A stretch of 64,000 nucleotides of DNA, from the NCBI GenBank assembly GCA_001184205.1, contig LBMP01000008.1, positions 1-64,000 of the forward strand. Direction: 5' to 3'. Position numbers and translations under genes: made by a program. Shown here one piece after another: positions 1-64,000 of the stretch. The notes beneath the pieces are model-generated. The model was given only the letters and a program-made list of their open reading frames with translations, ran no database searches and had not been told where the DNA came from. The stretch comes from Desulfocarbo indianensis. GTDB lineage: Bacteria; Desulfobacterota; Desulfarculia; Desulfarculales; Desulfarculaceae. Every line of letters begins with the position of its first letter. The stretch's first letter is position 1.

Positions 1-320
<320 letters not shown>

Positions 321-359
321 TATAAAAAACCTAAAATTAATATATAAAATCTATAAAGA

Positions 360-400
360 AAGCGGAGGCCGGCTATCATGAGCGGACTCCGCTTATTTTA
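360..400 (+). terminator. Hairpin after mdh, possible terminator
   Basis: An 8-bp inverted repeat (AAGCGGAG at 360-367 with CTCCGCTT at 387-394) lies 40 bases after the mdh stop and is followed by ATTTTATG. The loop is long (19 nt) and the T-tract poor, so this is a weak candidate. Confidence 0.4.
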
Positions 401-489
401 TGCTAAACCAAATCCGGCACTGGACTGGCCGGCTTGAAAAAGTATATGATAATTGATGATATTCTTAGGATAAATCATCGGGAAAAAAC

Positions 490-1929
490 ATGGCTAAACT
501 ACTGGTCGTTGATGACGATGTCAGGATCAGCCAGCTCCTGGGGGAGGAGTTCAGTAGACACGGTCACCGGGTAGCCATTGCCAATTCATTGCATAGCACG
601 CGTCAGCAGGTTGCGGTCAGCACCCCTGACGTTGTTTTTTTGGATGTTCAATTGCCCGACGGTTCGGGGCTTGACGTCATCCAGGAATTAAAAAAAGCGC
701 CCAGCAATCCGGAAGTGATAATACTTACCGGTTACGGCAATCCCGAAGGCGCGGAGATAGCCATTCTCAATGGCGCTTGGGACTATCTGGAAAAGCCCAT
801 TTCTCTGGACAAGCTGCAACTGGCCCTTAACCGGGCCCTGGAATACCGGCAGCAAAAACAAAAAGCCGGCCGCGGAGCCGCGGTGCTGGAACGGAGCCAG
901 ATCATCGGCGGCAGCCCCGCCTTGCTGGAGTGTCTCAAGGAGGTGGCCCAGGCCGCGCAGAGCGAGGCCAGCGTCTTGGTCTATGGCGAGACCGGAGTCG
1001 GCAAGGAGCTGATCTCCCGCGCCATCCATTGCAACAGCCTGCGGAGGGATATGCCCTTCGTGGTGGTGGATTGCGCGGCTTTACCGGACAACCTGGTGGA
1101 GAGCGTCTTGTTCGGGCACGAAAAGGGCGCCTTCACCGGCGCGGAATCCCGTTCCAGCGGGCTTTTGGCCAAGGCGCACGGCGGCACGCTTTTTCTGGAC
1201 GAAGTGGGTGAGTTTCCCCTGGAAATGCAGCGCAAGCTGTTGCGGGCCCTGCAGGAGCACCGGTTCAGGCCGGTGGGGGCCAACCAGGAGGTGGAGAGCG
1301 ATTTCAGGGTGGTGGCCGCCACCAACCGCGATTTGGAGGCCGTGTGCGAGGAAGGCGGTTTTCGTCCGGACTTGCTCTTTCGTTTGAAAGCCATCACCGT
1401 GCGGGTTCCGCCCCTGCTGGAGAGGGTGGAGGACATAAAGGCCATTGCCAGCCATTTTTGCGCCCAGCTTTGCGAAAGATACGGGATGCCCACCAAAGGC
1501 TTCTCGCCGGACTTTTTCGAGTCGCTGGAATCCTATGATTGGCCGGGCAACGTGCGGGAGCTCAAGAACACCATAGACTGGGTGCTGGCGCGGGCCCTGG
1601 ATTTGCCGACCCTTTTCAGCGCCCATCTGCCGGTGAGCATCCGCGCCAAGCTGGCGCGGGACGCGGTGGGCGACTCTTTGGCCGCCAGCTTGTCGGAAGC
1701 AGAAGCGCCGGCGCTTGCCGACGGCGGCCCAGATCAGGAACCCAATGTCGATCTGGAAAGCTTGAAGAGCTATCGCAGCCAGGCGGCTGACTTGGCTGAG
1801 CGGCGCTATTTGCAGGCGCTGCTGGCGCGTTTCGGGGACTGTCCCCAGGAAGCGCAGAGGATTTCCGGCCTGTCCAAGGCGCGCTATTACGCGCTGCTGC
1901 AAAAACATCGTTTAAGTCTTGAAAAATAA
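490..1929 (+). CDS. NtrC-family sigma-54-dependent response regulator
   Basis: 479 aa. An N-terminal receiver (1-120) has the acidic pocket D8-D9, phospho-acceptor D52 and conserved K102. A sigma-54 AAA+ domain (about 138-375) follows, with Walker A GETGVGKE at 166-173, an intact GAFTGA loop at 213-218 that contacts sigma-54, and Walker B GGTLFLDE. The C-terminus (about 430-479) carries a Fis-like helix-turn-helix ending in SGLSKARYYALLQKH. By family knowledge it should activate sigma-54 promoters when phosphorylated. No kinase is adjacent upstream; the hybrid kinase at 4786 is the nearest candidate partner. A sigma-54-like promoter lies ~230 bases past its stop, ahead of the next gene, which suggests local control. 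Phosphorylation partner and targets are inference. Confidence 0.93.
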   Translation: MAKLLVVDDDVRISQLLGEEFSRHGHRVAIANSLHSTRQQVAVSTPDVVFLDVQLPDGSGLDVIQELKKAPSNPEVIILTGYGNPEGAEIAILNGAWDYLEKPISLDKLQLALNRALEYRQQKQKAGRGAAVLERSQIIGGSPALLECLKEVAQAAQSEASVLVYGETGVGKELISRAIHCNSLRRDMPFVVVDCAALPDNLVESVLFGHEKGAFTGAESRSSGLLAKAHGGTLFLDEVGEFPLEMQRKLLRALQEHRFRPVGANQEVESDFRVVAATNRDLEAVCEEGGFRPDLLFRLKAITVRVPPLLERVEDIKAIASHFCAQLCERYGMPTKGFSPDFFESLESYDWPGNVRELKNTIDWVLARALDLPTLFSAHLPVSIRAKLARDAVGDSLAASLSEAEAPALADGGPDQEPNVDLESLKSYRSQAADLAERRYLQALLARFGDCPQEAQRISGLSKARYYALLQKHRLSLEK

Positions 1930-1933
1930 AAAG

Positions 1934-1952
1934 GGTCTCGCCTGACGAGACC
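1934..1952 (+). terminator. Hairpin after the NtrC-family gene
   Basis: GGTCTCG (1934-1940) pairs with CGAGACC (1946-1952) around a 5-nt loop, 5 bases past the stop codon. No clear T-tract follows, so it may stabilise the 3' end rather than terminate. Confidence 0.4.
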
Positions 1953-2162
1953 GATGAGCGGCCATTCAGTCTTTTATGGCAAGACCCTGTTTATGCTTGG
2001 TTAATCTTTGGGAGGGGATGGACTCCGGCAGAGCCGGGGAAATTCCGGCATACTTACACTTGATTTTATAATTAATATTGCTACGCATCTGACTAAAATC
2101 GTATAATAAATACAAAATGGACAGCCCTGCGCCAGCCGGCTGGCGGTCATCCGCGCAATAGA

Positions 2163-2178
2163 TGGCATATTTGTTGCT
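2163..2178 (+). promoter_or_regulatory. Sigma-54-like -24/-12 promoter
   Basis: TGGCATATTTGTTGCT matches the sigma-54 consensus TGGCACG-N4-TTGCW at the invariant GG and GC with exact spacing and a T-rich spacer. It lies between a sigma-54 activator gene and a small coding region. It overlaps the first ATG of that coding region (2162), so transcription from about 2189 would exclude that ATG and favour the TTG at 2216. The match is by eye; one such match in 64 kb could be chance, but the position supports it. Confidence 0.5.
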
Positions 2179-2215
2179 TGTGGAAGGCGAAACCAGTCGG
2201 CAGAGGTGCAAAGGT

Positions 2216-2608
2216 TTGAAACCCAGAATAGTGGTTTATTGTCCAGGCTGCGATGCCATGATCAAGGTATTGCGCGAACGGTCCCGGGGTTGGACGGTTG
2301 AGATTTACAACTCTTTGTCCGCCCTGCTGGCCAGCCTGATCCGCCCCTTGGCCAGCCAGGACACTCTGATTTTGGTTAAGATAACCAAGCAGAAGGAATT
2401 GCTGGAACTAAGCGGTTTTCTTTCCGACTCCCTCGATTTCGATCTGGTACTGCTTGTTGAAAATGAAGACAAGGCGTTGGCCCAGGCCGCCTTGGAGGCC
2501 AGGCCCCGGATGCTCTTGAACGATCAGACCGACCCGGAGGCCCTGACCATGGTACTGGAAAGAATCCGTCCTCGCATGTTGCGGCGGGCTAAGTTGTTAA
2601 GCCATTAA
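2216..2608 (+). CDS. Small protein of unknown function, possible receiver-like fold
   Basis: I do not recognise the family. With the TTG start at 2216 (AGAGG 9 bases upstream) the product is 130 aa and begins with KPRIVVYCPGC; an ATG at 2162 would add 18 residues but overlaps a sigma-54-like promoter. The pattern of short hydrophobic strands alternating with helices (IVVYC, TVEIYNS, TLILVK, DLVLLVEN, RMLLND) resembles a receiver or pseudo-receiver domain, but no aspartate sits at the usual end of a strand and no catalytic motif is visible. A CPGC pair lies near the N-terminus. It sits between the sigma-54 activator and the chemoreceptor, so a signalling role is plausible but unproven. Confidence 0.6.
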   Translation: MKPRIVVYCPGCDAMIKVLRERSRGWTVEIYNSLSALLASLIRPLASQDTLILVKITKQKELLELSGFLSDSLDFDLVLLVENEDKALAQAALEARPRMLLNDQTDPEALTMVLERIRPRMLRRAKLLSH

Positions 2609-2711
2609 ATATTAAAATAAAACATAATCACTGCCAGCGGAGTCCATTGCCCCCCGCTCGCCGCCTGCTCAGTGAGAAAGTCACCCCAATATACGAATGG
2701 AGTGTCCCAGC

Positions 2712-4670
2712 ATGAAGATGTCTCTAGCTAAAAAATTGGTGGTCGGCGGGATATTGATGGTTTCCTTGCCTATGTTGATCCTGGGTTGGTTCGCCTATGA
2801 AAAAGCAAGCGAAGGCCTGAGCGAACAGGCTTTGGGACGGACCAGAGGCACGGCCCACCAGCTGGCCGACATGGTGGAATTGGTCATGCAGGAAGAGGTA
2901 AAGCTTGCTTGGGACTTGGCCCTGGGCAACGCCACCATAGCCGCGGCGCAAAAGTTCGCCAGTGACGGGCAAGCCGCCGCCGCTCCCCAGATAGCCTCTC
3001 TTATCGAAAAGCTGACGCGATTCAAGGAGTCGAAAGTCGGCAAGGAGTATGAATCCATATTCGTGGCCGGCCTGGATGGCAAGGTTTACGCTGATTCCCT
3101 CGGCGGCAAGCTGGTGGGCTATGACCTCTCGAGCAGGTCGTATATCGGCGATGTCAGGTCCGGCAAGGTGGCGGTGGGTTCGGTGGTGAAATCCAAGGCC
3201 ACGGGTTCGCCGGTGACGGTGGTGGCCTTGCCCATCCAAGCTCCGGGCAGCAACAAGGTTTTAAGCATTTTGGGCCTGGTCCTGAACATCGACTTCCTTA
3301 ACAAGAGGATAGCCGCCGTAAAGATCGGGCAGACAGGGTATCCCTTTTTAATTGACTCGGAGGGCACCTTCATCTCCCATCCCAACCAGGAATTCGTGCT
3401 GGAACTCAACATGAACAAGCTGGCGGGCATGGAAGGCATAGCCCGCAAGGCGCTGGCCGGTCAAGCCGGCGTCACGGAATACGCCTTCAAGGGCACGTCT
3501 AAAATAGCCGGCTACGCTCCGGTGCCCCTGACGGGGTGGAGCGTGATCGCCACCCAAGACGAAGAAGAATTCATGAGCAGCGTGTATGCCATCCGCAATG
3601 GCGTGGCCATTATCGCGCTCATCGCCTTGGCCATCGCCGTGGCCCTGGTGCTTTGGTTCGCCCGCAGCGTCTCCAAGCCCGTCACCGTGGTGGCCAATGG
3701 CTTGAACGAGGCGTCCTCCCAGGTTTCGGCCGCGGCCAACCAGGTGGCGGCCTCCAGCCAGACCCTGGCCCAAGGCGCCAGCGAACAGGCCGCCTCCCTG
3801 GAGGAGACCAGCGCGTCTCTGGAGGAAATATCCTCCATGACCAAACAGAACGCCGACAACGCGCACCAGGCCGACACCCTGAGCCGCGAGGCCGGTCAAG
3901 TGGTGTCCAAGGCCAACGAAACCGTGAATCAGCTCACCCAATCCATGACCGAGATCACCGAGGCCAGCGAGCAGACCTCCAAGATCATCAAGACCATCGA
4001 CGAGATCGCCTTCCAGACCAATCTCCTGGCCTTAAACGCCGCGGTGGAGGCGGCCCGGGCGGGAGAGGCCGGCGCCGGGTTCGCGGTGGTGGCCGACGAG
4101 GTGCGCGCCCTGGCCATGAGGGCGGCCGAGGCGGCCCGGAACACCTCGGAACTCATCCAAAGCACCATGGACAAGGTCAAGGGGGGAGCCGGCCTGGTGG
4201 ACAGCACCCGAGAGGCCTTTGAACACATGGCCGATTCCACCAGCAAGGTGGCGGAACTGGTGAGCGAGATCGCGGCCGCCTCCACCGAGCAGGCCCAGGG
4301 CATAGACCAGATCAACAAGGCCGTCTCCGAGATGGACAAGGTGACCCAGGCCCTGGCCGCCAACGCGGAGGAGACCGCCAGCGCCTCCGAGGAAATGAAC
4401 GGCCAGGCCGAAAGCATGCATGCCTTCGTGGCCGATCTGATGACCGTGATCAAGGGCAGCTCCAACCGCGGCGTGGTGGTCTCCTCCCGCAGAGGCGCGG
4501 GAGAGGCCAGCAAGCCGAGGCAGCGCATGTTGCCCGAGCCCAAGGGCGGCGGCAATGCCGGGGCAAAGGTCAAAGCCAATCCCGCCGTAGCCGCCAAGGC
4601 GCAGGCCAAATCCCGCGTCAAGCCCGAAGACGCAATACCTTTCGAAGACGAGGATTTCCGCGATTTTTAA
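2712..4670 (+). CDS. Methyl-accepting chemotaxis protein with dCache sensor
   Basis: 652 aa transmembrane chemoreceptor. TM1 spans about residues 8-29, a periplasmic double-Cache domain about 35-285, TM2 about 290-318, and the cytoplasmic signalling domain reaches about residue 600 with the hallmark hairpin tip [21 protein letters not shown] and following [10 protein letters not shown]. After TM2 only a short SVSKPV helix is present in place of a full ~50-residue HAMP domain. The tail is Ala/Lys-rich and ends FEDEDFRDF rather than a CheR-docking pentapeptide. The start at 2712 has GGAG 9 bases upstream; an ATG at 2697 lacks a site. It should bind a small ligand outside and control CheA/CheW; no che genes are in the window. 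Confidence 0.93.
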
Positions 4671-4680
4671 TAGGCAGGCG

Positions 4681-4705
4681 GGGGGGGCGGGGCGACCGCC
4701 CCCCC
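4681..4705 (+). terminator. Strong GC hairpin after the chemoreceptor gene
   Basis: A 10-bp G/C stem (4681-4690 with 4696-4705) with a 5-nt loop begins 10 bases after the stop codon. There is no T-tract, so it may slow rather than end transcription before the kinase gene. Confidence 0.45.
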
Positions 4706-4785
4706 AACTAGACAGACCTGAAGGCTTATTCCATACTTAAGCGATGATCGGGGGGGTATTCGGATCTCATGCTCCGGGGAGGCGC

Positions 4786-7700
4786 ATGAAAAAGTATTAC
4801 ATAGCGCTGCTGCCTGGACTCTTCTGCGTTTTGATCTTCGGCATCACCTCGTTTTTTTTCATAATGCCGCACATGGAGCAGATGATCCTGGAATCCAACC
4901 GCTCGCTCTTGCGCGAAGTATCCCAAACCGCCTGGCAACTATTGGACACCCTGGCCAAGCAGCAGGCCAAGGGCCACCTGACCCGCAAACAAGCTCAAGA
5001 CTATGCCAGGGTCGCCTTGCGTGAACTGCGCTTCGGGCCGGCCAAACAGGATTATTTCTGGGTGGTGGACCTGGCCGGCCGGGTTCAGGTCAGCCCCAAT
5101 CAGCCGGCGCTGGAAGGCCGCGACGGTCTGCTCATGGTGGACGCCGAGGGCGATCACTTCATCAGGCGCGCGCTGGATTTGATCCGGGGGCCGGGCAGCG
5201 GCTACATCTCCTATAAATGGCCCCGCCTGGACGACCCCAGCCAGATAGGCGCCAAGACGGTGTATGTGCGGCTCTTCAAGCCCTGGGGCTGGATGCTGGC
5301 CGACGGCGTGTATTTTGGCGAGGTGGACGTCCAAATCGGGCTCATGTATCGCGGCTTGATCCTGGTGGGGGCCGGAGTCTGCCTGGCCGTGATCCTTTTG
5401 GCCGTATATATCACTTGGCGCCAGGCCCGCATAGACAAACTCCGTCAGGAAGCCGAGGAGGCCCTGAACGAGGCGCTGGAGAAATACCGGGCGGTGTTGG
5501 AATCGGCGCCGAATCCCCTGGTGGTGTATGACCACCAGGGCAAGGCCATCTACGTAAACCCCGCCTTCACCAGGGTCTTCGGCTGGGAGCCCGGCGAAAT
5601 ATTGGGCAGACGCATAGATTACGTGCCCGGAGACAGCAGGGCCCAGGCCGCGGAGATGGTCCGCCAGGTATTCAAAGGCCAAAGCGGAACAACATCCGTG
5701 GAAAGCCGCAGGTTCGACAAGGACGGCCGCCTGCTGGACGTCAGGATATCGGCCTCGACCTTCCGCGACGCCAAGGGCAACCCGGCCGGCATGATCGTCA
5801 ACATCAGCGATATCTCCGAAAGCAAGAAAGCCGAACGCCAACTGCGCCAAAGCGAGGAGCGCTACCGCCTTCTTTTTGAATCCGCCCATGACGCCATCAT
5901 TATATTTCAGGGGAATTACATAGAGGACTGCAACGACCAGGCCCTGGAACTGTTCCGCGCCACCCGCGAGCAGCTCTTGGGGCCTCATTCGGATTTTCTT
6001 TCGCCGGAGATGCAGCCGGATTCCTCCCATAGCGTGGAAAAGGCGGGACGCCTCATGGCCAAGGCCATGATGGGAGGCCAGCAATTCTTCGAGTGGCGCT
6101 ATCGGCGTTTCGACGGCACTTTCTTCGACGCGGAGATGAGCCTGCGCCAGATTCAATTGCAGGACGGGCCCCGCATGATGTCCATTCTGCGTGATATCAC
6201 CTCCCGTAAAAAGGCCGAGAATAGCCTGAAGGCCAGCGAGTCACGCTATCGCTCGCTGTTCGAATCAGCCCACGACGCCATATTCGTCATGCAGGACGGC
6301 CTGATCCAGGATTGCAACCAGCGGGCTTTTCAATTGTTCCACGCCTCGCCAGCCGATTTTAAGAGACGTCATCCAAGCCACTACTCTCCGGAGCGCCAGC
6401 CCGACGGCGCGCTTTCCGAGGAGAAGGCCCGGCGCATGGTGTTTCTGGCCCTGGAAAAAGGTTTCGTGGAGTTCGAGTGGCTGCACCGGCGCCTGGACGG
6501 CAGCCTGTTCTACGCCGAGGTGTCCTTGACCCGCCTGGACCTGCCCGAAGGGCCCCTGGTTCTGGTCATGATGCGCGACGCCACCGAGCGCAAGGCGGCC
6601 GAGGAGGCTTTGCGGGAAAGCGAGGAGCGCCTCCGCACCGTCATCAACGCCACGCCTTTGGATATCGTTTATTTCAAGGATCAAGACGGCCGCTGGCTGG
6701 AAGCCAACCGCATGATGCTGGAGGTGATCGGGGTCAAGGGCGAGGACTACAAGGGCAAGAACAACGCCGAGCTGGCCGAGCTCGGCAACGAAGACGCCAG
6801 GGCGGCGCTTTTGGAGGACCTGGCCAGCGACGAGCATGCCTTCGGCAGCGGCGGCATCACCCGCGGCAAGATCACCCTGAGGCACGCCTCCGGGCGGCCC
6901 AGGGTTTTCGACGTGCTCAAGGTGCCCATCTTCCATCCCGACGGCAGCCGGCGGGGCCTGTCCGTGGTGGGCCGCGACATCACCGAGCTGGTGGAGGCGG
7001 AGCGCCAGCGCAACGAGATGGAATCCCAGCTCAGGCACGCGCAAAAGATGGAGGCCATCGGCACCCTGGCCGGCGGCATAGCCCATGACTTCAACAACAT
7101 CCTGACCGCCATCATCGGCTACACCGAGGCGGCCATGAACAAGATCAGCCGGGGGGAGGACAGCCTGCCGGGCCTCAAGGTGGTGCTGGATTCCAGTTTC
7201 CGGGCGCGGGATTTGGTCAAGCAGCTGATGACCTTCAGCCGCGGAAGCGGGGGCATGGTGCAGGCTTTGGATTTGGCCCATGTGCTCGGCGATACCATGA
7301 AGCTGGTGGAAGCGGTGACCCCCTCCCTCATCGAGGTGCAGATCAAGCCCTTGCCGCCCAACGCGGTGGTCAAGGCCGATCCCACCCAAATCCAGCAAGT
7401 CATCATGAACCTCTGCGCCAACGCCATTCAGGCCATGGAGGATTGGGGCGGCTCCTTGCGGGTGGGACTGGAAATCATGCGCGAACCGGCCGGGGAGGGC
7501 GCGCCGCATCCCAATCTCAACCCCGGCGAATACGTGGTGTTGGAGGTGAGCGACACCGGACCCGGCATCGAAAAGGAGCTGGCCAAGAAAATCTTCGATC
7601 CGTTTTTCAGCACCAAGCCCAGGGACAAGGGCACCGGGTTGGGCTTAAGCGTGGTGCACGGCATCGTAACCAGCCTGGGCGGGATGGTGACCGTGGAATC

Positions 7701-8199
7701 GCGGCCGGGCAGCGGCGCGGTTTTCAAGGTCTTTTTGCCCAGGTCCCTGGAAAGCCCGGCCTCGCAAGAAACCGAAAGCGGTTCACGGCCTCCCAAGGGC
7801 GGCGGCACCTTGCTTTTGGTGGAGGACGAGTCCCAGGTGATGAAGGTGGAGCAGGAGATACTGGAAAGCCTGGGTTACCAGGTGGCGGCCTGCCAGTCGC
7901 CGGTGGAAGCCCGCCGGCTTTTCGAGGAAAACCCGGAGCGTTTCGACCTGGTGATAACCGACTACGCCATGCCCCACATGAGCGGCCTGGAGCTGGCCAG
8001 CTCCCTGAAGGAGGTGTCGCCCCGGGTGCCGGTCCTGCTTTGCACGGGCTACAACCAGGATTTGAGCGAGAACGAGCTGAAGCTTTTCGGGGTGGATCAA
8101 ACCCTGATGAAGCCCTTCACCGCCCTGGAACTGGGGCGCAAGCTGCAAAGCATGTTCAGGACCGCCAAGCGCCAGGCCCAGGAGCGCGCCAGAAGCTAG
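4786..8199 (+). CDS. Cache/four-PAS hybrid sensor histidine kinase with C-terminal receiver
   Basis: 1137 aa. TM1 (about 4-26) and TM2 (about 188-209) flank a periplasmic Cache domain containing KQDYFWVVD, typical of single-Cache sensors. Four PAS domains follow at about 227-345, 358-475, 486-600 and 612-745; the second and third are near-duplicates (YR.LFESAHDAI). The kinase core has His767 in GGIAHDFNN, an N-box NLCANAIQAM, G1 DTGPGIE and GTGLGL. A receiver domain with phospho-acceptor D1059 (ITDYAMP) ends the protein. The start at 4786 has GGGGAGG 3 bases upstream; the ATG at 4744 is less likely. As a hybrid kinase it needs a phosphotransfer step or acts on its own receiver; the sigma-54 activator at 490 is a possible partner by proximity. 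Confidence 0.92.
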   Translation: MKKYYIALLPGLFCVLIFGITSFFFIMPHMEQMILESNRSLLREVSQTAWQLLDTLAKQQAKGHLTRKQAQDYARVALRELRFGPAKQDYFWVVDLAGRVQVSPNQPALEGRDGLLMVDAEGDHFIRRALDLIRGPGSGYISYKWPRLDDPSQIGAKTVYVRLFKPWGWMLADGVYFGEVDVQIGLMYRGLILVGAGVCLAVILLAVYITWRQARIDKLRQEAEEALNEALEKYRAVLESAPNPLVVYDHQGKAIYVNPAFTRVFGWEPGEILGRRIDYVPGDSRAQAAEMVRQVFKGQSGTTSVESRRFDKDGRLLDVRISASTFRDAKGNPAGMIVNISDISESKKAERQLRQSEERYRLLFESAHDAIIIFQGNYIEDCNDQALELFRATREQLLGPHSDFLSPEMQPDSSHSVEKAGRLMAKAMMGGQQFFEWRYRRFDGTFFDAEMSLRQIQLQDGPRMMSILRDITSRKKAENSLKASESRYRSLFESAHDAIFVMQDGLIQDCNQRAFQLFHASPADFKRRHPSHYSPERQPDGALSEEKARRMVFLALEKGFVEFEWLHRRLDGSLFYAEVSLTRLDLPEGPLVLVMMRDATERKAAEEALRESEERLRTVINATPLDIVYFKDQDGRWLEANRMMLEVIGVKGEDYKGKNNAELAELGNEDARAALLEDLASDEHAFGSGGITRGKITLRHASGRPRVFDVLKVPIFHPDGSRRGLSVVGRDITELVEAERQRNEMESQLRHAQKMEAIGTLAGGIAHDFNNILTAIIGYTEAAMNKISRGEDSLPGLKVVLDSSFRARDLVKQLMTFSRGSGGMVQALDLAHVLGDTMKLVEAVTPSLIEVQIKPLPPNAVVKADPTQIQQVIMNLCANAIQAMEDWGGSLRVGLEIMREPAGEGAPHPNLNPGEYVVLEVSDTGPGIEKELAKKIFDPFFSTKPRDKGTGLGLSVVHGIVTSLGGMVTVESRPGSGAVFKVFLPRSLESPASQETESGSRPPKGGGTLLLVEDESQVMKVEQEILESLGYQVAACQSPVEARRLFEENPERFDLVITDYAMPHMSGLELASSLKEVSPRVPVLLCTGYNQDLSENELKLFGVDQTLMKPFTALELGRKLQSMFRTAKRQAQERARS

Positions 8200-8202
8200 C
8201 CG

Positions 8203-8219
8203 CCCGCCTCCCCGGCGGG
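8203..8219. terminator. GC hairpin between convergent genes
   Basis: CCCGCC (8203-8208) pairs with GGCGGG (8214-8219) across a 5-nt loop in the 39-base gap between the kinase gene and the convergent amidohydrolase. No T-tract; weak candidate. Confidence 0.3.
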
Positions 8220-8238
8220 GCCCCGTACAGCCGGCGGG

Positions 8239-9096
8239 CTATTCGCCCAGCAGCTCCAGAATGGTGGCGCTGGCCACCTGGTCGCGCTCGGCCGGCGTGA
8301 GCGGCAAATCCTCGAACCAGGCCCGGTAGCGGCCGGGGTGGCGGTAGGGACAGTCCGAGCCGTAGATCATGCGCTCCGGCCCCTTGCGGCGGATAAGCTC
8401 CACCACCTGCCGGGGCTCCAGCAGGCCCTTCAGGTATGAAATGTCGAAGTACACGTTGTCCCGGCCATAGAGCGGGTCCAGGTGCTCCCAGCCGTACAGG
8501 CTGCCGCCGTGGGCGGCGATTATCCTGAGGCGGGGGTGGGCCTGGGCCGCGCGGGCGATCTGCTCCGGTTCGCAGCCCTTGAACCCGAAGGTCTGCATGA
8601 TCCACTCCAGGTGGGGCTTGGCCCTTATCATGCCCTGGGCGTGCAGGGTGTCCAAAAGCACCGGCAGGCCGGCCTCCTCGATAAGCCCCAGCATGGCCTG
8701 GGTGTCCGCGTCGTCCAGGGAAAAGCGCTGTATAAAAGGATGCAGCTTTACGCCCTTGAGGCCCAGGCTCAAGAGCAGGTCCAGGTCCTCCCGCGGGCGG
8801 CCCTTGGGATGCAGGAGCCCGAAGGGGATGATCTGGGGATGCTTGGCCGCGGCGTCGGCGGACCAGCGGATCAGATCGGCGCAGCGCTCCTTTTTGCCGG
8901 AGACCGGCAAGAGCACCATGCGGTCCACCCCGGCCTCGGCCTGGCCCGTGACCAGGCCGGCCAGATCGCCCACCCCGCGCACGAACCATTTGTTGGGGTC
9001 GTCGTCGGCAAGCTGGGAGTCCAATAGCCCCATGCGCTCGCCGATTACTTTCAGGTCCTCGGGCTCGAAGGCGTGGGTGTGGGCGTCGATTATCAT
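8239..9096 (-). CDS. Amidohydrolase-family (Amidohydro_2) TIM-barrel protein
   Basis: 285 aa. The metal-binding DAHTH motif stands at residues 4-8, a histidine strand RIIAAHGG lies mid-protein and a YGSDCPY motif near the C-terminus supplies the conserved aspartate; this order is that of Amidohydro_2 (PF04909) enzymes, which hydrolyse or decarboxylate cyclic or aromatic substrates using a bound metal. The substrate cannot be read from sequence. No signal peptide, so cytoplasmic. It is transcribed alone, convergent with the kinase gene and divergent from the regulator at 9312; its promoter must lie in 9097-9240. Confidence 0.8.
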   Translation of the reverse strand: MIIDAHTHAFEPEDLKVIGERMGLLDSQLADDDPNKWFVRGVGDLAGLVTGQAEAGVDRMVLLPVSGKKERCADLIRWSADAAAKHPQIIPFGLLHPKGRPREDLDLLLSLGLKGVKLHPFIQRFSLDDADTQAMLGLIEEAGLPVLLDTLHAQGMIRAKPHLEWIMQTFGFKGCEPEQIARAAQAHPRLRIIAAHGGSLYGWEHLDPLYGRDNVYFDISYLKGLLEPRQVVELIRRKGPERMIYGSDCPYRHPGRYRAWFEDLPLTPAERDQVASATILELLGE

Positions 9097-9240
9097 GGCT
9101 TTCCCCGCGTGTGCGTGGCGAGACTGCCCATCATCCTGGATTATGAACCTGGTTCAGTCAAGACGGGGGGAGACAGGCATATGGACAAGCATGCAAACAC
9201 AATTTATGAACATCGTATGTATGGTAATTCAAGTGTTTAC

Positions 9241-9291
9241 TTGACAATACCGTTCTCTTGCTTGACAATTAACTATAAATAACTTGACAAT
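9241..9291 (+). repeat. Three TTGACAAT direct repeats at 21-22 bp spacing, operator-like
   Basis: Exact TTGACAAT copies start at 9241, 9262 and 9284, that is two helical turns apart on the same DNA face, ending 20 bases before the GTG start of the HTH-ATPase-DUF4325 gene. The second and third copies are preceded by C or AC as well. TTGACA is also the sigma-70 -35 hexamer, but I find no well-spaced TATAAT-like box for any copy. Binding sites for the encoded winged-helix protein or another factor is the better reading (inference). Confidence 0.65.
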
Positions 9292-9311
9292 AAATAGCAA
9301 TAGGAGCTTAT

Positions 9312-10331
9312 GTGACTGACAAAGATGACATGTTACGCAGAATACTTACCCTGATCGATGAGAGTGGGAATGACGTCGCCAAAAGGGTTGCGCACGAGTT
9401 TGGCGTTTCCCGTCAAACTGCCAATACATATCTTAAAGAGTTGCTGAGTAAAAAACAAATCAGCGCGGAAGGCAAAACCAAGGCAAGGTTCTACAGCCTG
9501 GCGAACACCCAGCGCGAGGTGAAATCATATAACTGCGAGGGCCTGGAAGAAGACAGGGTATGGCAGGAGGTTTTTGCGCCGGTGGTGGCTGACTTGCCTG
9601 AAAACGTTCGTGACATATGGCGCTACGGGGTGACGGAAATGGTTAACAACGCAGTTGACCATTCCGGTTCACCTGGCGTGATAGTTACCGTTGAACAAAA
9701 CGCGCTTTACACTAAAGGATGGGTAATTGATGAAGGCGAAGGGATTTTTAACAAGATTCAGCGTGAATTAGGTCTGTACGATCCCCGCCAAGCCATCCTG
9801 GAGCTGGCCAAAGGCAAGCTTACCACCGATCCGGAACACCATACCGGCGAGGGTATATTCTTCACTTCCAAGGTTTTCGATAAATTTATAATAGTTTCCG
9901 GAACATTAGGCTTCATACATGTTGATGGGGACCAAGACTGGTTTTTAGAAAATTCTTCAGATGAACAAGGAACAAATGTGTCTATGCGTTTGTCCAACGA
10001 TAGTGAACGCATTCTGAAAAACGTGTTTGATGAATTCGCGCCGCCGGAAGAATTTTCGTTTGCCAAAACCATTGTCCCGGTGCGTTTGGCCCAATACGAA
10101 GGGGAAAAGCTGGTATCGCGCTCACAAGCAAAACGCCTTTATCAGCGATTCGAAAGATTCAGTAATGTCGTTCTTGACTTTGAAGGCGTTTCCGAGATTG
10201 GTCAGGCTTTTGCCGATGAATTGTTCCGGGTTTTCGTTTTGGAGCACCCAACCGTGGAGCTGATACCAGTCAAAACGACGGAAGCGGTTTCTCAAATGAT
10301 CAAACGCGCCCAGGCCAGAGCGGCTGAATAA
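9312..10331 (+). CDS. Winged-helix / HATPase / STAS-like DUF4325 regulator
   Basis: 339 aa. Residues 1-60 form a winged-helix DNA-binding domain (FGVSRQTANTYLKELL recognition helix). About 95-200 is a GHKL ATPase fold with N-box EMVNNAVDHS (E109, N113), G1 DEGEG (140-144) and HTGEGIFF (about 176). About 255-335 matches the STAS-like DUF4325 domain (VVLDFEGVSEIGQAFADELFR). No phospho-accepting His domain, so it is not a classic kinase; it looks like an anti-sigma-type ATPase and a STAS-like module joined to a DNA-binding head. The start is GTG with TAGGAG 5 bases upstream. Base composition is lower in GC than the neighbours, suggesting transfer. The TTGACAAT repeats just upstream suggest autoregulation (inference). 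Confidence 0.8.
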   Translation: MTDKDDMLRRILTLIDESGNDVAKRVAHEFGVSRQTANTYLKELLSKKQISAEGKTKARFYSLANTQREVKSYNCEGLEEDRVWQEVFAPVVADLPENVRDIWRYGVTEMVNNAVDHSGSPGVIVTVEQNALYTKGWVIDEGEGIFNKIQRELGLYDPRQAILELAKGKLTTDPEHHTGEGIFFTSKVFDKFIIVSGTLGFIHVDGDQDWFLENSSDEQGTNVSMRLSNDSERILKNVFDEFAPPEEFSFAKTIVPVRLAQYEGEKLVSRSQAKRLYQRFERFSNVVLDFEGVSEIGQAFADELFRVFVLEHPTVELIPVKTTEAVSQMIKRAQARAAE

Positions 10332-10559
10332 AGGGAAGGGATTTCTACAAGACCAGCCCGGACTTTGTGTTACTTGGGCCGCGCTTTCGTTTTTCTTTTT
10401 TTCATGTTTCTTCTCTGTTTTGACTCTTCACCAGCTTTCCCCAAGGTTTACAAGCGCCTTGCCCTGTGATAGATACGTGCAATTGGCCTTTTCCGGCCTT
10501 GCCGGAGTAAACCTTCGACCTTCCGCCGGGTTGCGCGGCGGTGATAAGCGTTTGACAAC

Positions 10560-13067
10560 ATGAGCCAAAGCAGCAATATGCCGGACGAGCGCTACGATCC
10601 GGCCCAGGTGGAGCCCCGCTGGCAGGAGCGCTGGAACCAGGCCGGCGCCTTCAAGGTGGCTGAGGACCCAGGCAAGCCCAAGTATTACTGCCTGGAAATG
10701 TTTCCCTATCCCTCGGGCCGCATTCACATGGGCCACGTGCGCAACTACAGCATCGGCGACGGGCTCTCCCGCTTTTTGCGCATGCGCGGCTTCAACGTGC
10801 TGCACCCCATGGGCTGGGACGCCTTTGGCATGCCGGCCGAGAACGCGGCCATCGCCCACGACTCCCACCCGGCCACCTGGACCTACGACAACATCGATTT
10901 CATGCGGGCCCAACTGAAAAAGCTGGGCTTCTCCTATGATTGGGAGCGCGAGCTGGCCACCTGCGATCCCTCCTACTACCGCTGGGAGCAGCGGGTCTTC
11001 ATAGAAATGTGGAACCGGGGCCTGGTCTACCGCAAAAAGACCTTGGCCAACTGGTGCGAGACCTGCAAGACCGTCCTGGCCAACGAGCAGGTGGAGCAGG
11101 GCCTGTGCTGGCGCTGTTCCCAGCCGGTGGCCCAGAAGAGCATCGCCAGCTATTTCTTCAAGATCACCGAGTACGCCGAGGAGCTCTTGGAGTGGCTGGA
11201 CAAGATGCCCGGCTGGCCCGAGCGGGTGCTCACCATGCAGCGCCACTGGATCGGCAAGTCCTACGGCGCGGAGATCGTTTTCCCCTTGTGGGACCATCCC
11301 GGCGAGATAAAGGTCTTCACCACCAGGGCCGACACCCTGTTCGGCGCCACCTTCATGAGCCTGGCCCCGGAGCACCCCCTGGCCGTGGAGCTGAGCCAGG
11401 GCACCGGCCAGGAGCAGGCGGTGAAGGATTTCATCGACAAGGTGAAACGGCAGTCATTCGCCGACCGGGCCGATGAAAAGAACAAGGAAGGCGTTTTCAC
11501 CGGGGTGTACTGCAAGAACCCGGTCACCGGCTTCAAGATGCCGGTGTTCGTGGCCAACTTCGTGCTCATGGAATACGGCACCGGCGCGGTGATGGCGGTG
11601 CCCACCCACGATCAGCGCGACTTCGAGTTCGCCCGGAAATACGGGCTGGAGCTCAAGGAGGTGATCGTGGGGCCCGAGGGCCCCATGGGCGTGGAGAACA
11701 TGACCCAGGCCTTCACCGACTACGGCGCGCTGATCAACTCCGGCAAGTTCGACGGCATGACCAGCGCGGACGCCAAGCGGGCCATCGCCGCCGAACTGGC
11801 CGGCCAGGGCCTGGGCAAGGAGACGGTCAATTTCCGGCTGCGGGATTGGGGCATCAGCCGCCAGCGCTACTGGGGCGCGCCCATTCCCATGATCCATTGC
11901 GATAAATGCGGCCTGGTGCCGGTGCCCATGGACGATCTGCCCGTGGTGCTGCCCCTGGACGCCCAGTTGCCGCCCACCGGCGGTTCGCCCTTGCCCCATC
12001 TGGAAGATTGGCTCAAGGTGGCCTGCCCCTCCTGCGGCGGCCAGGGCCGGCGCGAGGCGGATACCATGGACACCTTCGTGGAGTCGTCCTGGTATTTCGC
12101 GCGCTATTCCTGCCCGGATTACGGCGACGGCCCCCTGGACCCGGAGCGCTCGGGCTACTGGATGCCGGTGGACCAGTACATCGGCGGCATCGAGCACGCG
12201 GTGCTGCATCTTTTGTATTCGCGCTTCTTCACCAAGGTGCTGCGCGACCTGGGCTACCTCAAGGTGGACGAGCCCTTCACCAAGCTGCTCACCCAGGGTA
12301 TGGTCATCAAGGACGGCTCCAAGATGTCCAAGTCCAAGGGCAACGTGGTGGACCCCGACGAGATGGTCAAGCGCTACGGGGCCGACACGGTGCGGGTGTT
12401 CATGCTTTTCGCCGCGCCGCCGGAGCGCGACCTGGATTGGTCCGAGCAGGGCGTGGAAGGGGCCAGCCGCTTCCTGCAACGCCTGTGGCGGGTGGCCACC
12501 CTGGTGGCCGGGCAATCCGCCGCGGGCGAGGCCTTGCCCGCCAACGGCCTGGCCGAAGGCCCCTTGAAGGACCTGCACGCCAAGACCCACGAGACCATCA
12601 AGAAGGTGAGCGAGGACATTGCCGAGCGCTACCAGTTCAACACGGCCATCGCGGCGGTGATGGAGCTGGTGAACCAGATCAGCCTGGTGGAGCAGGATGA
12701 GGCCCTGGCCGGCGCGGAAGGCCGCGCCGCGGCCCTGCGCGAGGCGGTGGAGGCGGCGGTGACCCTCATCAGCCCCATGGCCCCCCACATCGCCGACGAG
12801 TTGTGGGAGCGCCTGGGCGGAGAGGGCTTCTTGATCGACCGGCCCTGGCCGGTTTATGATGACAAGGCCTTGGTTAAGGCCGAAAAGCTGGTGGTGGTGC
12901 AGGTCAACGGCAAGAAGCGCGCCGAGCTGACCCTGCCGGCCGAGGCCGGGGACCAGGCGATGAAGGACGCGGCCCTGGCCGACCCCAAGGTGCAGAGCTT
13001 TCTCGAGGGCAAGCCGGTCAAGAAGGTGATCCTGGTCCAGGGCAAGCTGGTCAACATAGTGGTGTAG
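10560..13067 (+). CDS. leuS: Leucyl-tRNA synthetase
   Basis: 835 aa, normal length for bacterial LeuRS. The class I signature HMGH stands at residues 56-59 (context [16 protein letters not shown]) and KMSKS at 588-592. Between them lies the CP1 editing domain (about 225-420) with the [18 protein letters not shown] stretch, and a Zn-ribbon-like CETC...CWRC cluster near 165-190. It attaches leucine to tRNA-Leu in the cytoplasm. No Shine-Dalgarno is clear before the ATG at 10560; the next in-frame ATG (10578) is not better. It leads the run leuS-lptE-holA. No T-box or leucine-rich leader peptide is visible upstream. Confidence 0.97.
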
Positions 13068-13129
13068 ATTAGCGGGCGCTCCCCCAGGGGCCCGCCTGAA
13101 ATATTTTATACATGGCAAGGGAGGCGGCG

Positions 13130-13651
13130 GTGAAAAAATTCCTGATCCTGGTATGCCTGATTAGCGTGCTGGCGGCCGGGCTTTTGGGTTGCGGCTACAA
13201 CTTCCGGGGCAAGACCAACAATCTGCCTTCCGACGTGCGCACCATCGCGGTGCCGGTGTTCAAGAACAACACCGGCGAGACCCGCATAGAGAGCACCTTC
13301 ACCGACCAGACCATCTTCCAGTTCACCCGCAGCCAGATTCTGCGGGTGGTGGGCGAGAACCAGGCCGACGCGGTGCTGAGGGGCACCATCACCAGGGCCG
13401 ACGTGGAGGACGTGGCCTTCACCGCCCAGGAGACCTCGCAAAGGCGGCGCATCACCATCGCCGTCAAGGCGGTGCTCACCCGCACCAAGGACGGCAAGAT
13501 CTTGTGGCAGCGCCACGAGCTTAAGCAGCAGCGCACCTACACGGTGGGCTCCAGCCCCCAGACCAACGAGTCCAACAAAATGGTGGCCGTGGCCGAGCTG
13601 GCCAAGTCCATGGCCCAGACCCTGCACGACTCGGTGTTCGAGAACTTCTAG
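13130..13651 (+). CDS. lptE: LPS-assembly lipoprotein LptE
   Basis: 173 aa lipoprotein of the LptE family. A lipoprotein signal peptide ends in LLGC with lipidated Cys21, followed by GYNFRGK, the typical GY.(F/H) beginning of mature LptE. The body is one compact domain with TIAVPVFKNNT and a C-terminal alpha helix. LptE plugs the LptD beta-barrel at the outer membrane and helps deliver LPS to the surface. The GTG start at 13130 has AAGGGAGG 5 bases upstream; an ATG at 13112 would place that ribosome site inside the gene. The position between leuS and holA is the usual proteobacterial one, which supports the assignment. Confidence 0.88.
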   Translation: MKKFLILVCLISVLAAGLLGCGYNFRGKTNNLPSDVRTIAVPVFKNNTGETRIESTFTDQTIFQFTRSQILRVVGENQADAVLRGTITRADVEDVAFTAQETSQRRRITIAVKAVLTRTKDGKILWQRHELKQQRTYTVGSSPQTNESNKMVAVAELAKSMAQTLHDSVFENF

Positions 13652-13666
13652 GCGGGGAGGGGGCCC

Positions 13667-14692
13667 ATGGCCTCCGGGCCGGCAGATAAAAAACCCGCCG
13701 ACCTGGCCGGCCTGCCCTGGCCGGAATTGGCGGGGGACAAGCTGGGCCCGCTCTACGGCGTGTTCGGGGAGGAGGACTTTCTGCTGAACCAGGCGCTGGA
13801 GGTCTTCATGACCGCGCCGGCCTTCAGCCAGAACCCCTCCCTGAACGTGGAGCGCTTCCATGCCTCCGACACCCTGCCGGGCCGGGTGCTGGAAAGCGCC
13901 CGCACCCTGCCTTTTTTAGGCGCGCGCCGCCTGGTCATCATCCAGGAGACGGACTTCTACAAAACCGCCCAGCTCAACGAGTTCACCCCTTATCTGGACG
14001 ACCCCGCGCCCTCGGCCTGCCTGGTGTTCGCCGGGGCCAAGCTGAACATGACCACCCGCTTCGCCAAGGCCTTGAGCAAGGCGGGCAAGGTGCACGTCTT
14101 CAAGCGCATGTATCCCCGGGAATTGGCGCCCTGGCTGGGGCAGCGGGCCCAGGCCAGGGGCAAGAAGCTGGAGGGACCGGCCGCGGCCCATCTGGCCGAG
14201 CTGGCCGGCCTGGGCTTGGGCGCCCTGGATTCGGAGCTGGAAAAGCTCTCGCTCTACGTGGGCAAGAAGCCCAGCATCGGCCAGGAGGACGTGCGCCAGG
14301 TGATGGGGCGGGGGCGGCTCTACGGCATCTTCGATTTCACCGACGCCCTGGCCGCGGGCGAACTGGCCCGGGCGCTCACCGCCTATGACCAGCTGGATTC
14401 CCTGGGCGAGCCGGCGGTGAAGGTGCTGGCCATGGTGACCCGGCTGTTCCGCCAGCTTTTGGAGGCCCGGACCGTCTTGGACGCCGGCGGCGGGCCGGGC
14501 GAGGTGCAGAGAACCCTGCGCACGCCGCCCTCGGCCACCAAGACCCTCACCCAGCGGGCCAGCCAGGAAAGCGCCGGCCGGCTTTCCGACCGCCTGGAAG
14601 ACATCCTGAAGGCAGACGTGGCGCTCAAATCATCGCCCGGCGCGGACCGGGTGATAATGGAGCGCCTCATCATGGACCTATGCGCGCTGTAG
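13667..14692 (+). CDS. holA: DNA polymerase III delta subunit
   Basis: 341 aa, the usual length of HolA. The N-terminal P-loop-like AAA+ fold begins LGPLYGVFGEEDFLLNQAL and continues with RTLPFLGARRLVIIQE; the middle carries the ELEKL..Y segment and the FDFTDAL motif; the C-terminal helical collar includes VLAMVTRLFRQLL. The delta subunit opens the beta clamp within the clamp-loader complex. It starts 15 bases after lptE with GGGGAGG upstream, so the two are probably cotranscribed. A GC hairpin shared with the convergent rpsT gene follows. Confidence 0.9.
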   Translation: MASGPADKKPADLAGLPWPELAGDKLGPLYGVFGEEDFLLNQALEVFMTAPAFSQNPSLNVERFHASDTLPGRVLESARTLPFLGARRLVIIQETDFYKTAQLNEFTPYLDDPAPSACLVFAGAKLNMTTRFAKALSKAGKVHVFKRMYPRELAPWLGQRAQARGKKLEGPAAAHLAELAGLGLGALDSELEKLSLYVGKKPSIGQEDVRQVMGRGRLYGIFDFTDALAAGELARALTAYDQLDSLGEPAVKVLAMVTRLFRQLLEARTVLDAGGGPGEVQRTLRTPPSATKTLTQRASQESAGRLSDRLEDILKADVALKSSPGADRVIMERLIMDLCAL

Positions 14693-14711
14693 GCGACAGG
14701 GCAATACAAAT

Positions 14712-14746
14712 CCCCCGCCAGCCGCGATGCGAGGCCGGGCGGGGGG
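14712..14746. terminator. Terminator hairpin between holA and rpsT
   Basis: CCCCCGCC (14712-14719) pairs with GGCGGGGG (14738-14745), an 8-bp GC stem. On the minus strand it is followed by ATTTGTATT, a weak T-rich tail after rpsT. It probably serves both convergent genes. Confidence 0.55.
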
Positions 14747-14792
14747 TGAGCTGTTCGGGCGGGCTTCCCTGGCGGGAGCCCGGCCCAAAGGC

Positions 14793-15053
14793 TTAAAGGG
14801 CGTGGACCTGCTTGGCCAGCCTGGAAATCTTGCGCGAAGCGGCGCGCTTGGGCAAAACGCCCTTGCTGGCCGCCCTGTCGATGATGGGCTCGGCCGCCGA
14901 CAGCGCGGCGCGGGCGGCTTCCTGGTCTTTGGCCTCGAGGGCCTGGCGCACGGACTTGATGGCCCCGCGAACCCTGGTGCGGTAGGATTTGTTGCGCATC
15001 CGGCGCTTTTCATTTTGCCTGGCCCTTTTCAGGGCGGAAGCATGGTTGGCCAA
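14793..15053 (-). CDS. rpsT: 30S ribosomal protein S20
   Basis: 86 aa, very basic, beginning MANHASALKRARQNEKRR, the hallmark start of S20, with the RAASKGVLPKRAASRKISRLAK helix near the end. S20 binds 16S rRNA early in 30S assembly. It is transcribed alone on the minus strand between holA and murJ. A sigma-70-like promoter at 15273-15301 predicts a leader of about 210 nt, which contains two 45-bp repeat units. S20 synthesis is autoregulated at translation in E. coli, so a structured leader would fit, though that mechanism is not shown here. Confidence 0.97.
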   Translation of the reverse strand: MANHASALKRARQNEKRRMRNKSYRTRVRGAIKSVRQALEAKDQEAARAALSAAEPIIDRAASKGVLPKRAASRKISRLAKQVHAL

Positions 15054-15073
15054 CTTGTGATCCTCCTGATATT

Positions 15074-15163
15074 GACGTTCTACCGGGCGCTAACGATGAT
15101 GGCCGTGCCCGCGTGGCTGACGTTATACCGGGCCCCGTCCGTGACGGCTGTGCCCGCGTGGCG
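15074..15163. repeat. Two tandem imperfect 45-bp repeats in the rpsT leader
   Basis: Units 15074-15118 and 15119-15163 are directly adjacent and agree at about 35 of 45 positions. The best kept parts are GACGTT.TACCGGGC at the start and GTGCCCGCGTGGC at the end. They lie in the predicted rpsT 5' untranslated region and code for nothing recognisable. Confidence 0.75.
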
Positions 15164-15272
15164 GCCTGATCGCTCTCCATGGCCGACCAGCGGCGCTTGG
15201 CAACCCAACGGCCCGTTTCGTATTTTTTTGCTCAAGGGGTCCCCCGGACCCGGCTTGGATAGCAAGTCATTG

Positions 15273-15301
15273 TATTTAACCGGTGAATCGCGGTCTGTCA
15301 A
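15273..15301 (-). promoter_or_regulatory. Sigma-70-like promoter for rpsT
   Basis: On the minus strand a perfect -35 TTGACA (15296-15301) is followed after 16 bp by TTAAAT (15274-15279; 4 of 6 to consensus). It points at rpsT and starts only 13 bases from the murJ start codon on the other strand. Confidence 0.55.
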
Positions 15302-15313
15302 GTGGGTTTTCGC

Positions 15314-16885
15314 ATGAGCGGAGCCGAGGAAAAGCAAAAGGTTACCCGCGCCGCCGGGGTGGTGGGCGCGGCGACCCTGGCCTCGCGGGTGGGCGGCTTC
15401 ATCCGCGACCTGGTCATAGCCTATTTTTTCGGGGCCGGCCCGGCCGCGGACGCCTTTTTCGTGGCCTTCCGCATACCCAATCTTTTGCGCCGGCTCTTTG
15501 CCGAGGGCGCGCTCACCATTTCGTTCATCCCGGTATATACCGAGGTTTTAAAGCAAAAAGGCAAGGAGGAGGCCTTTCTCCTGGCCAGGAGCACCTACGG
15601 CCTTTTGGCGGCGATTCTTTTGGCGGTGTGCCTGTTGGGCGCGGTTTTCGCGCCGGAGGTGGTGCGGGCGATGGCCCCCGGCTTCGCGCCGGAAGGGGAA
15701 TCCTATGGCCTGGCCGTGACCCTGACCCGCTGGTGCCTGCCCTATATTTTCTTCGTGAGCCTCACCGCCCTGGCCGCCGGGGTTTTGAACTCCATGGGAC
15801 ATTTTTTCGCCCCGGCCGCCTCGCCGGTGGTGCTCAACCTCTGCCTCATCGCCAGCGCCGCGGTCCTGGCCCCCCGCATGGACCCGCCGGTGCTGAGCCT
15901 GGCGGTGGGCGTGATCCTGGGCGGCCTGGGCCAGCTCCTGATGCAGCTGCCCTACCTCAGGGCCAAGGGCCTCAGCCTCAAACCCGCCTGGGATTTGGCC
16001 AACCCCGCCCTGCGCCGGGTGGCCAAGCTGGCCGCGCCGGCGGCTTTCGGCGCGGCGGTGTACCAGCTCACGGTGTTCATCAACACGGTGCTGGCTTCGC
16101 TCCTGCCCAGCGGCAGCGTGAGCTATCTTTACTACGCCGACCGCCTCATCGAGTTTCCCCTGGGCATCTTCGCCATCGCGGTTTCCACCGCCATCTTGCC
16201 CAGCCTCTCCCGCCAGGCCGCGGACCAGGACCACGCCGCGCTCATAGACACCATGGGCTTCGGGCTCAGGCTCACCATGTTCATCAACCTGCCGGCCATG
16301 GCGGGGCTGATCGTGCTGGCCAAGCCCCTGGTGCTGCTTTTGTTCGCCCGGGGCCAGTTCGGCGCTGCCGAGGCGGTTGCCACGGCCGGGGCCCTGTGGG
16401 GCTACGCCGCGGGCTTGTGGGCCTTCGCCGCCCTGCGCTCGGTGCTGCCGGCCTTTTACGCCCTGAAGGACACCCGCACCCCGGTGAAGGTGGGCCTTAT
16501 AACCCTGGCGATAAACCTGGCGGCCAGCCTGGCGCTCATGGGGCCTTTGCAGCACGTGGGCCTGGCTCTGGCCACCTCCATCTCCGGGGCGGCCAATCTG
16601 GGCATCCTCTTGTGGCTCTTGCGGCGGCGGCTGGGGCCCCTGGGCGGGCGGGCGCTGGTCAAGTCCATGGCCAAGGCGGGCCTGGCCTCCCTCATCATGG
16701 CGGCGGCGGTGGCGGCGGCGGCCTATGGCCCGGATTGGGGGGAGGCGGGCGGCCTATTAAAGCGCGTGGCCCGACCCCTGGCCGGCGTGGCGGTGGGAGC
16801 CGTGGTGTTCCTGCTGGCGGCCTGGGCCATGCGATTGCCGGAATTGCGCGAACTGAGAGGAATATTACGGCGCCGCCCGTCCTGA
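15314..16885 (+). CDS. murJ: Lipid II flippase MurJ (MviN)
   Basis: 523 aa integral membrane protein with about 14 hydrophobic segments. The N-terminal region contains the family signature ASRVGGFIRDLVIAYFFGAGPAADAFFVAFRIPNLLRRLFAEGA, including the conserved arginines and acidic residue of the central cavity. MurJ flips lipid II from the cytoplasmic to the periplasmic face of the inner membrane for peptidoglycan synthesis. The ATG at 15314 is preferred; a GTG at 15302 would add four residues. It is divergent from rpsT and ends before an unrelated small membrane gene. Confidence 0.95.
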   Translation: MSGAEEKQKVTRAAGVVGAATLASRVGGFIRDLVIAYFFGAGPAADAFFVAFRIPNLLRRLFAEGALTISFIPVYTEVLKQKGKEEAFLLARSTYGLLAAILLAVCLLGAVFAPEVVRAMAPGFAPEGESYGLAVTLTRWCLPYIFFVSLTALAAGVLNSMGHFFAPAASPVVLNLCLIASAAVLAPRMDPPVLSLAVGVILGGLGQLLMQLPYLRAKGLSLKPAWDLANPALRRVAKLAAPAAFGAAVYQLTVFINTVLASLLPSGSVSYLYYADRLIEFPLGIFAIAVSTAILPSLSRQAADQDHAALIDTMGFGLRLTMFINLPAMAGLIVLAKPLVLLLFARGQFGAAEAVATAGALWGYAAGLWAFAALRSVLPAFYALKDTRTPVKVGLITLAINLAASLALMGPLQHVGLALATSISGAANLGILLWLLRRRLGPLGGRALVKSMAKAGLASLIMAAAVAAAAYGPDWGEAGGLLKRVARPLAGVAVGAVVFLLAAWAMRLPELRELRGILRRRPS

Positions 16886-17044
16886 GCCGGCGGGAAAGTT
16901 CGCTTTTTCCCTGGGCAAACCATCGCATTTTTTTAAATTCCATTGTAAACTGGTAATAAATATCCGAAGGCATCCTCTGACCCATGGCAATAACCCGTTA
17001 GCCTGCCCCGTGCCAGACACCAGCATATTCAAGCGGCTACGGAA

Positions 17045-17593
17045 ATGCCAAGCAAAGCCACCGCCTCTTCAGAATTCCTGCCCAAGGCCGTCCAACCCTT
17101 GCGCCTCGGCCCCGCCGCCTGGGAGGCGATAATCGTGATCAGTCTGGCGATCGCGGTTTACCTGCTTTCGTCCAAGTATGACCTGCTGGAAAAATTCGTG
17201 GAGTTTTCCAGGGAGCACGAGGAGCGGGAACTGGACGAGTTCCTGATGGTGGGGCTGTTTTTTCTGCTGTATCTGATTTTTTTGGCGCTGCGCAAACAGC
17301 ATGCCTTGAAGAAAGCCAACCTGAGCCTGCTGCAGAGCAACCAGGAACTGCGCCAGGCCATCGACGAGGTGCACGAGCTGCGCAGGATCATCCCCATCTG
17401 CGCCCGCTGCAAAAAAGTCAGGGAAGATGACGGCTATTGGCACATGGTGGACGATTACCTGCGCCGCCACACCAGCCTGAAATTCACCCACGGCATCTGC
17501 CCCGAGTGTTTCGCCATTCTCTATCCGGATTTGAAGCTGCCCGACGCGGGCTTGGAACCGCCGGCTGATTCCAGCCAGGCTGAAAACGTCTGA
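17045..17593 (+). CDS. Two-TM protein with coiled coil and ICARCKK / ICPEC cassette
   Basis: 182 aa. Two hydrophobic segments (about 27-43 and 72-90) are followed by a coiled coil (about 92-115, KKANLSLLQSNQELRQAIDEVHEL) and then a module with IPICARCKKVREDDGYWHMVDDYL and THGICPECFAILYP. The same module, with two CxxC pairs and a YW between them, is familiar as a C-terminal piece of many PAS/GGDEF/kinase sensors in Desulfobacterota, where it follows a coiled coil. Here it stands alone on a membrane anchor. The four Cys could bind Zn or sense redox; that is inference. The gene is monocistronic, closed by a strong hairpin at 17601. Confidence 0.7.
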   Translation: MPSKATASSEFLPKAVQPLRLGPAAWEAIIVISLAIAVYLLSSKYDLLEKFVEFSREHEERELDEFLMVGLFFLLYLIFLALRKQHALKKANLSLLQSNQELRQAIDEVHELRRIIPICARCKKVREDDGYWHMVDDYLRRHTSLKFTHGICPECFAILYPDLKLPDAGLEPPADSSQAENV

Positions 17594-17600
17594 AGCAAGG

Positions 17601-17626
17601 GGCTGGGCGGATGAACCCGCCCAGCC
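17601..17626. terminator. Strong hairpin between convergent genes
   Basis: GGCTGGGCGG (17601-17610) and CCGCCCAGCC (17617-17626) form a perfect 10-bp stem with a 6-nt loop, 8 bases past the upstream stop. No T-tract on either strand. Confidence 0.5.
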
Positions 17627-17661
17627 AGCGTTGGAACTCGCTCACGAACCTGGGCGGGCGT

Positions 17662-17967
17662 TTAGTGTTCCGGCGAATCCAGGCGTTCCCTTAGTATGCC
17701 TTCCGGGTCCACCAAATAAACGGCGAAACCGTCCTTGCGGGCCTCTTCCAGAAGGCCTTCCCGGTGGATGGCCTCGGCTTGGCGCTTGCCTTCGCCTTTG
17801 GGCAGGCGGCCCAAAAGCATGAGGGCATCTTCCTTGGTGTCGCAGACGGGCAGAAAAGGCGCGCCTTCAGGGGTGCTGAGCCCCACGAAGGTTTCATCCT
17901 GGCCTGGTTGCTGCTCGGTAATCACCCATACATATTTAGTGGAATCAACCTTTGGGGCGTCGTTCAT
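17662..17967 (-). CDS. Small hypothetical protein
   Basis: 101 aa, family not recognised. It begins MNDAPKVDSTKYVWVITEQQPGQDETFVGL, looks soluble, with a central PFLPVCDTKEDALMLLGRLPKGEGKRQAEAI and a C-terminal DGFAVYLVDPEGILRERL strand-helix. The pattern of a short beta strand followed by an alternating alpha/beta C-terminus suggests a compact single domain. The start at 17967 has AGGGAG 9 bases upstream; a longer frame to 18045 has no ribosome site. It lies downstream of, and on the same strand as, the transglycosylase at 18102, after a gap of ~130 bases. Confidence 0.6.
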   Translation of the reverse strand: MNDAPKVDSTKYVWVITEQQPGQDETFVGLSTPEGAPFLPVCDTKEDALMLLGRLPKGEGKRQAEAIHREGLLEEARKDGFAVYLVDPEGILRERLDSPEH

Positions 17968-18101
17968 GCTGAACTCCCTGGGTTGCGATACGCTCTTGAG
18001 ACCGCATCGGCGGTGAAATGAAAAATAAATTAGACAATTCTCCAACGTGAGACGCCCCCAGTCAAGTGCGGGGGAGGGGAAGGGGCGGGAAAACGAGGTT
18101 T

Positions 18102-18890
18102 TCAGGCCCTGGCGTCGAGGCCCTTGGCGTATTGGCTTTTATAGCGGGCCACGCGTTCCAGGTAGGTGCGGGTCTCGGCGGGCAATTGGCCGGTGCTGCG
18201 CTCCAGGTTGCCCGGCCCCCAATTGTAGGCGGCCAGGGCCATGCTTTCATCGCCGTCGAAACGTTCCAGCATCATGGCCAGATAGCGGGTGCCGCCCTCT
18301 ATGTTCTGGGCCGGGTCGAAGGGATCGCCCACCCCCAAATCCTTGGCGGTTTCCGGCATGAGCTGCATCAGGCCCATGGCTCCGGCATGGGAGACGGTCT
18401 GGGAATCGTAATCGCTTTCCGCGGTGACCACGGCGCGCACCAGGTTGGGGTCCACGCCGTGACGCTGGGCGGCTTGCTGGATGAGGGCGTCAAACTCCTG
18501 TCCCCGCGCGGAGCTGGAAGAGGCGATTTTTGCCGGTTGGCTGGCGCTGGCCGCGGCCGTCCCGAGGGCCGCCAGGCTGGCGCTGGCCTGGTTGAGCGGC
18601 TGGAGCCCGGTCAGGTCAGCCGACAGGGAAAGCCCGGCCCGCCAGGGGCGGGAGGAGGAAAACTGGGGCGTGGCCTGGGAGGGCGATTCCACGCTTCCTA
18701 GGCGGCTTGAGCTATTTAGTAACATCAAATCAGCTACTTGGTAGACGAGACCTTTGTCGGGCTGCTGCAGGGCCGCCTTCAGGAGGCTATCGAAGCTGCC
18801 GCCTTCCGCGCCGGTCCGGTAATCGGCGGGGGTGGTCAGGCTCTTGGCCAGGCGGCGCAGTTGGTTCAGGTTGGATGTTATTTCCTGCAT
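18102..18890 (-). CDS. Lytic transglycosylase (SLT domain) without a Sec signal
   Basis: 262 aa. The C-terminal half (about 125-245) is a Slt70-type domain: FDALIQQAAQRHGVDPNLVRAVVTAESDYD with the catalytic Glu in TAESDY, then SHAGAMGLMQLMPETAKDLGV, and AAYNWGPGNLE. It cleaves peptidoglycan glycan strands to 1,6-anhydro products. The N-terminus (MQEITSNLNQLRRLAKSL) is not a signal peptide and residues 20-120 are low-complexity, Ser/Ala-rich. Such signal-less SLT proteins are often exported by the flagellar or another type III pathway, but no flagellar genes are in view, so the route is unknown. It is divergent from tldD, with a 16-bp direct repeat between them. Confidence 0.87.
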   Translation of the reverse strand: MQEITSNLNQLRRLAKSLTTPADYRTGAEGGSFDSLLKAALQQPDKGLVYQVADLMLLNSSSRLGSVESPSQATPQFSSSRPWRAGLSLSADLTGLQPLNQASASLAALGTAAASASQPAKIASSSSARGQEFDALIQQAAQRHGVDPNLVRAVVTAESDYDSQTVSHAGAMGLMQLMPETAKDLGVGDPFDPAQNIEGGTRYLAMMLERFDGDESMALAAYNWGPGNLERSTGQLPAETRTYLERVARYKSQYAKGLDARA

Positions 18891-18938
18891 GGCGGCTCCT
18901 TTTTAGAAAAGCGTCGCACCAGTGATTCCGCCAGTCTT

Positions 18939-18973
18939 GTTGCAAACGGTGGGCCAAGTTGCAAACGGTGGGC
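18939..18973. repeat. 16-bp direct repeat in divergent promoter region
   Basis: GTTGCAAACGGTGGGC occurs exactly at 18939-18954 and 18958-18973, 19 bp apart start to start, in the 170-bp gap between the divergently transcribed transglycosylase and tldD. It may be a pair of protein-binding sites or a simple duplication. Confidence 0.7.
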
Positions 18974-19060
18974 TAAAAGCGTCCGCGTCACACAATGCTT
19001 GCCAGGCGCGGCCCCGGCCGGGCAAAATGTGGGAACGCTTGTTAGTACAAGGAAGACAAC

Positions 19061-20524
19061 ATGCCAGCCCGCCAGACGCAACATCCGGGAACCGGTTTTT
19101 TCCAAGACGCTTTTGGCATAGACGATCGCGTGCTCGCCAAGTTGATCTCCGAGTCCCTGGGGAGGGGCGGGGATTATTGCGACCTGTTTTTTCAGGAGAT
19201 CAAGGGCAATTGGATCGTCATGGAAGACGGCGAAGTGAACCGGGCCTACACCGCCGTGCGCCTGGGGGTGGGGGTGCGGGTGCTCAAGGGCCAGCAGAGC
19301 GGCTATGCATTCAGTCAGGTGCTGGACCTGCCCGCCATGCTGGAGGCGGCGCGCACCGCCGCTTCCCTGGCCGCGGCCGGGGGGCCGGCGCCGCCGGGGC
19401 CGGGCCCGGAGGTGAGGCCGCCCAGCCTGAAGCCCGGCCGGGACCTTTATTCCTGCCGGGAGCCTTGGGACCAGGTGGCGGCGGAGCGCCGCCTGGCCCT
19501 GCTGCGCGGTCTGGGCCGCCGCCTGCGCCAGGCTGACGAGCGCCTGACCAAGACCGTGCTGCAATTCCACGATTCCGCCTCGCGCATACTTTTGGCCAAC
19601 AGCGACGGCGTGAAGCGCGAGGACTGGCGGCCCCGGGCCAGCCTGGCGGCCAGTTGCGTGGCCCAGATGAACGGCAAGCGCGAAGCCAACCACATGGACA
19701 TCACCGCCAGGGCCGGCCTGGAGTTTTTCGACGACGGCCTCCTGGACCGCCTGGCCCGGGAGGCGGTGGAGCGCACCGTGCGGCTTTTCGAGGCGCGTCC
19801 GGTGCGGGCCGGCGAAACTCCGGTGGTCCTGGCCCCCGGTTCGGCCGGCATTTTGCTGCACGAGGCCATAGGCCACGGCCTGGAGGCGGATTTCAACCGC
19901 CGGGGGATTTCCAATTACGCCGACCGCCTGGGGCAAAGGGTGGCCGACCCCCAGGTCACCGTGGTGGATGACGGCACCATCGCCTTTTCCCACGGCGCGC
20001 TGAATTTCGACGACGAGGGGGCCGACAGCCAGCGCACCGTGCTGGTGGAAAAGGGCGTGCTCAAGGGATACCTGCACGACCGCATCAGCGCGGCCTGGTA
20101 CGGCGCGGTTCCCACCGGCTCGGGCCGGCGGCAGAGCTACGAGCACCCGCCCATGCCCCGCATGCGGGCCACCTTCATGGAGCCGGGGCCCTATCATCCC
20201 GGCGAGGTGCTGGCCGCGGTGAAGCAGGGCATCTACGCCGAGCAGCTCAGCAACGGCCAGGTGAACATCGGCGCGGGCGATTTCAGCTTTTACGTGAAAA
20301 GCGGCTGGGCCATAGAAGACGGCAAACTCACCCATCCCATAAAAGACGTCAACCTGCGCGGCAACGGGCCCGAGGTGCTCAAGCGCATAAGCATGGTGGC
20401 CGACGACCTGGCCCTGGCCGAGGCGGGGTTCATGTGCGGCAAGCTGGGGCAAACCGTGCCGGTTAGCCAGGGGCTGCCCACCACCCTGGTGCAAGGCGTC
20501 AACGTGGGCGGCACCCGGAGCTAA
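19061..20524 (+). CDS. tldD: TldD metalloprotease subunit
   Basis: 487 aa, usual TldD length. The metal-binding HExxxH motif is present as HEAIGH at residues 267-272 within LLHEAIGHGLEADFNRRG, diagnostic of the active subunit of the TldD/TldE pair. The C-terminal half keeps the glycine-rich RNGP-like and MCGK segments of the family. TldD with its inactive partner PmbA (TldE) degrades unfolded peptides and matures modified peptides such as microcins. The partner gene lies at 21774, separated by an EAL-HDOD gene that starts 2 bases after the tldD stop, so all three are probably cotranscribed. Confidence 0.92.
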   Translation: MPARQTQHPGTGFFQDAFGIDDRVLAKLISESLGRGGDYCDLFFQEIKGNWIVMEDGEVNRAYTAVRLGVGVRVLKGQQSGYAFSQVLDLPAMLEAARTAASLAAAGGPAPPGPGPEVRPPSLKPGRDLYSCREPWDQVAAERRLALLRGLGRRLRQADERLTKTVLQFHDSASRILLANSDGVKREDWRPRASLAASCVAQMNGKREANHMDITARAGLEFFDDGLLDRLAREAVERTVRLFEARPVRAGETPVVLAPGSAGILLHEAIGHGLEADFNRRGISNYADRLGQRVADPQVTVVDDGTIAFSHGALNFDDEGADSQRTVLVEKGVLKGYLHDRISAAWYGAVPTGSGRRQSYEHPPMPRMRATFMEPGPYHPGEVLAAVKQGIYAEQLSNGQVNIGAGDFSFYVKSGWAIEDGKLTHPIKDVNLRGNGPEVLKRISMVADDLALAEAGFMCGKLGQTVPVSQGLPTTLVQGVNVGGTRS

Positions 20525-20526
20525 GC

Positions 20527-21738
20527 ATGGAACATCTGATCGCCAGGCAAGCGATTCTGGACGCCAAAATGCGCGTACACGCTTACGAGCTTTTGTTCCG
20601 CTCCAACCTGGAGAATTATTATAATTTCGCCGACGGCGACCTGGCCAGCGCCAGAGTGGCCTCGGACAGCTTCTCGCTTTTTAATCTCGCCGAACTGACC
20701 GGCGGCACCCGCGGCTTCATAAATTTCACCCGCAAGCTGCTTTTGGGGGGCTACGCGGAAATGCTGCCCAGGGAGCGGGTGGTGGTGGAGGTTCTGGAAT
20801 CGGTGGAGCCCGACGACGAGGTGGTCGAGGCCTGCCGCAGGCTGAAGCAAAAGGGCTACGTCTTGGCCTTGGACGATTTCGTACAGCAGCCGGGTTACGA
20901 GGAACTGATCAGCCTGGCCGATATCATCAAGGTGGATTTCCTGCTCTCGCCACCGGAGGAGGCCGCCCTTTTCGCCCGGCAGTTCCTGCCCCAGGGCAAG
21001 AAGCTCCTGGCCGAAAAGGTGGAAAGCCGCGAGCAATTCCAGATGGGCCTGGAAATGGGCTATGTGTATTTCCAGGGCTATTTCTTTCAGAAGCCGGTCA
21101 TTGTCACACGGCGGGAAGTGCCCGGCGTCAAGTTTCATTACCTGAAGCTGATGGCCGAGATCAACCGGCCGGAGCTGGACCTGGGCGCGGTGCGGGATAT
21201 GATCGCCACCGACGCGCCGCTGTGCTACCGGCTGCTGCGCCTGGTCAACTCGGCCGCCTTTGGTTTCCGCAGCGAGGTGCGCGACATCAAGCACGCCCTC
21301 ACTCTCTTGGGCCATGACGAGCTCAAGCGCTGGGCCTCGCTTTTGGCCCTCACCGAGATGGGCCAGGACCAGCCCTCGGAGGTGATCGTCTGCTCGGCGG
21401 TGCGCGCCAAGTTCGGCGAGACCCTGGCGCGGGCCTGCGGCCAGGCCGATTCGGCGCCCCAGGCCTTCCTGACCGGGCTGCTCTCGCTCCTGGACACGGT
21501 ATTGGGCCGACCCATGGAGGAGATTGTCAGCGAGTTGGCCCTGACCGGCCTGGTGGGCCGGGCCTTGCTTGACGGCGATAACGACCTGGGCCACCTGCTG
21601 GGCCTGGTCATGGCCCATGAAAAGGGCCAGTGGCAGGACCTGGCGGAGTTGGCCCAGGGCCTGGGCCTGGACGAGGCGCGGGTGATGGAGGCCTATGTGG
21701 ACGCCCTGACCTGGGTGATGGAGCTGAACCTGTTTTAA
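20527..21738 (+). CDS. EAL-HDOD (YuxH-type) signalling protein
   Basis: 403 aa. The N-terminal EAL-like domain (about 1-205) starts with IARQAILDAKMRVHAYELLFR, where the usual EAL/EVL is replaced by ELL; a LALDDF segment remains but most catalytic metal ligands of active c-di-GMP phosphodiesterases are absent. The C-terminal HDOD domain (about 210-400) carries the INRPELDLGAVRDMIATDAPLCYRLLRLVNSAAFG pattern. EAL-HDOD proteins of this type usually act as signalling scaffolds rather than enzymes. Its place between tldD and pmbA is unusual and suggests cotranscription, not necessarily shared function. Confidence 0.9.
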   Translation: MEHLIARQAILDAKMRVHAYELLFRSNLENYYNFADGDLASARVASDSFSLFNLAELTGGTRGFINFTRKLLLGGYAEMLPRERVVVEVLESVEPDDEVVEACRRLKQKGYVLALDDFVQQPGYEELISLADIIKVDFLLSPPEEAALFARQFLPQGKKLLAEKVESREQFQMGLEMGYVYFQGYFFQKPVIVTRREVPGVKFHYLKLMAEINRPELDLGAVRDMIATDAPLCYRLLRLVNSAAFGFRSEVRDIKHALTLLGHDELKRWASLLALTEMGQDQPSEVIVCSAVRAKFGETLARACGQADSAPQAFLTGLLSLLDTVLGRPMEEIVSELALTGLVGRALLDGDNDLGHLLGLVMAHEKGQWQDLAELAQGLGLDEARVMEAYVDALTWVMELNLF

Positions 21739-21773
21739 CGGCACGCCGGTCGGGGCGTGGTTTGCGGGAGCCC

Positions 21774-23123
21774 ATGTACCAAGAGCTGAAAAAGATCGCC
21801 GGCCAGGTGCTGGACTTGGCCAAGGGGGCCGGGGCGGAGGCGGCGGCGGTGAAGGCGTCGCACTCGCGTTTCGTGGACGTGGCCCTGCGCGACGGCGCGC
21901 CGGACAAGGCCAGCGCCTCCACCCGCCAGGGGCTCTCTTTGCGCCTGTTTTTAAAGGGGCGCTACGCGGTGCACGTCACCAGCGATCTGCGGCCCCAGGC
22001 CCTAAAGGATTTCGTGAGCGGGGCCGCCGCCTTGACCATGGCCCTGGAGCCCGACCCCCAGCGCGGCCTGCCCGACCCGGCCCGCTATCCCACGGGGCCC
22101 CCGCCGGAATTGGATCTGTTCGATCCCGAGCTGAGCCGGGCCACGGCCGAGCAATGGGCCTCCCTGGCCTCGCATATGGAGGCCGAAGCCAGCCAGGCCG
22201 CGCAAAAGGCCGGGCCGCCGGTGGTGAGCGTGGCCGGCGGGGCCTACGGCGAAACCGCCTGGGGCTATCTGGCGGACAGCGCGGGTTTCAGCGGCGAGCT
22301 GTTGGAGACCGGCGGCTTTGCCGGCTGCTCCGTGGTGTTTCTGGACCCCCGCCAGGACGGCAAGCGGCGCACCGGCTGGTGGTGGGAAGGCGGCCGCCAA
22401 CTGGCGCCGTTTCAGGAGGAGGCGCGGCTCAGCTTCCTGGCCGCCGAAGCGGTGCGGCGGGGCCTGGGCGAGCTGGGCGCCAAGCCGGGGCCCAGCGGCA
22501 AGTTTCCCCTGGTGGTGGAAAACCAGGCCGCGCGCCAGTTGGTGGGGCATTTGCTCTCGGCCCTGTCCGGCCAGACCGTGCACAACCAGCGCTCTTATTT
22601 GGCCGGCCGCCTGGGCGATGATATAGCCTCGCCGCTATTGACCCTGCGGGACGAGCCGTTCATCAAGGGCGGCATGGGCTCCCGCTGGTTCGACGCGGAA
22701 GGAGCCGTGTCCAGGCCCCGCGCCCTGATTGAAAACGGGATGCTACAGGACTACTACCTGAACACCTATTACGCCCGCAAGCTGGGCCTTAAGCCGGGTG
22801 CGGGCTCGGTGAGCAACGTGGTCCTGGAGCCCAGCGGCGGCCAGGACTTCGCGCGTATGATCGCGGGCCTTAAGCGGGGTTTGGCGGTGACCGGATTTTT
22901 GGGCGGCAATTTCAATTCCACCACCGGCGACTTTTCCCTGGGGGTCAAGGGGCTCTGGATGGAGGACGGCGAGGCGGCCCACGCGGTGGAGGGCATGAAC
23001 CTGGCGGGCAACGCCCTTGATCTGTGGCGCTCCCTGCTGGCGGTGGGCAACGACCCCTATCCCTTTGCCTCGGTGCGCGCGCCCAGTCTGCATTTCGCCG
23101 AAACGCGGCTGAGCGGCGTCTGA
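21774..23123 (+). CDS. pmbA: PmbA/TldE protease-complex subunit
   Basis: 449 aa, the usual PmbA length. It begins MYQELKKIAGQVLDLAKGAGAEAA and carries the TldD/PmbA fold with ENQAARQLVGHLLSALSG where TldD has its HExxxH helix; the metal ligands are missing, as expected for TldE. The C-terminal SNVVLEPSGGQDFARMIAG and GNFNSTTGDFSLGVKGLWMEDGE segments are typical. It pairs with TldD (19061) to form the heterodimeric protease. The start at 21774 has GGGAG 3 bases upstream; the open frame extends further up but overlaps the preceding gene. Confidence 0.9.
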   Translation: MYQELKKIAGQVLDLAKGAGAEAAAVKASHSRFVDVALRDGAPDKASASTRQGLSLRLFLKGRYAVHVTSDLRPQALKDFVSGAAALTMALEPDPQRGLPDPARYPTGPPPELDLFDPELSRATAEQWASLASHMEAEASQAAQKAGPPVVSVAGGAYGETAWGYLADSAGFSGELLETGGFAGCSVVFLDPRQDGKRRTGWWWEGGRQLAPFQEEARLSFLAAEAVRRGLGELGAKPGPSGKFPLVVENQAARQLVGHLLSALSGQTVHNQRSYLAGRLGDDIASPLLTLRDEPFIKGGMGSRWFDAEGAVSRPRALIENGMLQDYYLNTYYARKLGLKPGAGSVSNVVLEPSGGQDFARMIAGLKRGLAVTGFLGGNFNSTTGDFSLGVKGLWMEDGEAAHAVEGMNLAGNALDLWRSLLAVGNDPYPFASVRAPSLHFAETRLSGV

Positions 23124-23204
23124 CTTGCGCGCCGCCATGGCCTGGGGTATGGTGGCGGCCGATACCCGGCCGGGCAGTCCCGGCCGCCATCCGAGGGAGG
23201 CCCC

Positions 23205-23825
23205 ATGGGGATTATCAAAGGAAACGCCACCTTGAGCCGCTACCGGGTCAAGGGGGACTTGCCGGACGGCTTCAAGGACTTCCTGGACCGCCGCATCAGA
23301 CAGTTCGCTTTCCGCGACATCGAAAACAACTCCGAGGAGCTTTCCGTGGGGTGGGTTTCGATTCATGATTTCATGGATACCGGATTCGCCTACGCGGCCT
23401 ACGCCCTGGACCCCTACGTGGCCCTGGGCCTCAGGGTGGACAAGCGCCAGGTGGGCGGGGCCATGCTGAAGAAATACCACCGCCTGGAATTGAAAAAGGC
23501 CTACGCCGCCGGCGAGGGCCGCAAGCTATCGCGCATGGAACGCGAGGAACTGAAGGAAAAGGCCCGCCTGGACCTGCTCTCCCGCATACCGCCGGCCACC
23601 AAGTTCTACGAGCTGGTCTGGGACACCAACAGCGGCGAGGTTTGGCTGAGCGCCGCGGCCCATGCGGTGCGCGAGCTGGCCGAAGATATTTTCAAGCGGA
23701 CCTTCGAGCTGGAGCTCATGCCCATCATCCCCTGGCACCTGGCCCAGGAAGCCGCGGGCAGCCTGACGGCCAAGCGGGCCCTGGACGAGGCCAGCCCCTG
23801 GAGCCTGCGCCAAGAGGAGGCCTGA
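23205..23825 (+). CDS. RdgC-like recombination-associated protein, short form
   Basis: 206 aa. The layout resembles the N-terminal portion of RdgC (PF04381): an FKDFLDRRIRQFAFRDIE helix, the SVGWVSIHDF strand that matches the invariant GW of RdgC, and a VWDTNSGEVWLSAAAHAVRELAEDIFKRTF segment. RdgC forms a DNA-encircling ring that limits RecA. E. coli RdgC is about 300 aa; this protein is a third shorter and is followed 3 bases later by a 187-aa companion. It has GGGAGG before the ATG. Assignment is by motif memory only and could be a related family. Confidence 0.6.
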   Translation: MGIIKGNATLSRYRVKGDLPDGFKDFLDRRIRQFAFRDIENNSEELSVGWVSIHDFMDTGFAYAAYALDPYVALGLRVDKRQVGGAMLKKYHRLELKKAYAAGEGRKLSRMEREELKEKARLDLLSRIPPATKFYELVWDTNSGEVWLSAAAHAVRELAEDIFKRTFELELMPIIPWHLAQEAAGSLTAKRALDEASPWSLRQEEA

Positions 23826-23828
23826 TTC

Positions 23829-24392
23829 ATGGACCTGCTGGAGCTGATCAACCAAAAGGCGTTTCTGGGGCAGGAGTTCCTCACCTGGCTTTGGTATCTC
23901 TCCGAGGAGGAGGAAGCGCCGGCCTTGCCCGACGGCAAGACGGTGCGTTTGACCTTGGGCGACAACCTGGTCTTGGGGCCGGCCCAGGGCGCCGAGGGCG
24001 CCAGGATCACGGTGCGCGGCCAGGAGACCTCCCTGGCCGAGGCGCGCGAGGGCCTGCGGCGCGGCAAGCTGGTGGAGGCGCTGCGCCTGGGCCTGGAGAT
24101 GGACGGCGAGGAGTATTGGCTGAACCTCTCGGCGGCGGAACTGGGTCTCTCTTCGCTCAAACTGCCGCCCGTGGCCCCGGCCGAGGACCCCTTGCGCCCG
24201 GAGCCGCCCGGCGGCCAAGCGCCCGAGGGGCCCAGCGCCGCCGACGGCCTGGTCCTGGAGCGGGTGGCCTTGATCGGCAATGCCGTGCAGGCGGTGGAGG
24301 GGCTTTTCGCCGCCTTTTTGGCCCGGCGCCTGGACGACGAGGCCGCCGCGGACCTGAAAAGTTCGCTAAAGGCCTGGGCCGCCAACGGCTAG
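23829..24392 (+). CDS. Companion of the RdgC-like gene, unknown function
   Basis: 187 aa, begins MDLLELINQKAFLGQEFLTWLWYLSEE. It starts 3 bases after the RdgC-like stop codon, so the two are tightly coupled in translation. An N-terminal alpha/beta part (about 1-115, KTVRLTLGDNLVLGPAQGAEGARITVRG) is followed by a Pro-rich linker (about 118-140) and a helical tail. It could supply the half of RdgC that the preceding protein lacks; the combined length (393 aa) exceeds that of E. coli RdgC. I cannot name a family with confidence. Confidence 0.6.
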   Translation: MDLLELINQKAFLGQEFLTWLWYLSEEEEAPALPDGKTVRLTLGDNLVLGPAQGAEGARITVRGQETSLAEAREGLRRGKLVEALRLGLEMDGEEYWLNLSAAELGLSSLKLPPVAPAEDPLRPEPPGGQAPEGPSAADGLVLERVALIGNAVQAVEGLFAAFLARRLDDEAAADLKSSLKAWAANG

Positions 24393-24416
24393 CAGCAGGG
24401 AGGGGCGGAGGAGGAC

Positions 24417-24731
24417 ATGGCCGGACTGTGGCGGGCTTTCCTGATGCTGGCGGCGGCCAGCCTCATCTCCCTGGTTCTGGTTCTCATGATCACCGACCGC
24501 GGGGTGGACCAGGACCTGGTGCCCGTGTATTGGACCAAACTGGTCCTCACCCAGGATCAGACCGCCCAGGTGGTCAAGGAATGGTACGGCGTCAACCCGC
24601 CGCGCTGGGCCATGCGCCTGGCCGTGGTGTGGCAGAGGGCCAATCCCGCGCAATGGTGGTGGCTGCCCCTCTTGATGATCGCGGCCATGTTCATTATCAG
24701 CCGGTTTTCCCGCAGAAAAGCCGGGCGTTAG
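24417..24731 (+). CDS. Small two-TM membrane protein
   Basis: 104 aa. Hydrophobic segments at about 6-24 and 82-95 flank a ~55-residue loop rich in Trp and containing WTKLVLTQDQTAQVVKEWYGVNPPRWAMRLA. The ATG has GGAGGA just upstream. It begins 24 bases after the RdgC-companion gene and probably belongs to that transcript. Family not recognised. Confidence 0.65.
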   Translation: MAGLWRAFLMLAAASLISLVLVLMITDRGVDQDLVPVYWTKLVLTQDQTAQVVKEWYGVNPPRWAMRLAVVWQRANPAQWWWLPLLMIAAMFIISRFSRRKAGR

Positions 24732-24781
24732 ACGGGCTAAGGGGGCCGGGGGGCCGTCGGGGGCGGCCGGCGCTGAAGCGG

Positions 24782-25216
24782 CTAACGGCTGGCCCTGGCA
24801 TGGGCCTCGGCGATGCGCTCCCGCAGATAGGCCATGATCTCGGCGTCGCCGCAGTTGTCGTCGTCCACGTCAAAGCAATAGCCGGTTTCCTCGAACAGGC
24901 CCTGGGGGATGGCGTTGCCCAACTCCTGGTGGTCCTGGATTTCATCCTCGTAAAAACAAACCGAAAGAAAAAACTCGCCGGCGACGACCACGTCCACCAG
25001 GAAGAACACCTGCCGTTTACGGCCCTGGGGACGGGGGGCCAGATCGAAGCGCAGGGAGTGACTGACCCCCGGCCGGCTGACCAGGCTCTCCACGGCGCCG
25101 GCCTGGGCCAGGGCGCAGTCGCGCAAATAGAGAAAAGCCTTTTTCAGGCCGGCCTGCTCGGGCGGCCAATCGCCCAGCACGATGGAAAGGGCGGGAGCGC
25201 CGGTTTCTTGTCGCAT
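24782..25216 (-). CDS. Conserved-looking hypothetical protein
   Basis: 144 aa, soluble, acidic. Visible segments are KRQVFFLVDVVVAGEFFLSVCFYEDEIQDHQELGNAIPQGLFEETGYCFDVDDDN. The alternating beta strands and the Asp-rich CFDVDDDN region suggest a small alpha/beta domain. It has a GGAGGAAG ribosome site. It is convergent with the membrane gene at 24417 and divergent from the deacetylase-family gene at 25329. No function assigned. Confidence 0.65.
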   Translation of the reverse strand: MRQETGAPALSIVLGDWPPEQAGLKKAFLYLRDCALAQAGAVESLVSRPGVSHSLRFDLAPRPQGRKRQVFFLVDVVVAGEFFLSVCFYEDEIQDHQELGNAIPQGLFEETGYCFDVDDDNCGDAEIMAYLRERIAEAHARASR

Positions 25217-25328
25217 GATGCTTCCTCCCGTGGACAGAGCAACGGCCGTCTATGATAGCATGGCTGGCAAAGGCTTGCTCTTTCCCGGCCGGAACGGCTG
25301 ACGCCAAATAACAGCGGAGCGCTGAATC

Positions 25329-26075
25329 ATGAAGGTTGTGTTCCATGACGACTTCCACGCGGTCTACGCCAGCGACCCGGCGGCGGCCGCCGGCCGCATG
25401 GCGGCCATCTTGGAGGTCATCTCGCCGCGGGCCGAGCTGGTCGCCCCCCAACCCGCGCCGCCGGAGGCCATCGCCGCGGCCCACGATCCGGATCACGTAG
25501 CCTGGGTGCGCAGCCGGGGCCTATACGAGATTGCCTCCCTGGCCGCGGGCGGCGCTCTCCTGGCCGCGGAATTGGGTCTCGGCGAGCCGGCCCTGGGCCT
25601 CATCCGGCCGCCCGGCCATCACGCCTCGCGGGGCTCGGCCTGGGGCTATTGCTATTTCAATAACATGGCCGTGGCGCTCCTGGAGTTGAAGCGCCGGGGA
25701 CTGCTGAAAAGCGCGTTGGTACTGGATATAGACCTGCACTACGGCGACGGCACGGTGAACATCCTGGAGGGGCGCGGCTGGGTGGAGGTCTACAACGTGG
25801 AGGCCCGCGCCCGCGAGCCCTATCTGGAGGAGGTGGCCCGGGTCTTGGAGGGCTGCCAGGCCGGGTTGATAGCCATCTCCGCCGGCTTCGACATGGCCAA
25901 GGATGATTGGGGCAACCTGCTGCTGGCTGAGGATTACCGCCGCATCGGCCAGTTGGCTTGCCAGACGGCCCAGCGGAATCGGGGCGGCTGCTGCGCCATC
26001 CTGGAAGGCGGCTACAACCACGCCATCTTGGGCCATAACGTCCTGGCGCTGATGCAAGGCATGGGCGGGGAATAG
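25329..26075 (+). CDS. Histone deacetylase-family (acetylpolyamine/acetoin-type) hydrolase
   Basis: 248 aa, shorter than typical (about 300-340). Zn- and catalytic-site motifs are intact: RPPGHHA with the two catalytic His, YCYFNNMAVA, and DIDLHYGDGT with Zn ligands. An AGFDMAKDD segment supplies the later Asp ligand. Bacterial members deacetylate polyamines or other acetylated small molecules rather than histones; the substrate here is unknown. The short length comes from a truncated C-terminus (ends EGGYNHAILGHNVLALMQGMG) compared with longer homologues. Likely cytoplasmic and monocistronic, closed by the bidirectional terminator at 26105. Confidence 0.88.
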   Translation: MKVVFHDDFHAVYASDPAAAAGRMAAILEVISPRAELVAPQPAPPEAIAAAHDPDHVAWVRSRGLYEIASLAAGGALLAAELGLGEPALGLIRPPGHHASRGSAWGYCYFNNMAVALLELKRRGLLKSALVLDIDLHYGDGTVNILEGRGWVEVYNVEARAREPYLEEVARVLEGCQAGLIAISAGFDMAKDDWGNLLLAEDYRRIGQLACQTAQRNRGGCCAILEGGYNHAILGHNVLALMQGMGGE

Positions 26076-26104
26076 AATCGGGGCGTTTTAGGGCACAAAA
26101 AAAA

Positions 26105-26134
26105 GACCAGGGCCGCTTTCGCCCCGGTCCTTTT
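26105..26134. terminator. Bidirectional rho-independent terminator
   Basis: A 9-bp stem (26105-26113 with 26121-26129, one A-C mismatch) with a 7-nt loop has five T on the plus side (after the deacetylase gene) and eight A before it on plus, giving an eight-T tail for the minus-strand tRNA-Ala. Confidence 0.85.
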
Positions 26135-26141
26135 TAATATT

Positions 26142-26217
26142 TGGTGGAGCTGAAGGGATTCGAACCCTCGACTTCCACGTTGCGAACGTGGCGCTCTCCC
26201 AACTGAGCTACAGCCCC
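26142..26217 (-). tRNA. tRNA-Ala, anticodon CGC
   Basis: 76 nt with encoded CCA. The anticodon loop TTCGCAA gives CGC (complement at 26182-26184), reading GCG. The acceptor stem GGGGCTG/CAGCTCC contains the G3-U70 wobble pair that identifies alanine tRNAs. D and T arms are normal. Confidence 0.97.
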
Positions 26218-26269
26218 TTTACTTCCCCCCCCGCGCTTCCGCGGCATAAGCCGTCCGGACCCGCATCGG

Positions 26270-26298
26270 AATATACCGGCCGGGATGGCTTAAGTCAA
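26270..26298 (-). promoter_or_regulatory. Sigma-70 promoter for tRNA-Ala
   Basis: On the minus strand TTGACT (26293-26298), a 17-bp spacer and TATATT (26270-26275) give 5/6 and 5/6 matches to consensus. The expected start is about 46 bases upstream of the tRNA. Confidence 0.75.
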
Positions 26299-26465
26299 CC
26301 GTCGCCAGGCCTTATGGCCGGCGGCTTTTGCTCAGCTTCGGGGCCCTGGGCCGGGAGCCAAACCCTCCCGGACTCGACATGGCGGGCGGCTCGTGCTAGC
26401 ATCCCCCAACAAGGGGCCTTGCAAGGCCCCGGCGACTATTGCTTACCCAAGAACGGGGGTTTGGC

Positions 26466-27050
26466 ATGGGCCGTCAGGCCACCATCGAGCGCAGGACCAA
26501 GGAGACCGAGGTGCGCCTGAGCCTGGAGCTGGACGGACAGCGCCAGATCAGGATCGACACGGGCGTGGGGTTTTTCGACCACATGCTCACCCACGTGGCC
26601 TTTCACGGTGGTTTCGACCTCACCCTGGAGGCCAAGGGCGATCTGCACGTGGACGCCCACCACACCGTGGAAGACGTGGGCATCGTGCTGGGGCGGGCCC
26701 TGGATCAATGCCTGGGCGACCGCAAGGGCGTGAACCGTTACGGCAGCGCTTACGTGCCCATGGACGAATCCCTGGCCAGGGTGGTGGTTGATCTATCCAA
26801 CCGGCCCATCCTGGTGGTGACCGGTCCGCGAAGGCCCGGCGCGGTGGGGGGCTTCGACGGGCAGTTGGCCGAGGAATTCTGGCGGGCCCTGGCCCTGAAC
26901 GCCGGCCTGACCCTGCACGTGGGACTTCTTTACGGCGATAACGATCATCATTTATTGGAGGCCGCTTTCAAGGCCCTGGGACGCGCCCTGGACCAAGCCA
27001 CCGCCATCAGCGGACCGGCGGGCGTGGCCTCCACCAAGGGGGTGTTATGA
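26466..27050 (+). CDS. hisB: Imidazoleglycerol-phosphate dehydratase
   Basis: 194 aa, single-domain HisB as in most bacteria. Metal-binding motifs DAHHTVEDVGI and DNDHHLLEAAFKA are both intact. It dehydrates imidazoleglycerol phosphate to imidazole-acetol phosphate in histidine synthesis. Start at 26466 has GGGGG upstream. Its stop overlaps the start of the following lipoprotein gene by 4 bases (ATGA), indicating translational coupling. Confidence 0.95.
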   Translation: MGRQATIERRTKETEVRLSLELDGQRQIRIDTGVGFFDHMLTHVAFHGGFDLTLEAKGDLHVDAHHTVEDVGIVLGRALDQCLGDRKGVNRYGSAYVPMDESLARVVVDLSNRPILVVTGPRRPGAVGGFDGQLAEEFWRALALNAGLTLHVGLLYGDNDHHLLEAAFKALGRALDQATAISGPAGVASTKGVL

Positions 27051-27754
27051 GTCGCGTGAAAATCCGTGTGTTGGCTTGGGCGGCTTTCCTGGCCGTGGCG
27101 CTCTCCCTGGCCGCGGCTTGCCAAACCACCCCGGAGCGAGAAAGGCCCCCGGCCTGGAGCCCCCAGAAGGTGGCGGTGCTGCCCTACCGCACCGTGCCGC
27201 CCGAGGCCAAGGGAGCCTCCACCGCCTGCTCGCCCTTGACGGGCGCGGTGTTCGCCTGCGGCGTGGATGAGCAGCTTGGCTCCGAGGCCGAGGCGGTATT
27301 GAATGACAAGCTGATGGACATCCTCTCGCGGCGGGCCAAGTTCGAGGTGGTGCCTCCCTATCAGGTCGGGCCGGTGTTCCAGCGCCATCGCCGCCAGCAA
27401 ATGGGCCAGGACCTGGCCCAGGCCGTGGCCGAGACCGGCCGCAAGCTGGGCGTGGACGCGGTGCTGGTGGGCCATGTCTATAGGTTCCGCCAGCTGGTGG
27501 GCGGTGCGGCCTCGGCCGAAAAACCCGCCTCGGTGGCCTTCGACTTGGCCATGCTCAGGGTTTCCGACGCCCAGGTGATCTGGAAGAACTCTTTTGACGA
27601 GACCCAGCAATCCCTGAGCGAGAACCTGTTCAACATCGGCCAATACATGAAGACCGGCCTGCGCTGGCTCACCGCCCAGGAACTGGCCCGGGTTGGCTTG
27701 GATCAACTCATGCTGCGCTTCCCGTGGCTGAAGCCGGCCAAGAAGGAGGGCTAG
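27047..27754 (+). CDS. Lipoprotein of unknown function inside the his operon
   Basis: 235 aa. A signal peptide ends in LAAAC with lipidated Cys25. The mature part begins with KVAVLPYRTVPPEAK, has a helix pair LGSEAEAVLNDKLMDILSRRAKFEVVPP, and an LGVDAVLVGHVYRFRQLVGG beta strand, a layout seen in periplasmic alpha/beta lipoproteins that collect stress or assembly signals, though I cannot name the family. It overlaps hisB by 4 bases and is followed 5 bases later by hisA, so it is translated with the histidine pathway. An outer-membrane-anchored protein in this slot has no obvious biochemical reason. Confidence 0.8.
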   Translation: MSRVKIRVLAWAAFLAVALSLAAACQTTPERERPPAWSPQKVAVLPYRTVPPEAKGASTACSPLTGAVFACGVDEQLGSEAEAVLNDKLMDILSRRAKFEVVPPYQVGPVFQRHRRQQMGQDLAQAVAETGRKLGVDAVLVGHVYRFRQLVGGAASAEKPASVAFDLAMLRVSDAQVIWKNSFDETQQSLSENLFNIGQYMKTGLRWLTAQELARVGLDQLMLRFPWLKPAKKEG

Positions 27755-27759
27755 CCGCT

Positions 27760-28485
27760 TTGGAGGTGATCCCCGCCGTGGATTTGAAAGGCGGCCGCTG
27801 CGTGCGTTTGCGCCAGGGCCGCATGGACGACGAGACCATATTCAGCGACGACCCGGTGGCCATGGCCCGCCGCTGGGAATCCCTGGGCGCGGGGCGCCTG
27901 CACGTGGTGGATTTGGACGGCGCGGTGGGGGGCCGTCCCGCTAACGCCCAGGTGATCTGCGCCATCTGCGGGGCCTTGAGCATACCCGTGCAGTTGGGCG
28001 GCGGCGTGCGCGATTTGGCCGGGCTGGAACGGGCCCTGGACCTGGGCGTGGACCGCGTCATCCTGGGAACCCTGGCCGCCAAGGACCCGGAGGCCGCCCT
28101 GGCGGCCGCCCGCCGCCATCCCCGACGGGTGGTGATCGGCATCGACGCCAAGGACGGCATGGTGGCGGTGGCCGGCTGGACCGAGACCAGCCGGCTCCAT
28201 TTCCTGGACCTGGCCGCCCGTTTCGAGGACCCGGCGGTGGCCGCCGTCATCTTCACGGATATCGCCCGCGACGGCATGCACACCGGCCCCAACCTGGAAT
28301 CCACCCGCAAGCTATGCCAGGCGGTCTCCCGCCCGGTGATAGCCGCTGGCGGCGTGCACGACCTGGAGGATCTGCGCAAGCTCAAGGAACTGGAGCCCCT
28401 GGGCCTGGCCGGGGCCATCACCGGCCGCGCCATTTACGAAGGCACCCTGGACTTGAGCCAAGCCCTGCAGCTGGCCGCCTCGTGA
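27760..28485 (+). CDS. hisA: Phosphoribosylformimino-AICAR-ribotide isomerase
   Basis: 241 aa TIM barrel. Using the TTG start at 27760 (AAGGAGGG 9 bases upstream), the catalytic Asp of IPAVDLKGG is residue 8 and the general acid of IGIDAKDG is residue 129, matching HisA numbering. Phosphate loops GGGVRD and the later AGGVHD are present. It isomerises ProFAR to PRFAR, the Amadori step of histidine synthesis. An ATG at 27724 would overlap the lipoprotein gene by 31 bases and is rejected. Confidence 0.95.
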   Translation: MEVIPAVDLKGGRCVRLRQGRMDDETIFSDDPVAMARRWESLGAGRLHVVDLDGAVGGRPANAQVICAICGALSIPVQLGGGVRDLAGLERALDLGVDRVILGTLAAKDPEAALAAARRHPRRVVIGIDAKDGMVAVAGWTETSRLHFLDLAARFEDPAVAAVIFTDIARDGMHTGPNLESTRKLCQAVSRPVIAAGGVHDLEDLRKLKELEPLGLAGAITGRAIYEGTLDLSQALQLAAS

Positions 28486-28503
28486 AAGTGAGGTGCGGCC
28501 TTC

Positions 28504-28815
28504 ATTTTCATCGGCGGCATCCAGCCTAAAAAAACGCAGTTGGATAGCGCCCCCCGCCTGTGCCCGTCCTGCGGCCTGGCCACTTGCCGGCGCTTCCGCC
28601 TGGATCATTACCTGAGCCTCTTTTTTCTTCCCCTGTTTCCGGTGAAGCGCGGCCAGGAATTTTGGGAATGCTCGCGCTGCGGCCGTCCCTGCGGCCCCGG
28701 CGCTCCGGCCGGGAGCCAAGGGCGGGCGGGCGGCCGTCCGCCCAACTGCCCCAACTGCGGCAGGCCGCTGGGAGACGATTTTAGTTTTTGCCCGGGCTGC
28801 GGCCGCCGCTTGTGA
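28504..28815 (+). CDS. Zinc-ribbon protein with apparently non-canonical start
   Basis: Small Cys-rich protein with zinc-ribbon pairs CPSC, CSRC, CPNC and CPGC and a DHYLSLFFLPLFPVKRG middle. The segment FIGGIQPKKTQLDSAPRLCPSCGLA reads in frame from 28507; from memory, homologous zinc-ribbon proteins begin with FIGG.QPK, so the gene should start at or before 28504. No ATG, GTG or TTG is in frame between the stop at 28489 and the TTG at 28540. An ATT at 28504 has GAGGTG 8-9 bases upstream and is the best candidate; the TTG at 28540 would drop 12 residues. It follows hisA closely. Confidence 0.6.
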   Translation: MFIGGIQPKKTQLDSAPRLCPSCGLATCRRFRLDHYLSLFFLPLFPVKRGQEFWECSRCGRPCGPGAPAGSQGRAGGRPPNCPNCGRPLGDDFSFCPGCGRRL

Positions 28816-29344
28816 AAGGCCGGGGCGGGGGCTGCCCCATGGCGTGGTTGCGCCGCCGGGGCAATAGGCCTGCCAAGCGCGCCCTTGCCCTTTTCCCTCA
28901 TAACCAGTTATCCTTGCAAAGCGATCAATCGCCCATGTGCCTCAGGACATGGGCCACGCCAGCCCTTGGGTGTTAAACCTCGCCTGCCCACGAGCCGATA
29001 TAAAGATCATTGTTTTTTTCTTTGCTTTAAATGCTGACCCCACGTTGGTTGGGCCGACCTCTGCGGCTAACAGGGCGCTCGACGATTTGAGCAAGGCAAT
29101 TGATCCCTTTGCCCGGCCGTTGGCTTGTTTAGGCAAGTGTCTTGCGGCGGGGCAGTTATCGCCGGCAGCCTGACTTCAGCCGGCGGGGGTGGTGGCCTTG
29201 CCTCGGAGCCCGCCGGTTATTCAAAGAGTTCTGGAAGCTTCTGATGGGCGATTTATGATCCCTGTCCGTGGGGGAAGGGTTTGAGCGGAGTGCTTGGCGG
29301 CGAGTGTAGCCGCCAGTTACTTCACCATGTCGAATGGGGGCAAG
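28816..29344. other. Gene-less stretch of ~530 bp
   Basis: No coding region with codon bias or recognisable motif is visible. AT-richer patches occur near 28990-29040. A hairpin (29180-29216) stands about 110 bases before the response regulator. The region could carry an unrecognised small RNA or the regulator's promoter; I see no riboswitch consensus. Confidence 0.5.
29180..29216 (+). terminator. Hairpin, possible terminator of an unknown transcript
   Basis: CCGGCGGG (29180-29187) pairs perfectly with CCCGCCGG (29209-29216) over a 21-nt loop and is followed by TTATTC. No upstream gene uses it, so if functional it ends an undetected transcript. Confidence 0.3.
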
Positions 29345-29797
29345 ATGAATAATCGCGGGAAAGAAATGGTTCTACTGGTGGAGGACAACCCCGACGATGT
29401 TTTTTTGACCGTGAAGGCCTTGCGAAGCCAGGGCGCTACCGGAAAAGTGTGGGTGGCGCGGGATGGAGTGGAGGCCTTGGACTATATGAAAGGGCGGGGC
29501 CGCTTCGCGGACCGCGAGACCTATCCCCTGCCCGGTTTGGTCTTGTTGGATCTGAACCTGCCTAACATGGACGGGCTGGCGGTGCTGAAGGGAATCCGCG
29601 CCACCGAGGCCGTAAAAACAACCACGGTGGTGGTGCTGACCTCGATATGCAGCGAACGCGACTTGCATGAATGCTATCGCCAGGGCGCCAACAGCTTCAT
29701 ACGAAAACCCGCGGACTATAACCAATTCGCTGAAGTGGTACGCCAGTTGGCCACTTATTGGCTGGAGCTAAACGAATCGCCTCCCCCTATAGAATAG
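29345..29797 (+). CDS. Single-domain response regulator (Rcp1/CheY-like)
   Basis: 150 aa, receiver only. Acidic pocket VEDNPDDV and phospho-acceptor D69 in VLLDLNLPNMDG are present, with TS and the K of FIRKPADYNQF. The length and the ED(D/N)P.D pattern resemble Rcp1-type regulators that serve phytochrome-class or PAS kinases. No output domain, so it would act in a relay or by protein contact. The ATG at 29345 has GGGGG 4 bases upstream; an in-frame ATG at 29327 is less good. No kinase is adjacent. Confidence 0.88.
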   Translation: MNNRGKEMVLLVEDNPDDVFLTVKALRSQGATGKVWVARDGVEALDYMKGRGRFADRETYPLPGLVLLDLNLPNMDGLAVLKGIRATEAVKTTTVVVLTSICSERDLHECYRQGANSFIRKPADYNQFAEVVRQLATYWLELNESPPPIE

Positions 29798-29961
29798 TTT
29801 TATGGCCAAGATATCATGGGTCTTTTGGCGCCAGATGCGCCGCATGGGCAGCGGCGAGCCCCGCCGGCCGGGTAGCCGCCGGGGCGGGCCATGCCCTATG
29901 GCGCCGATCATGGGGCTGGGTGTATAGTGTCGGGGCTTTATTCACAAGCAGGAATCTCACC

Positions 29962-31425
29962 ATGAGCCAGCGCCCCACTGCCAATCCGGGCATGACAGCC
30001 AGCCAGCCGCCTCCGCCAAGCCAACGTTGGTTAGCCATGCTGGGCGTGGGGGTGGGCATCCTCATGGTCACCATTGATTTCAGCATAGTCAACGTCTCCC
30101 TGCCCACTCTCGTGGAGGAACTGCATACCAATTTCGCCACCGTGCAGTGGGTGGTGCTGTCCTACGTGCTCATCATAACCTCCCTGATGCTGGGGGCGGC
30201 GCGGCTGGGCGATATCATGGGCATGAAGCGGCTCTACGCCGGCGGCGTGGCCATGTTCACCCTGGGCTCCCTGCTGTGCGGCCTGTCGCCCAGCGTGGGT
30301 TGGCTCATCGGCGCCAGGGCGTTTCAGGGCCTGGGGGCCGTGTTCATGCAGTCCCTGGGCATGGCCATAATCACCCAGGTTTTCCCGGCCAGTGAGCGGG
30401 GCCGGGCCCTGGGCCTGGTGGGCGGCATCGTTTCGGTGGGGCTTTCCCTGGGGCCGGCCCTGGGCGGCATCATAATCGGCGCCCTGGGCTGGCGTTGGGT
30501 TTTCTTGATCAACGTGCCCCTGGGGCTGGCGGCCTGGTTCACGGTGGCGCGTTTCGTGCCGCGGGCCGAGCCGGCTTCCCGGGAATCGCGCTTCGACGCG
30601 GGCGGAGCCCTGATCCTGTGTTGCGCCCTGACCGCCTACTCCCTGGGCATGACCTTGGGCCAGCGCGTGGGATTCGGCCAGTCTCTGGTCCTTGTCCTGT
30701 TGGCTCTGGCCCTGGCCAGCACCTGGCTTTTTATCCTGGTGGAACGCCGGGCCAGGGAACCCATGATTGACCTGGGGCTTTTTAGCGATCCCCTGTTCGG
30801 CATCAACCTGGTCATGGGTCTGCTTACCTTCGTGACCTTGGGCATGACCCTGGTGCTGCCCTTTTTCATGGAGCTGGTCATGGGGCTTTCCACCACCCAG
30901 ACCGGGCTCTTGATGATAGTGGTGCCGCTTTGCATGGGGCTGGTTTCGCCTTTTTCGGGCCGGCTGACCGACCGGCATGGACCGCGCGTCATAAGCCTGG
31001 TGGGGCTTTTGGTGATGGCCGCCGGCTGCGCGGCCATGTCCACGGTGGGTCATTCCGCCGGCATGTTGGAGCTCGCCCTGAAGAACGCTCCCATCGGCTT
31101 GGGCATGGGGATTTTTCAATCCCCCAACAACACCGCCATCATGAGCGCGGCGCCGCCCAACCGGCTGGGAGTGGCCTCCGGTCTTTTGGCCCTCTCGCGC
31201 ACCCTGGGCACCAGCACCGGGGTTCCCCTGGGCGGCGCCCTGTTCACGGCCACGGTGCTGGCGACGGCCGGCTTGAGTTCCGGGGCCCAGATTATAACCG
31301 CCCCTCCGGACGCCCTGGTGGCCGGGGTGCGTTTCTGCTATGTGATGGGCACCGGCCTGGCGCTCGCGGCGGCTTTCTTATCAGCCATGGCCTGGCGCAT
31401 AGCCAAAAGAAGGCGAATCGTCTGA
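29962..31425 (+). CDS. MFS drug-efflux-type transporter (DHA2/EmrB family)
   Basis: 487 aa with about 14 hydrophobic segments. Family motif near TM1, MVTIDFSIVNVSLPTL, and LGDIMGMKRLYAGG between TM2 and TM3 (motif A); the motif C region SVGLSLGPALGGIIIGALGWRWVFLINVP is well kept. DHA2 pumps export drugs and toxic organics by proton antiport. The product probably sits in the inner membrane; no EmrA-type partner is adjacent. An IclR regulator follows after a dedicated promoter. Confidence 0.9.
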   Translation: MSQRPTANPGMTASQPPPPSQRWLAMLGVGVGILMVTIDFSIVNVSLPTLVEELHTNFATVQWVVLSYVLIITSLMLGAARLGDIMGMKRLYAGGVAMFTLGSLLCGLSPSVGWLIGARAFQGLGAVFMQSLGMAIITQVFPASERGRALGLVGGIVSVGLSLGPALGGIIIGALGWRWVFLINVPLGLAAWFTVARFVPRAEPASRESRFDAGGALILCCALTAYSLGMTLGQRVGFGQSLVLVLLALALASTWLFILVERRAREPMIDLGLFSDPLFGINLVMGLLTFVTLGMTLVLPFFMELVMGLSTTQTGLLMIVVPLCMGLVSPFSGRLTDRHGPRVISLVGLLVMAAGCAAMSTVGHSAGMLELALKNAPIGLGMGIFQSPNNTAIMSAAPPNRLGVASGLLALSRTLGTSTGVPLGGALFTATVLATAGLSSGAQIITAPPDALVAGVRFCYVMGTGLALAAAFLSAMAWRIAKRRRIV

Positions 31426-31457
31426 GCCTTGCACGTCGGGCCGGGCGCGCTTTCGGC

Positions 31458-31486
31458 TTGACAGGGCATATATGTAATTCTATGAC
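31458..31486 (+). promoter_or_regulatory. Sigma-70 promoter before the IclR gene
   Basis: TTGACA (31458-31463), 17-bp spacer, TATGAC (31481-31486; 4 of 6). It predicts a start near 31493, about 39 bases before the chosen ATG. Confidence 0.6.
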
Positions 31487-31531
31487 GGGCAGGTAGGGTA
31501 TCAAATCGCTCTCTCGTGATTGGGGATGGGC

Positions 31532-32311
31532 ATGAAGCTTGTGGAGTCCTTGCGCAAGGGCCTGGAGGTCATGGAGGCCTTCAACAGCCAAAGGCCGCGC
31601 CTGCGCTTGCAAGAGGTGGCCAGCCTCACCGGACAGCCCAAGGCCACGGCCTATCGCTTGCTGCGCACCCTGGTCGACCTGGGATACCTGCGCTACGATG
31701 CCCAGTCCTTTCAGTTCTATTTGGCGCCGCGCGTCATGTCGCTGGGCTTCACGGTTCTTTCCAGCCTGGATCTGCGGGAAACGGCCCAGCCCTACCTGGA
31801 AGACCTGTCCGCCAAGATCGATCAGAACGTCAACCTGGGCATCCTGGACCGCTCGGAAGTGGTTTACGTGGACCGCGTTAAGAAAAGGCGCATTTTAAAC
31901 ATCGATCTTTTCGTGGGCAGCCGGCTGCCGGCCCACGCCAGCTCCATCGGCCGGGCCATTTTGGCTTTCCTGGATGAAGACGAGCTGAATGCCTTTTTCA
32001 AGCTCTTCTGCGCTGAGCTGGAATCGGGCGCCTGCAGCGTCCCCGGCGCGGAAAAGCTCCGGCAAGAGCTGGCAGAGGTGCGGCGGCAAGGTTATGCCGT
32101 AAACGATCAGGAAAGCTTCACCGGCTTGAGAGCGGCGGCGGCTCCGGTTTTCAATGCCCAGGGCAAGGTCGAGGGAGCGGTCAACGTGGCCGTGTTCAGT
32201 CAGTTGACCAGCAGGGAGGAGCTTATGCAGAATTATCTTCCCTGGCTGTTACACACCGTGGAAAACATCTCCAAGGCCAGGGGGTTCCGCGGCCCATTGG
32301 ACAAGGCCTGA
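31532..32311 (+). CDS. IclR-family transcriptional regulator
   Basis: 259 aa. The N-terminal winged helix (about 1-65) contains VESLRKGLEVMEAFNSQRPRLRLQEVASLTGQPKATAYRLLRTL; the C-terminal IclR effector domain (about 75-250) shows NLGILDRSEVVYVDRV, SRLPAHASSIGRAILAFL and the FTGLRAAAAPVFNAQGKVEGAVNVA ligand-pocket stretch. IclR proteins bind small organic acids and repress or activate nearby catabolic or transport genes. The MFS gene at 32361 starts 49 bases later and is the likely target. The start could also be 31526 (ATG) or 31520 (TTG); 31532 has GGGG at 6 bases. Confidence 0.9.
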   Translation: MKLVESLRKGLEVMEAFNSQRPRLRLQEVASLTGQPKATAYRLLRTLVDLGYLRYDAQSFQFYLAPRVMSLGFTVLSSLDLRETAQPYLEDLSAKIDQNVNLGILDRSEVVYVDRVKKRRILNIDLFVGSRLPAHASSIGRAILAFLDEDELNAFFKLFCAELESGACSVPGAEKLRQELAEVRRQGYAVNDQESFTGLRAAAAPVFNAQGKVEGAVNVAVFSQLTSREELMQNYLPWLLHTVENISKARGFRGPLDKA

Positions 32312-32360
32312 GGCTGGGAGAGGCGTTCTTTTTCCGGCGGCAAAACGGAAGGACCGCGAC

Positions 32361-33635
32361 ATGAGCAATCAACAGGATTTGGTCCTGGCCAGGCGCTACC
32401 GCTATTACATCTGTCTGACCATATTTCTGGCCTACGCCATGGTGTTTTTTCACCGTCTCTGTCCGGCGGTGATAGCTCTGGACATGCAGCGCGACTTCGG
32501 GATGGGCGGCACCTTGTTGGGGTTCCTGGGTTCGGCCTATTTTTATCCCTACGCCATCATGCAAATACCCACCGGGCTCTTGGCAGATTCCTGGGGCCCG
32601 CGCAAGACCGCGGCCAGCTTTCTGCTCCTGGCGGCCCTGGGTTCGGTGCTCATGGGGCTCTCCGAAAGCCTGTCCCTGGCCGTGATCGGCCGGGTGCTGG
32701 TGGGGGTGGGGGTCTCCACGGTGTTCGTGTGCAACTTCAAGCTTTTGGCCGAATGGTTCAGCGCCAAGCGTTTCGTGGTCATGGGCGGCTTGTTCATGGC
32801 CACCGGCGGCTTGGGCGCGCTGAGCTCGGCTTCTCCCCTGGCCTGGCTCAGCGAAACCCTGGGCTGGCGCGGCAGCCTGGCCGCGGTGGGCGCCGTCACC
32901 GCCCTGGTGGCGGCGGCGGTGTGGCTGGTGGTGCGCGACAAGCCCCAGGACAAGGGCTGGCCTTCCTTGAACGACATGCCCCGGACCGCTCCCTCGGCCA
33001 AGATCGGCTTGTGGGCCGGCATGCGCCAGGTGACCGGCGCGGCCCGCTTCTGGCCCATAAGCCTGTGGGGCTTCTTTTGCATAGGCAGCAGCTTCGCCCT
33101 GGGCAGCCTGTGGGGCGGCCCCTATTTGATGCAGGCCCATGGCCTCAGCAAGCTCCAGGCCGGCATGGTGCTGAACATGTCGGCCCTGGCCCTGGTGCTG
33201 GGCGGCCCCTTGCTGGGCATGCTCTCCAATCACCTGGGCCGCAAGCGCACCATCATAGGATGCAGCCTGCTCATGTGCGCGGCGCTGCTGCCGCCGGCCC
33301 TGGCCACGGATATACCGCTATGGCTTTTGTATGTGCTGTTCTTTTGCTACAGCCTCTGCGGCGGGGGCACCGGCCCGGTGATCGCCGCGGTGTCCAAGGA
33401 GCTTTTCCCCATCGCCATCGCCGGCACCAGCGTGGGTCTGGTGAATCTGTTTCCCTTTTTCGGCGGCGCCATTTTCCAGGTCATCATGGGCTCCATTGTT
33501 TCTCAAAGCACCGGCGGAGTGGGCGAGGCTTATCAGGCCATGTTCATCTTTTGCATCGGCTGCGCGGCGGCCTCCCTGGTGAGCGCCTGTTTCGTTACGG
33601 AGACCCTGGGTCGGTCTTGGGAGACAGAGCGCTAA
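32361..33635 (+). CDS. MFS transporter, probable solute importer
   Basis: 424 aa, about 12 hydrophobic segments. It begins YRYYICLTIFLAYAMVFFHRLCPAVIALDMQRDF and contains PTGLLADSWGPRKTAASFLLL (motif A form). The C-terminal half includes GGPLLGMLSNHLGRKRTI, the second motif A copy. The pattern is that of MFS carriers for organic anions in Desulfobacterota. It directly follows the IclR regulator, so the two probably form an inducible uptake unit. Substrate cannot be read from sequence. Confidence 0.85.
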   Translation: MSNQQDLVLARRYRYYICLTIFLAYAMVFFHRLCPAVIALDMQRDFGMGGTLLGFLGSAYFYPYAIMQIPTGLLADSWGPRKTAASFLLLAALGSVLMGLSESLSLAVIGRVLVGVGVSTVFVCNFKLLAEWFSAKRFVVMGGLFMATGGLGALSSASPLAWLSETLGWRGSLAAVGAVTALVAAAVWLVVRDKPQDKGWPSLNDMPRTAPSAKIGLWAGMRQVTGAARFWPISLWGFFCIGSSFALGSLWGGPYLMQAHGLSKLQAGMVLNMSALALVLGGPLLGMLSNHLGRKRTIIGCSLLMCAALLPPALATDIPLWLLYVLFFCYSLCGGGTGPVIAAVSKELFPIAIAGTSVGLVNLFPFFGGAIFQVIMGSIVSQSTGGVGEAYQAMFIFCIGCAAASLVSACFVTETLGRSWETER

Positions 33636-33951
33636 AAGAGTTTTTCCCAGAAAAAGGCAAAAGGCAAAGGCGAAGGCCAAGGCAAGATTTCGGGTGGGCA
33701 CCCTTTCTTTTTCGGAAGAGAAAGGGGTCCCCCCCTCCCAAAGAAAAGCCATGAGGCCGTGCCGGGGGCGGGGCGGCGTTGGGAAAGAGGGGTGTGGGTG
33801 TTAAAGGGACTCGCGTAAGACTTTGGCGGGATGACTAATTGACCAACGCTCTCAGGCCAAAGGTTTTATGCCGCATCAAGCCAGGCTGGGCCACCAGCGG
33901 GTCCGTGGGCAGTGGCCAAGATGCGCATGGGTGCGGGCTTGGGGAATCGGC
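33636..33951. other. Gene-less stretch with A-rich repeats and a hairpin
   Basis: About 316 bp between convergent genes. 33654-33685 is a run of degenerate AAGGC units. CCCTTTCT (33701-33708) pairs with AGAAAGGG (33719-33726) over a 10-nt loop and may end either transcript. No coding region is supported in the rest. Confidence 0.5.
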
Positions 33952-34824
33952 TTATTCCTCCTGGGCCAGCATGTTCCGGAGATAGCTGCCATAGCCGCTG
34001 CCCTTGAGCCGCTTGGCCGCCTCTTTTACCGCTTCGGCGTCGATGAACCCCATGCGGAAGGCCACCTCTTCCAGGCAGGCCACTTTCAGGCCCTGGCGGG
34101 ATTCAATGGCCCCCACGTAGCTGGAGGCCTGCAACAGGCTCTCGTGGGTGCCCATGTCCAGCCAGGCCGTGCCCCGGCCCAGGGTCTCCACGGTGAGCTC
34201 GCCCATCTCCAGAAAGCGCTGGTTCACGTCGGTGATTTCCAGCTCGCCCCGGGGCGAGGGCTCGAGCCGGGCCGCGATGTCCAGCACCCGGTTGTCGTAG
34301 AAATACAGGCCGGTGACCGCGTAGGGGCTTTTGGGCTTGGCCGGCTTTTCCTCCAGGGATAGCGGCCGGCCCGCCTTGTCCAGGTTGACCACGCCGTAGC
34401 GCTGCGGGTCCTTGACGTAATAAGCGAAGATGGTGGCGCCTTGCCCGCGCTGGGAGGCGGCCTGGAATTTCTTGGGCAGGGATTCGCCGTAAAACACGTT
34501 GTCGCCCAAGATGAGGCACACGTTGTCCTGGCCCACGAAATCGCGCCCGATGATGAAGGCCTGGGCCAGGCCCTCCGGCTTGGGCTGCTCGGCGTAGGAG
34601 AGGCTCACTCCCCATTGGGAGCCGTCGCCCAGAAGCTGGCGGAAGCGGGGCAGGTCCTGGGGGGTGGAGATGATGAGTATATCCCTGATGCCGGAGAGCA
34701 TGAGCACCGACAGGGGATAGTAGATCATGGGCTTGTCGTAGACCGGCAGGAGCTGCTTGCTGACCACCAGGGTGAGGGGATAGAGCCGGGTTCCGTAGCC
34801 GCCGGCCAGCACGATGCCTTTCAT
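33952..34824 (-). CDS. rfbA: Glucose-1-phosphate thymidylyltransferase
   Basis: 290 aa, normal for RmlA/RfbA. The nucleotide-binding loop [13 protein letters not shown] stands at residues 5-17, followed by [30 protein letters not shown] and the GDNVFYG metal region; all are diagnostic. It makes dTDP-glucose from dTTP and glucose-1-phosphate, the first step of dTDP-rhamnose synthesis for surface polysaccharides. The start at 34824 has GAGGAGG upstream. rmlBCD are not in the window; the RtcA-like gene immediately upstream on the same strand is unrelated. Confidence 0.95.
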
Positions 34825-34891
34825 GCGCCTCCTCGCAGTAACTTCAAATCCGGGCCTCAATCTACAATATTTAGGGGGCCGCCACCAAGGC

Positions 34892-35971
34892 CTACATGAG
34901 GCCCATGCCGGTCACCCGCACCTCCACCGGCGAATCGGGCCGGCGCTGTTCCAGGCGCACGCAGCCGGGCAGGCAGGCGTTAATTGCCCGCGCGGCCGCC
35001 ACCAGGGCGTGGGAGGGCCGGTCCACGGTGAGCCGGCTCACCCCGGCCGCCGCGGCCAAGGCCGGCAGCAGCGCCGCCGCCAGCTGGGAGGGCATGCCGC
35101 ACCGCGATTGCAGGAAGCTCACCAGGGCCTCGGCCGCGGTGGTGGCCACCGAGCCCGGCCTGCCGCCCCGCTGGCCCAGCTCCGCGAAACCCACCCGGAA
35201 CACATCGCCGCCCTGGCCCTCGGCCCAAATTAAAAGCGCCAGCCCGGTGCCGCCCCTGGCCTTGCGCATCCTGCCGGCTGCCGTTATGCCGTGCACCTCC
35301 AGGCGGCCCAAGGCCCCGTCCAGGGCCTGCTCGGCCAGATGCAGGGGCAGGCCGCTGGTCAGGACCTCCACCCCCACCTGGCGGGGGGCGAAGGGCCCCT
35401 CGGCCTGCAAGGCCGCCAACTGGCGTCCGGGGCCGAAGGAGGCGGCCGCCTCGCCCTTGGCCGAGGGAAAAAAGCCGGGGCTCACTTCGGTATAGCTGAG
35501 GTTCATGCCCAGGCCGCGCCAGTTGGGCACCAGCACGTGGGCCAGCTCGTCGCTGATGAGTCCGCCCAGGACGTGGGTGCCGCCCATGAGCATCAGGCTG
35601 CTTTCCGCGCCGGCGGCGGCCAGGGGCAGGGCCAGGATTTCCAGGATGTTAGCCACGGAGGCCGCGCTTTTCTGCTGGCGGGCCACGTCGAATTGATAAT
35701 CGCCGGCCAGGGGCCTGGGGAGCCCGCCGGGCGTGAACAAAAGCTCGGTTTTGCCCAAGCCGCCCTGAAAGCGGCCGCCGCTCACCGCGCCCGCCGCCGC
35801 CGCCATGGTGATGCCGCCGGGGCCCAGGCCGGGGCGCGGCCGGGGATTGTCGTCCACCAGGCCGCCGAAATGGACCGCCTGGCCCGTGAGGGCGGCCAGG
35901 GCCAGGCCGGCCTTGTACCCGGCGTTGTGTCCCGCGCCGGCGTTGGGAATGTAAACTGGGTCTATGGCCAC
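34892..35971 (-). CDS. RtcA-like RNA 3'-phosphate cyclase homologue with altered N-terminal motif
   Basis: 359 aa. The RtcA fold is readable throughout: [19 protein letters not shown] matches [23 protein letters not shown] matches LGSTEL.F.PG, GDYQFDV and GGTHV follow, and [10 protein letters not shown] near the end aligns with the PSCHLLTN region that holds the nucleophilic His of E. coli RtcA; the His is kept as H321. The N-terminal GEGGGQ loop is replaced by GAGHNAG (residues 12-18). RtcA uses ATP to cyclise RNA 3' ends. The GTG start at 35971 has GGAG 9 bases upstream. No rtcB or rtcR neighbour is seen. Activity is uncertain. Confidence 0.75.
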
Positions 35972-36101
35972 GAGAAAAGCTCCACGGATGGTGAACAGGC
36001 TGACAAGGCAGTATACCCCAGCCGGCTGCGGGGTCCCACCCAAAAGCCCCGTCCGGGCCGCCACTTGCCGGATAGGCTCTGGTGTACTATGTTTTAGGCC
36101 A

Positions 36102-36127
36102 AGGCCCCGGGAAGGTTCCCGGGGCCT
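36102..36127. repeat. Perfect 12-bp inverted repeat
   Basis: AGGCCCCGGGAA (36102-36113) and TTCCCGGGGCCT (36116-36127) are separated by GG. No T-tract on either side, so a classical terminator is unlikely. Confidence 0.7.
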
Positions 36128-36258
36128 GGAGCTGTTACTTAATTGTGTGAAATGACGAGGGCTTTGGCGGGCGGTTTTCCGGGCAGGGCGCCCCGTCAAG
36201 ATTTGAAGCTAAAAGAGTTAATAAAAACAAGCAATTATCCAGCAAATTCTAGTTAGGC

Positions 36259-36288
36259 GATAATGAATGCCGTTCATTGCTGAGCAAT
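36259..36288 (+). promoter_or_regulatory. Possible mfd -10 box with overlapping palindromes
   Basis: GATAAT (36259-36264) matches -10 at 5 of 6; no convincing -35. AATGAA (36262-36267) and TTCATT (36273-36278) form an operator-like 6-5-6 palindrome over the start site, and ATTGC/GCAAT (36276-36288) forms a second. Confidence 0.4.
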
Positions 36289-36313
36289 AACGTCACAATG
36301 GATACTTCAGGCT

Positions 36314-39300
36314 GTGAATAACGGGTCCGGACGAACGCCGTTCAGCGGCGCGGCATGGCAGCCGGGGCCTGGTTTGGGCCAAGCCCTGGAGGCCATGGAT
36401 CAGCACGGCCAGGCCCTGGTGGCGGGCCTGGAAGCCGGGGCGCGGGCCTTTGCCCTGGCCCGGGCCTGGCTGGCGCGGCCCGGCGTCTGGCTGGTGGTCT
36501 GCCCCACGCTGCCCCTGGCCGAATCCCTGGCCAGCGATCTGGAGTTTTTCCTGGCCGGTCTGGAGGGCGGCGCGCCGGTGCGCCTTTATCCGGCCTACGA
36601 AGTCTCGCCCTATGAGGAACTGGACCCGCCGCCGGAGATCACCGCCCGGCGCCTGGCCGTCTTATGGGAGCTGATGGAGGACCGCCAGCCGCTGTTGGTG
36701 GTCACCTCGGCCCGCGGCCTTTCGCCCCGGCTCTGCCCGCCGGAATACCTTTTGGACTCGGCCTTGAGCCTGACAGCGGGGCAGAGCCTTTCCCGGGACA
36801 GGCTGGTGGAGGCCCTGGTCAACGGCGGCTACACCTCGGTGTCCCTGGTGGAGCAGGTGGGCGATTTCGCGGTGCGCGGCTCGGTGGTGGATTTCTTCGG
36901 CCCCCTCCTGGACGACCCTGTGCGGGTGGAGTTCTTCGGCGACGAGATCGAGAGCCTGCGCCGCTTCGATCCCACGGACCAGCGCTCCCAGCTGGGCCTG
37001 ACCGAGGCCTTCGTGATTCCCTGCCACCCGGTCAACCTCTCCCCTCCGGCCGTGGACCTGGCGGTCAAGTCCCTGCGCAAGCTGGCCCAGGAGGAAGGGC
37101 TTTCCACCCGCAAACTCAGCGAGATAACCGAGCGCATGGAGCTGCGGGCCCCCTTCACCGGCCTGGAGTCGTTCCTGCCCTTGTACTTCGCCTCGGCCGG
37201 CGATCTTTTCGATTACCTGCCCCAGGATTGCCGCCATTGCCTGGTGGAGCCGGCCGAGGTGCGGGCGCGGCTAAAGGCCGAGGCCGAGGAGATGGCCGAG
37301 CAGTTCGGCGAGGCCCGCGAGGAGGGCAGGGTGGTGCTCTCGCCGCCCCGGCTGCGGCGCACCCCCGAGCAGGTGGCCCAGCGCCTGGGGATGAGGCCCT
37401 GCCTGCACTTCAAGGCCCTGGGCCTGGGCGAGGACGAACTGGGTCCCCCGCCGGTGAGCCTGCGGGCCAAGGGCTATGCCCATCTGCACCAGGAACTGGC
37501 CCAGGGCGGCCAGGGCTCGCTTCTGGGCCGCTTCACCACTTGGGTGGCCCAGGAGGCGGACAAGGGCCGCCGGGTGGCCCTGGTCTGCCGCTCCCGCTCC
37601 CAGGTGGAGCGCCTGGCCGAGCTTCTGGCCGAGCGGGGCCAGGAGGTGAGCGTGGCGAGCCAGGTCAGCCAGGCCCTGGACGGCGGCCCGCCGGGCCTGG
37701 CGCTGTTGCAGGGGGCGCTTTCCGCGGGCTTCACCCCGGCCGAGTCGCCCCTTACCCTGGTCACCGAGGACGAGGTGTTCGGCGCGGTGCGGGTGGTGCG
37801 CCAAAAGGCCCCGCCCCGGCTTTCCGCCGCCCTGGCCGCCCTGGACGACCTGACCCCCGGCGATTACGTGGTGCACGTGGATCACGGCATAGGCCTGTAC
37901 CAGGGCCTCGGCACCATGGCGGTGGGCCCGGCGGAGAGCGATTTTCTCCTGCTCACCTATCAGGGCGGCGACAAGCTGTATCTGCCCGCCGACCGCATGG
38001 GGCTCATTTCCAAGTACCGCGGCCCGGAAGACGCCAAGCCCAACCTGGACCGCCTGGGCGGCAAGGCCTGGGCCAACACCAAGAAGCGGGTGCAAAAGGC
38101 GGTGGACGCCATCGCCCGCGACCTGGTGGAGCTTTACGCGGCGCGCAGCTTCATGAAGGGCCACGCCTTCTCCCCGCCGGGCAGCGATTTCCGGGAGTTC
38201 GAGGCCTCGTTCCCTTACGAGGAAACCCCGGACCAGGCGCGGGCCATCGAGGACGTGCTGGCCGATCTGGCCGCGCCCCGGCCCATGGACCGCCTCATCT
38301 GCGGCGACGTGGGCTTCGGCAAGACCGAGGTGGCCTTGCGGGCGGCCTATATGGTGGCCATGTCGGGTCGCCAGGTGGCCTTTCTGGTGCCCACCACGGT
38401 GCTGGCCGAGCAGCACGCCCAGACCTTTCTGGACCGGCTCAAGGATACGCCTTTGCAGGTGGCCAGCCTGAGCCGTTTCCGCTCGGCCTCCGAGCAAAAG
38501 AAGATTCTGGCCGGCCTGGAGGAGGGCTCCCTGGACGTGGTGATCGGCACCCACCGGCTTTTGCAAAAGGACGTGGCCTTCAAGGACCTGGGCCTGGTGG
38601 TGGTGGACGAGGAGCACCGCTTCGGCGTGAAAGACAAGGAGCGCCTTAAAAAACTGCGCCGCATGGTGGACGTGCTGGCGCTCACCGCCACCCCCATTCC
38701 GCGCACCCTGCAGATGAGCCTTTCCGGCATCCGCGACCTGAGCGTGATCAACACCGCGCCGGTGGACCGCCAGGCCATCAAGACCTACCTGGCCGCCTTC
38801 AATCCCCGCTCGGTGCGCGAGGCCATCACCCGGGAGCTGGCCCGTAAGGGCCAGGTGTTTTTCGTGCACAACCGGGTGGCCGACATCGGCCGCATGGCCC
38901 GCCTGGTGAGCGGCCTGACGCCGGAGGCCAAGGTGGGCGTGGCCCACGGCCAGATGAACGAGCGGGCCTTGGAAAAGGTGATGCTGCAGTTCGTGCGCGG
39001 CGAGCTGAACGTCCTGGTCTGCACCACCATCATCGAATCGGGCCTGGACATACCCAGCGCCAACACCATCATCATCAACAACGCCGACCGCCTGGGCCTG
39101 AGCCAGATCTACCAATTGCGCGGCCGGGTGGGCCGGGCCGGCGAAAAAGCCTACGCCTATCTGTTCATCAAATCCGAGACCAGCCTGAGCCGCGACGCCC
39201 GCAAGCGGCTCAAGGCGCTGATGGACTTCACCCATCTGGGCGCGGGCTTTTCCATCGCCATGCACGATTTGCAGATCAGGGGCGCGGGCAATCTTTTGGG

Positions 39301-39865
39301 CGAGGTGCAGTCGGGCCAGGCCGCCGAGGTGGGCTACGAGCTTTACGTGCGCATGCTGGAGGAGGCGGTGGCGCGTCTCAAGGGCGAGGCCCCGGCCGAG
39401 GGGCCCGAGCCGGAGATGCGCCTGGGCCTGCCCGCCCATCTGCCGGAAAGCTACGTGCCCGACCCGCAGGTGCGCTTGAGCCTGTACAAGCGGCTCAGCC
39501 TGGCCCGCGGCAAGGCCGAACTGGACGCCATCGCCGCCGAATTGGACGACCGCTTCGGCCCGCCGCCGGATTCCGCCCAAAACCTCATCTGGGCGGTGGA
39601 ACTCAAAACCATGCTGCGGCGCATGATGGCGCTCAGCCTGGATTTGTCGCCGGGCTCGTTCCTGGTGCAGTTCAGCGCCACGCCCAGGGTGGATTTGGAT
39701 AGGCTCTTGAGTTTGGCCGAAAAGGAGCCGCGCCGGGTGAAGGTGTATCCCGACGGCAGGGTGAGCGTGAATCTAACGGACGCGGAGGCCAGGGGCGGGG
39801 CCTTGGCCGAGGCCAGGAAATTTTTGACCTACATAAGCGGCGGCGAACAGGCCCAACCGGTTTAG
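36314..39865 (+). CDS. mfd: Transcription-repair coupling factor
   Basis: 1183 aa, full length. Order: UvrB-like domains (about 20-350), a CarD-like RNA-polymerase-interacting domain (about 510-575, TPGDYVVHVDHGIGLYQG), a RecG-like translocase (about 640-1000) with Walker A GDVGFGKTE (K670) and DEEH box at 765-768 (DEEHRFGV), motif III TATPIPRTLQMSLSG, and the C-terminal TRCF domain. Mfd removes stalled RNA polymerase at lesions and recruits UvrA. The start is GTG at 36314 with a weak ribosome site. Two SurA/PpiC-type genes follow closely, a common Desulfobacterota order. Confidence 0.97.
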   Translation: MNNGSGRTPFSGAAWQPGPGLGQALEAMDQHGQALVAGLEAGARAFALARAWLARPGVWLVVCPTLPLAESLASDLEFFLAGLEGGAPVRLYPAYEVSPYEELDPPPEITARRLAVLWELMEDRQPLLVVTSARGLSPRLCPPEYLLDSALSLTAGQSLSRDRLVEALVNGGYTSVSLVEQVGDFAVRGSVVDFFGPLLDDPVRVEFFGDEIESLRRFDPTDQRSQLGLTEAFVIPCHPVNLSPPAVDLAVKSLRKLAQEEGLSTRKLSEITERMELRAPFTGLESFLPLYFASAGDLFDYLPQDCRHCLVEPAEVRARLKAEAEEMAEQFGEAREEGRVVLSPPRLRRTPEQVAQRLGMRPCLHFKALGLGEDELGPPPVSLRAKGYAHLHQELAQGGQGSLLGRFTTWVAQEADKGRRVALVCRSRSQVERLAELLAERGQEVSVASQVSQALDGGPPGLALLQGALSAGFTPAESPLTLVTEDEVFGAVRVVRQKAPPRLSAALAALDDLTPGDYVVHVDHGIGLYQGLGTMAVGPAESDFLLLTYQGGDKLYLPADRMGLISKYRGPEDAKPNLDRLGGKAWANTKKRVQKAVDAIARDLVELYAARSFMKGHAFSPPGSDFREFEASFPYEETPDQARAIEDVLADLAAPRPMDRLICGDVGFGKTEVALRAAYMVAMSGRQVAFLVPTTVLAEQHAQTFLDRLKDTPLQVASLSRFRSASEQKKILAGLEEGSLDVVIGTHRLLQKDVAFKDLGLVVVDEEHRFGVKDKERLKKLRRMVDVLALTATPIPRTLQMSLSGIRDLSVINTAPVDRQAIKTYLAAFNPRSVREAITRELARKGQVFFVHNRVADIGRMARLVSGLTPEAKVGVAHGQMNERALEKVMLQFVRGELNVLVCTTIIESGLDIPSANTIIINNADRLGLSQIYQLRGRVGRAGEKAYAYLFIKSETSLSRDARKRLKALMDFTHLGAGFSIAMHDLQIRGAGNLLGEVQSGQAAEVGYELYVRMLEEAVARLKGEAPAEGPEPEMRLGLPAHLPESYVPDPQVRLSLYKRLSLARGKAELDAIAAELDDRFGPPPDSAQNLIWAVELKTMLRRMMALSLDLSPGSFLVQFSATPRVDLDRLLSLAEKEPRRVKVYPDGRVSVNLTDAEARGGALAEARKFLTYISGGEQAQPV

Positions 39866-39905
39866 TTGGGGTAATAATCTTCCCGGTTGCATCGCCCGCG
39901 GGCAA

Positions 39906-40901
39906 ATGGTAACAATCCGCATTAACATGGTCGCGCTTAACAACATTCTCTTCCGGGATTCCCTGACGCTACGCCTGCTGTTATTGGGGGTGTTCGCGGC
40001 GGGGGCCTTGCTGTCCCTGGGCTGCCAAGACCAAAGCGCGGGAGGCGCCCTGGCGGAGATCGACGGCAAGCCGGTCTACCTGCCGGAGTTCCGGGCCCAG
40101 GCCGCTTTCATGGGCCTGGGCGGAGATCCCCGGAGTCTTAATCCTGAAATGCGCAGGGCGGTGCTGGAAAGCATGGTGCGCCAGAGATTGGTGGCCAAGC
40201 GCGCCAGGGAGTTGGCCATTGAGCTGACCCCCGAGGAACTGGCCAGCGAGGAGGAGCGCCTGCGCCACGGGCTGGACGAGGGGGCCTTTGAAACCAGCCT
40301 GGCCGCCCAGGGCATAGGCTACGCCGAGTGGCGAAAAATGCTGGCCGCCGAGCTCTTGGTGAAAAAGACCTTGGACTTGGTCCTGGCCTCCCAGGTGAGG
40401 GTTTCCGTCGAAGAGGTGCGCCATTATTACGAATCCCACCGCGAGGAGTTCAACCGGCCGGCCCAGGTGCTGGCCCAGCACGCGGTTTTGCCGACTCGTG
40501 AATTGGCCCAGCGCCTGGTGGAGCGGGTGGCCGCCGGCGAGGACATGGTAAAGGCCTCCGATGAGATGGGCGCGCCCCTGGTGGATGATGGCGACCCCAT
40601 CTGGCTGAGCCGGGGGCACATGCCCGAGGCCCTGGAGGAGAAGATTTTTAGCCTCAAGCCTGGTAAACTGGCGGGGCCCATGGCGAGCGATTATGGTTTC
40701 CACGTGGTAAGGGTGCTGGATAAAAAACCGGCGCAAAAAGCCGACCTCACCCAGGCCGCCGAAGCCATACAGCGCCGCCTGACAGCCGACAAGATGGAAT
40801 CTCTGGCCGAGCAATGGCTGGAAGATTTGCGTGGTCAAGCCAAGGTCCGCTTTGACCAAGCCTTTTTGGAAAGCGGCCAAATCGGCGACTCTAGGAGGTA
40901 G
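39906..40901 (+). CDS. Peptidyl-prolyl isomerase (parvulin-type) lipoprotein, SurA/PpiC-like
   Basis: 331 aa. A signal peptide ends in LSLGC, so it is a lipoprotein. A SurA-N-like helical part (about 50-170) is followed by a parvulin domain (about 180-280: AQHAVLPTRELAQRLVERVAAGEDMVKASDEMG, IFSLKPGKLAGPMASDYGFHVVRVLDKK). Such proteins chaperone outer-membrane proteins or isomerise prolyl bonds in the periplasm. It lies between mfd and a second SurA-like gene, only 2 bases apart from it, so they are one transcript. The start could be 39927; neither has a clear ribosome site. Confidence 0.88.
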   Translation: MVTIRINMVALNNILFRDSLTLRLLLLGVFAAGALLSLGCQDQSAGGALAEIDGKPVYLPEFRAQAAFMGLGGDPRSLNPEMRRAVLESMVRQRLVAKRARELAIELTPEELASEEERLRHGLDEGAFETSLAAQGIGYAEWRKMLAAELLVKKTLDLVLASQVRVSVEEVRHYYESHREEFNRPAQVLAQHAVLPTRELAQRLVERVAAGEDMVKASDEMGAPLVDDGDPIWLSRGHMPEALEEKIFSLKPGKLAGPMASDYGFHVVRVLDKKPAQKADLTQAAEAIQRRLTADKMESLAEQWLEDLRGQAKVRFDQAFLESGQIGDSRR

Positions 40902-40903
40902 AG

Positions 40904-41878
40904 ATGCGTTTCCGTGCGGTATGGACGCCCTTGATTTGCTTGTTGCTTCTCCTGGCCGCGTGTGCCGCCGGCGCCGAGGAGGTTAACCGGGTGGTGGCCG
41001 TGGTGGGAGACGAGGTCATCACTTCGCTGGACGTGGACAAGGTGGTCAGGACCATGGAAGCGCAACTTGGTCCGGCCGCCAACCCCGCCGAGGCGGCGGC
41101 GCGCCAGGAACAGATGCGCAAGGTGGCCACCGAACGCCTGATCGAGGACAAGATTTTTCAGCAGGAAGTGCAGCGCTTGAAGCTGGACGTCAGCCAGGCC
41201 GAGCTCGACCGCTACATGGAGCGCATCAAGAGCAGCAACCAGATCAGTGAAAAGCAGTTCGCGGCCCATCTGAGCCGGCGGGGAATGACGCCCGAGGAAT
41301 ACCAGGCCGAACTGAAAAAGGACATCCTCAAGCACAAGCTCATTCAGCAGGAAGTCAAGAGTTCGGTGGTGATCAGCGACGATCAGGTCGATCAATATTA
41401 CAAGCAGCATCTTGATGAATACGGCAAGGTCGACCAGGTGAGCCTGCGCGCCCTGTTCCTCACCGTGCCGGAGGACGCCTCCCTGGCCACCCAGGACGTG
41501 GTGCGCAAGCAGGCCGAAAGCCTGCGCGAGGAAGCCGTGAAAAATAAGAACCTGCCCGAATTGGCCAAAAAGCATTCCCAAGGGCCTGGCGCCACCCGGG
41601 GCGGGGAACTGGAGCCGGTTTCGGCCAAGGATATGGTGCCCGCCATGCGGCAAGCCCTGGGCGAGATGAAGCCGGGAGAGATAAGCCAGGTCTTGAAGAT
41701 TCCCGGCGGCTACGTGTTTTTCGAGCTTTTGGAAAAAGGGGGGGACCAAATGCTGCCCCTGCCCGAGGTTCGCGAGCAAATTCGCCAAAAACTGGAAAAC
41801 GAGGCGCTTGAGAAAAAGTTCCAGAGCTGGATGGCGGAATTACGAAAAAAGACTTTCGTGGAAATCGTGGCGCAGTAG
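40904..41878 (+). CDS. SurA-like periplasmic chaperone / parvulin
   Basis: 324 aa with an N-terminal signal (LICLLLLLAACAAGAEE; the LAAC could also be a lipobox). The SurA N domain begins VNRVVAVVGDEVITSLDVDKVV, followed by long helices (DRYMERIKSSNQISEKQFAAHLSRRGMTPEEYQAELKKDI) and one parvulin domain (about 185-290: SLRALFLTVPE, SQGPGATRGGELEPVSAKDMVPAMRQALGEMKPGEISQVL). E. coli SurA has two parvulin domains; this has one. It should guide outer-membrane proteins to the Bam complex. AGGAGG precedes the ATG. Confidence 0.9.
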   Translation: MRFRAVWTPLICLLLLLAACAAGAEEVNRVVAVVGDEVITSLDVDKVVRTMEAQLGPAANPAEAAARQEQMRKVATERLIEDKIFQQEVQRLKLDVSQAELDRYMERIKSSNQISEKQFAAHLSRRGMTPEEYQAELKKDILKHKLIQQEVKSSVVISDDQVDQYYKQHLDEYGKVDQVSLRALFLTVPEDASLATQDVVRKQAESLREEAVKNKNLPELAKKHSQGPGATRGGELEPVSAKDMVPAMRQALGEMKPGEISQVLKIPGGYVFFELLEKGGDQMLPLPEVREQIRQKLENEALEKKFQSWMAELRKKTFVEIVAQ

Positions 41879-42258
41879 ATAAAGTCACACAACCGTAACA
41901 GCTTTTTTGCGGCCCGCCCGCCTTCTTCCCAAGGAAGAAGCGGCCGGGCCGACTTGCTTTGGACGGCCAGAAAACTCCTTTTTTGAGCAATGGCGAATAG
42001 TATTTTCTGTTCTCGTGGGCGGACATGCTGGTAATGATAAGCATTACCAGCAAATGGCAAACTGGTAATTTGTTAGCCGCCGATCGCGTCAATAAACAAT
42101 CTTTGATTATTTAAAAGGCCAACTTGACTAAAGCGGCCCGTTTTTTTATCATGGGCTACGTTGAATGGAAAACGCCCGAGTTCGGGGAAGGAAGCGACGT
42201 AGCTATAAATCTATAATAGTACATGAATACTGAATAAATTGTTCCAGGGAAGGTATAA
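41879..42258. other. Intergenic region with hairpin and operator-like repeats
   Basis: 380 bp. A long GC hairpin (41909-41951, core CTTCTTCC/GGAAGAAG) follows the SurA-like gene. An inverted repeat CTGGTAAT...ATTACCAG (42027-42051) and a third CTGGTAAT (42062-42069) follow. A TATAAT (42212-42217) sits 42 bases before the kinase start without a good -35. Confidence 0.6.
42027..42069. promoter_or_regulatory. Operator-like CTGGTAAT inverted repeat plus third half-site
   Basis: GCTGGTAATG (42027-42036) and CATTACCAGC (42042-42051) are perfect 10-bp arms with a 5-nt spacer. A further CTGGTAAT at 42062-42069 repeats the half-site in direct orientation. No coding function; it lies upstream of the kinase gene. 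Confidence 0.55.
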
Positions 42259-44118
42259 TTGTTCAGCCTGCCCAGCCCCGATAAGCTACCCTTCGAGCAC
42301 CGCCGCACGCGCTTGATTTCTCGGATCATGGCCATGGTGGTGGCTCCCATTGCCCTCCTATTCTTTTTCGATAATTATCATGACGGTAATTTAACCGAGG
42401 GCGGAATCTGCCTCGGCCTTGTGCTTTGCTCGGCCGCGCTTTGGCTGGCCGGCAGGCCCAGCTTGGAAACCAGGCGATCCTATGTGCAGATGCAATGGAT
42501 GCTTGTTTTGTCGATATGCCTGATTAGCGTATTGATGATTCTTGCCGGCTGGAAAGATCAACATTACAGCCGTTTCTTTTGGGCCTATCCCTTTTCCATC
42601 ATCGTATTCCTCTCCTTGGGTATTCGCGTGGGGCTGGTTTGGCTGGCCATGGTTTTTTTGATCATGGTAGCCACTTTTACCGTCGCTTTCAGCCAGACTG
42701 CCCAACTGGCGATCATGCCCGGCGACGCGTGGCGCTTCATCGCCTCGCTTTTGGCCACGGGCGTCGCCGGTTTCGCCCTGGAGAAGGAGCTGCGCAGCGA
42801 TCATCGCAAATTGCATGAGAAGCAAGCGGCCTTGCAGCGCTCGGAGGCGCTGTACCGGGAGGCGTGCCTCAATTTGCTGCAGCAAAGCCGGCAAGGCGGC
42901 GAGGAGAGCAAATCCGGGCTCATGGAGCAGCTGCGCCAGAGTCAAAAAAACGAAACCATGGGTCTGTTGGCCGGCGGGGTGGCCCACGACTTCAACAACC
43001 TCTTGGGCTCCATGCTGAGCTTTACCCGCATGGCCATTGACGAGCTGCCCACTTCGCACGAAGCGCGCAAACGTTTGATCCTGGCCGAAAAGGCGGGCGG
43101 CCAGGCCAAGGAGTTGGTGCGCCGCCTGTTGGACTTCAGCCGCCGCGACGATCCGGTTAAGGAGCCGCTCTTTCTGGACGACCTGTTGGCCGAGGCCGTG
43201 GAATTGGTGCAGCCCCTCTTGGCGCCGGGGGTGCGCCTGTTGGTGGTAAAGGCCGGCCTGGAAGACGGGCGGCCCGTGGTGAAGGGCAACGCGGCCCAAT
43301 TGCAGCAGGTGATTTTCAACCTTTGCCACAACGCCTCCCAGGCCATGGCCTTGACCGGCGGAAAAATCCACGTGGAAGTGGCCAAGGACAGGCTGTCGGC
43401 GGGGCGGGCCCGGGAGTTGGCTTTGCCGCCGGGTGAATTCGCCAGGCTCACCGTGCGCGACACCGGGCCTGGTTTGCATCCCCAGGCCCTGGACAAGGTT
43501 TTCGAACCGTTCTACACCACCAAGCCCAAGGGCGAAGGCACCGGCATGGGGCTCTTCGTGGTGCGAGGCATCGTGGAGGCCTGCGGCGGCGGCATAACCG
43601 CCAAAAGCACGCCCGGCAGGGGCGCGGTCTTCACGGTGTATCTGCCCCTGGCCCAGGAGCGGCCCAGTCCTTCGGAGGTGGTGGAAATGACCATGCCGGA
43701 GCTGCCGCGGGGCCAGGGACAAAGAGTTCTTTATGTGGACGACGACGAATCCCTGGGCAATACTATGCGGATGGTCCTGGAGGAACTGGGCTACCAGGTC
43801 AAGGTGAGCCGCTCCGGCGAGGAAGCCTGGGAACTTCTGCGGCAGGAGCCCGGCGGAATCGACCTGGTGATAAGCGATCTGTACATGGACGGTTTGAACG
43901 GCGACGAACTGGCCGCCCGCTGCCACAGCCTCAAGCCGGACATGCCGGTGATAATCGCCACCGGCCGCGCGGATTCGCGGCAGGTCAAGGCGCTGAAGAG
44001 CAGCGGAGTCTGCGCCATTTTGGCCAAACCGGTATCCGCCCGGCGGCTGGCGGTGGCTATCCGCGAGACCCTCGATCTGGCCGGTTCCGCGGGAAAGGCG
44101 GCCAGTCAAGCCCTGTGA
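42259..44118 (+). CDS. Multi-TM hybrid histidine kinase with receiver
   Basis: 619 aa. About five to six hydrophobic segments fill residues 20-180, followed by a short coiled coil (about 185-225), a HisKA/HATPase core with His243 in GGVAHDFNN, N-box NLCHNASQAM, DTGPGLH and GTGMGL, and a C-terminal receiver with D540 in VISDLYMDG. The sensor is the membrane domain itself, with no Cache or PAS. The TTG start at 42259 has AGGGAAGG 5 bases upstream. It is transcribed singly; the CTGGTAAT repeats upstream may control it. Its partner is unknown. Confidence 0.9.
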   Translation: MFSLPSPDKLPFEHRRTRLISRIMAMVVAPIALLFFFDNYHDGNLTEGGICLGLVLCSAALWLAGRPSLETRRSYVQMQWMLVLSICLISVLMILAGWKDQHYSRFFWAYPFSIIVFLSLGIRVGLVWLAMVFLIMVATFTVAFSQTAQLAIMPGDAWRFIASLLATGVAGFALEKELRSDHRKLHEKQAALQRSEALYREACLNLLQQSRQGGEESKSGLMEQLRQSQKNETMGLLAGGVAHDFNNLLGSMLSFTRMAIDELPTSHEARKRLILAEKAGGQAKELVRRLLDFSRRDDPVKEPLFLDDLLAEAVELVQPLLAPGVRLLVVKAGLEDGRPVVKGNAAQLQQVIFNLCHNASQAMALTGGKIHVEVAKDRLSAGRARELALPPGEFARLTVRDTGPGLHPQALDKVFEPFYTTKPKGEGTGMGLFVVRGIVEACGGGITAKSTPGRGAVFTVYLPLAQERPSPSEVVEMTMPELPRGQGQRVLYVDDDESLGNTMRMVLEELGYQVKVSRSGEEAWELLRQEPGGIDLVISDLYMDGLNGDELAARCHSLKPDMPVIIATGRADSRQVKALKSSGVCAILAKPVSARRLAVAIRETLDLAGSAGKAASQAL

Positions 44119-44221
44119 GCATGCAGGTCGCCCCAGCGGCCGCAGACGCATGCCCGGCGGCGGTTTTTGGCCGACGCCCTGATTAGAGCAATTCTTCTGG
44201 TTTTAAGCTGGGAGTCATTCC

Positions 44222-45358
44222 ATGCAGCCCATTTATTTTGATTACAATGCCACCACTCCCGTTCTGCCCCGGGTATTCGAGGCCATGCGGCCCTATCTCA
44301 CCCAGCATTTCGGCAATCCCTCTTCGGGCCACGCCTGGGGCTTGGCCGCGGCCAGGGCGGTGGACGAGGGGCGCGGCCGGGTGGCGGATTTGATCGGCTG
44401 CTCGCCCGGAGAACTGGTGTTCACCTCCTGCGCCACGGAAAGCAACACCATGGTTCTGCGCGGGCTGTGCGAGCACCGGCCCGGCGCGCATCTGGTGATA
44501 AGCGCCATCGAACATCCGGCCACCATGGCCTGCGCGGCTTTCCTGGAGAGCGTGGGGGTGGAAGTCACGCGGGTGCCGGTGGACCAGGAGGGCCTGGTCT
44601 CGCCGCGGGCGGTGGCCGAGGCCTGCTCGTCCCACACCGCGCTGATTTCGGTGATGCTGGCCAACAACGAGAGCGGGGCCATTCAGCCGGTGGCCGAGAT
44701 CGCCGCCTTGGCGCGCAAAAAAGGCATCGCCCTGCACAGCGACGCGGCCCAGGCCGTGGGCAAGATACCGGTGGACGTGGGCGCTCTGGGCGTGGATTTC
44801 CTCACCGTGGCCGGGCACAAGCTCTACGCCCCCAAGGGAGTGGGGGCCTTGTTCGTGCGCCGGGGCGCGGAACTGCCCCCCATGCTGCGGGGAGGCGGCC
44901 AGGAGCATGGCCTGCGGGCCGGCACCGAGAACGTGCCCTACATGGCGGCCCTGGGCGAGGCCTGCGCCTTGGCCAAGGGAGACCTGGCCGCGGAAATGGC
45001 CCGGCAGCGGGAAATGGGCCAGGCCTTGCTGGCCGGCCTGAAAAGCCTGGGGGCGCCGTTCCGCCTGCATTCCGAGCAAGCCCCCCGCCTGCCCAACACC
45101 ATGGCCATCGGCTTCAAGGGCCTCCGCGCCGCTGATATCCTCTCCGGCCTGGTGGGCCTGGACGTGGCGGTCAGCGCCGGGGCGGCCTGCCACGGAGACA
45201 CCACCACGGTTTCCCACGTGTTGGAAGCCATGGCCGTGCCGATTGAATACGCCCATGGCACCCTGCGCTTTTCCTGGGGCCGGCCCACCACCACGGCGGA
45301 AGTGGCTGAAGTGGTGAAGCGCCTGGGAAGCGTATTGCAGGGGCTCAAGGCGGCGTAG
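44222..45358 (+). CDS. Cysteine desulfurase (NifS/IscS family)
   Basis: 378 aa PLP enzyme. PLP lysine K200 lies in TVAGHKLYAPKG; catalytic C323 lies in SAGAACHGDTTTVSHVL; the IEHPATM, SDAAQAVGKIPVDV and RAGTENVPYMAALG motifs are intact. It liberates sulfur from cysteine as a persulfide for Fe-S clusters, tRNA thiolation or selenium delivery. No iscU, iscR or selD is adjacent, so the acceptor is not clear. Confidence 0.93.
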   Translation: MQPIYFDYNATTPVLPRVFEAMRPYLTQHFGNPSSGHAWGLAAARAVDEGRGRVADLIGCSPGELVFTSCATESNTMVLRGLCEHRPGAHLVISAIEHPATMACAAFLESVGVEVTRVPVDQEGLVSPRAVAEACSSHTALISVMLANNESGAIQPVAEIAALARKKGIALHSDAAQAVGKIPVDVGALGVDFLTVAGHKLYAPKGVGALFVRRGAELPPMLRGGGQEHGLRAGTENVPYMAALGEACALAKGDLAAEMARQREMGQALLAGLKSLGAPFRLHSEQAPRLPNTMAIGFKGLRAADILSGLVGLDVAVSAGAACHGDTTTVSHVLEAMAVPIEYAHGTLRFSWGRPTTTAEVAEVVKRLGSVLQGLKAA

Positions 45359-45659
45359 CCAAGTCCGCTGCGCGTGGGGTGCTGGGGGGTGATGGCGATG
45401 AGGGCGAGGTGGCGGGTGGCAGCGTCAATATAAGAGGATGTGACGCGCCGCTTGAGCGGCGAAGCCCGCCCTCACCGGGCAAGCCCTGGTTTGCCTCGCA
45501 CCTGGAAGCGGGGGCCGGTAAAGGGGGCTTCATCAGGCGAACGCTAGGTTGGCTCATAACCGGGCCTGGGTGGCGGTCGGCTAAGATGGTAGGCAATGCC
45601 ACTTCATTAGGCGACGGCTGGCTAGGTTTTAACCGGGGGTATTGGCGGCGCGGGCCGGC
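45359..45659. other. Gene-less stretch with hairpins
   Basis: About 300 bp between convergent genes. CGCCGC/GCGGCG (45446-45461) and GCCCG/CGGGC (45464-45480) form successive stem-loops. A loosely repeated TAACCGGG segment occurs near 45558 and 45633. No coding region or known RNA consensus is seen. Confidence 0.5.
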
Positions 45660-46301
45660 TCAGACCGCGCACACGGTCGGGGAGCGGCCAAGGGAATCCG
45701 CGGCGTGCAGGTCCGCCACCCAATGAGCCTGGCAGCGGCCGTTGCGCAGCGCCTCCACCAAATCCATCTGACTGAAAATCGGCTGCTCGAACAAGGTGGC
45801 CACCGCGCCCACTTCCGAGGAGTCATGGGCGTCGCTGCCGCCCACCATGGTCAGGTCATGCCGGAGGCCCAGTTTCTGCGCCTCTTGGTTTTCCGCGCTC
45901 AGGTTGCGTCCGTTGACGCCTTCGATCACCTTGACCAAGCCCGTGGACAGCAATTGGGGGTCCAGGCTGCGGCCCCGGCGGCAGGGATGGGCCCCCACCG
46001 CGGCCCCGCCCGCCCGCTCCACCAGATCCAGCACCTGGGGCGCGCTCAGGCCGGGCGCCAACTGGGGCAACTTTCCGAACAGCAGGAAATCGCCTTGCGC
46101 GGTGGTGTATTCCTGGCCCACCAGCACCACCAAGCCGTCGGGTTGCGGCCCCTGGTCGATGACGCGGGCGGCTTCCAGGGAATGGTGATCGGTGAGGCAC
46201 ACCCCATCCAGGCCCAGACGCCTGGCCCGGTGCAAGGCTTGGGCCGGGCTCAATCGCGAGCAGGGCGAGAAATTGGTATGCACATGAAGATCGAAGAGCA
46301 T
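45660..46301 (-). CDS. PHP-domain phosphoesterase
   Basis: 213 aa. PHP motifs run in order: DLHVHTNFSPCS, TDHHS, GAHPCRRG and GGSDAHD, giving the metal-binding His/Asp set. Members hydrolyse phosphate esters or nucleic acid ends; those of this size act on nucleotides or small phosphates. The start at 46301 (MLFDLHVHTN) is preferred over longer frames. Transcribed alone on the minus strand, divergent from a thioesterase. Confidence 0.88.
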   Translation of the reverse strand: MLFDLHVHTNFSPCSRLSPAQALHRARRLGLDGVCLTDHHSLEAARVIDQGPQPDGLVVLVGQEYTTAQGDFLLFGKLPQLAPGLSAPQVLDLVERAGGAAVGAHPCRRGRSLDPQLLSTGLVKVIEGVNGRNLSAENQEAQKLGLRHDLTMVGGSDAHDSSEVGAVATLFEQPIFSQMDLVEALRNGRCQAHWVADLHAADSLGRSPTVCAV

Positions 46302-46534
46302 GATGCAAATGTGGGCCATCAAAGGCCCCAGGTCAAATACGAAGTATCGATGTAGGAGTTGCTTATTCATAAGCTTGACCAATAGCCGTTAACTGCTTGA
46401 AAAATATGATAAAAAGCCAGACGGCCGCGGGAGGGCGGGGGAGGGCGGCTATTGTGGCCCGGCCTTTGTCGGGTTATGCTTGCAAAAGCGTGAGACTGGG
46501 GGAAAATGCAAGCCATTCAGGAAGGAGCCGGGCC

Positions 46535-47029
46535 ATGAAGGCTAAGACCATAGCGGAATCCAGTCTGGTATCCGCCCTCCAAATGCAGCCCTACGACGCC
46601 AACCCCGCGGGCAACGTGCACGGCGGCGTGATCATGAAGCAGGTGGACACCACCGCGGGCATGGTGGCCATCAGGCACTCCGGCATGAACGTGGTGACCG
46701 CCTCCATCGACCGCCTGGATTTCTTTTTTCCCATGTATGTGGGCGATCTCCTCATTCTTTCGGCCAGCGTCAACATGGTGGGCCGCACCTCCTTGGAGGT
46801 CGGCGTAAGGGTGGAGGCCGAAAATCCCCGCACCGGCGAAAAAAGGCATACCGCCAGCGCCTATCTCACCTTCGTGGCCCTGGATGAAAAGGGCAAGCCT
46901 TGCCGGGTGCCCGAACTGATCCTGGAGACCGAGGAGGAAAAGCGCCGCCATCAGGAGGCGCTGGAGCGCCGCAAATGGCGCTTGGCCGAAAAGCAGCGGG
47001 AAGGCAAATCGCATTCGCCCAAAGCCTGA
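46535..47029 (+). CDS. Acyl-CoA thioesterase (hotdog fold, YciA/BFIT-like)
   Basis: 164 aa. The hotdog motif NPAGNVHGGVIMKQVDTTAGMVAIRHS carries the conserved Asp and is followed by DRLDFFFPMYVGDLLILSASVNMVGRTSLEVGVRVEAEN, the typical beta-sheet half. The tail is highly charged (LETEEEKRRHQEALERRKWRLAEKQREGK). It hydrolyses acyl-CoA to the free acid and CoA in the cytoplasm. AAGGAG sits 8 bases before the ATG. It precedes a transglycosylase gene by ~70 bases. Confidence 0.9.
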   Translation: MKAKTIAESSLVSALQMQPYDANPAGNVHGGVIMKQVDTTAGMVAIRHSGMNVVTASIDRLDFFFPMYVGDLLILSASVNMVGRTSLEVGVRVEAENPRTGEKRHTASAYLTFVALDEKGKPCRVPELILETEEEKRRHQEALERRKWRLAEKQREGKSHSPKA

Positions 47030-47098
47030 AGGGCCTTTCGCATGGAATTCCAGCTCCCGCCGTAAGACACGGCGGCGAGCCAAGTCGGAGCGATCCTT

Positions 47099-49030
47099 AT
47101 GCCGCGCTTGAGGTTTGCAAACGTAATATGCCTTCTGGCCATGGGCTTGTGCCTGCTCTTTGGCGCCCGCCAGGCGGGGGCCGCAGAGGTCCTCCTGCCC
47201 ATAACCCTGGATTACCCTTTCATCCGCAACGCCTTCATCCGCAACGCCTTCACCGAGCCGGGGCAAAGGGCGGTGGCGGTGAACCAGGACCAGGGCTGCA
47301 CCTTGATCGAGTTGTGGGACCTGCAAGTCCAGCCCGACGGCGAGCGCGTCAAGCTGATAACCCGCATCAAGATCAAGGCCGGCTTCACCATCTTGGGCAA
47401 GTGCCTGAACCCGGTGAATTGGGAAGGCGTGCTGGAGGCCTGGCAAAAGGCGGAGGTCGACGCCGAGGCCATGCGCTTTAAGGTGGTCACCCAGGAATCG
47501 CGCCTCTTGGGAGATGACGGAAAGCCCGCCGTGGTGGGCAATCTGATTTTGAGCCTGGTGGAAACCCACGTGCACGCCTACCTCAATCAACTGAACATCA
47601 ATCTGCAGCCGCCGGTCAAGGACCTGGGGGTGCAGCTTCCCTTGTTTTTCCGCGATGAGCAGCGGGCGCGGGTGGAGGCCTGGCTGCAAAGCCTGAAGCC
47701 CGTATCGGTTTCGGTGCTCCCCCAGGCGGTCAAGGTGCTCATGTCCATGCAGGTGGATTTGCCGCCGGCCGCGCCGGCCCCCCCCGCCCCGGAGATTCCG
47801 CCTGGCGCGCTGGAGCCGGCCCCCATCACCGAGCGGCAGGTGGAGGCCTTCACCAAATACTGGGAGGCCTGGGATGCCTACCTGGTGACCCAGATCATGT
47901 CCCTGGCCGGCAAGGACCTCAGCGCCGAAGAGCGCGACCAGCTATTGGCCGCGGTGTTGGACGCCCGTTTCGGCTTTGTGCGGGCCCTTGTCCAGCCCGG
48001 CCAGGAGATGAATCCGGAGCACGACCTGGTGCGCCAGCAGTTCCTGGAGACCTGGCAAAGGCTGGCCCCCATCATGCGCAAGCACCTCCTGCCGGAACCC
48101 TCGGCCTCTTTGTTCAATTATCTTGCCTTCTTCACGGCCTATGACGCCCTGGCGGCCCTGGACAAGCTGGGCCCGGCCTTGGGGCTGGAGATCAGCCGCC
48201 AGGGGCTCATGCGTCTGGCCCGCCTGGTGGATCAGGCCGGTTTTTATCCCGAGCTGGATTACGCCTACGAGGTGGACCCCAAGCTGCGGACCATCCTGGG
48301 CTTCGGCCCGCCCCTGCCGGTGAGCGGCCGGCGCTACGACCCCAGGGACCTGGCTCCGCCGGAAAGGTTCGATCTCTTTTCCTGGCTGGTTTCCCGCGCC
48401 CATGCCGCCGAAGGCGAAGAGCCGCGCGGCACGGGCAAGATGGCCAATGTCCTGGAATGGGCGCCGCCCAAGGGAAAGGAAATCAAACCTTATTTGAACA
48501 AGACCAAGGACATGCTGGCCCAGGCCGCCCGCCTGGCCTGGGAAAAGGGCGAGCAGGAAAAACCGGGCCCTGATTATTTCGTGGAGCTGGTTTGGGCCAC
48601 CGCCTGGCAGGAAAGCTGTTGGCGCCAGTTTGAAAGGACGGGGGGCGAGCTGGTTTATTTGCGCTCCTACAACAACACCTCGGTGGGCATCATGCAGATC
48701 AACGAAAGAGTCTGGCGGGGCCTGTACGATATTTCCAGCCTGCGCTGGGACGCGGTCTACAATGGCCGGGCCGGCTGCGAAATCCTGGAAAATTACTTGC
48801 GGCGTTATGCCTTGGCCGAGTTGAAGCCAGAGGAATCGCAGGACGGGGATTTGCTGGCCAGAATCGTTTACGCCACCTACAACGGCGGCCCCGCCCAGGC
48901 CAAGGCCTATATGAAACGCCATAAAAACAGCCGTTTTTGGAAGAGTGACCGGCTGTTTTGGCAAAAATACAAGCTGGTTAAAAAGGGCGAACTGGATCGG
49001 GTCGCCTCCTGCCTGGGCCAGGGCGGCTAA
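47099..49030 (+). CDS. Large secreted lytic transglycosylase with unknown N-terminal region
   Basis: 643 aa with a Sec signal peptide (about 1-28, ICLLAMGLCLLFGARQAGA). The first ~440 residues are of unknown fold with a Pro/Ala linker (about 225-235). The last ~150 residues are an SLT-type domain: catalytic Glu in ATAWQESCW, YNNTSVGIMQINERVWRG, YATYNGGPAQAKAYM. It should cut peptidoglycan in the periplasm. A 15-bp in-frame tandem duplication (47219-47248) doubles FIRNA near the mature N-terminus. Confidence 0.85.
   Translation: MPRLRFANVICLLAMGLCLLFGARQAGAAEVLLPITLDYPFIRNAFIRNAFTEPGQRAVAVNQDQGCTLIELWDLQVQPDGERVKLITRIKIKAGFTILGKCLNPVNWEGVLEAWQKAEVDAEAMRFKVVTQESRLLGDDGKPAVVGNLILSLVETHVHAYLNQLNINLQPPVKDLGVQLPLFFRDEQRARVEAWLQSLKPVSVSVLPQAVKVLMSMQVDLPPAAPAPPAPEIPPGALEPAPITERQVEAFTKYWEAWDAYLVTQIMSLAGKDLSAEERDQLLAAVLDARFGFVRALVQPGQEMNPEHDLVRQQFLETWQRLAPIMRKHLLPEPSASLFNYLAFFTAYDALAALDKLGPALGLEISRQGLMRLARLVDQAGFYPELDYAYEVDPKLRTILGFGPPLPVSGRRYDPRDLAPPERFDLFSWLVSRAHAAEGEEPRGTGKMANVLEWAPPKGKEIKPYLNKTKDMLAQAARLAWEKGEQEKPGPDYFVELVWATAWQESCWRQFERTGGELVYLRSYNNTSVGIMQINERVWRGLYDISSLRWDAVYNGRAGCEILENYLRRYALAELKPEESQDGDLLARIVYATYNGGPAQAKAYMKRHKNSRFWKSDRLFWQKYKLVKKGELDRVASCLGQGG
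47219..47248 (+). repeat. 15-bp in-frame tandem duplication
   Basis: TTCATCCGCAACGCC occurs twice in tandem (47219-47233 and 47234-47248), encoding FIRNAFIRNA in the transglycosylase. Confidence 0.9.
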
Positions 49031-49159
49031 GCTGTTCAGCTCATCGTTGGGCGACCTTTTGATAGCGAGCGGTTGTGATTTCCTTGCAATCCCATGGCCT
49101 GATCTGAAACAATAGCCCTGTAGTGATCTCTCCTGCCGAGATTCTGGGGGTGTGGGGGG

Positions 49160-52084
49160 GTGCAAAGAAAAATTAAGAGCAATCCCAAGCAACTCCAAGA
49201 CCCGGAAGTACAGCCTGCCGCTCTTAGCTCTTCGCTCGGCGATCCAGCCAGTGAAAGAGACAAGGAAGGCTACCGCGAGCTTTTCCAGGCCTCGCGGGAC
49301 GCCGTGGTGATAACCGGGCCCAGGGGATTGATCCGCGATATCAACCCGGCCGGCGTGGAGATGTTCGGGTTGAGCAAGGAAAAGATGGTGGGGCTCGATT
49401 TCAGCGAGCTCTACACCCATCCGGCCGACGCCAAACGCTTTGTTCACGATATTTCCGAAAAAGGCTGGCTGAACGATTACGAAGTGCGCCTCAAGGGCCC
49501 CAACGACAGCCATTTCCACGCCTTGTTCACCGTTTCCCTGCGGCGGGGCCTGGAGGGCAAGGTCATCGGCTATCAAGGCATCATCCACGACATCACCGCG
49601 CGCAGACACAACCTGGAAAAATTGCAGGCCTCCGAAGCCCGCTACCGGGCGCTCTTTGAAACCGCCAGCCAAGCCATTTTCGTGGCCAAGGACGGGGTGC
49701 TGGTGGAGTGCAATTCACGGGCCCTGCAAGTTTTCGCCTGCACCCGCCAGCAATTGGTCGGCCTCCCTCTCAGCTCCTTGATCCCGGCCGCCCCCAACGG
49801 CGGCAGTGGCTCCCAAAGCTCCCCAGGGGTGAAAATCAAGCGCGTGCTGGCCGGGGAGGCGCAGATCCGCGAGATGCGTCTGTCGCGCCTGGACGGCGGT
49901 TATTTCGAGGCCGAGGTGGCCCTCAACAGCTTTTGGGCGGAGGGCGAGCAGCACCTCTTGGGCGCGGTCAACGACATCACCAAGCGCGTGGCCGCCCTGC
50001 GGGCGCTCAAGGACAGCGAGCAGCGTTTCCGGGCCCTGGCCCATTACGCGCCGGACATTATCTACACCCTGGATCATACCGGCAAGTTAACTTACATTAA
50101 TCCGGCTTGGCGGCGCGCCTTGGGCCATGAAACCACGGAAGTGGTGGGCCGCTATTTCGTGGAGTTCGTGGAGGCGGAGGAGGTGGACCGCTTCCGGAGG
50201 CTGTTCAAGCGCATCCGCGACGGCCGCCAGACCCTGACCGACGTTGATGGCCGGCTGGTGGCCAAGGAAGGCGGCTTGCGCCATTTCGTCTTGAGCGGAT
50301 CGCCCAACCTGGATGAAAAAGGCCGGGTGATGGGCATCGTGGGGCTTTGCAAGGACATCACCGAACGCAATCTGACCCTCAGGCTCTTGCGGGACAGCGA
50401 AAAGCGTCACCGCACGGTGCTGGAATCGGCGCCCGATCCCATGATGGTGTGCAACCGGGATGGGGAGGTCACCTATATCAACCCCTCCTTCACCAGGGTG
50501 TTCGGCTGGAGCTTGGACGATTTCGCCGCCAAGGACTGCGTTTTCGTGCCGCCCGAGCGCAGGGCCGAAACCCTGGAACTGTTATCCCAGGCGGCCCTGG
50601 GCGACAACATAAGCGGCGTGGAAACCAAAAGGACAGCCAAGGACGGGCGGACCGTGGAGGTGAGCCTTTCCGGCGCGGCTTTCGTGGACGCCGGCGGCGG
50701 GGTCATGGGCGCCGTGCTGACCTTGCAGGACATCACCGAGCGCAAGCGCACCCAGGAACAGTTGCGCTATCTGGCCTATCACGACATGCTGACCGGCCTG
50801 CCCAACCGGAAGTCCTTTTACGAGAGCATCGACCGGGCCACGCGAGAGGTCTGTCGCCTGTCCCAGGAGCACCGCCGGCCCCAGGGGCACCTTTGGGCCT
50901 TGCTGTTTCTGGATCTGGACCGCTTCAAAACCATCAACGACAGCCTGGGCCACGACGTGGGAGACGAGATTCTGCAAACCGTGGCCCAACGCATACGAAA
51001 CTGCCTGCGCAAATCGGATCATATCTTCAGGCTGGGCGGAGACGAGTTCACCGTGATCCTCAACGAGCTGGGCAAGGATATAGACGCCGCCCGGGTGGCT
51101 GAAAAAATACTGGAATCCGTGGCGCGGCCCGTATTCAGGCAGGGCCAGGAACTGTACCTCACCGCCAGCATCGGCATCAGCGTCTGTCCCAACGACGGCG
51201 ACGAGGTGGAAACCATTGTGCGCAACGCCGACATGGCCATGTACGCCGCCAAGGAGGACGGCAACAGTTATTACTTCTTCACCGAGGAGATGAACGCCAA
51301 GGCCCAGGCCCGCATGCGCCTGGAAACCAGCTTGCGCAAGGCTGTGCAGAACAACGAACTGGTTCTCTACTACCAGCCCATGGTGGACAGCCGTCACCGC
51401 ATCCAGGGCATGGAGGCGCTTCTGCGCTGGCTGCATCCCGAGATCGGCCTGGTGCCGCCTTCTCATTTCATCGGCGTGGCCGAGGAAACCGGGGCCATCG
51501 TGCCCATCGGCCGCTGGGTGCTGGAAGCGGCCTGCCGGCGGGCCAGGCAATGGCAGGAACAAGGCTACTCCGAGCTGTACGTGGCGGTAAACCTCTCCCC
51601 CCGCCAGTTCCGGCAGCCCGATCTGGTGGAAGAGGTTCTCTCGGTGCTGCGGCGCACGGGATTGTTGCCCAGACACCTCAAGCTGGAGGTGACCGAGTCC
51701 AGCGTCATGGACGATCCCGAGGACGCCATCGCCAAGATGCAGCGGCTCTATGAGCACGGCATCCGCTTTTCCATAGACGATTTCGGCACGGGCTACAGCT
51801 CCTTGAGTCACTTGAAGCGCTTCCCGGTGGATACCTTGAAGATCGACCGCAGCTTCGTGCGGGAATCCACCGAGAATCAGGGCGACCAGGAAATCATCCG
51901 CACCATCTTGGCCATGGCCGCCGGCCTTAAGATGCAGGCCGTGGCCGAGGGCGTGGAAACCAGGGCCCAGCGGGATTTCCTGTGCGGGGAAGGCTGCTTG
52001 CTGATGCAGGGTTATTATTTCGGGCCGCCGGTGCCGGAACGGGATTTCGAAAGCCTGCTAAAGCGCGGGGTGCTGGGAGAGTGA
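49160..52084 (+). CDS. Four-PAS GGDEF-EAL protein
   Basis: 974 aa with no transmembrane segment. Four PAS-type domains span about 30-150, 155-275, 285-400 and 405-525, each ending in the DIT.R PAC-like motif. GGDEF is intact at 626-630 (RLGGDEFTVIL) and EAL at 752-754 (MEALLRWLHPE), with NLSPRQF, EVTESSV, DDFGTGYSSL and AEGVET all present. Both catalytic halves look active, so it may switch c-di-GMP synthesis and breakdown under PAS control. The GTG start at 49160 follows a G-rich site directly upstream. Confidence 0.95.
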   Translation: MQRKIKSNPKQLQDPEVQPAALSSSLGDPASERDKEGYRELFQASRDAVVITGPRGLIRDINPAGVEMFGLSKEKMVGLDFSELYTHPADAKRFVHDISEKGWLNDYEVRLKGPNDSHFHALFTVSLRRGLEGKVIGYQGIIHDITARRHNLEKLQASEARYRALFETASQAIFVAKDGVLVECNSRALQVFACTRQQLVGLPLSSLIPAAPNGGSGSQSSPGVKIKRVLAGEAQIREMRLSRLDGGYFEAEVALNSFWAEGEQHLLGAVNDITKRVAALRALKDSEQRFRALAHYAPDIIYTLDHTGKLTYINPAWRRALGHETTEVVGRYFVEFVEAEEVDRFRRLFKRIRDGRQTLTDVDGRLVAKEGGLRHFVLSGSPNLDEKGRVMGIVGLCKDITERNLTLRLLRDSEKRHRTVLESAPDPMMVCNRDGEVTYINPSFTRVFGWSLDDFAAKDCVFVPPERRAETLELLSQAALGDNISGVETKRTAKDGRTVEVSLSGAAFVDAGGGVMGAVLTLQDITERKRTQEQLRYLAYHDMLTGLPNRKSFYESIDRATREVCRLSQEHRRPQGHLWALLFLDLDRFKTINDSLGHDVGDEILQTVAQRIRNCLRKSDHIFRLGGDEFTVILNELGKDIDAARVAEKILESVARPVFRQGQELYLTASIGISVCPNDGDEVETIVRNADMAMYAAKEDGNSYYFFTEEMNAKAQARMRLETSLRKAVQNNELVLYYQPMVDSRHRIQGMEALLRWLHPEIGLVPPSHFIGVAEETGAIVPIGRWVLEAACRRARQWQEQGYSELYVAVNLSPRQFRQPDLVEEVLSVLRRTGLLPRHLKLEVTESSVMDDPEDAIAKMQRLYEHGIRFSIDDFGTGYSSLSHLKRFPVDTLKIDRSFVRESTENQGDQEIIRTILAMAAGLKMQAVAEGVETRAQRDFLCGEGCLLMQGYYFGPPVPERDFESLLKRGVLGE

Positions 52085-52542
52085 TCCGCCCTGAGATCTA
52101 AACAGGAGAGCATTGCCAAGGCTGCCAATCGGCCTTGCCAAGAGGCAAGACCGTCCCGGAGCGGCGCGTCATTTATCGGGTAAATACGGTATCAGTATGT
52201 TGCGCCCGCGACAGGCATTGCGGTATATCCTTGCATGTCTTCGCGCCAGGCAAACGCGGATAACGATACCATGCCCAGATGCAAGGGAAAGACAACGGTT
52301 TTGGCATCCTGCCTCGGCCAATCAGACCGTATAGATTGAAAGCAAGGGCCGCGCGGGCCATGTCAAGCCCGCCGCGGGGCGGCGTGGATTATTCCTTTGA
52401 ACGGGCGTATCGTCAAAACCAAGAGTATAAAATCATGGTGGCCTGATTCCCGGATATTGATCTCCGGAACGGCCGGCGCGTTGCAGCGATGATGGTTCAC
52501 CAGATCGGCCCATGGCCGATAATACCTGGACAGGTGCTGTTT
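52085..52542. other. Gene-less stretch of ~460 bp
   Basis: No coding region is supported. At 52117-52149 two overlapping hairpins compete: CAAGGC with GCCTTG, and CTTGCC with GGCAAG. No c-di-GMP riboswitch consensus despite the GGDEF-EAL neighbour. AT-rich parts lie near 52160-52200 and 52420-52460. Confidence 0.5.
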
Positions 52543-53748
52543 ATGAGGCTGGACATCGTGATCCCCGCCTTGAACGAAGAGCGGGCCATTGAAAGCATTA
52601 TCAGGCGTTGTCTCCAGGCAAGGCCCAATATCATAAATCAGACCCCCGTGGACCAAGTAACCGTCACCGTGGTCTCGGACGGCTCCACCGACAAGACCCT
52701 GGAACTGGCCCGGGCCTTCGAGCCGGAGATCAAGGTGATCGCCTTTCCCGTCAACCGGGGCTACGGCGCGGCCATCAGCGAGGGATTCGCCGCCAACCAG
52801 GGCGAACTGGTGGCTTTCCTGGACGCGGACGGCACCTGCGATCCCGAATTCTTCACGCCCCTGGTGAACCATCTCTTGGAAACCAAGGCCGACGTCTGCC
52901 TGGGCTCGCGCATGGGGCCGCAGAGCGAGATGCCGCGCATCCGCCGCGTGGGCAACCGCATCTGGCGCACTTTGATAAACTTGATAGCCAGGGCCGACAT
53001 CAGCGACGCGGCCAGCGGCATGCGCGTGATCCGGCGGGATTCCCTGGAGCGCCTGGAGCCGCTGCCCACCGGCCTGCACTACACCCCCACCATGAGCTGC
53101 CGCGCCGTGCTGGACGGCACCTTGACCATCGTGGAGGTGCCCATGCCCTACAAGGAGCGCGTGGGGCCCAGCAAGCTCAGCGTCATCAAGGACGGCATGC
53201 GGTTTTTAAAGACCATCGTGGACGTGAGCCTGGCCTACCAGCCGGTGCGGGTCCTGGTGGCGCCGGGCTTGTTTCTCCTGCTGCTGGGCGCGGTTTTGCT
53301 GGCTCCGGCGGCTTGGCACTATTTGACCACCCAGCAGGTGCACGATTGGTACATCTACCGCGTCCTCATGGCCACGGCGTTCCTGGTCATGGGACTGCAA
53401 GTGTTCCTCATGGGCCTGGCCGCGGACCGGGCCGTGGACCTTATCCAGATACGCCAGTGGCGGGGGGGCAGGCTGCTGGCCTGGTTCAGGCATCAGGCCA
53501 CTCCCGCGGCTTTTTTGACCATAAGCCTGGTCCTGGCCTTAATAGCCCTGGGGCTGAACCTGCGGGGGCTCTGGCAATACCTCAGCACCGGGCATGTCAC
53601 CGAGCACTGGAGCCGGGCGGCGGTGGGGCTCATCCTGCTTTTAGCGGCCACCCAGCTGGTCAGCGCGGCCATGCTGGAATGGGTGATGCGCCTGATCGCG
53701 CGCTCCTTCCACCGCCGGCGGCAGGGCGCTTCTCCTGACGGTAAATGA
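52543..53748 (+). CDS. Family 2 glycosyltransferase with C-terminal membrane domain
   Basis: 401 aa. GT2 catalytic domain (about 1-230): LDIVIPALNEERAIESIIRR, VSDGSTDKTLEL, NRGYGAAISEG, AFLDADGTCDPEFF (DxD) and SDAASGMRVIRRD. The C-terminal part has about four hydrophobic segments (about 235-390). This architecture resembles polyisoprenyl-phosphate glycosyltransferases such as DPM- and GtrB-like proteins, which charge a lipid carrier with a sugar. The next gene is a GT39-like transferase that would use such a carrier. A longer frame from 52489 lacks a ribosome site. Confidence 0.9.
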   Translation: MRLDIVIPALNEERAIESIIRRCLQARPNIINQTPVDQVTVTVVSDGSTDKTLELARAFEPEIKVIAFPVNRGYGAAISEGFAANQGELVAFLDADGTCDPEFFTPLVNHLLETKADVCLGSRMGPQSEMPRIRRVGNRIWRTLINLIARADISDAASGMRVIRRDSLERLEPLPTGLHYTPTMSCRAVLDGTLTIVEVPMPYKERVGPSKLSVIKDGMRFLKTIVDVSLAYQPVRVLVAPGLFLLLLGAVLLAPAAWHYLTTQQVHDWYIYRVLMATAFLVMGLQVFLMGLAADRAVDLIQIRQWRGGRLLAWFRHQATPAAFLTISLVLALIALGLNLRGLWQYLSTGHVTEHWSRAAVGLILLLAATQLVSAAMLEWVMRLIARSFHRRRQGASPDGK

Positions 53749-53849
53749 GCGGCCGGGCGCGCGGGTTTCAATTGGGCCCCAAGGTCCTCATATGAAAACG
53801 CCCGCGCCAATGGGCAATCCAACAGCTATCTCCAGCGGGTGACAACGCA

Positions 53850-55127
53850 GTGAACGGCCTGAACAACACCATTGCGCACAACCTGGACCACAAGAGACCC
53901 CTGGCCTTGATCCTGTTGCTCACCTTGCTGGCGCGGCTGGCTTGGTTGGCCTACGCGCAACCGGTCCCGGTTTCGGACTTCGCGCAATACCTGGACCTGG
54001 CCCGCTCCATCCTGGAACACGGCCAGTACGGCTATCCCACCCCCACCGCCTTCCGCACGCCGGGCTATCCGGCCTATCTGGTGCCGTTTCTGGCGCTTCA
54101 CAACTCATGGGCGGCGGCCATGGCGGCCAACCTGGTTTTATCCCTGGCCGGCTGCCTGTTGGTTTTCGGCTTGACCCGCAGGCTGTTCCCGGATCACCCC
54201 CGGGCCGCCTTGGCCGGGGCATTGGTCTATGGCCTCAATCCCAATTTCATTATCTACACCGGCCTGCTGGCCTCGGAAAACCTATACGGGCCGCTCATGA
54301 TGGGCGCGCTGTACCTGGCCCTTGGCCGGCGCCGTCGCCTGGCCTCGGCCGCGCTGGCCGGCTTGCTTTTGGGCTGGGCCGGCCTCACCAGGGGCGAGGG
54401 GCTCATCCTGGCGGCGGTTCCCTTCTTTTTGTTCGCGCTTCAAGGGGCGCGCCGGCTCGAGCTGGATTGGCGGCGCGCCGGGGCCGCGCTGATTTTGTTC
54501 GTCGCCTGTCTGAGCGTGGTGCTGCCTTGGTGGTGGCGGAACCGGGTGGAGATCGGGCCGGGGGCCGGCCTGGTGACCCTGACCGGGGTGTTTCTCTACG
54601 AGGCCTACAACCCCAACGGCTACGGCTACAGCTGGCAACGGCAGGATTTGCCGGTGACCATGAACGAAGTGGAGCGCAATAAAAAAGGCGCCAGCCTGGC
54701 CTGGCAATACGTCAAGGAGCACCCCGAGCGCCTGCCCGCCAAGATCGCGCGCAGCACCTTTGACCTGTACCGGCCCACCTTCATGCCGGTCTACATGAGC
54801 ACCAGGAGCGAGAACAGGGGAGGGGCGGGAGGGTATCCGGCCAAGCCCCTGCCCGGCGTCTGGCTGGCCGAACAGGCCGTGCTCTGGGGCTATCTGGCCC
54901 TTTTGGCCCTGGCGCTGCCCGCCCTTTACGGCTGGCGCAAGTGGCCGGGGCGCGCGGTGTGGGTGGTGGCCGGGGTGGCGGGGCTCAACTGGCTGGTGTA
55001 CGGATTGGTTTTCTGGGGCATGGGGCGCTACAGGCTGCTGCCCGAGTTGCTTTTTTGCTGCCTGGCCGGAGTCACGCTGGCCCGCCTCTTCAACAAGCGC
55101 TTGGCTGGTGAACCTGATGCAAAATAA
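53850..55127 (+). CDS. GT39/ArnT-like membrane glycosyltransferase
   Basis: 425 aa, about ten hydrophobic segments. The first loop holds PVSDFAQYLDLARSILEHGQYGYPTPTAFRTPGYPAYL, with the acidic residues and TPGYP motif typical of PMT/ArnT-type (GT39, GT83) transferases that use lipid-linked sugars. A long periplasmic loop lies about 265-335. The GTG start at 53850 is used. It overlaps the following methyltransferase by up to 20 bases. The acceptor, protein or glycan, is unknown. Confidence 0.82.
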   Translation: MNGLNNTIAHNLDHKRPLALILLLTLLARLAWLAYAQPVPVSDFAQYLDLARSILEHGQYGYPTPTAFRTPGYPAYLVPFLALHNSWAAAMAANLVLSLAGCLLVFGLTRRLFPDHPRAALAGALVYGLNPNFIIYTGLLASENLYGPLMMGALYLALGRRRRLASAALAGLLLGWAGLTRGEGLILAAVPFFLFALQGARRLELDWRRAGAALILFVACLSVVLPWWWRNRVEIGPGAGLVTLTGVFLYEAYNPNGYGYSWQRQDLPVTMNEVERNKKGASLAWQYVKEHPERLPAKIARSTFDLYRPTFMPVYMSTRSENRGGAGGYPAKPLPGVWLAEQAVLWGYLALLALALPALYGWRKWPGRAVWVVAGVAGLNWLVYGLVFWGMGRYRLLPELLFCCLAGVTLARLFNKRLAGEPDAK

Positions 55128-55821
55128 AGGCTGCCAAACCGTCTTCGATGAGATAGCCCAGGATTACGACGCCCAGTTGGAGCAAGGGCTTTCCTTTTCC
55201 GGCGAGGGAAAGGACTACTATGCCGAGGGCAGGATCAAATACCTGCGCCGGACCCTGGACCGAATAGGCAAGGCGCCGAGTTCCGTCTTGGACTACGGCT
55301 GCGGCACCGGCACGGCGGCGCCCTTGTTGCAGTGCATCTTGGGGGCCCGGCGGGTGGTGGGGGTGGACCCTTCCAGGCGTTCCATCGAAGAAGCGCGGAA
55401 GCGCTGCGCCGGACCCGGCATCGCGTTTCAAGCGCTGGATTCCTTTCGGCCGGCGGGGGAGCACGACCTGGTGTTCACCAACGGCGTATTCCATCACGTG
55501 GCGCCGGGGCAGAGGCAGCAGGTTCTGGCCTGCATCCGGGCCGCCCTGCGTCCCGGCGGCCTCATGGTGATATGGGAGAACAATATCTGGAATCCGGGAA
55601 CCAGGCTTTTGATGCGCCGGCTGCCCTTTGACCGCGACGCCGTTCCCCTGTCTTCGCTGGAGGCCCGCAAGATGCTGCGCCTGGCGGGCTTCGAGATCAT
55701 CAAGACGAACTACCTGTTCGTTTTCGTGCGCGCCTTGCGCTTCTTGCGTCGTTTGGAATACCCCTTGTCGGTCTTGCCCCTGGGCGCTCAATACCAGATA
55801 GTGGCCCAGCTTCCCGATTAG
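55108..55821 (+). CDS. SAM-dependent class I methyltransferase
   Basis: 237 aa. SAM motif I VLDYGCGTGTAAPLL, motif II VVGVDPS and the GEHDLVFTNGVFHHV segment (motif post II) fit the Methyltransf_11/25 fold. The C-terminal third (ENNIWNPGTRLLMRRLPFDRDAVPL) resembles enzymes acting on lipid or glycan substrates. The start overlaps the GT39-like gene (GTG 55108 or ATG 55117), so translation is coupled. It probably modifies the sugar or lipid made by the cluster (inference). Confidence 0.88.
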   Translation: MNLMQNKGCQTVFDEIAQDYDAQLEQGLSFSGEGKDYYAEGRIKYLRRTLDRIGKAPSSVLDYGCGTGTAAPLLQCILGARRVVGVDPSRRSIEEARKRCAGPGIAFQALDSFRPAGEHDLVFTNGVFHHVAPGQRQQVLACIRAALRPGGLMVIWENNIWNPGTRLLMRRLPFDRDAVPLSSLEARKMLRLAGFEIIKTNYLFVFVRALRFLRRLEYPLSVLPLGAQYQIVAQLPD

Positions 55822-56010
55822 GTTCAAAGCCGCTGAGTGAGATTCAGTTTTTACCGAAAACTCCGGAACGAACGGCAAGCGGCGTGCCGGTCCGGCAAGG
55901 CGGCCCGGGTTTTAGGGGCCTTGGCGGTTTCCTGAAAACCGGCGGCGCGACTGGCCGGGGCGCGCCGGACGGCCGGCGGGATGGACGGCTTATTTTCCCC
56001 AAAAAGGAAG

Positions 56011-56050
56011 CTCCCGAAATTGCCTCAAAAACAGTGAGCAATTTCGAGAG
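56011..56050 (-). terminator. Rho-independent terminator of tRNA-His
   Basis: On the minus strand a 13-bp stem (56038-56050 with 56011-56023, including one wobble) with a 14-nt loop is followed by CTTCCTTTTT. It lies 12 bases after the tRNA. Confidence 0.85.
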
Positions 56051-56061
56051 GTTGAAATCTT

Positions 56062-56140
56062 TGGGGTGGCTAGAGGGACTTGAACCCTCGGCCTCCAGGG
56101 CCACAACCTGGCGCTCTAACCAAACTGAGCTATAGCCACC
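56062..56140 (-). tRNA. tRNA-His, anticodon GTG
   Basis: 79 nt including G-1 and encoded CCA. The anticodon loop TTGTGGC gives GTG (complement at 56102-56104). The extra G-1 pairs with C73, the identity mark of histidine tRNAs; acceptor GTGGCTA/TAGCCAC is perfect. Confidence 0.97.
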
Positions 56141-56198
56141 GTATCGGCAATCGGCCACCAGGCCCCTCTGGGCGCCCAAGCCGCCGGAATGGAATGGA

Positions 56199-56227
56199 TT
56201 TATAACAGAGGGCCCCGCCACTGGCAA
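56199..56227 (-). promoter_or_regulatory. Sigma-70 promoter for tRNA-His
   Basis: On the minus strand TTGCCA (56222-56227), 17-bp spacer, TATAAA (56199-56204): 5/6 and 5/6 to consensus. Predicted start about 50 bases before the tRNA. Confidence 0.7.
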
Positions 56228-56409
56228 GTGTTTTCCCTGGGCCCGCGGCCCAACTTGACACCCTGGCGGCCCTCCACTACGATTGCTCTCATGCGGGCTA
56301 GGAGCCCGCTTTGGTTTGGGGCCGGCCGCCTGCCCAGGCGGTTGCGAGCAGCGGCCCCGGACGGGGTCGGCCCAAGGCTTCATCCCGTTTATTAACTAAA
56401 GGGGGACTC

Positions 56410-58293
56410 TTGAAGTTAATAGAAACGTTCAAGACGCGGACCCGCCACCCCATGCGGCCGCGCTCCTCGGACATCATTCAGCGCCTGTTCGCCGACTTCC
56501 GGGATTACGGCTCGCCCGGCGATTCCTTGATCGTGGGCGAGGGGCACCTGGAAGAGCGGCGGGTCTACGTGGTGGCCCAGCAAAAGCCCAAGCCGGAGGA
56601 CTTCCGCACTCCGGAAGACGTGGCCCGCCTCAACTGGGGCATGCTGAACGCGGACGAGCACTCCAAGGTGCTGGGGCTCCTGCGCCAGCTCAAGGAAACC
56701 GGCCCCCACGAGGAGTCCTTGCTGCTTTCCCTGGTGGACACCTACGGCGCGGACATCTCCATGTATTCGGCCCAGCGCTTGCAAGCCTTTTTCATCGCGC
56801 ATCTGATCCAGGCCTATCTCACGGTGCCCATCCGCTCCATCAGTATAGTGCTGGGCGAGGGCGGCTCGGGCGGGGCTTTAGCCTTGCAGGTGGCCGACCG
56901 CCGGGCGGCCATGGAAGACGCCATGTACGCCACCGCGCCCCCCGAATCCCTGGCGGCCATCATTTTCCGCGATCCCGGCCGCATCGAGGACGCGCTCACC
57001 ATCAGCAAGGGCACCTCGCGCCACCTCAGGCATTACGGAGTGATCGACTCCATCATCCCCCAGACCAAGAAAGTAAACGACGCCGAGCAGATGACCCGCC
57101 ACATCCGGGAATACCTGGAGCGCGCCGCCAAGGAGCTGTTCCGCAAGCGCCTGGACAAGCTCATGCTCCAGCGCCGGGAAACCGCCGACGAGATAGGCGT
57201 CATGCACCGGGGCCGCTTCTACAACCTCAAGCGCTTCATCGAGCGCCCCATCAAGCAACTGCAAAAGCCTCCCCAGGACATCAAGGTGATCACCGCGCTT
57301 TCCGGCGGCGTGCACGTGTCGGACAACTACGGCGTGGCCCGCGACCTGGAGCCCGGCCAGAACTACGTGCGCTGCGGCGAGGAGCGCCTGCGCTCCACCG
57401 GGCCGGGCTGCGGCGCCATGATTCCCCTGGATGAATACCTGGCCAACCATCAGGTGTGCCCAAGCTGCGGCAAGCGCCACGTGCTGGACGCGGCCGGCTG
57501 GATCAACGCCCTGGCCGATCAGAGCACCTTTCACGAGCTTTTCCGCAACATCACGGTGCACGACTGCCTGTCCGGCGACGACATCCACGACTATTACAAG
57601 GACTTCCTGGCCAAGCAGAAAAAACGCACCACCTTCACCGAGTCCCTGGTGACCGCCACCGCCACCATTCACGGCTATCCCGCGGTGCTGGCCATCAGCG
57701 AGTTCAGCTTCGCCGGCGGCTCCATGGGCGTGGTGTTCGGCGAGAAATTCCGCCTGGCCGTGGTCTACGCCCTGCGCAAGGGCTTTCCCCTGGTCAGCGT
57801 GTGCTGCTCCGGCGGGGCCCGGCTCTATGAGGGCATCGTCTCCCTGATGCAGATGACCAAAACCGTGGCCGCGGTGCAAAAGCTGAAAGAGGCGGGCCTG
57901 CCCTTCATATCCATTCTGGCCGACCCCTCCACCGGCGGGGCCATCGCCTCCTACGCGGCCCTGGGCGACGTCTGCCTGGCCGAGCCCGAGGCCATGGTCA
58001 TCTTCACCGGCCCCAGGGTCATGGAATCGCGCGGCTTCGAGGTGAACGAGGAAATGGTGCGCTCGGATTCTTTATTGGAGGTATCCGGCCGCGCCCTTTT
58101 GGACCGGGATTATTTCGGCGATATCCGGGGCATCCAGGAGGTGGTGCAGCGCAAGGACATGCGGCGGGCGGTGGCGCGCTATCTGGAGTTCTACGCCCGC
58201 ACCCGTCAGGGCTCCAAGCCGCCCAAGGGGCAAAAGCTATATCAACGCCGCAACAAGCCGGAAGAGGCGGTCAGCGAAAATGGCGGAGCCTGA
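56410..58293 (+). CDS. Fused acetyl-CoA carboxyltransferase, AccA-like then AccD-like
   Basis: 627 aa from TTG 56410 (GGGGG 4 bases upstream). Residues about 1-260 match AccA: RTRHPMRP, VYVVAQQKP, LSLVDTYGA, LGEGGSGGALALQVADR, YATAPPESLAAIIFRD. Residues about 320-610 match AccD: a zinc region, TFHELFRNI, ITVHDCLSGDDIHDYY, ISEFSFAGGSMGVVFGEK, VSVCCSGGARLYEGI and the STGGAIASYAALGD oxyanion loop. Order alpha-beta is the reverse of actinobacterial fusions. The zinc finger has Cys334-x15-Cys350-x2-Cys353, but the usual first Cys (331) is Gly; a Cys at 322 may substitute. It transfers carboxyl from biotin to acetyl-CoA for fatty acid synthesis. DUF3786 overlaps its 3' end. Confidence 0.88.
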   Translation: MKLIETFKTRTRHPMRPRSSDIIQRLFADFRDYGSPGDSLIVGEGHLEERRVYVVAQQKPKPEDFRTPEDVARLNWGMLNADEHSKVLGLLRQLKETGPHEESLLLSLVDTYGADISMYSAQRLQAFFIAHLIQAYLTVPIRSISIVLGEGGSGGALALQVADRRAAMEDAMYATAPPESLAAIIFRDPGRIEDALTISKGTSRHLRHYGVIDSIIPQTKKVNDAEQMTRHIREYLERAAKELFRKRLDKLMLQRRETADEIGVMHRGRFYNLKRFIERPIKQLQKPPQDIKVITALSGGVHVSDNYGVARDLEPGQNYVRCGEERLRSTGPGCGAMIPLDEYLANHQVCPSCGKRHVLDAAGWINALADQSTFHELFRNITVHDCLSGDDIHDYYKDFLAKQKKRTTFTESLVTATATIHGYPAVLAISEFSFAGGSMGVVFGEKFRLAVVYALRKGFPLVSVCCSGGARLYEGIVSLMQMTKTVAAVQKLKEAGLPFISILADPSTGGAIASYAALGDVCLAEPEAMVIFTGPRVMESRGFEVNEEMVRSDSLLEVSGRALLDRDYFGDIRGIQEVVQRKDMRRAVARYLEFYARTRQGSKPPKGQKLYQRRNKPEEAVSENGGA

Positions 58294-58912
58294 TCTCAAC
58301 CTGGGCCAGCTTTACCGCTGGGCGGATCAATTGCCCGCCGCGCTGTGGGAAGACCTGCGCGCCCGAGAGCCTCAGGAGGCGACCGCGGCCACGGGCGCGC
58401 AATATGACGCGGGCGTCTACCGCCTGACCCTGCTGGCCAGGCAATACCTGATCGATCCGGACCGGGCCGCCATCGTGGAGGCCGGGCGTCCGGAACATAG
58501 GGTGAGCTACGACAGCGGGGTGGTGCTGGTGACCACCCTGGCCAAATCCCAGGGCGTGCCGCCCAGCGGCGAACTGGCCACGCCCTCGGAACTGCCCGGC
58601 GGCCGCCTGTTCTACACCGGCCCCCACGAATTGCCCGTGAAACCCCTGCTCAAGCGCTTTGGCCGCTCTCTCGCCGACCTGATAGCGCGGGGCCAGGCCC
58701 TGGGCGGCCGCCAGGTGGAGGCCGGCGCGGACCTGGCCATGCTCATACCCGGCCTGCCCCAGGTGCCCCTTTGGGTGCTATTATGGGCCGGGGACGAGGA
58801 GTTCCAGCCGCGGGCGGTGATCGGCATTGACCAGCGGGCCCATTATCACCTGGCGGTGGACGCCATCCTGGCCATTTGCAATGTTTTGGTGAGACGCCTT
58901 ACAAAGGACTGA
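58280..58912 (+). CDS. DUF3786-domain protein
   Basis: 210 aa. The DUF3786 pattern is clear: YRWADQLPAALWEDLRARE, YRLTLLARQYLIDPD, PSELPGGRLFYTGPHELPVKPLLKRFG, LMLIPGLPQ-type VPLWVLLWAGDEEFQPRAVIGIDQRAHYHL. Function is unknown; DUF3786 occurs mostly in anaerobes, often near corrinoid or redox enzymes. It overlaps the carboxyltransferase gene by 14 bases, which argues for coupled expression and a link with lipid metabolism here. Confidence 0.85.
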   Translation: MAEPDLNLGQLYRWADQLPAALWEDLRAREPQEATAATGAQYDAGVYRLTLLARQYLIDPDRAAIVEAGRPEHRVSYDSGVVLVTTLAKSQGVPPSGELATPSELPGGRLFYTGPHELPVKPLLKRFGRSLADLIARGQALGGRQVEAGADLAMLIPGLPQVPLWVLLWAGDEEFQPRAVIGIDQRAHYHLAVDAILAICNVLVRRLTKD

Positions 58913-58917
58913 AGCAC

Positions 58918-59259
58918 ATGGGCGAGGGAACCGGAGCGTGCGGCATCAACTGCCAGGTCTGCGGTTTGTTCCGCCAGGGCAAGTGCGGGCCCTGCGCCTC
59001 CGGTCTGGAGCCGGAGGCCGACAAGAAGCTGGCCGTGCAGTTGGGCCTCCTGGGCAACACCTGTCCCATCCTGCAATGCGCCAGGGACCGCAAGATCGCC
59101 TATTGCTCGGCCGATTGCCCGGATTATCCCTGCAAGCGCTTGCAGGCCGGGCCCTATCCCTTCAGCCAGGGATACCTGGAAATGCAGTTCCGCCGGCGCG
59201 GCCAGCCGGGCCGGGGTTCGCTGCCCTCCGGGCCGCCGCCGGGCAGCAAGCCCCACTAA
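58918..59259 (+). CDS. Cys-rich DUF3795-like protein
   Basis: 113 aa with ten Cys. The N-terminus GACGINCQVCGLFRQGKCGPCASG matches the DUF3795 start, and CPILQCARDRKIAYCSADCPDYPCKRL the second Cys block. Such proteins probably bind zinc or an Fe-S cluster. AAGGA lies 10 bases before the ATG at 58918, which starts 5 bases after the DUF3786 stop; the three genes form one transcript. Confidence 0.75.
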   Translation: MGEGTGACGINCQVCGLFRQGKCGPCASGLEPEADKKLAVQLGLLGNTCPILQCARDRKIAYCSADCPDYPCKRLQAGPYPFSQGYLEMQFRRRGQPGRGSLPSGPPPGSKPH

Positions 59260-59269
59260 AGGCTTAGGC

Positions 59270-59297
59270 TTGGCAGGATGGGGGGCGTGTGTTAAGT
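59270..59297 (+). promoter_or_regulatory. Possible promoter for tRNA-Arg
   Basis: TTGGCA (59270-59275), 16-bp spacer, TTAAGT (59292-59297). The -10 is weak (3 of 6). Confidence 0.35.
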
Positions 59298-59320
59298 TTG
59301 CAAGCCGTCTGGAACAACAC

Positions 59321-59397
59321 GCCCTCGTAGCTCAGATGGATAGAGCGACGGCCTCCTAAGCCGTAGGCCTCCGGTTCGAATCCGGACGAGGGTACCA
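59321..59397 (+). tRNA. tRNA-Arg, anticodon CCT
   Basis: 77 nt with encoded CCA. The anticodon loop CTCCTAA gives CCT (59355-59357), reading AGG. Acceptor GCCCTCG/CGAGGGT closes with a G1-U72 wobble. No attachment-site repeat is seen downstream. Confidence 0.97.
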
Positions 59398-59833
59398 TAA
59401 TCTCAAGGGGTTGGGTTTCGCAGGAGACCTGGCCCTTTTCGTTTGGTTGGGTATGGTTGGAGCCCAAGCCAATAAAAGCCGGCCATGCCGCCGTTGTTAG
59501 CGCAAAGGGACGAGACCTTTGCATTAACAACTCCCAACCTACCGGGCGCGCATTAACACTCGGCCAAAGCATAGACAAAGGCTGACTGGTTTACTTGAAA
59601 CGTGTTCCTCTCAGACGGTCATGTCCTGCGGTCCGGGCTTATCTCCTTAATTTATTACCATTTTCTGCCACCAGGGCCCGCGGCAGCGTCACGGTAAGCA
59701 GACCTCATATAACCTAATGTAATTAACTATCATTTTAAATGGTTAGCATTTTAGGGGCGATTATGGTTGAGCCCTTAAGCCGGGGATGCTAGCATCACCG
59801 GCAAAGCCGCAGTTCATCTGGGAGGAAGTTGCC
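59398..59833. other. Intergenic region after tRNA-Arg
   Basis: 436 bp, with a weak hairpin (59405-59443) that may terminate the tRNA, an AT-rich zone (59640-59760) and a palindrome at 59779-59802. No integrase or duplicated tRNA end. Confidence 0.5.
59779..59802. promoter_or_regulatory. 24-bp palindrome before the SGNH gene
   Basis: GCCGG ... CCGGC arms (59779-59783 and 59798-59802) enclose the perfect 12-bp palindrome GATGCTAGCATC (59785-59796). It lies 32 bases before the start codon and could be an operator or an mRNA hairpin. Confidence 0.45.
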
Positions 59834-60943
59834 ATGCTCAAGCGACTGGACGGCTGGGTTGGTTCTTTTCTGATAATCCTTTTCGCTATCGCCCTCTTGT
59901 TCGCCGCCGTGGAAGGCGCGGCCAGCATCTGGCTGTTGGCCAGCCGGGCGCGGCCCGCCGGCGAACTGGCCGAGCGCGTGCACACCAAATACGACAAGCT
60001 TCTGGGCTGGGCCAACGTGCCCAATTCGCACCACCCCGATATGTACGGGCCGGGCGTGGCCCTGACCATCAATTCCCAAGGCTTGCGGGCCGAGCGCGAT
60101 TACGCGGAGCAGCCGCCGGAGGGCAAGGTTAGGGTGGTCTGCTCGGGCGATTCCTTCACCATGGGCTACGGCGTGGCCGACCGGGAAACCTGGCCGGCCC
60201 AGCTGGAAGCCATGCATCCCCGCTTGCAGACGGTGAACATGGGCCAGGGCGGCTACGGGCTGGACCAAACCTATCTGTGGTACCGCCGCGACGGAGGCCG
60301 CCTGGGACACTCCATCCACCTCAAGGCCTTCATCACGCCCGATATCCAACGCATGAGCTTCGACGCGTTCATGGGCTATCCCAAGCCCTGGCTGGCCCTG
60401 GAAAACGGCCAACTGATCGAGCGCAACGTGCCGGTGCCCGGCCTGCCCTACCTGGCCCCCATCCTGGTGCGCTACCGCCACGCCATCGCCGAGCTGCGCA
60501 TCATACAGCTTCTGGCCGGGGCGGTGCCCAGCACCTTCAAGCAGGGGCAGCCCACGCCGGTGATGCCGCTCCTGGGCAATGAGGTGGCCCAGGTGGCCCA
60601 TCATTGCCTGGTGGATTTGAAGCGCCGGGCCGAGCAGGAGGGCGCGGTCTTCGCCGCGGTGTGGCTGCCCATGAAGCGCGAGCACACCAATGATAGCTGG
60701 GATGGCTTCCGGGCCGCCCTAAAGGAAAAGCTGGCCTCCCAGGGGGTGCCGGTGATCGATCTGGTGGAGGCCTTTCGCCAGCGGGTGCCGCCCGGCGAGG
60801 TGGAAGCGCTGTTCATCTCCGGTGAGAACCTGCACTACACCGGGGCCGAGGGGCATTTCACCGCCGGCGGCAATCAGTTTTTCGCGGAGCTTATCCTGGA
60901 ACACCTGCTGGCCCTGGAGCCCGCGTCCAGCCTGCTTAATTGA
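59834..60943 (+). CDS. Membrane-anchored SGNH/GDSL-like hydrolase
   Basis: 369 aa. One N-terminal TM (about 12-36) anchors a periplasmic domain. The GDS motif VVCSGDSFTMGYG (about 100-112) is block I with nucleophile Ser; a GQGGYGLDQ segment and the late HYTGAEGHFTAGG (block V-like, catalytic His) complete an SGNH fold. Such anchored SGNH proteins acetylate or deacetylate surface polysaccharides (AlgX/AlgJ-like) or hydrolyse esters. GGAGGAAG lies 5 bases before the ATG. Convergent with livF. Confidence 0.85.
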   Translation: MLKRLDGWVGSFLIILFAIALLFAAVEGAASIWLLASRARPAGELAERVHTKYDKLLGWANVPNSHHPDMYGPGVALTINSQGLRAERDYAEQPPEGKVRVVCSGDSFTMGYGVADRETWPAQLEAMHPRLQTVNMGQGGYGLDQTYLWYRRDGGRLGHSIHLKAFITPDIQRMSFDAFMGYPKPWLALENGQLIERNVPVPGLPYLAPILVRYRHAIAELRIIQLLAGAVPSTFKQGQPTPVMPLLGNEVAQVAHHCLVDLKRRAEQEGAVFAAVWLPMKREHTNDSWDGFRAALKEKLASQGVPVIDLVEAFRQRVPPGEVEALFISGENLHYTGAEGHFTAGGNQFFAELILEHLLALEPASSLLN

Positions 60944-60947
60944 CGGG

Positions 60948-61658
60948 CTAGCCTCCCAGGTAGGCCTTTTTCACCTGGGGGTCTTCCATGAGCTGGGCGG
61001 TGGAGCCTTGGGCGGCGATAAGGCCGTTCTCCAGGAGATAGGCCCGCTGGGCGAATTTCAGGGCCAGGCGGGCGTTCTGCTCCACCAGTAGAATGGCGGT
61101 GCCTTCCTGGTTGATTTCCTTCAAGGCGTCGAATACCCGCAGCATGAGCAGTGGCGCCAGGCCCATGGAGGGCTCGTCCAGGAGCATCAGCTTGCGGCCG
61201 CTCATGAAGGCCCGGGCCACGGCCAGCATCTGCTGCTCGCCGCCGCTCAGGGTGGCGGACTTTTGCTCGCGGCGCTCTTCCAGGCGGGGGAATATGGCGA
61301 ACACCCGTTTGAGGTCGCGGGCCACGCCCTCGGCGTCCTTGCGGGCGAAACAGGCCAGCTTCAGGTTTTCGGTGACCGTGAGGTTGCCGAAAAGCCGGCG
61401 GCCCTCGGGCACGTGGCTGATGCCCAGTTGGCTCACCACCTTGTCGGCCGGGTGATCCAAGAGGTTCTGGCCCTGGAAGCTGAGCCGGCTGCCCGGCTCC
61501 ACCGGCACCAGGCGGCTGATGGCGCGCAGGGTGGTGCTCTTACCAGCGCCGTTGGCCCCGATGATGGTCACGATCTCGCCCTGGTTCACGCTGAAATCAA
61601 TGCCGTGCAGGGCCTTGATCTTGCCGTAGCTGACTTGCAGGCTCTCCACTTTCAGCAT
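60948..61658 (-). CDS. livF: Branched-chain amino acid ABC transporter ATPase LivF
   Basis: 236 aa. Walker A GANGAGKST, signature LSGGEQQMLAVARAF, Walker B LMLLDEPSMGLAP, and the LivF start KVESLQVSYGKIKALHGI. It powers uptake of Leu/Ile/Val or similar amino acids with LivG, LivH and LivM. Its ATG overlaps the LivG stop by 1 base (TGATG). Confidence 0.95.
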   Translation of the reverse strand: MLKVESLQVSYGKIKALHGIDFSVNQGEIVTIIGANGAGKSTTLRAISRLVPVEPGSRLSFQGQNLLDHPADKVVSQLGISHVPEGRRLFGNLTVTENLKLACFARKDAEGVARDLKRVFAIFPRLEERREQKSATLSGGEQQMLAVARAFMSGRKLMLLDEPSMGLAPLLMLRVFDALKEINQEGTAILLVEQNARLALKFAQRAYLLENGLIAAQGSTAQLMEDPQVKKAYLGG

Positions 61659-62428
61659 CAGGCCACCTTTTCCTCGCCCAGGTAAGCCTCGATCACCTTG
61701 GGGTCGTTTTGGATCTCCTCCGGCGTGCCCCTGGCGATGACCTCGCCGAACACCAGGCATTGCAGGCGCTGGCACAGCTCCATCACGAACTTTAGCCGGT
61801 GCTCGATGATGAAGATGGCCAGGCCCAACTCCCGGTGCACCCGCTTGATGATGGCGATGATCTGGTCCAGCTCCTCCGGCGTCATGCCCACGGTGGGCTC
61901 GTCCAAGAACAGCACCTTGGGCTCCAGGGCCAGGGCCCTGGCCATCTCCACCCGGCGTTGGGCGCCGTAGGGCAGGTTGATCACCACCTGGTCGGCCAGG
62001 TGGCTGAGCCCCAGCATGGCGATAAGCTCCCTGGCCTTTTTTTCGGCCGCGGCCTCCTGCCGCCAGCGGCGCGGCGTGCCCCAAAAGGCTCCCCACATGC
62101 CGTAATCCAGGCGGGAATAGCGGGCCAGCATCACGTGCTCCAGCACGGTCATGTGCCGCCAGAGGCGCAGATCCTGGAAGGTGCGCCCCAGGCCGCGCGA
62201 GGCGATCTCGTGGGGCCGCAGGCCGGTGATGTCCTCGCCGTTCAAAACGACGCGGCCCTGGTCCGGCGCGTAGATACCGGTGATGAGATTGAAGATGGTG
62301 GTCTTGCCCGCGCCGTTGGGCCCGATGAGCCCCACGATTTGGCCCGGCGAAATGCTGAGGTCGTAGTTGCGCACCGCGGTGAGCCCGCCGAAGCTGTGGG
62401 TCATGTTTTCCACCGTGAGCAGCGCCAT
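61658..62428 (-). CDS. livG: Branched-chain amino acid ABC transporter ATPase LivG
   Basis: 256 aa. Walker A GPNGAGKTT, the LivG signature LPYGAQRRVEMARAL, Walker B VLFLDEPTVGMTP and the RTFQDLRLWRHMTVLEHVMLA insertion typical of LivG. It pairs with LivF as the ATPase heterodimer. One base separates it from the livM stop. Confidence 0.95.
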   Translation of the reverse strand: MALLTVENMTHSFGGLTAVRNYDLSISPGQIVGLIGPNGAGKTTIFNLITGIYAPDQGRVVLNGEDITGLRPHEIASRGLGRTFQDLRLWRHMTVLEHVMLARYSRLDYGMWGAFWGTPRRWRQEAAAEKKARELIAMLGLSHLADQVVINLPYGAQRRVEMARALALEPKVLFLDEPTVGMTPEELDQIIAIIKRVHRELGLAIFIIEHRLKFVMELCQRLQCLVFGEVIARGTPEEIQNDPKVIEAYLGEEKVA

Positions 62429-62429
62429 G

Positions 62430-63734
62430 CTAGCTCCTTCCCTGGGGCGGCTCTTTGGGCGAGAGCACGCGGCGCAGATTGAACTCCCGGAAGGCGATCA
62501 GGCCGGTGGGGCGGAAGATCATCACCAGGATCAGAAGCAGTGGAATGAGGATCCACTTGAATATCTCCAAGGGCCGCAAGGCCTCGCCCAAAATGCTGAT
62601 GCCCACCGCGCCCACCACCGAGCCCAGCACCGAGTTGAGCCCGCCGAAATAGACCATGGCCAGGACCTCGGCCAGTTTCTGGATGCCGAAGGTGGCCGGG
62701 TTCACGTAGCGCAGCACGTGGGCGAAAAGCCCGCCGGCCACGCCGGCCCAAAAGGCGCTGAACATGAAGGCCGCCATCTTGGTGCGGCGGGTGTTGATGC
62801 TCATGGCCTCGGCCGCGGTTTCATCGTCGCGCACCGCGTTGGTGGCCTTGCCCAGGATGGAGGTGACGAAGTTGTTGATCACCCACACGCACAGGGCGCA
62901 GACCGCGAACACCATGGGCAGGCTGGCCAAATCCGGCTGGGAGGAAAGCCCCCTGGGGCCGCCCACCCATTCCAGGTTTTCGATGAGGCTTTTGACGATG
63001 AAGGTGAAGGCCAGGCTGATGATGGCCAGGTAGTCGCCCCGGGTGCGGAAGGAGGGCACCGCGATCAAGAGGGCCCCCAGGGAGGCGACCAGGCCGCCCA
63101 GCGCCAGGGCCAGGGGGAACAGGAAAGGCGCCAGTTGCGGCGGCAGCAGGGCCGCGCCGAACAGGCGGTCGCTGGCGAAAAGCCCCACGGTGAACACCGA
63201 GGCCGCGTAGGCCCCCAAGGCCATGAAGCCGGGATGCGAACAGGAGAACTCGCCCATGTAGCCGTTGATCACGTTGAGGCTCAAGGTGAGCATCACCGCG
63301 ATCATGGTGAGCCTGAGGGTGATGTCGCGGTAGTCGCTGACCTCGGCCCAGACGTGCAGCGCCGCGTACAACAGGGCCAGGTGAACCAGGGCCGATACCG
63401 CCAGGGGCGCTTTGAGCAAGGCGCGGGAGGCCCGGTTGGCCAAGGGCGCGCTGAATCTGGCCACCAGGGCCATGGGCAGGAGATAGATGATAAATACGAA
63501 GGCCAGGGTGCCGGGAATCAAAAACGGCTTTTTCAAGGCGATGATGAAACCGAACAGCATGGGTATCTTGGGCAGGCCCAGGGCGTGGGCCAGGGCCAGG
63601 CCCAGCCATTTTTCCAAGAGCACCGCGGCTAGGGCGCTCAACAGCCAGCCCAGGGCCGGGGTGGCGGCAAAGGGCGACCAGGCCTTACGCATGAAGCCCT
63701 TGAAGCCTGCTTTCGCGTGGTGCAACGCGGCCAT
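62430..63734 (-). CDS. livM: Branched-chain amino acid permease LivM
   Basis: 434 aa with about ten TM segments; longer than many LivM (about 300-350) through an N-terminal extension of ~110 residues holding two or three extra hydrophobic segments. The LivM signature SLNVINGYMGEFSCSHPGFMALGAYAAS and the EAA-type loop VRDDETAAEAMSINTRRTKMAAFM are present. It forms the inner-membrane channel with LivH, whose gene precedes it by 3 bases. Confidence 0.93.
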   Translation of the reverse strand: MAALHHAKAGFKGFMRKAWSPFAATPALGWLLSALAAVLLEKWLGLALAHALGLPKIPMLFGFIIALKKPFLIPGTLAFVFIIYLLPMALVARFSAPLANRASRALLKAPLAVSALVHLALLYAALHVWAEVSDYRDITLRLTMIAVMLTLSLNVINGYMGEFSCSHPGFMALGAYAASVFTVGLFASDRLFGAALLPPQLAPFLFPLALALGGLVASLGALLIAVPSFRTRGDYLAIISLAFTFIVKSLIENLEWVGGPRGLSSQPDLASLPMVFAVCALCVWVINNFVTSILGKATNAVRDDETAAEAMSINTRRTKMAAFMFSAFWAGVAGGLFAHVLRYVNPATFGIQKLAEVLAMVYFGGLNSVLGSVVGAVGISILGEALRPLEIFKWILIPLLLILVMIFRPTGLIAFREFNLRRVLSPKEPPQGRS

Positions 63735-63737
63735 GGC

Positions 63738-64000
63738 TTACAGCCTCAGGCGGGCCGAGTAGGGCTCGCCGAAAAAGCCGTGGGGCCGGAACACCAGGAT
63801 CACCAGGATGATGGAATAGGCGATCAGATCGCGCAGGGTGGAGGGAAAGACCATGGCCACGAAAATCTCGATGAAGCCCAGGAGGAAGCCGGCCAGGGTG
63901 GCGCCCAGCACCGAGCCCCGCCCGCCCAGGATGGCCGCCACGAAGGCCTTCCACCCGAACACGATGCCCATGTAGGGGTCCAGCACCGGATAGGCCACGC
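63738..64000 (-). CDS. livH: Branched-chain amino acid permease LivH, C-terminal part (cut by window edge)
   Basis: The last ~87 codons are present, beginning before 64000. LDPYMGIVFGWKAFVAAILGGRGSVLGATLAGFLLG is the LivH ABC-contact region, followed by the final TM and VFRPHGFFGE, a common LivH tail. The rest of the permease and likely the binding protein gene lie beyond the window. Confidence 0.88.
   Translation of the reverse strand, partial: VAYPVLDPYMGIVFGWKAFVAAILGGRGSVLGATLAGFLLGFIEIFVAMVFPSTLRDLIAYSIILVILVFRPHGFFGEPYSARLRL

Follow-up and report, generated by a model that had tools for sequence, protein, structure and literature searches.

What regulates, and is regulated by, a single protein that joins a winged-helix DNA-binding domain (wHTH), an anti-sigma-type GHKL ATPase and a STAS-like DUF4325 domain, and whose gene is preceded by three phased direct repeats? 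This question is raised by a locus in Desulfocarbo indianensis, contig LBMP01000008.1 (GCA_001184205.1), of which positions 1 to 64,000 of the forward strand, here called the window, were analysed. The reading favoured here, held with moderate confidence, is that of a solitary, horizontally moving autoregulator, whose wHTH would bind phased TTKACAA direct repeats at its own promoter and repress it, with its GHKL and STAS domains docking on each other. The analysis supports four components of this reading, namely the association of the repeat array with the gene, the domain homologies, the loss of a phosphosite and the mobility of the gene.

Domains of the regulator

The regulator gene (9312..10331, + strand) starts with a GTG at 9312 behind a Shine-Dalgarno-like AGGAG (9302..9306, +) and encodes 339 aa, in which the open reading frame, Pfam and structural models place a wHTH, a GHKL and a STAS-like DUF4325 domain. 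An AlphaFold model of the whole protein, built with 25 sequences, reached a pLDDT of 84 and a pTM of 0.80. The predicted wHTH covers residues 1-63 (9312..9500, +); it is weak by sequence, while the model shows helices and a wing, with a predicted recognition helix at residues 34-46 and the wing at about 54-59. The GHKL ATPase/kinase domain follows at residues 65-232 (9504..10007, +), where the HATPase_c_2 match lies under the Pfam cut-off (21.7 against 27.4 bits) and the modelled domain has a SpoIIAB/RsbW-type GHKL fold (Z 16.3 to SpoIIAB, rmsd 2.3, 133 residues). Its boxes are intact (N-box EMVNNAVDHS, G1 DEGEGIF, G2 HTGEGIFF), the N-box Glu and Asn are kept in every family member that covers the N-box, and in profile comparison the domain resembles VapK-type proteins (E 1.2e-7).

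The C-terminal domain, residues 251-339 (10062..10328, +), belongs to DUF4325 (PF14213; 54.2 bits against a Pfam cut-off of 23, residues 272-324) and resembles VapS-type DUF4325 proteins in profile comparison (E 6e-6). When it was modelled alone (pLDDT 81), the top structural matches were nearly all STAS proteins, including RsbS (Z 7.2) and SpoIIAA (6.4); these Z scores are middling, and together with the VapS-type profile match the model assigns the domain to the STAS fold. Thus, the suggestion made from the sequence alone that anti-sigma kinase and anti-anti-sigma parts had been put on one DNA-binding protein is borne out by the SpoIIAB and STAS folds and by the VapK and VapS profile matches, and its description of the GHKL domain as one without a phospho-His agrees with the lack of any match to a Pfam histidine-phosphoacceptor domain in the 339-aa protein.

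Other searches gave partial matches. Solved structures searched by sequence returned weak single-domain matches only, a viral structure library held no full-length relative, and none of the PADLOC models covered the protein past its wHTH. CasR/Csa3 and Ren-like identities were considered and rejected because these matches span the wHTH alone.

A phased repeat array upstream of the gene

Three copies of TTGACAAT, taken as candidate operator repeats, lie on the + strand at 9241..9248, 9262..9269 and 9284..9291, with start-to-start distances of 21 and 22 bp and with 20 bases between the end of the third and the GTG, exactly as the sequence-only reading had described; the first lies in the 12-mer TTACTTGACAAT (9237-9248, +). 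The + strand of the 64-kb window has no further copy and the - strand has none at all, against 0.24 per strand expected from composition. The 9-mer CTTGACAAT, common to the repeats, occurs three times in the 215-bp intergenic region, and any 9-mer reached this multiplicity in 1 of 5000 mononucleotide shuffles of that region. The phased pair is also unique to the regulator in the 5.1-Mb genome: a search for TTGACAA-N13..16-TTGACAA found no second pair beyond the regulator's array, and a 21-bp search that allowed two mismatches gave a single exact match, again the regulator's own array. A regulon read off such arrays was therefore rejected for this genome.

The array was then followed in homologues from genome contigs, Desulfobacterota genomes, the Nitrosomonas family and viral contigs, with TTKACRW counted as the core motif, an array defined as at least one in-phase core pair, and dinucleotide shuffles as the control. 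An in-phase pair was found in 30 of 41 non-redundant upstream regions, which are not all independent since near relatives among them share descent, as compared with a mean of 0.05 regions (maximum 1) in the shuffles. Arrays are kept at 35-47% protein identity and in unrelated flanks, and a check for the absence of the repeats before close homologues thus found them present across phyla and not at other genes. A phased pair preceded none of 237 other ORFs at the homologue loci and was found at none of 16 loci of unfused DUF4325. In eight Nitrosomonadales genomes the pattern is confined to just upstream of the homologue (about 300 bp upstream in L012), and whole-genome pattern searches find the array almost exclusively at the promoter of the regulator itself. 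About a quarter of the homologues, mostly divergent, have no recognisable array (for example L036, L080, L092, L091 and L094). For an out-of-sample check, 398 Pseudomonadota genomes supplied six new loci, of which two had clear arrays (L140, L142), one had two cores 42 bp apart (L145), one was weak (L143) and two had no array (L144, L146). Together, the association and the phase of the array argue that the gene and the repeats function together.

The cores are spaced by 22 bp (39 times), 21 bp (6 times), 43/44 bp (21 times) or 11 bp (twice), which are whole helical turns, and the 44-bp gaps are compatible with a degenerate middle copy. Each locus with an array has 2-5 in-phase copies, up to five being reached with one mismatch allowed, and conservation extends past the -35 hexamer to a [CG] 5' of the core and an A/T-rich stretch 3' of it. 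The arrays always lie on the coding strand: on the reverse strand of the 41 regions there were no in-phase pairs, and the 8 single cores there, against 7.7 in shuffles, indicate that there is no inverted partner. Direct repeats of this kind are unusual for a wHTH dimer. When the third base of the repeat was compared with the wHTH residues, the top co-varying columns of the protein alignment were 46 and 54, both in the wHTH, a pattern that is no more than suggestive and is confounded by descent.

Two loci depart from the common arrangement. In L012 a three-repeat array (L012:4643-4700) lies about 300 bp 5' of the gene and not adjacent to it, as if a segment had entered in between. In L037 a second TTGACAA array overlaps the stop codon of the regulator (G232:C107:19598-19627 and just after), has the 23 + 11 bp spacing of the upstream array of the same locus, and has no evident target downstream. 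Extra pairs in G226 were examined as a regulon and discarded, since some fall within ORFs or a repeated stretch and the others show no evident connection.

These distributions bear on whether the protein acts in trans, with a wHTH that recognises lone TTKACAA sites too, for instance consensus -35 boxes in host or phage promoters, so that the array would be its autoregulatory site only. Regulators with an operator of their own usually have further targets, and the core is almost the σ70 -35 hexamer. On the other hand, L037 is the only locus examined with a second phased array near the gene, the D. indianensis genome has none, and single sites are too frequent for a sequence test; this alternative is considered rather unlikely.

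Overlap of the repeats with a candidate promoter

The second and third repeats contain σ70-like hexamers, TTGACA-18-GACAAT, which match the consensus at 10 of 12 positions (9262..9291, +) and probably form the promoter, and the first and second form a similar pair by consensus match, TTGACA-17-GACAAT, also 10 of 12 (9241-9269, +). Of 56 later repeats in the homologues, 36 agree with TATAAT in at least 4 of the 6 positions, and their commonest hexamer is TACAAT. The repeats may therefore double as a promoter, as a candidate operator that overlaps σ70 elements.

One alternative is that the repeats are tandem σ70 elements and nothing else, each serving as a -35 and the next one as its -10, with the product not binding them specifically. 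Both pairs match at 10 of 12 positions, the 22-bp pitch suits the -35/-10 distance, TACAAT predominates in the later repeats, and such a promoter would be workable in any host given that σ70 is universal. However, two elements would be enough for a promoter, yet 3-5 in-phase copies are common; spacings of 11 and 44 bp (L037, L039, L033) are unsuited to one; the motif is wider than the hexamer, with other -10 registers such as TACGTT and TACAAA; and none of the 237 other promoter regions has an array. The alternative is accordingly regarded as very unlikely. The sequence-only reading had named a TTGACA-based promoter as an explanation that would undo its own, and this objection stands in part: σ70 pairs are present and probably coexist with an operator, but they fail to account for a copy number of 3-5, for spacings of 11 and 44 bp or for the extended motif. 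As these features are superfluous for a promoter, an operator overlapping a promoter is the preferred reading of the repeats.

Loss of the conserved phosphosite

A phospho-switch of the classical kind is recognised here by a conserved phosphorylatable Ser/Thr in helix 2 of the STAS domain; in CapS and VapS, Ser54 and Ser48, respectively, are phosphorylated or required for switching (Chambers et al., 2026; PMC13373217). In the regulator, the residue that aligns with the VapS Ser is Gln298 (codon 10203-10205) in the motif IGQAF. The aligned segment in the family reads IGQAF (31 members), IGQGF (6) or similar, with Ala or Gly directly after the Gln, and one member with IGPS has a Ser at the neighbouring position. 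Other DUF4325 proteins have FASPF here (VapS-type proteins; FASPFF in VapS) or SVSF/SISF (other unfused proteins). The Ser/Thr of SpoIIAA, CapS and VapS is thus missing in nearly all members, and the phospho-switch that an anti-sigma kinase next to a STAS domain would suggest is not supported. As Ser has been replaced by Gln/Ala, a classical phospho-switch is unlikely; the GHKL-STAS domain pair has been kept, and its phosphorylation chemistry appears, from the alignment, to have been lost.

A phospho-switch could persist in another form, if the GHKL domain phosphorylated either a different Ser/Thr within the attached STAS domain or a separate STAS protein from another locus. The catalytic Glu/Asn of the GHKL domain is conserved and Ser269 and Ser271 of an SRSQAKR motif are nearly invariant, but this motif aligns outside the known phosphosite and no capS- or vapS-like gene adjoins the regulator, which leaves this possibility distinctly improbable and docking on a non-phosphorylatable STAS domain the preferred reading.

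Horizontal transfer and gene context

The composition of the gene differs from that of its neighbours, as had been proposed, with 47.7% GC as compared with 59.7% for the next-lowest of 41 large ORFs and 63.5% for the window. In four relatives (G014, G015, G010 and G004; loci L129, L130, L136 and L137) the gene is absent and a short spacer joins the amidohydrolase and leuS flanks; these empty sites, in which the conserved flanks are joined without the gene, delimit a foreign insert of approximate extent 9163..10444 (+), between TCAGTCAAG (ending at 9162) and GGTTTACAAG (starting at 10445, leuS promoter). No convincing target-site duplication or terminal repeats were found at the insert, and a simple scan gave no intrinsic terminator 3' of the gene. 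In the tree, members from Desulfobacterota occupy scattered positions, and well-supported branches force at least two changes. The gene is uncommon: a homologue was found in 13 of 297 Desulfobacterota genomes, fragments included, and, at E 1e-20, in 7 of 398 Pseudomonadota genomes; searches of curated plasmid and phage collections with two different queries gave no matches. Copies broken by a frameshift or stops were seen in related genomes (G016:C99:21675-21994, G255:C43:5301-5600 and G208:C25:798-956).

The regulator gene is solitary, its neighbours vary between loci and none is a constant regulated neighbour; in the window it is followed by leuS, with no immune operon there. Elsewhere, homologues are surrounded by genes for phage tails, replication or integrase (L094, L077, L075, L084 and L093) or, in L052, lie between hsdS and hsdR of a type I restriction-modification system. 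The gene is therefore foreign and horizontally acquired, and is prophage or defence-locus cargo elsewhere; its description as transferable is upheld by its base composition, the empty sites, the phylogeny and the cargo contexts. In L018 (L018:286-4665), a 1115-aa HEPN_Swt1/DUF499 protein that matches PADLOC HmaC is encoded 19 bp past the regulator, and the two may form a regulated defence operon. Beside a Nitrosomonas homologue, two small ORFs (L009:3935-4647) resemble an MNT/HEPN toxin-antitoxin pair as judged by eye, the first with a weak match to PADLOC PDC-S09.

Such contexts could mean that the protein, carried by prophages as cargo, acts directly as an effector in defence or superinfection exclusion, and that the array only keeps its amount down until the cell is infected or its DNA damaged. 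The phage tail, integrase and replication neighbours, the position between hsdS and hsdR, the gene 19 bp before HmaC, the solitary state without a constant neighbour and the patchy occurrence with broken copies would all suit an effector. However, no nuclease or other effector domain was found in the protein, most chromosomal copies lie between housekeeping genes, and PADLOC coverage is limited to the wHTH, with no match in curated phages or plasmids. This reading is possible, if on the unlikely side, and a solitary autoregulator is preferred.

Proposed mechanism

From these observations we infer DNA binding by the protein's own wHTH, repression, gating by ATP or a signal, head-to-tail assembly and an output. 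The protein would be a single-chain derivative of the SpoIIAB-SpoIIAA, CapK-CapS and VapK-VapS pairs. Its wHTH would bind the phased TTKACAA direct repeats before the start codon and, as these overlap the σ70 promoter of the gene, would repress it; negative autoregulation is the simplest reading, by analogy with CapS at its own promoter. Since the STAS domain has no phosphorylatable Ser, the GHKL domain would most likely use it as a permanent docking partner that depends on the ATP state, and not as a substrate. Such docking between neighbouring protomers would keep the protein on DNA, and because a kinase:STAS contact is asymmetric, these contacts would build a head-to-tail row, which suits direct repeats of one 22-bp pitch and variable number. 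A signal, possibly ssDNA by analogy with CapK, or else the nucleotide state, would take the array apart, upon which the protein could accumulate. Since homologues are carried as cargo by prophages and lie in defence loci, the output may concern phage or DNA damage. The most specific form of this mechanism, in which an anti-sigma kinase and a non-phosphorylatable STAS domain form an ATP-gated head-to-tail filament on 22-bp-phased repeats that controls its own gene, as stand-alone prophage or island cargo with an anti-phage or damage output, would amount to a new class of autonomous transcription switch; it is put forward as a tentative proposal that is more doubtful than probable.

Comparison with known GHKL-STAS systems

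CapKS (controller of associated pathways) and VapKSC have been described recently (Chambers et al., EMBO J 2026; PMC13373217). In CapKS the kinase and STAS proteins are separate, CapK senses ssDNA, phosphorylation splits the CapS dimer, and CapS represses its own promoter; that paper mentions neither a single-chain form nor direct repeats, nor an assembly of the head-to-tail kind (PMC13373217). The regulator is like CapK-CapS in that an anti-sigma-type GHKL, a STAS domain and a wHTH make up one DNA-binding switch, which occurs close to restriction-modification genes and other genes of immunity. CapKS, however, consists of two genes, capK then capS, with the domain orders HTH-STAS-GHKL and STAS-wHTH, a phosphorylated Ser, palindromic TTAA operators and an adjacent immune operon, whereas the regulator is one protein of the order wHTH-GHKL-STAS, with no adjacent STAS-wHTH gene, no phospho-Ser, direct repeats and usually no downstream immune operon (the homologue of L018 is followed by an HmaC gene).

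VapKSC, a toxin-antitoxin system, is similar in its GHKL domain, which is VapK-type in the regulator, and in its DUF4325 domain, which is VapS-type (VapS structure 9Z7O). It differs in that the regulator has no adjacent gene for a PIN-domain VapC toxin and no separate VapS, has an added wHTH, and carries Gln at the Ser48 position. Several related arrangements were seen on the side. VapS-like DUF4325 genes occur in Desulfobacterota (L097, L099, L102, L103, L105 and L115); several of them are preceded by a VapK-like GHKL gene and followed by a PIN-like one, an arrangement like that of vapKSC operons. Unfused GHKL and DUF4325 genes of this phylum supplied the VapK-type and VapS-type proteins of the profile comparisons. 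In L108 and L116 a GHKL and a DUF4325 gene form a two-gene pair, marked by the motif S[VI]SF[FI]DEAF; the unfused DUF4325 of L108 matches 9Z7O (E 8e-7), and the pair is followed by a nucleotidyltransferase-like ORF, possibly an unreported VapKSC relative. One paper lists, for a Francisella prophage, a protein of 293 aa and next to it a following DUF4325 protein of 112 aa, which may likewise be an unfused pair.

The systems described in 2026 have two or three genes and rely on phosphorylation, so that a one-gene relative, marked by a conserved operator and a lost phosphosite, represents the same modules under a different control logic. DUF4325, scarcely mentioned in the literature searched, gains a testable role, and a short operator-plus-gene cassette makes ATP/ssDNA gating and direct-repeat cooperativity directly assayable.

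SpoIIAB-SpoIIAA and RsbW-RsbV share the GHKL fold and the STAS fold (RsbS/SpoIIAA) with the regulator, but are separate proteins with a sigma-factor target, a phosphorylated Ser and no wHTH. BldC of Streptomyces binds head-to-tail to variable numbers of direct repeats (PMC6428758), which is like the 2-5 copies seen here, where a head-to-tail arrangement would be the counterpart; it differs in having a MerR-type domain only, a short repeat pitch and no ATPase. With neither the gene arrangement nor the phosphosite of CapKS and VapKSC, the regulator is a variant of the GHKL-STAS switch that lies outside both.
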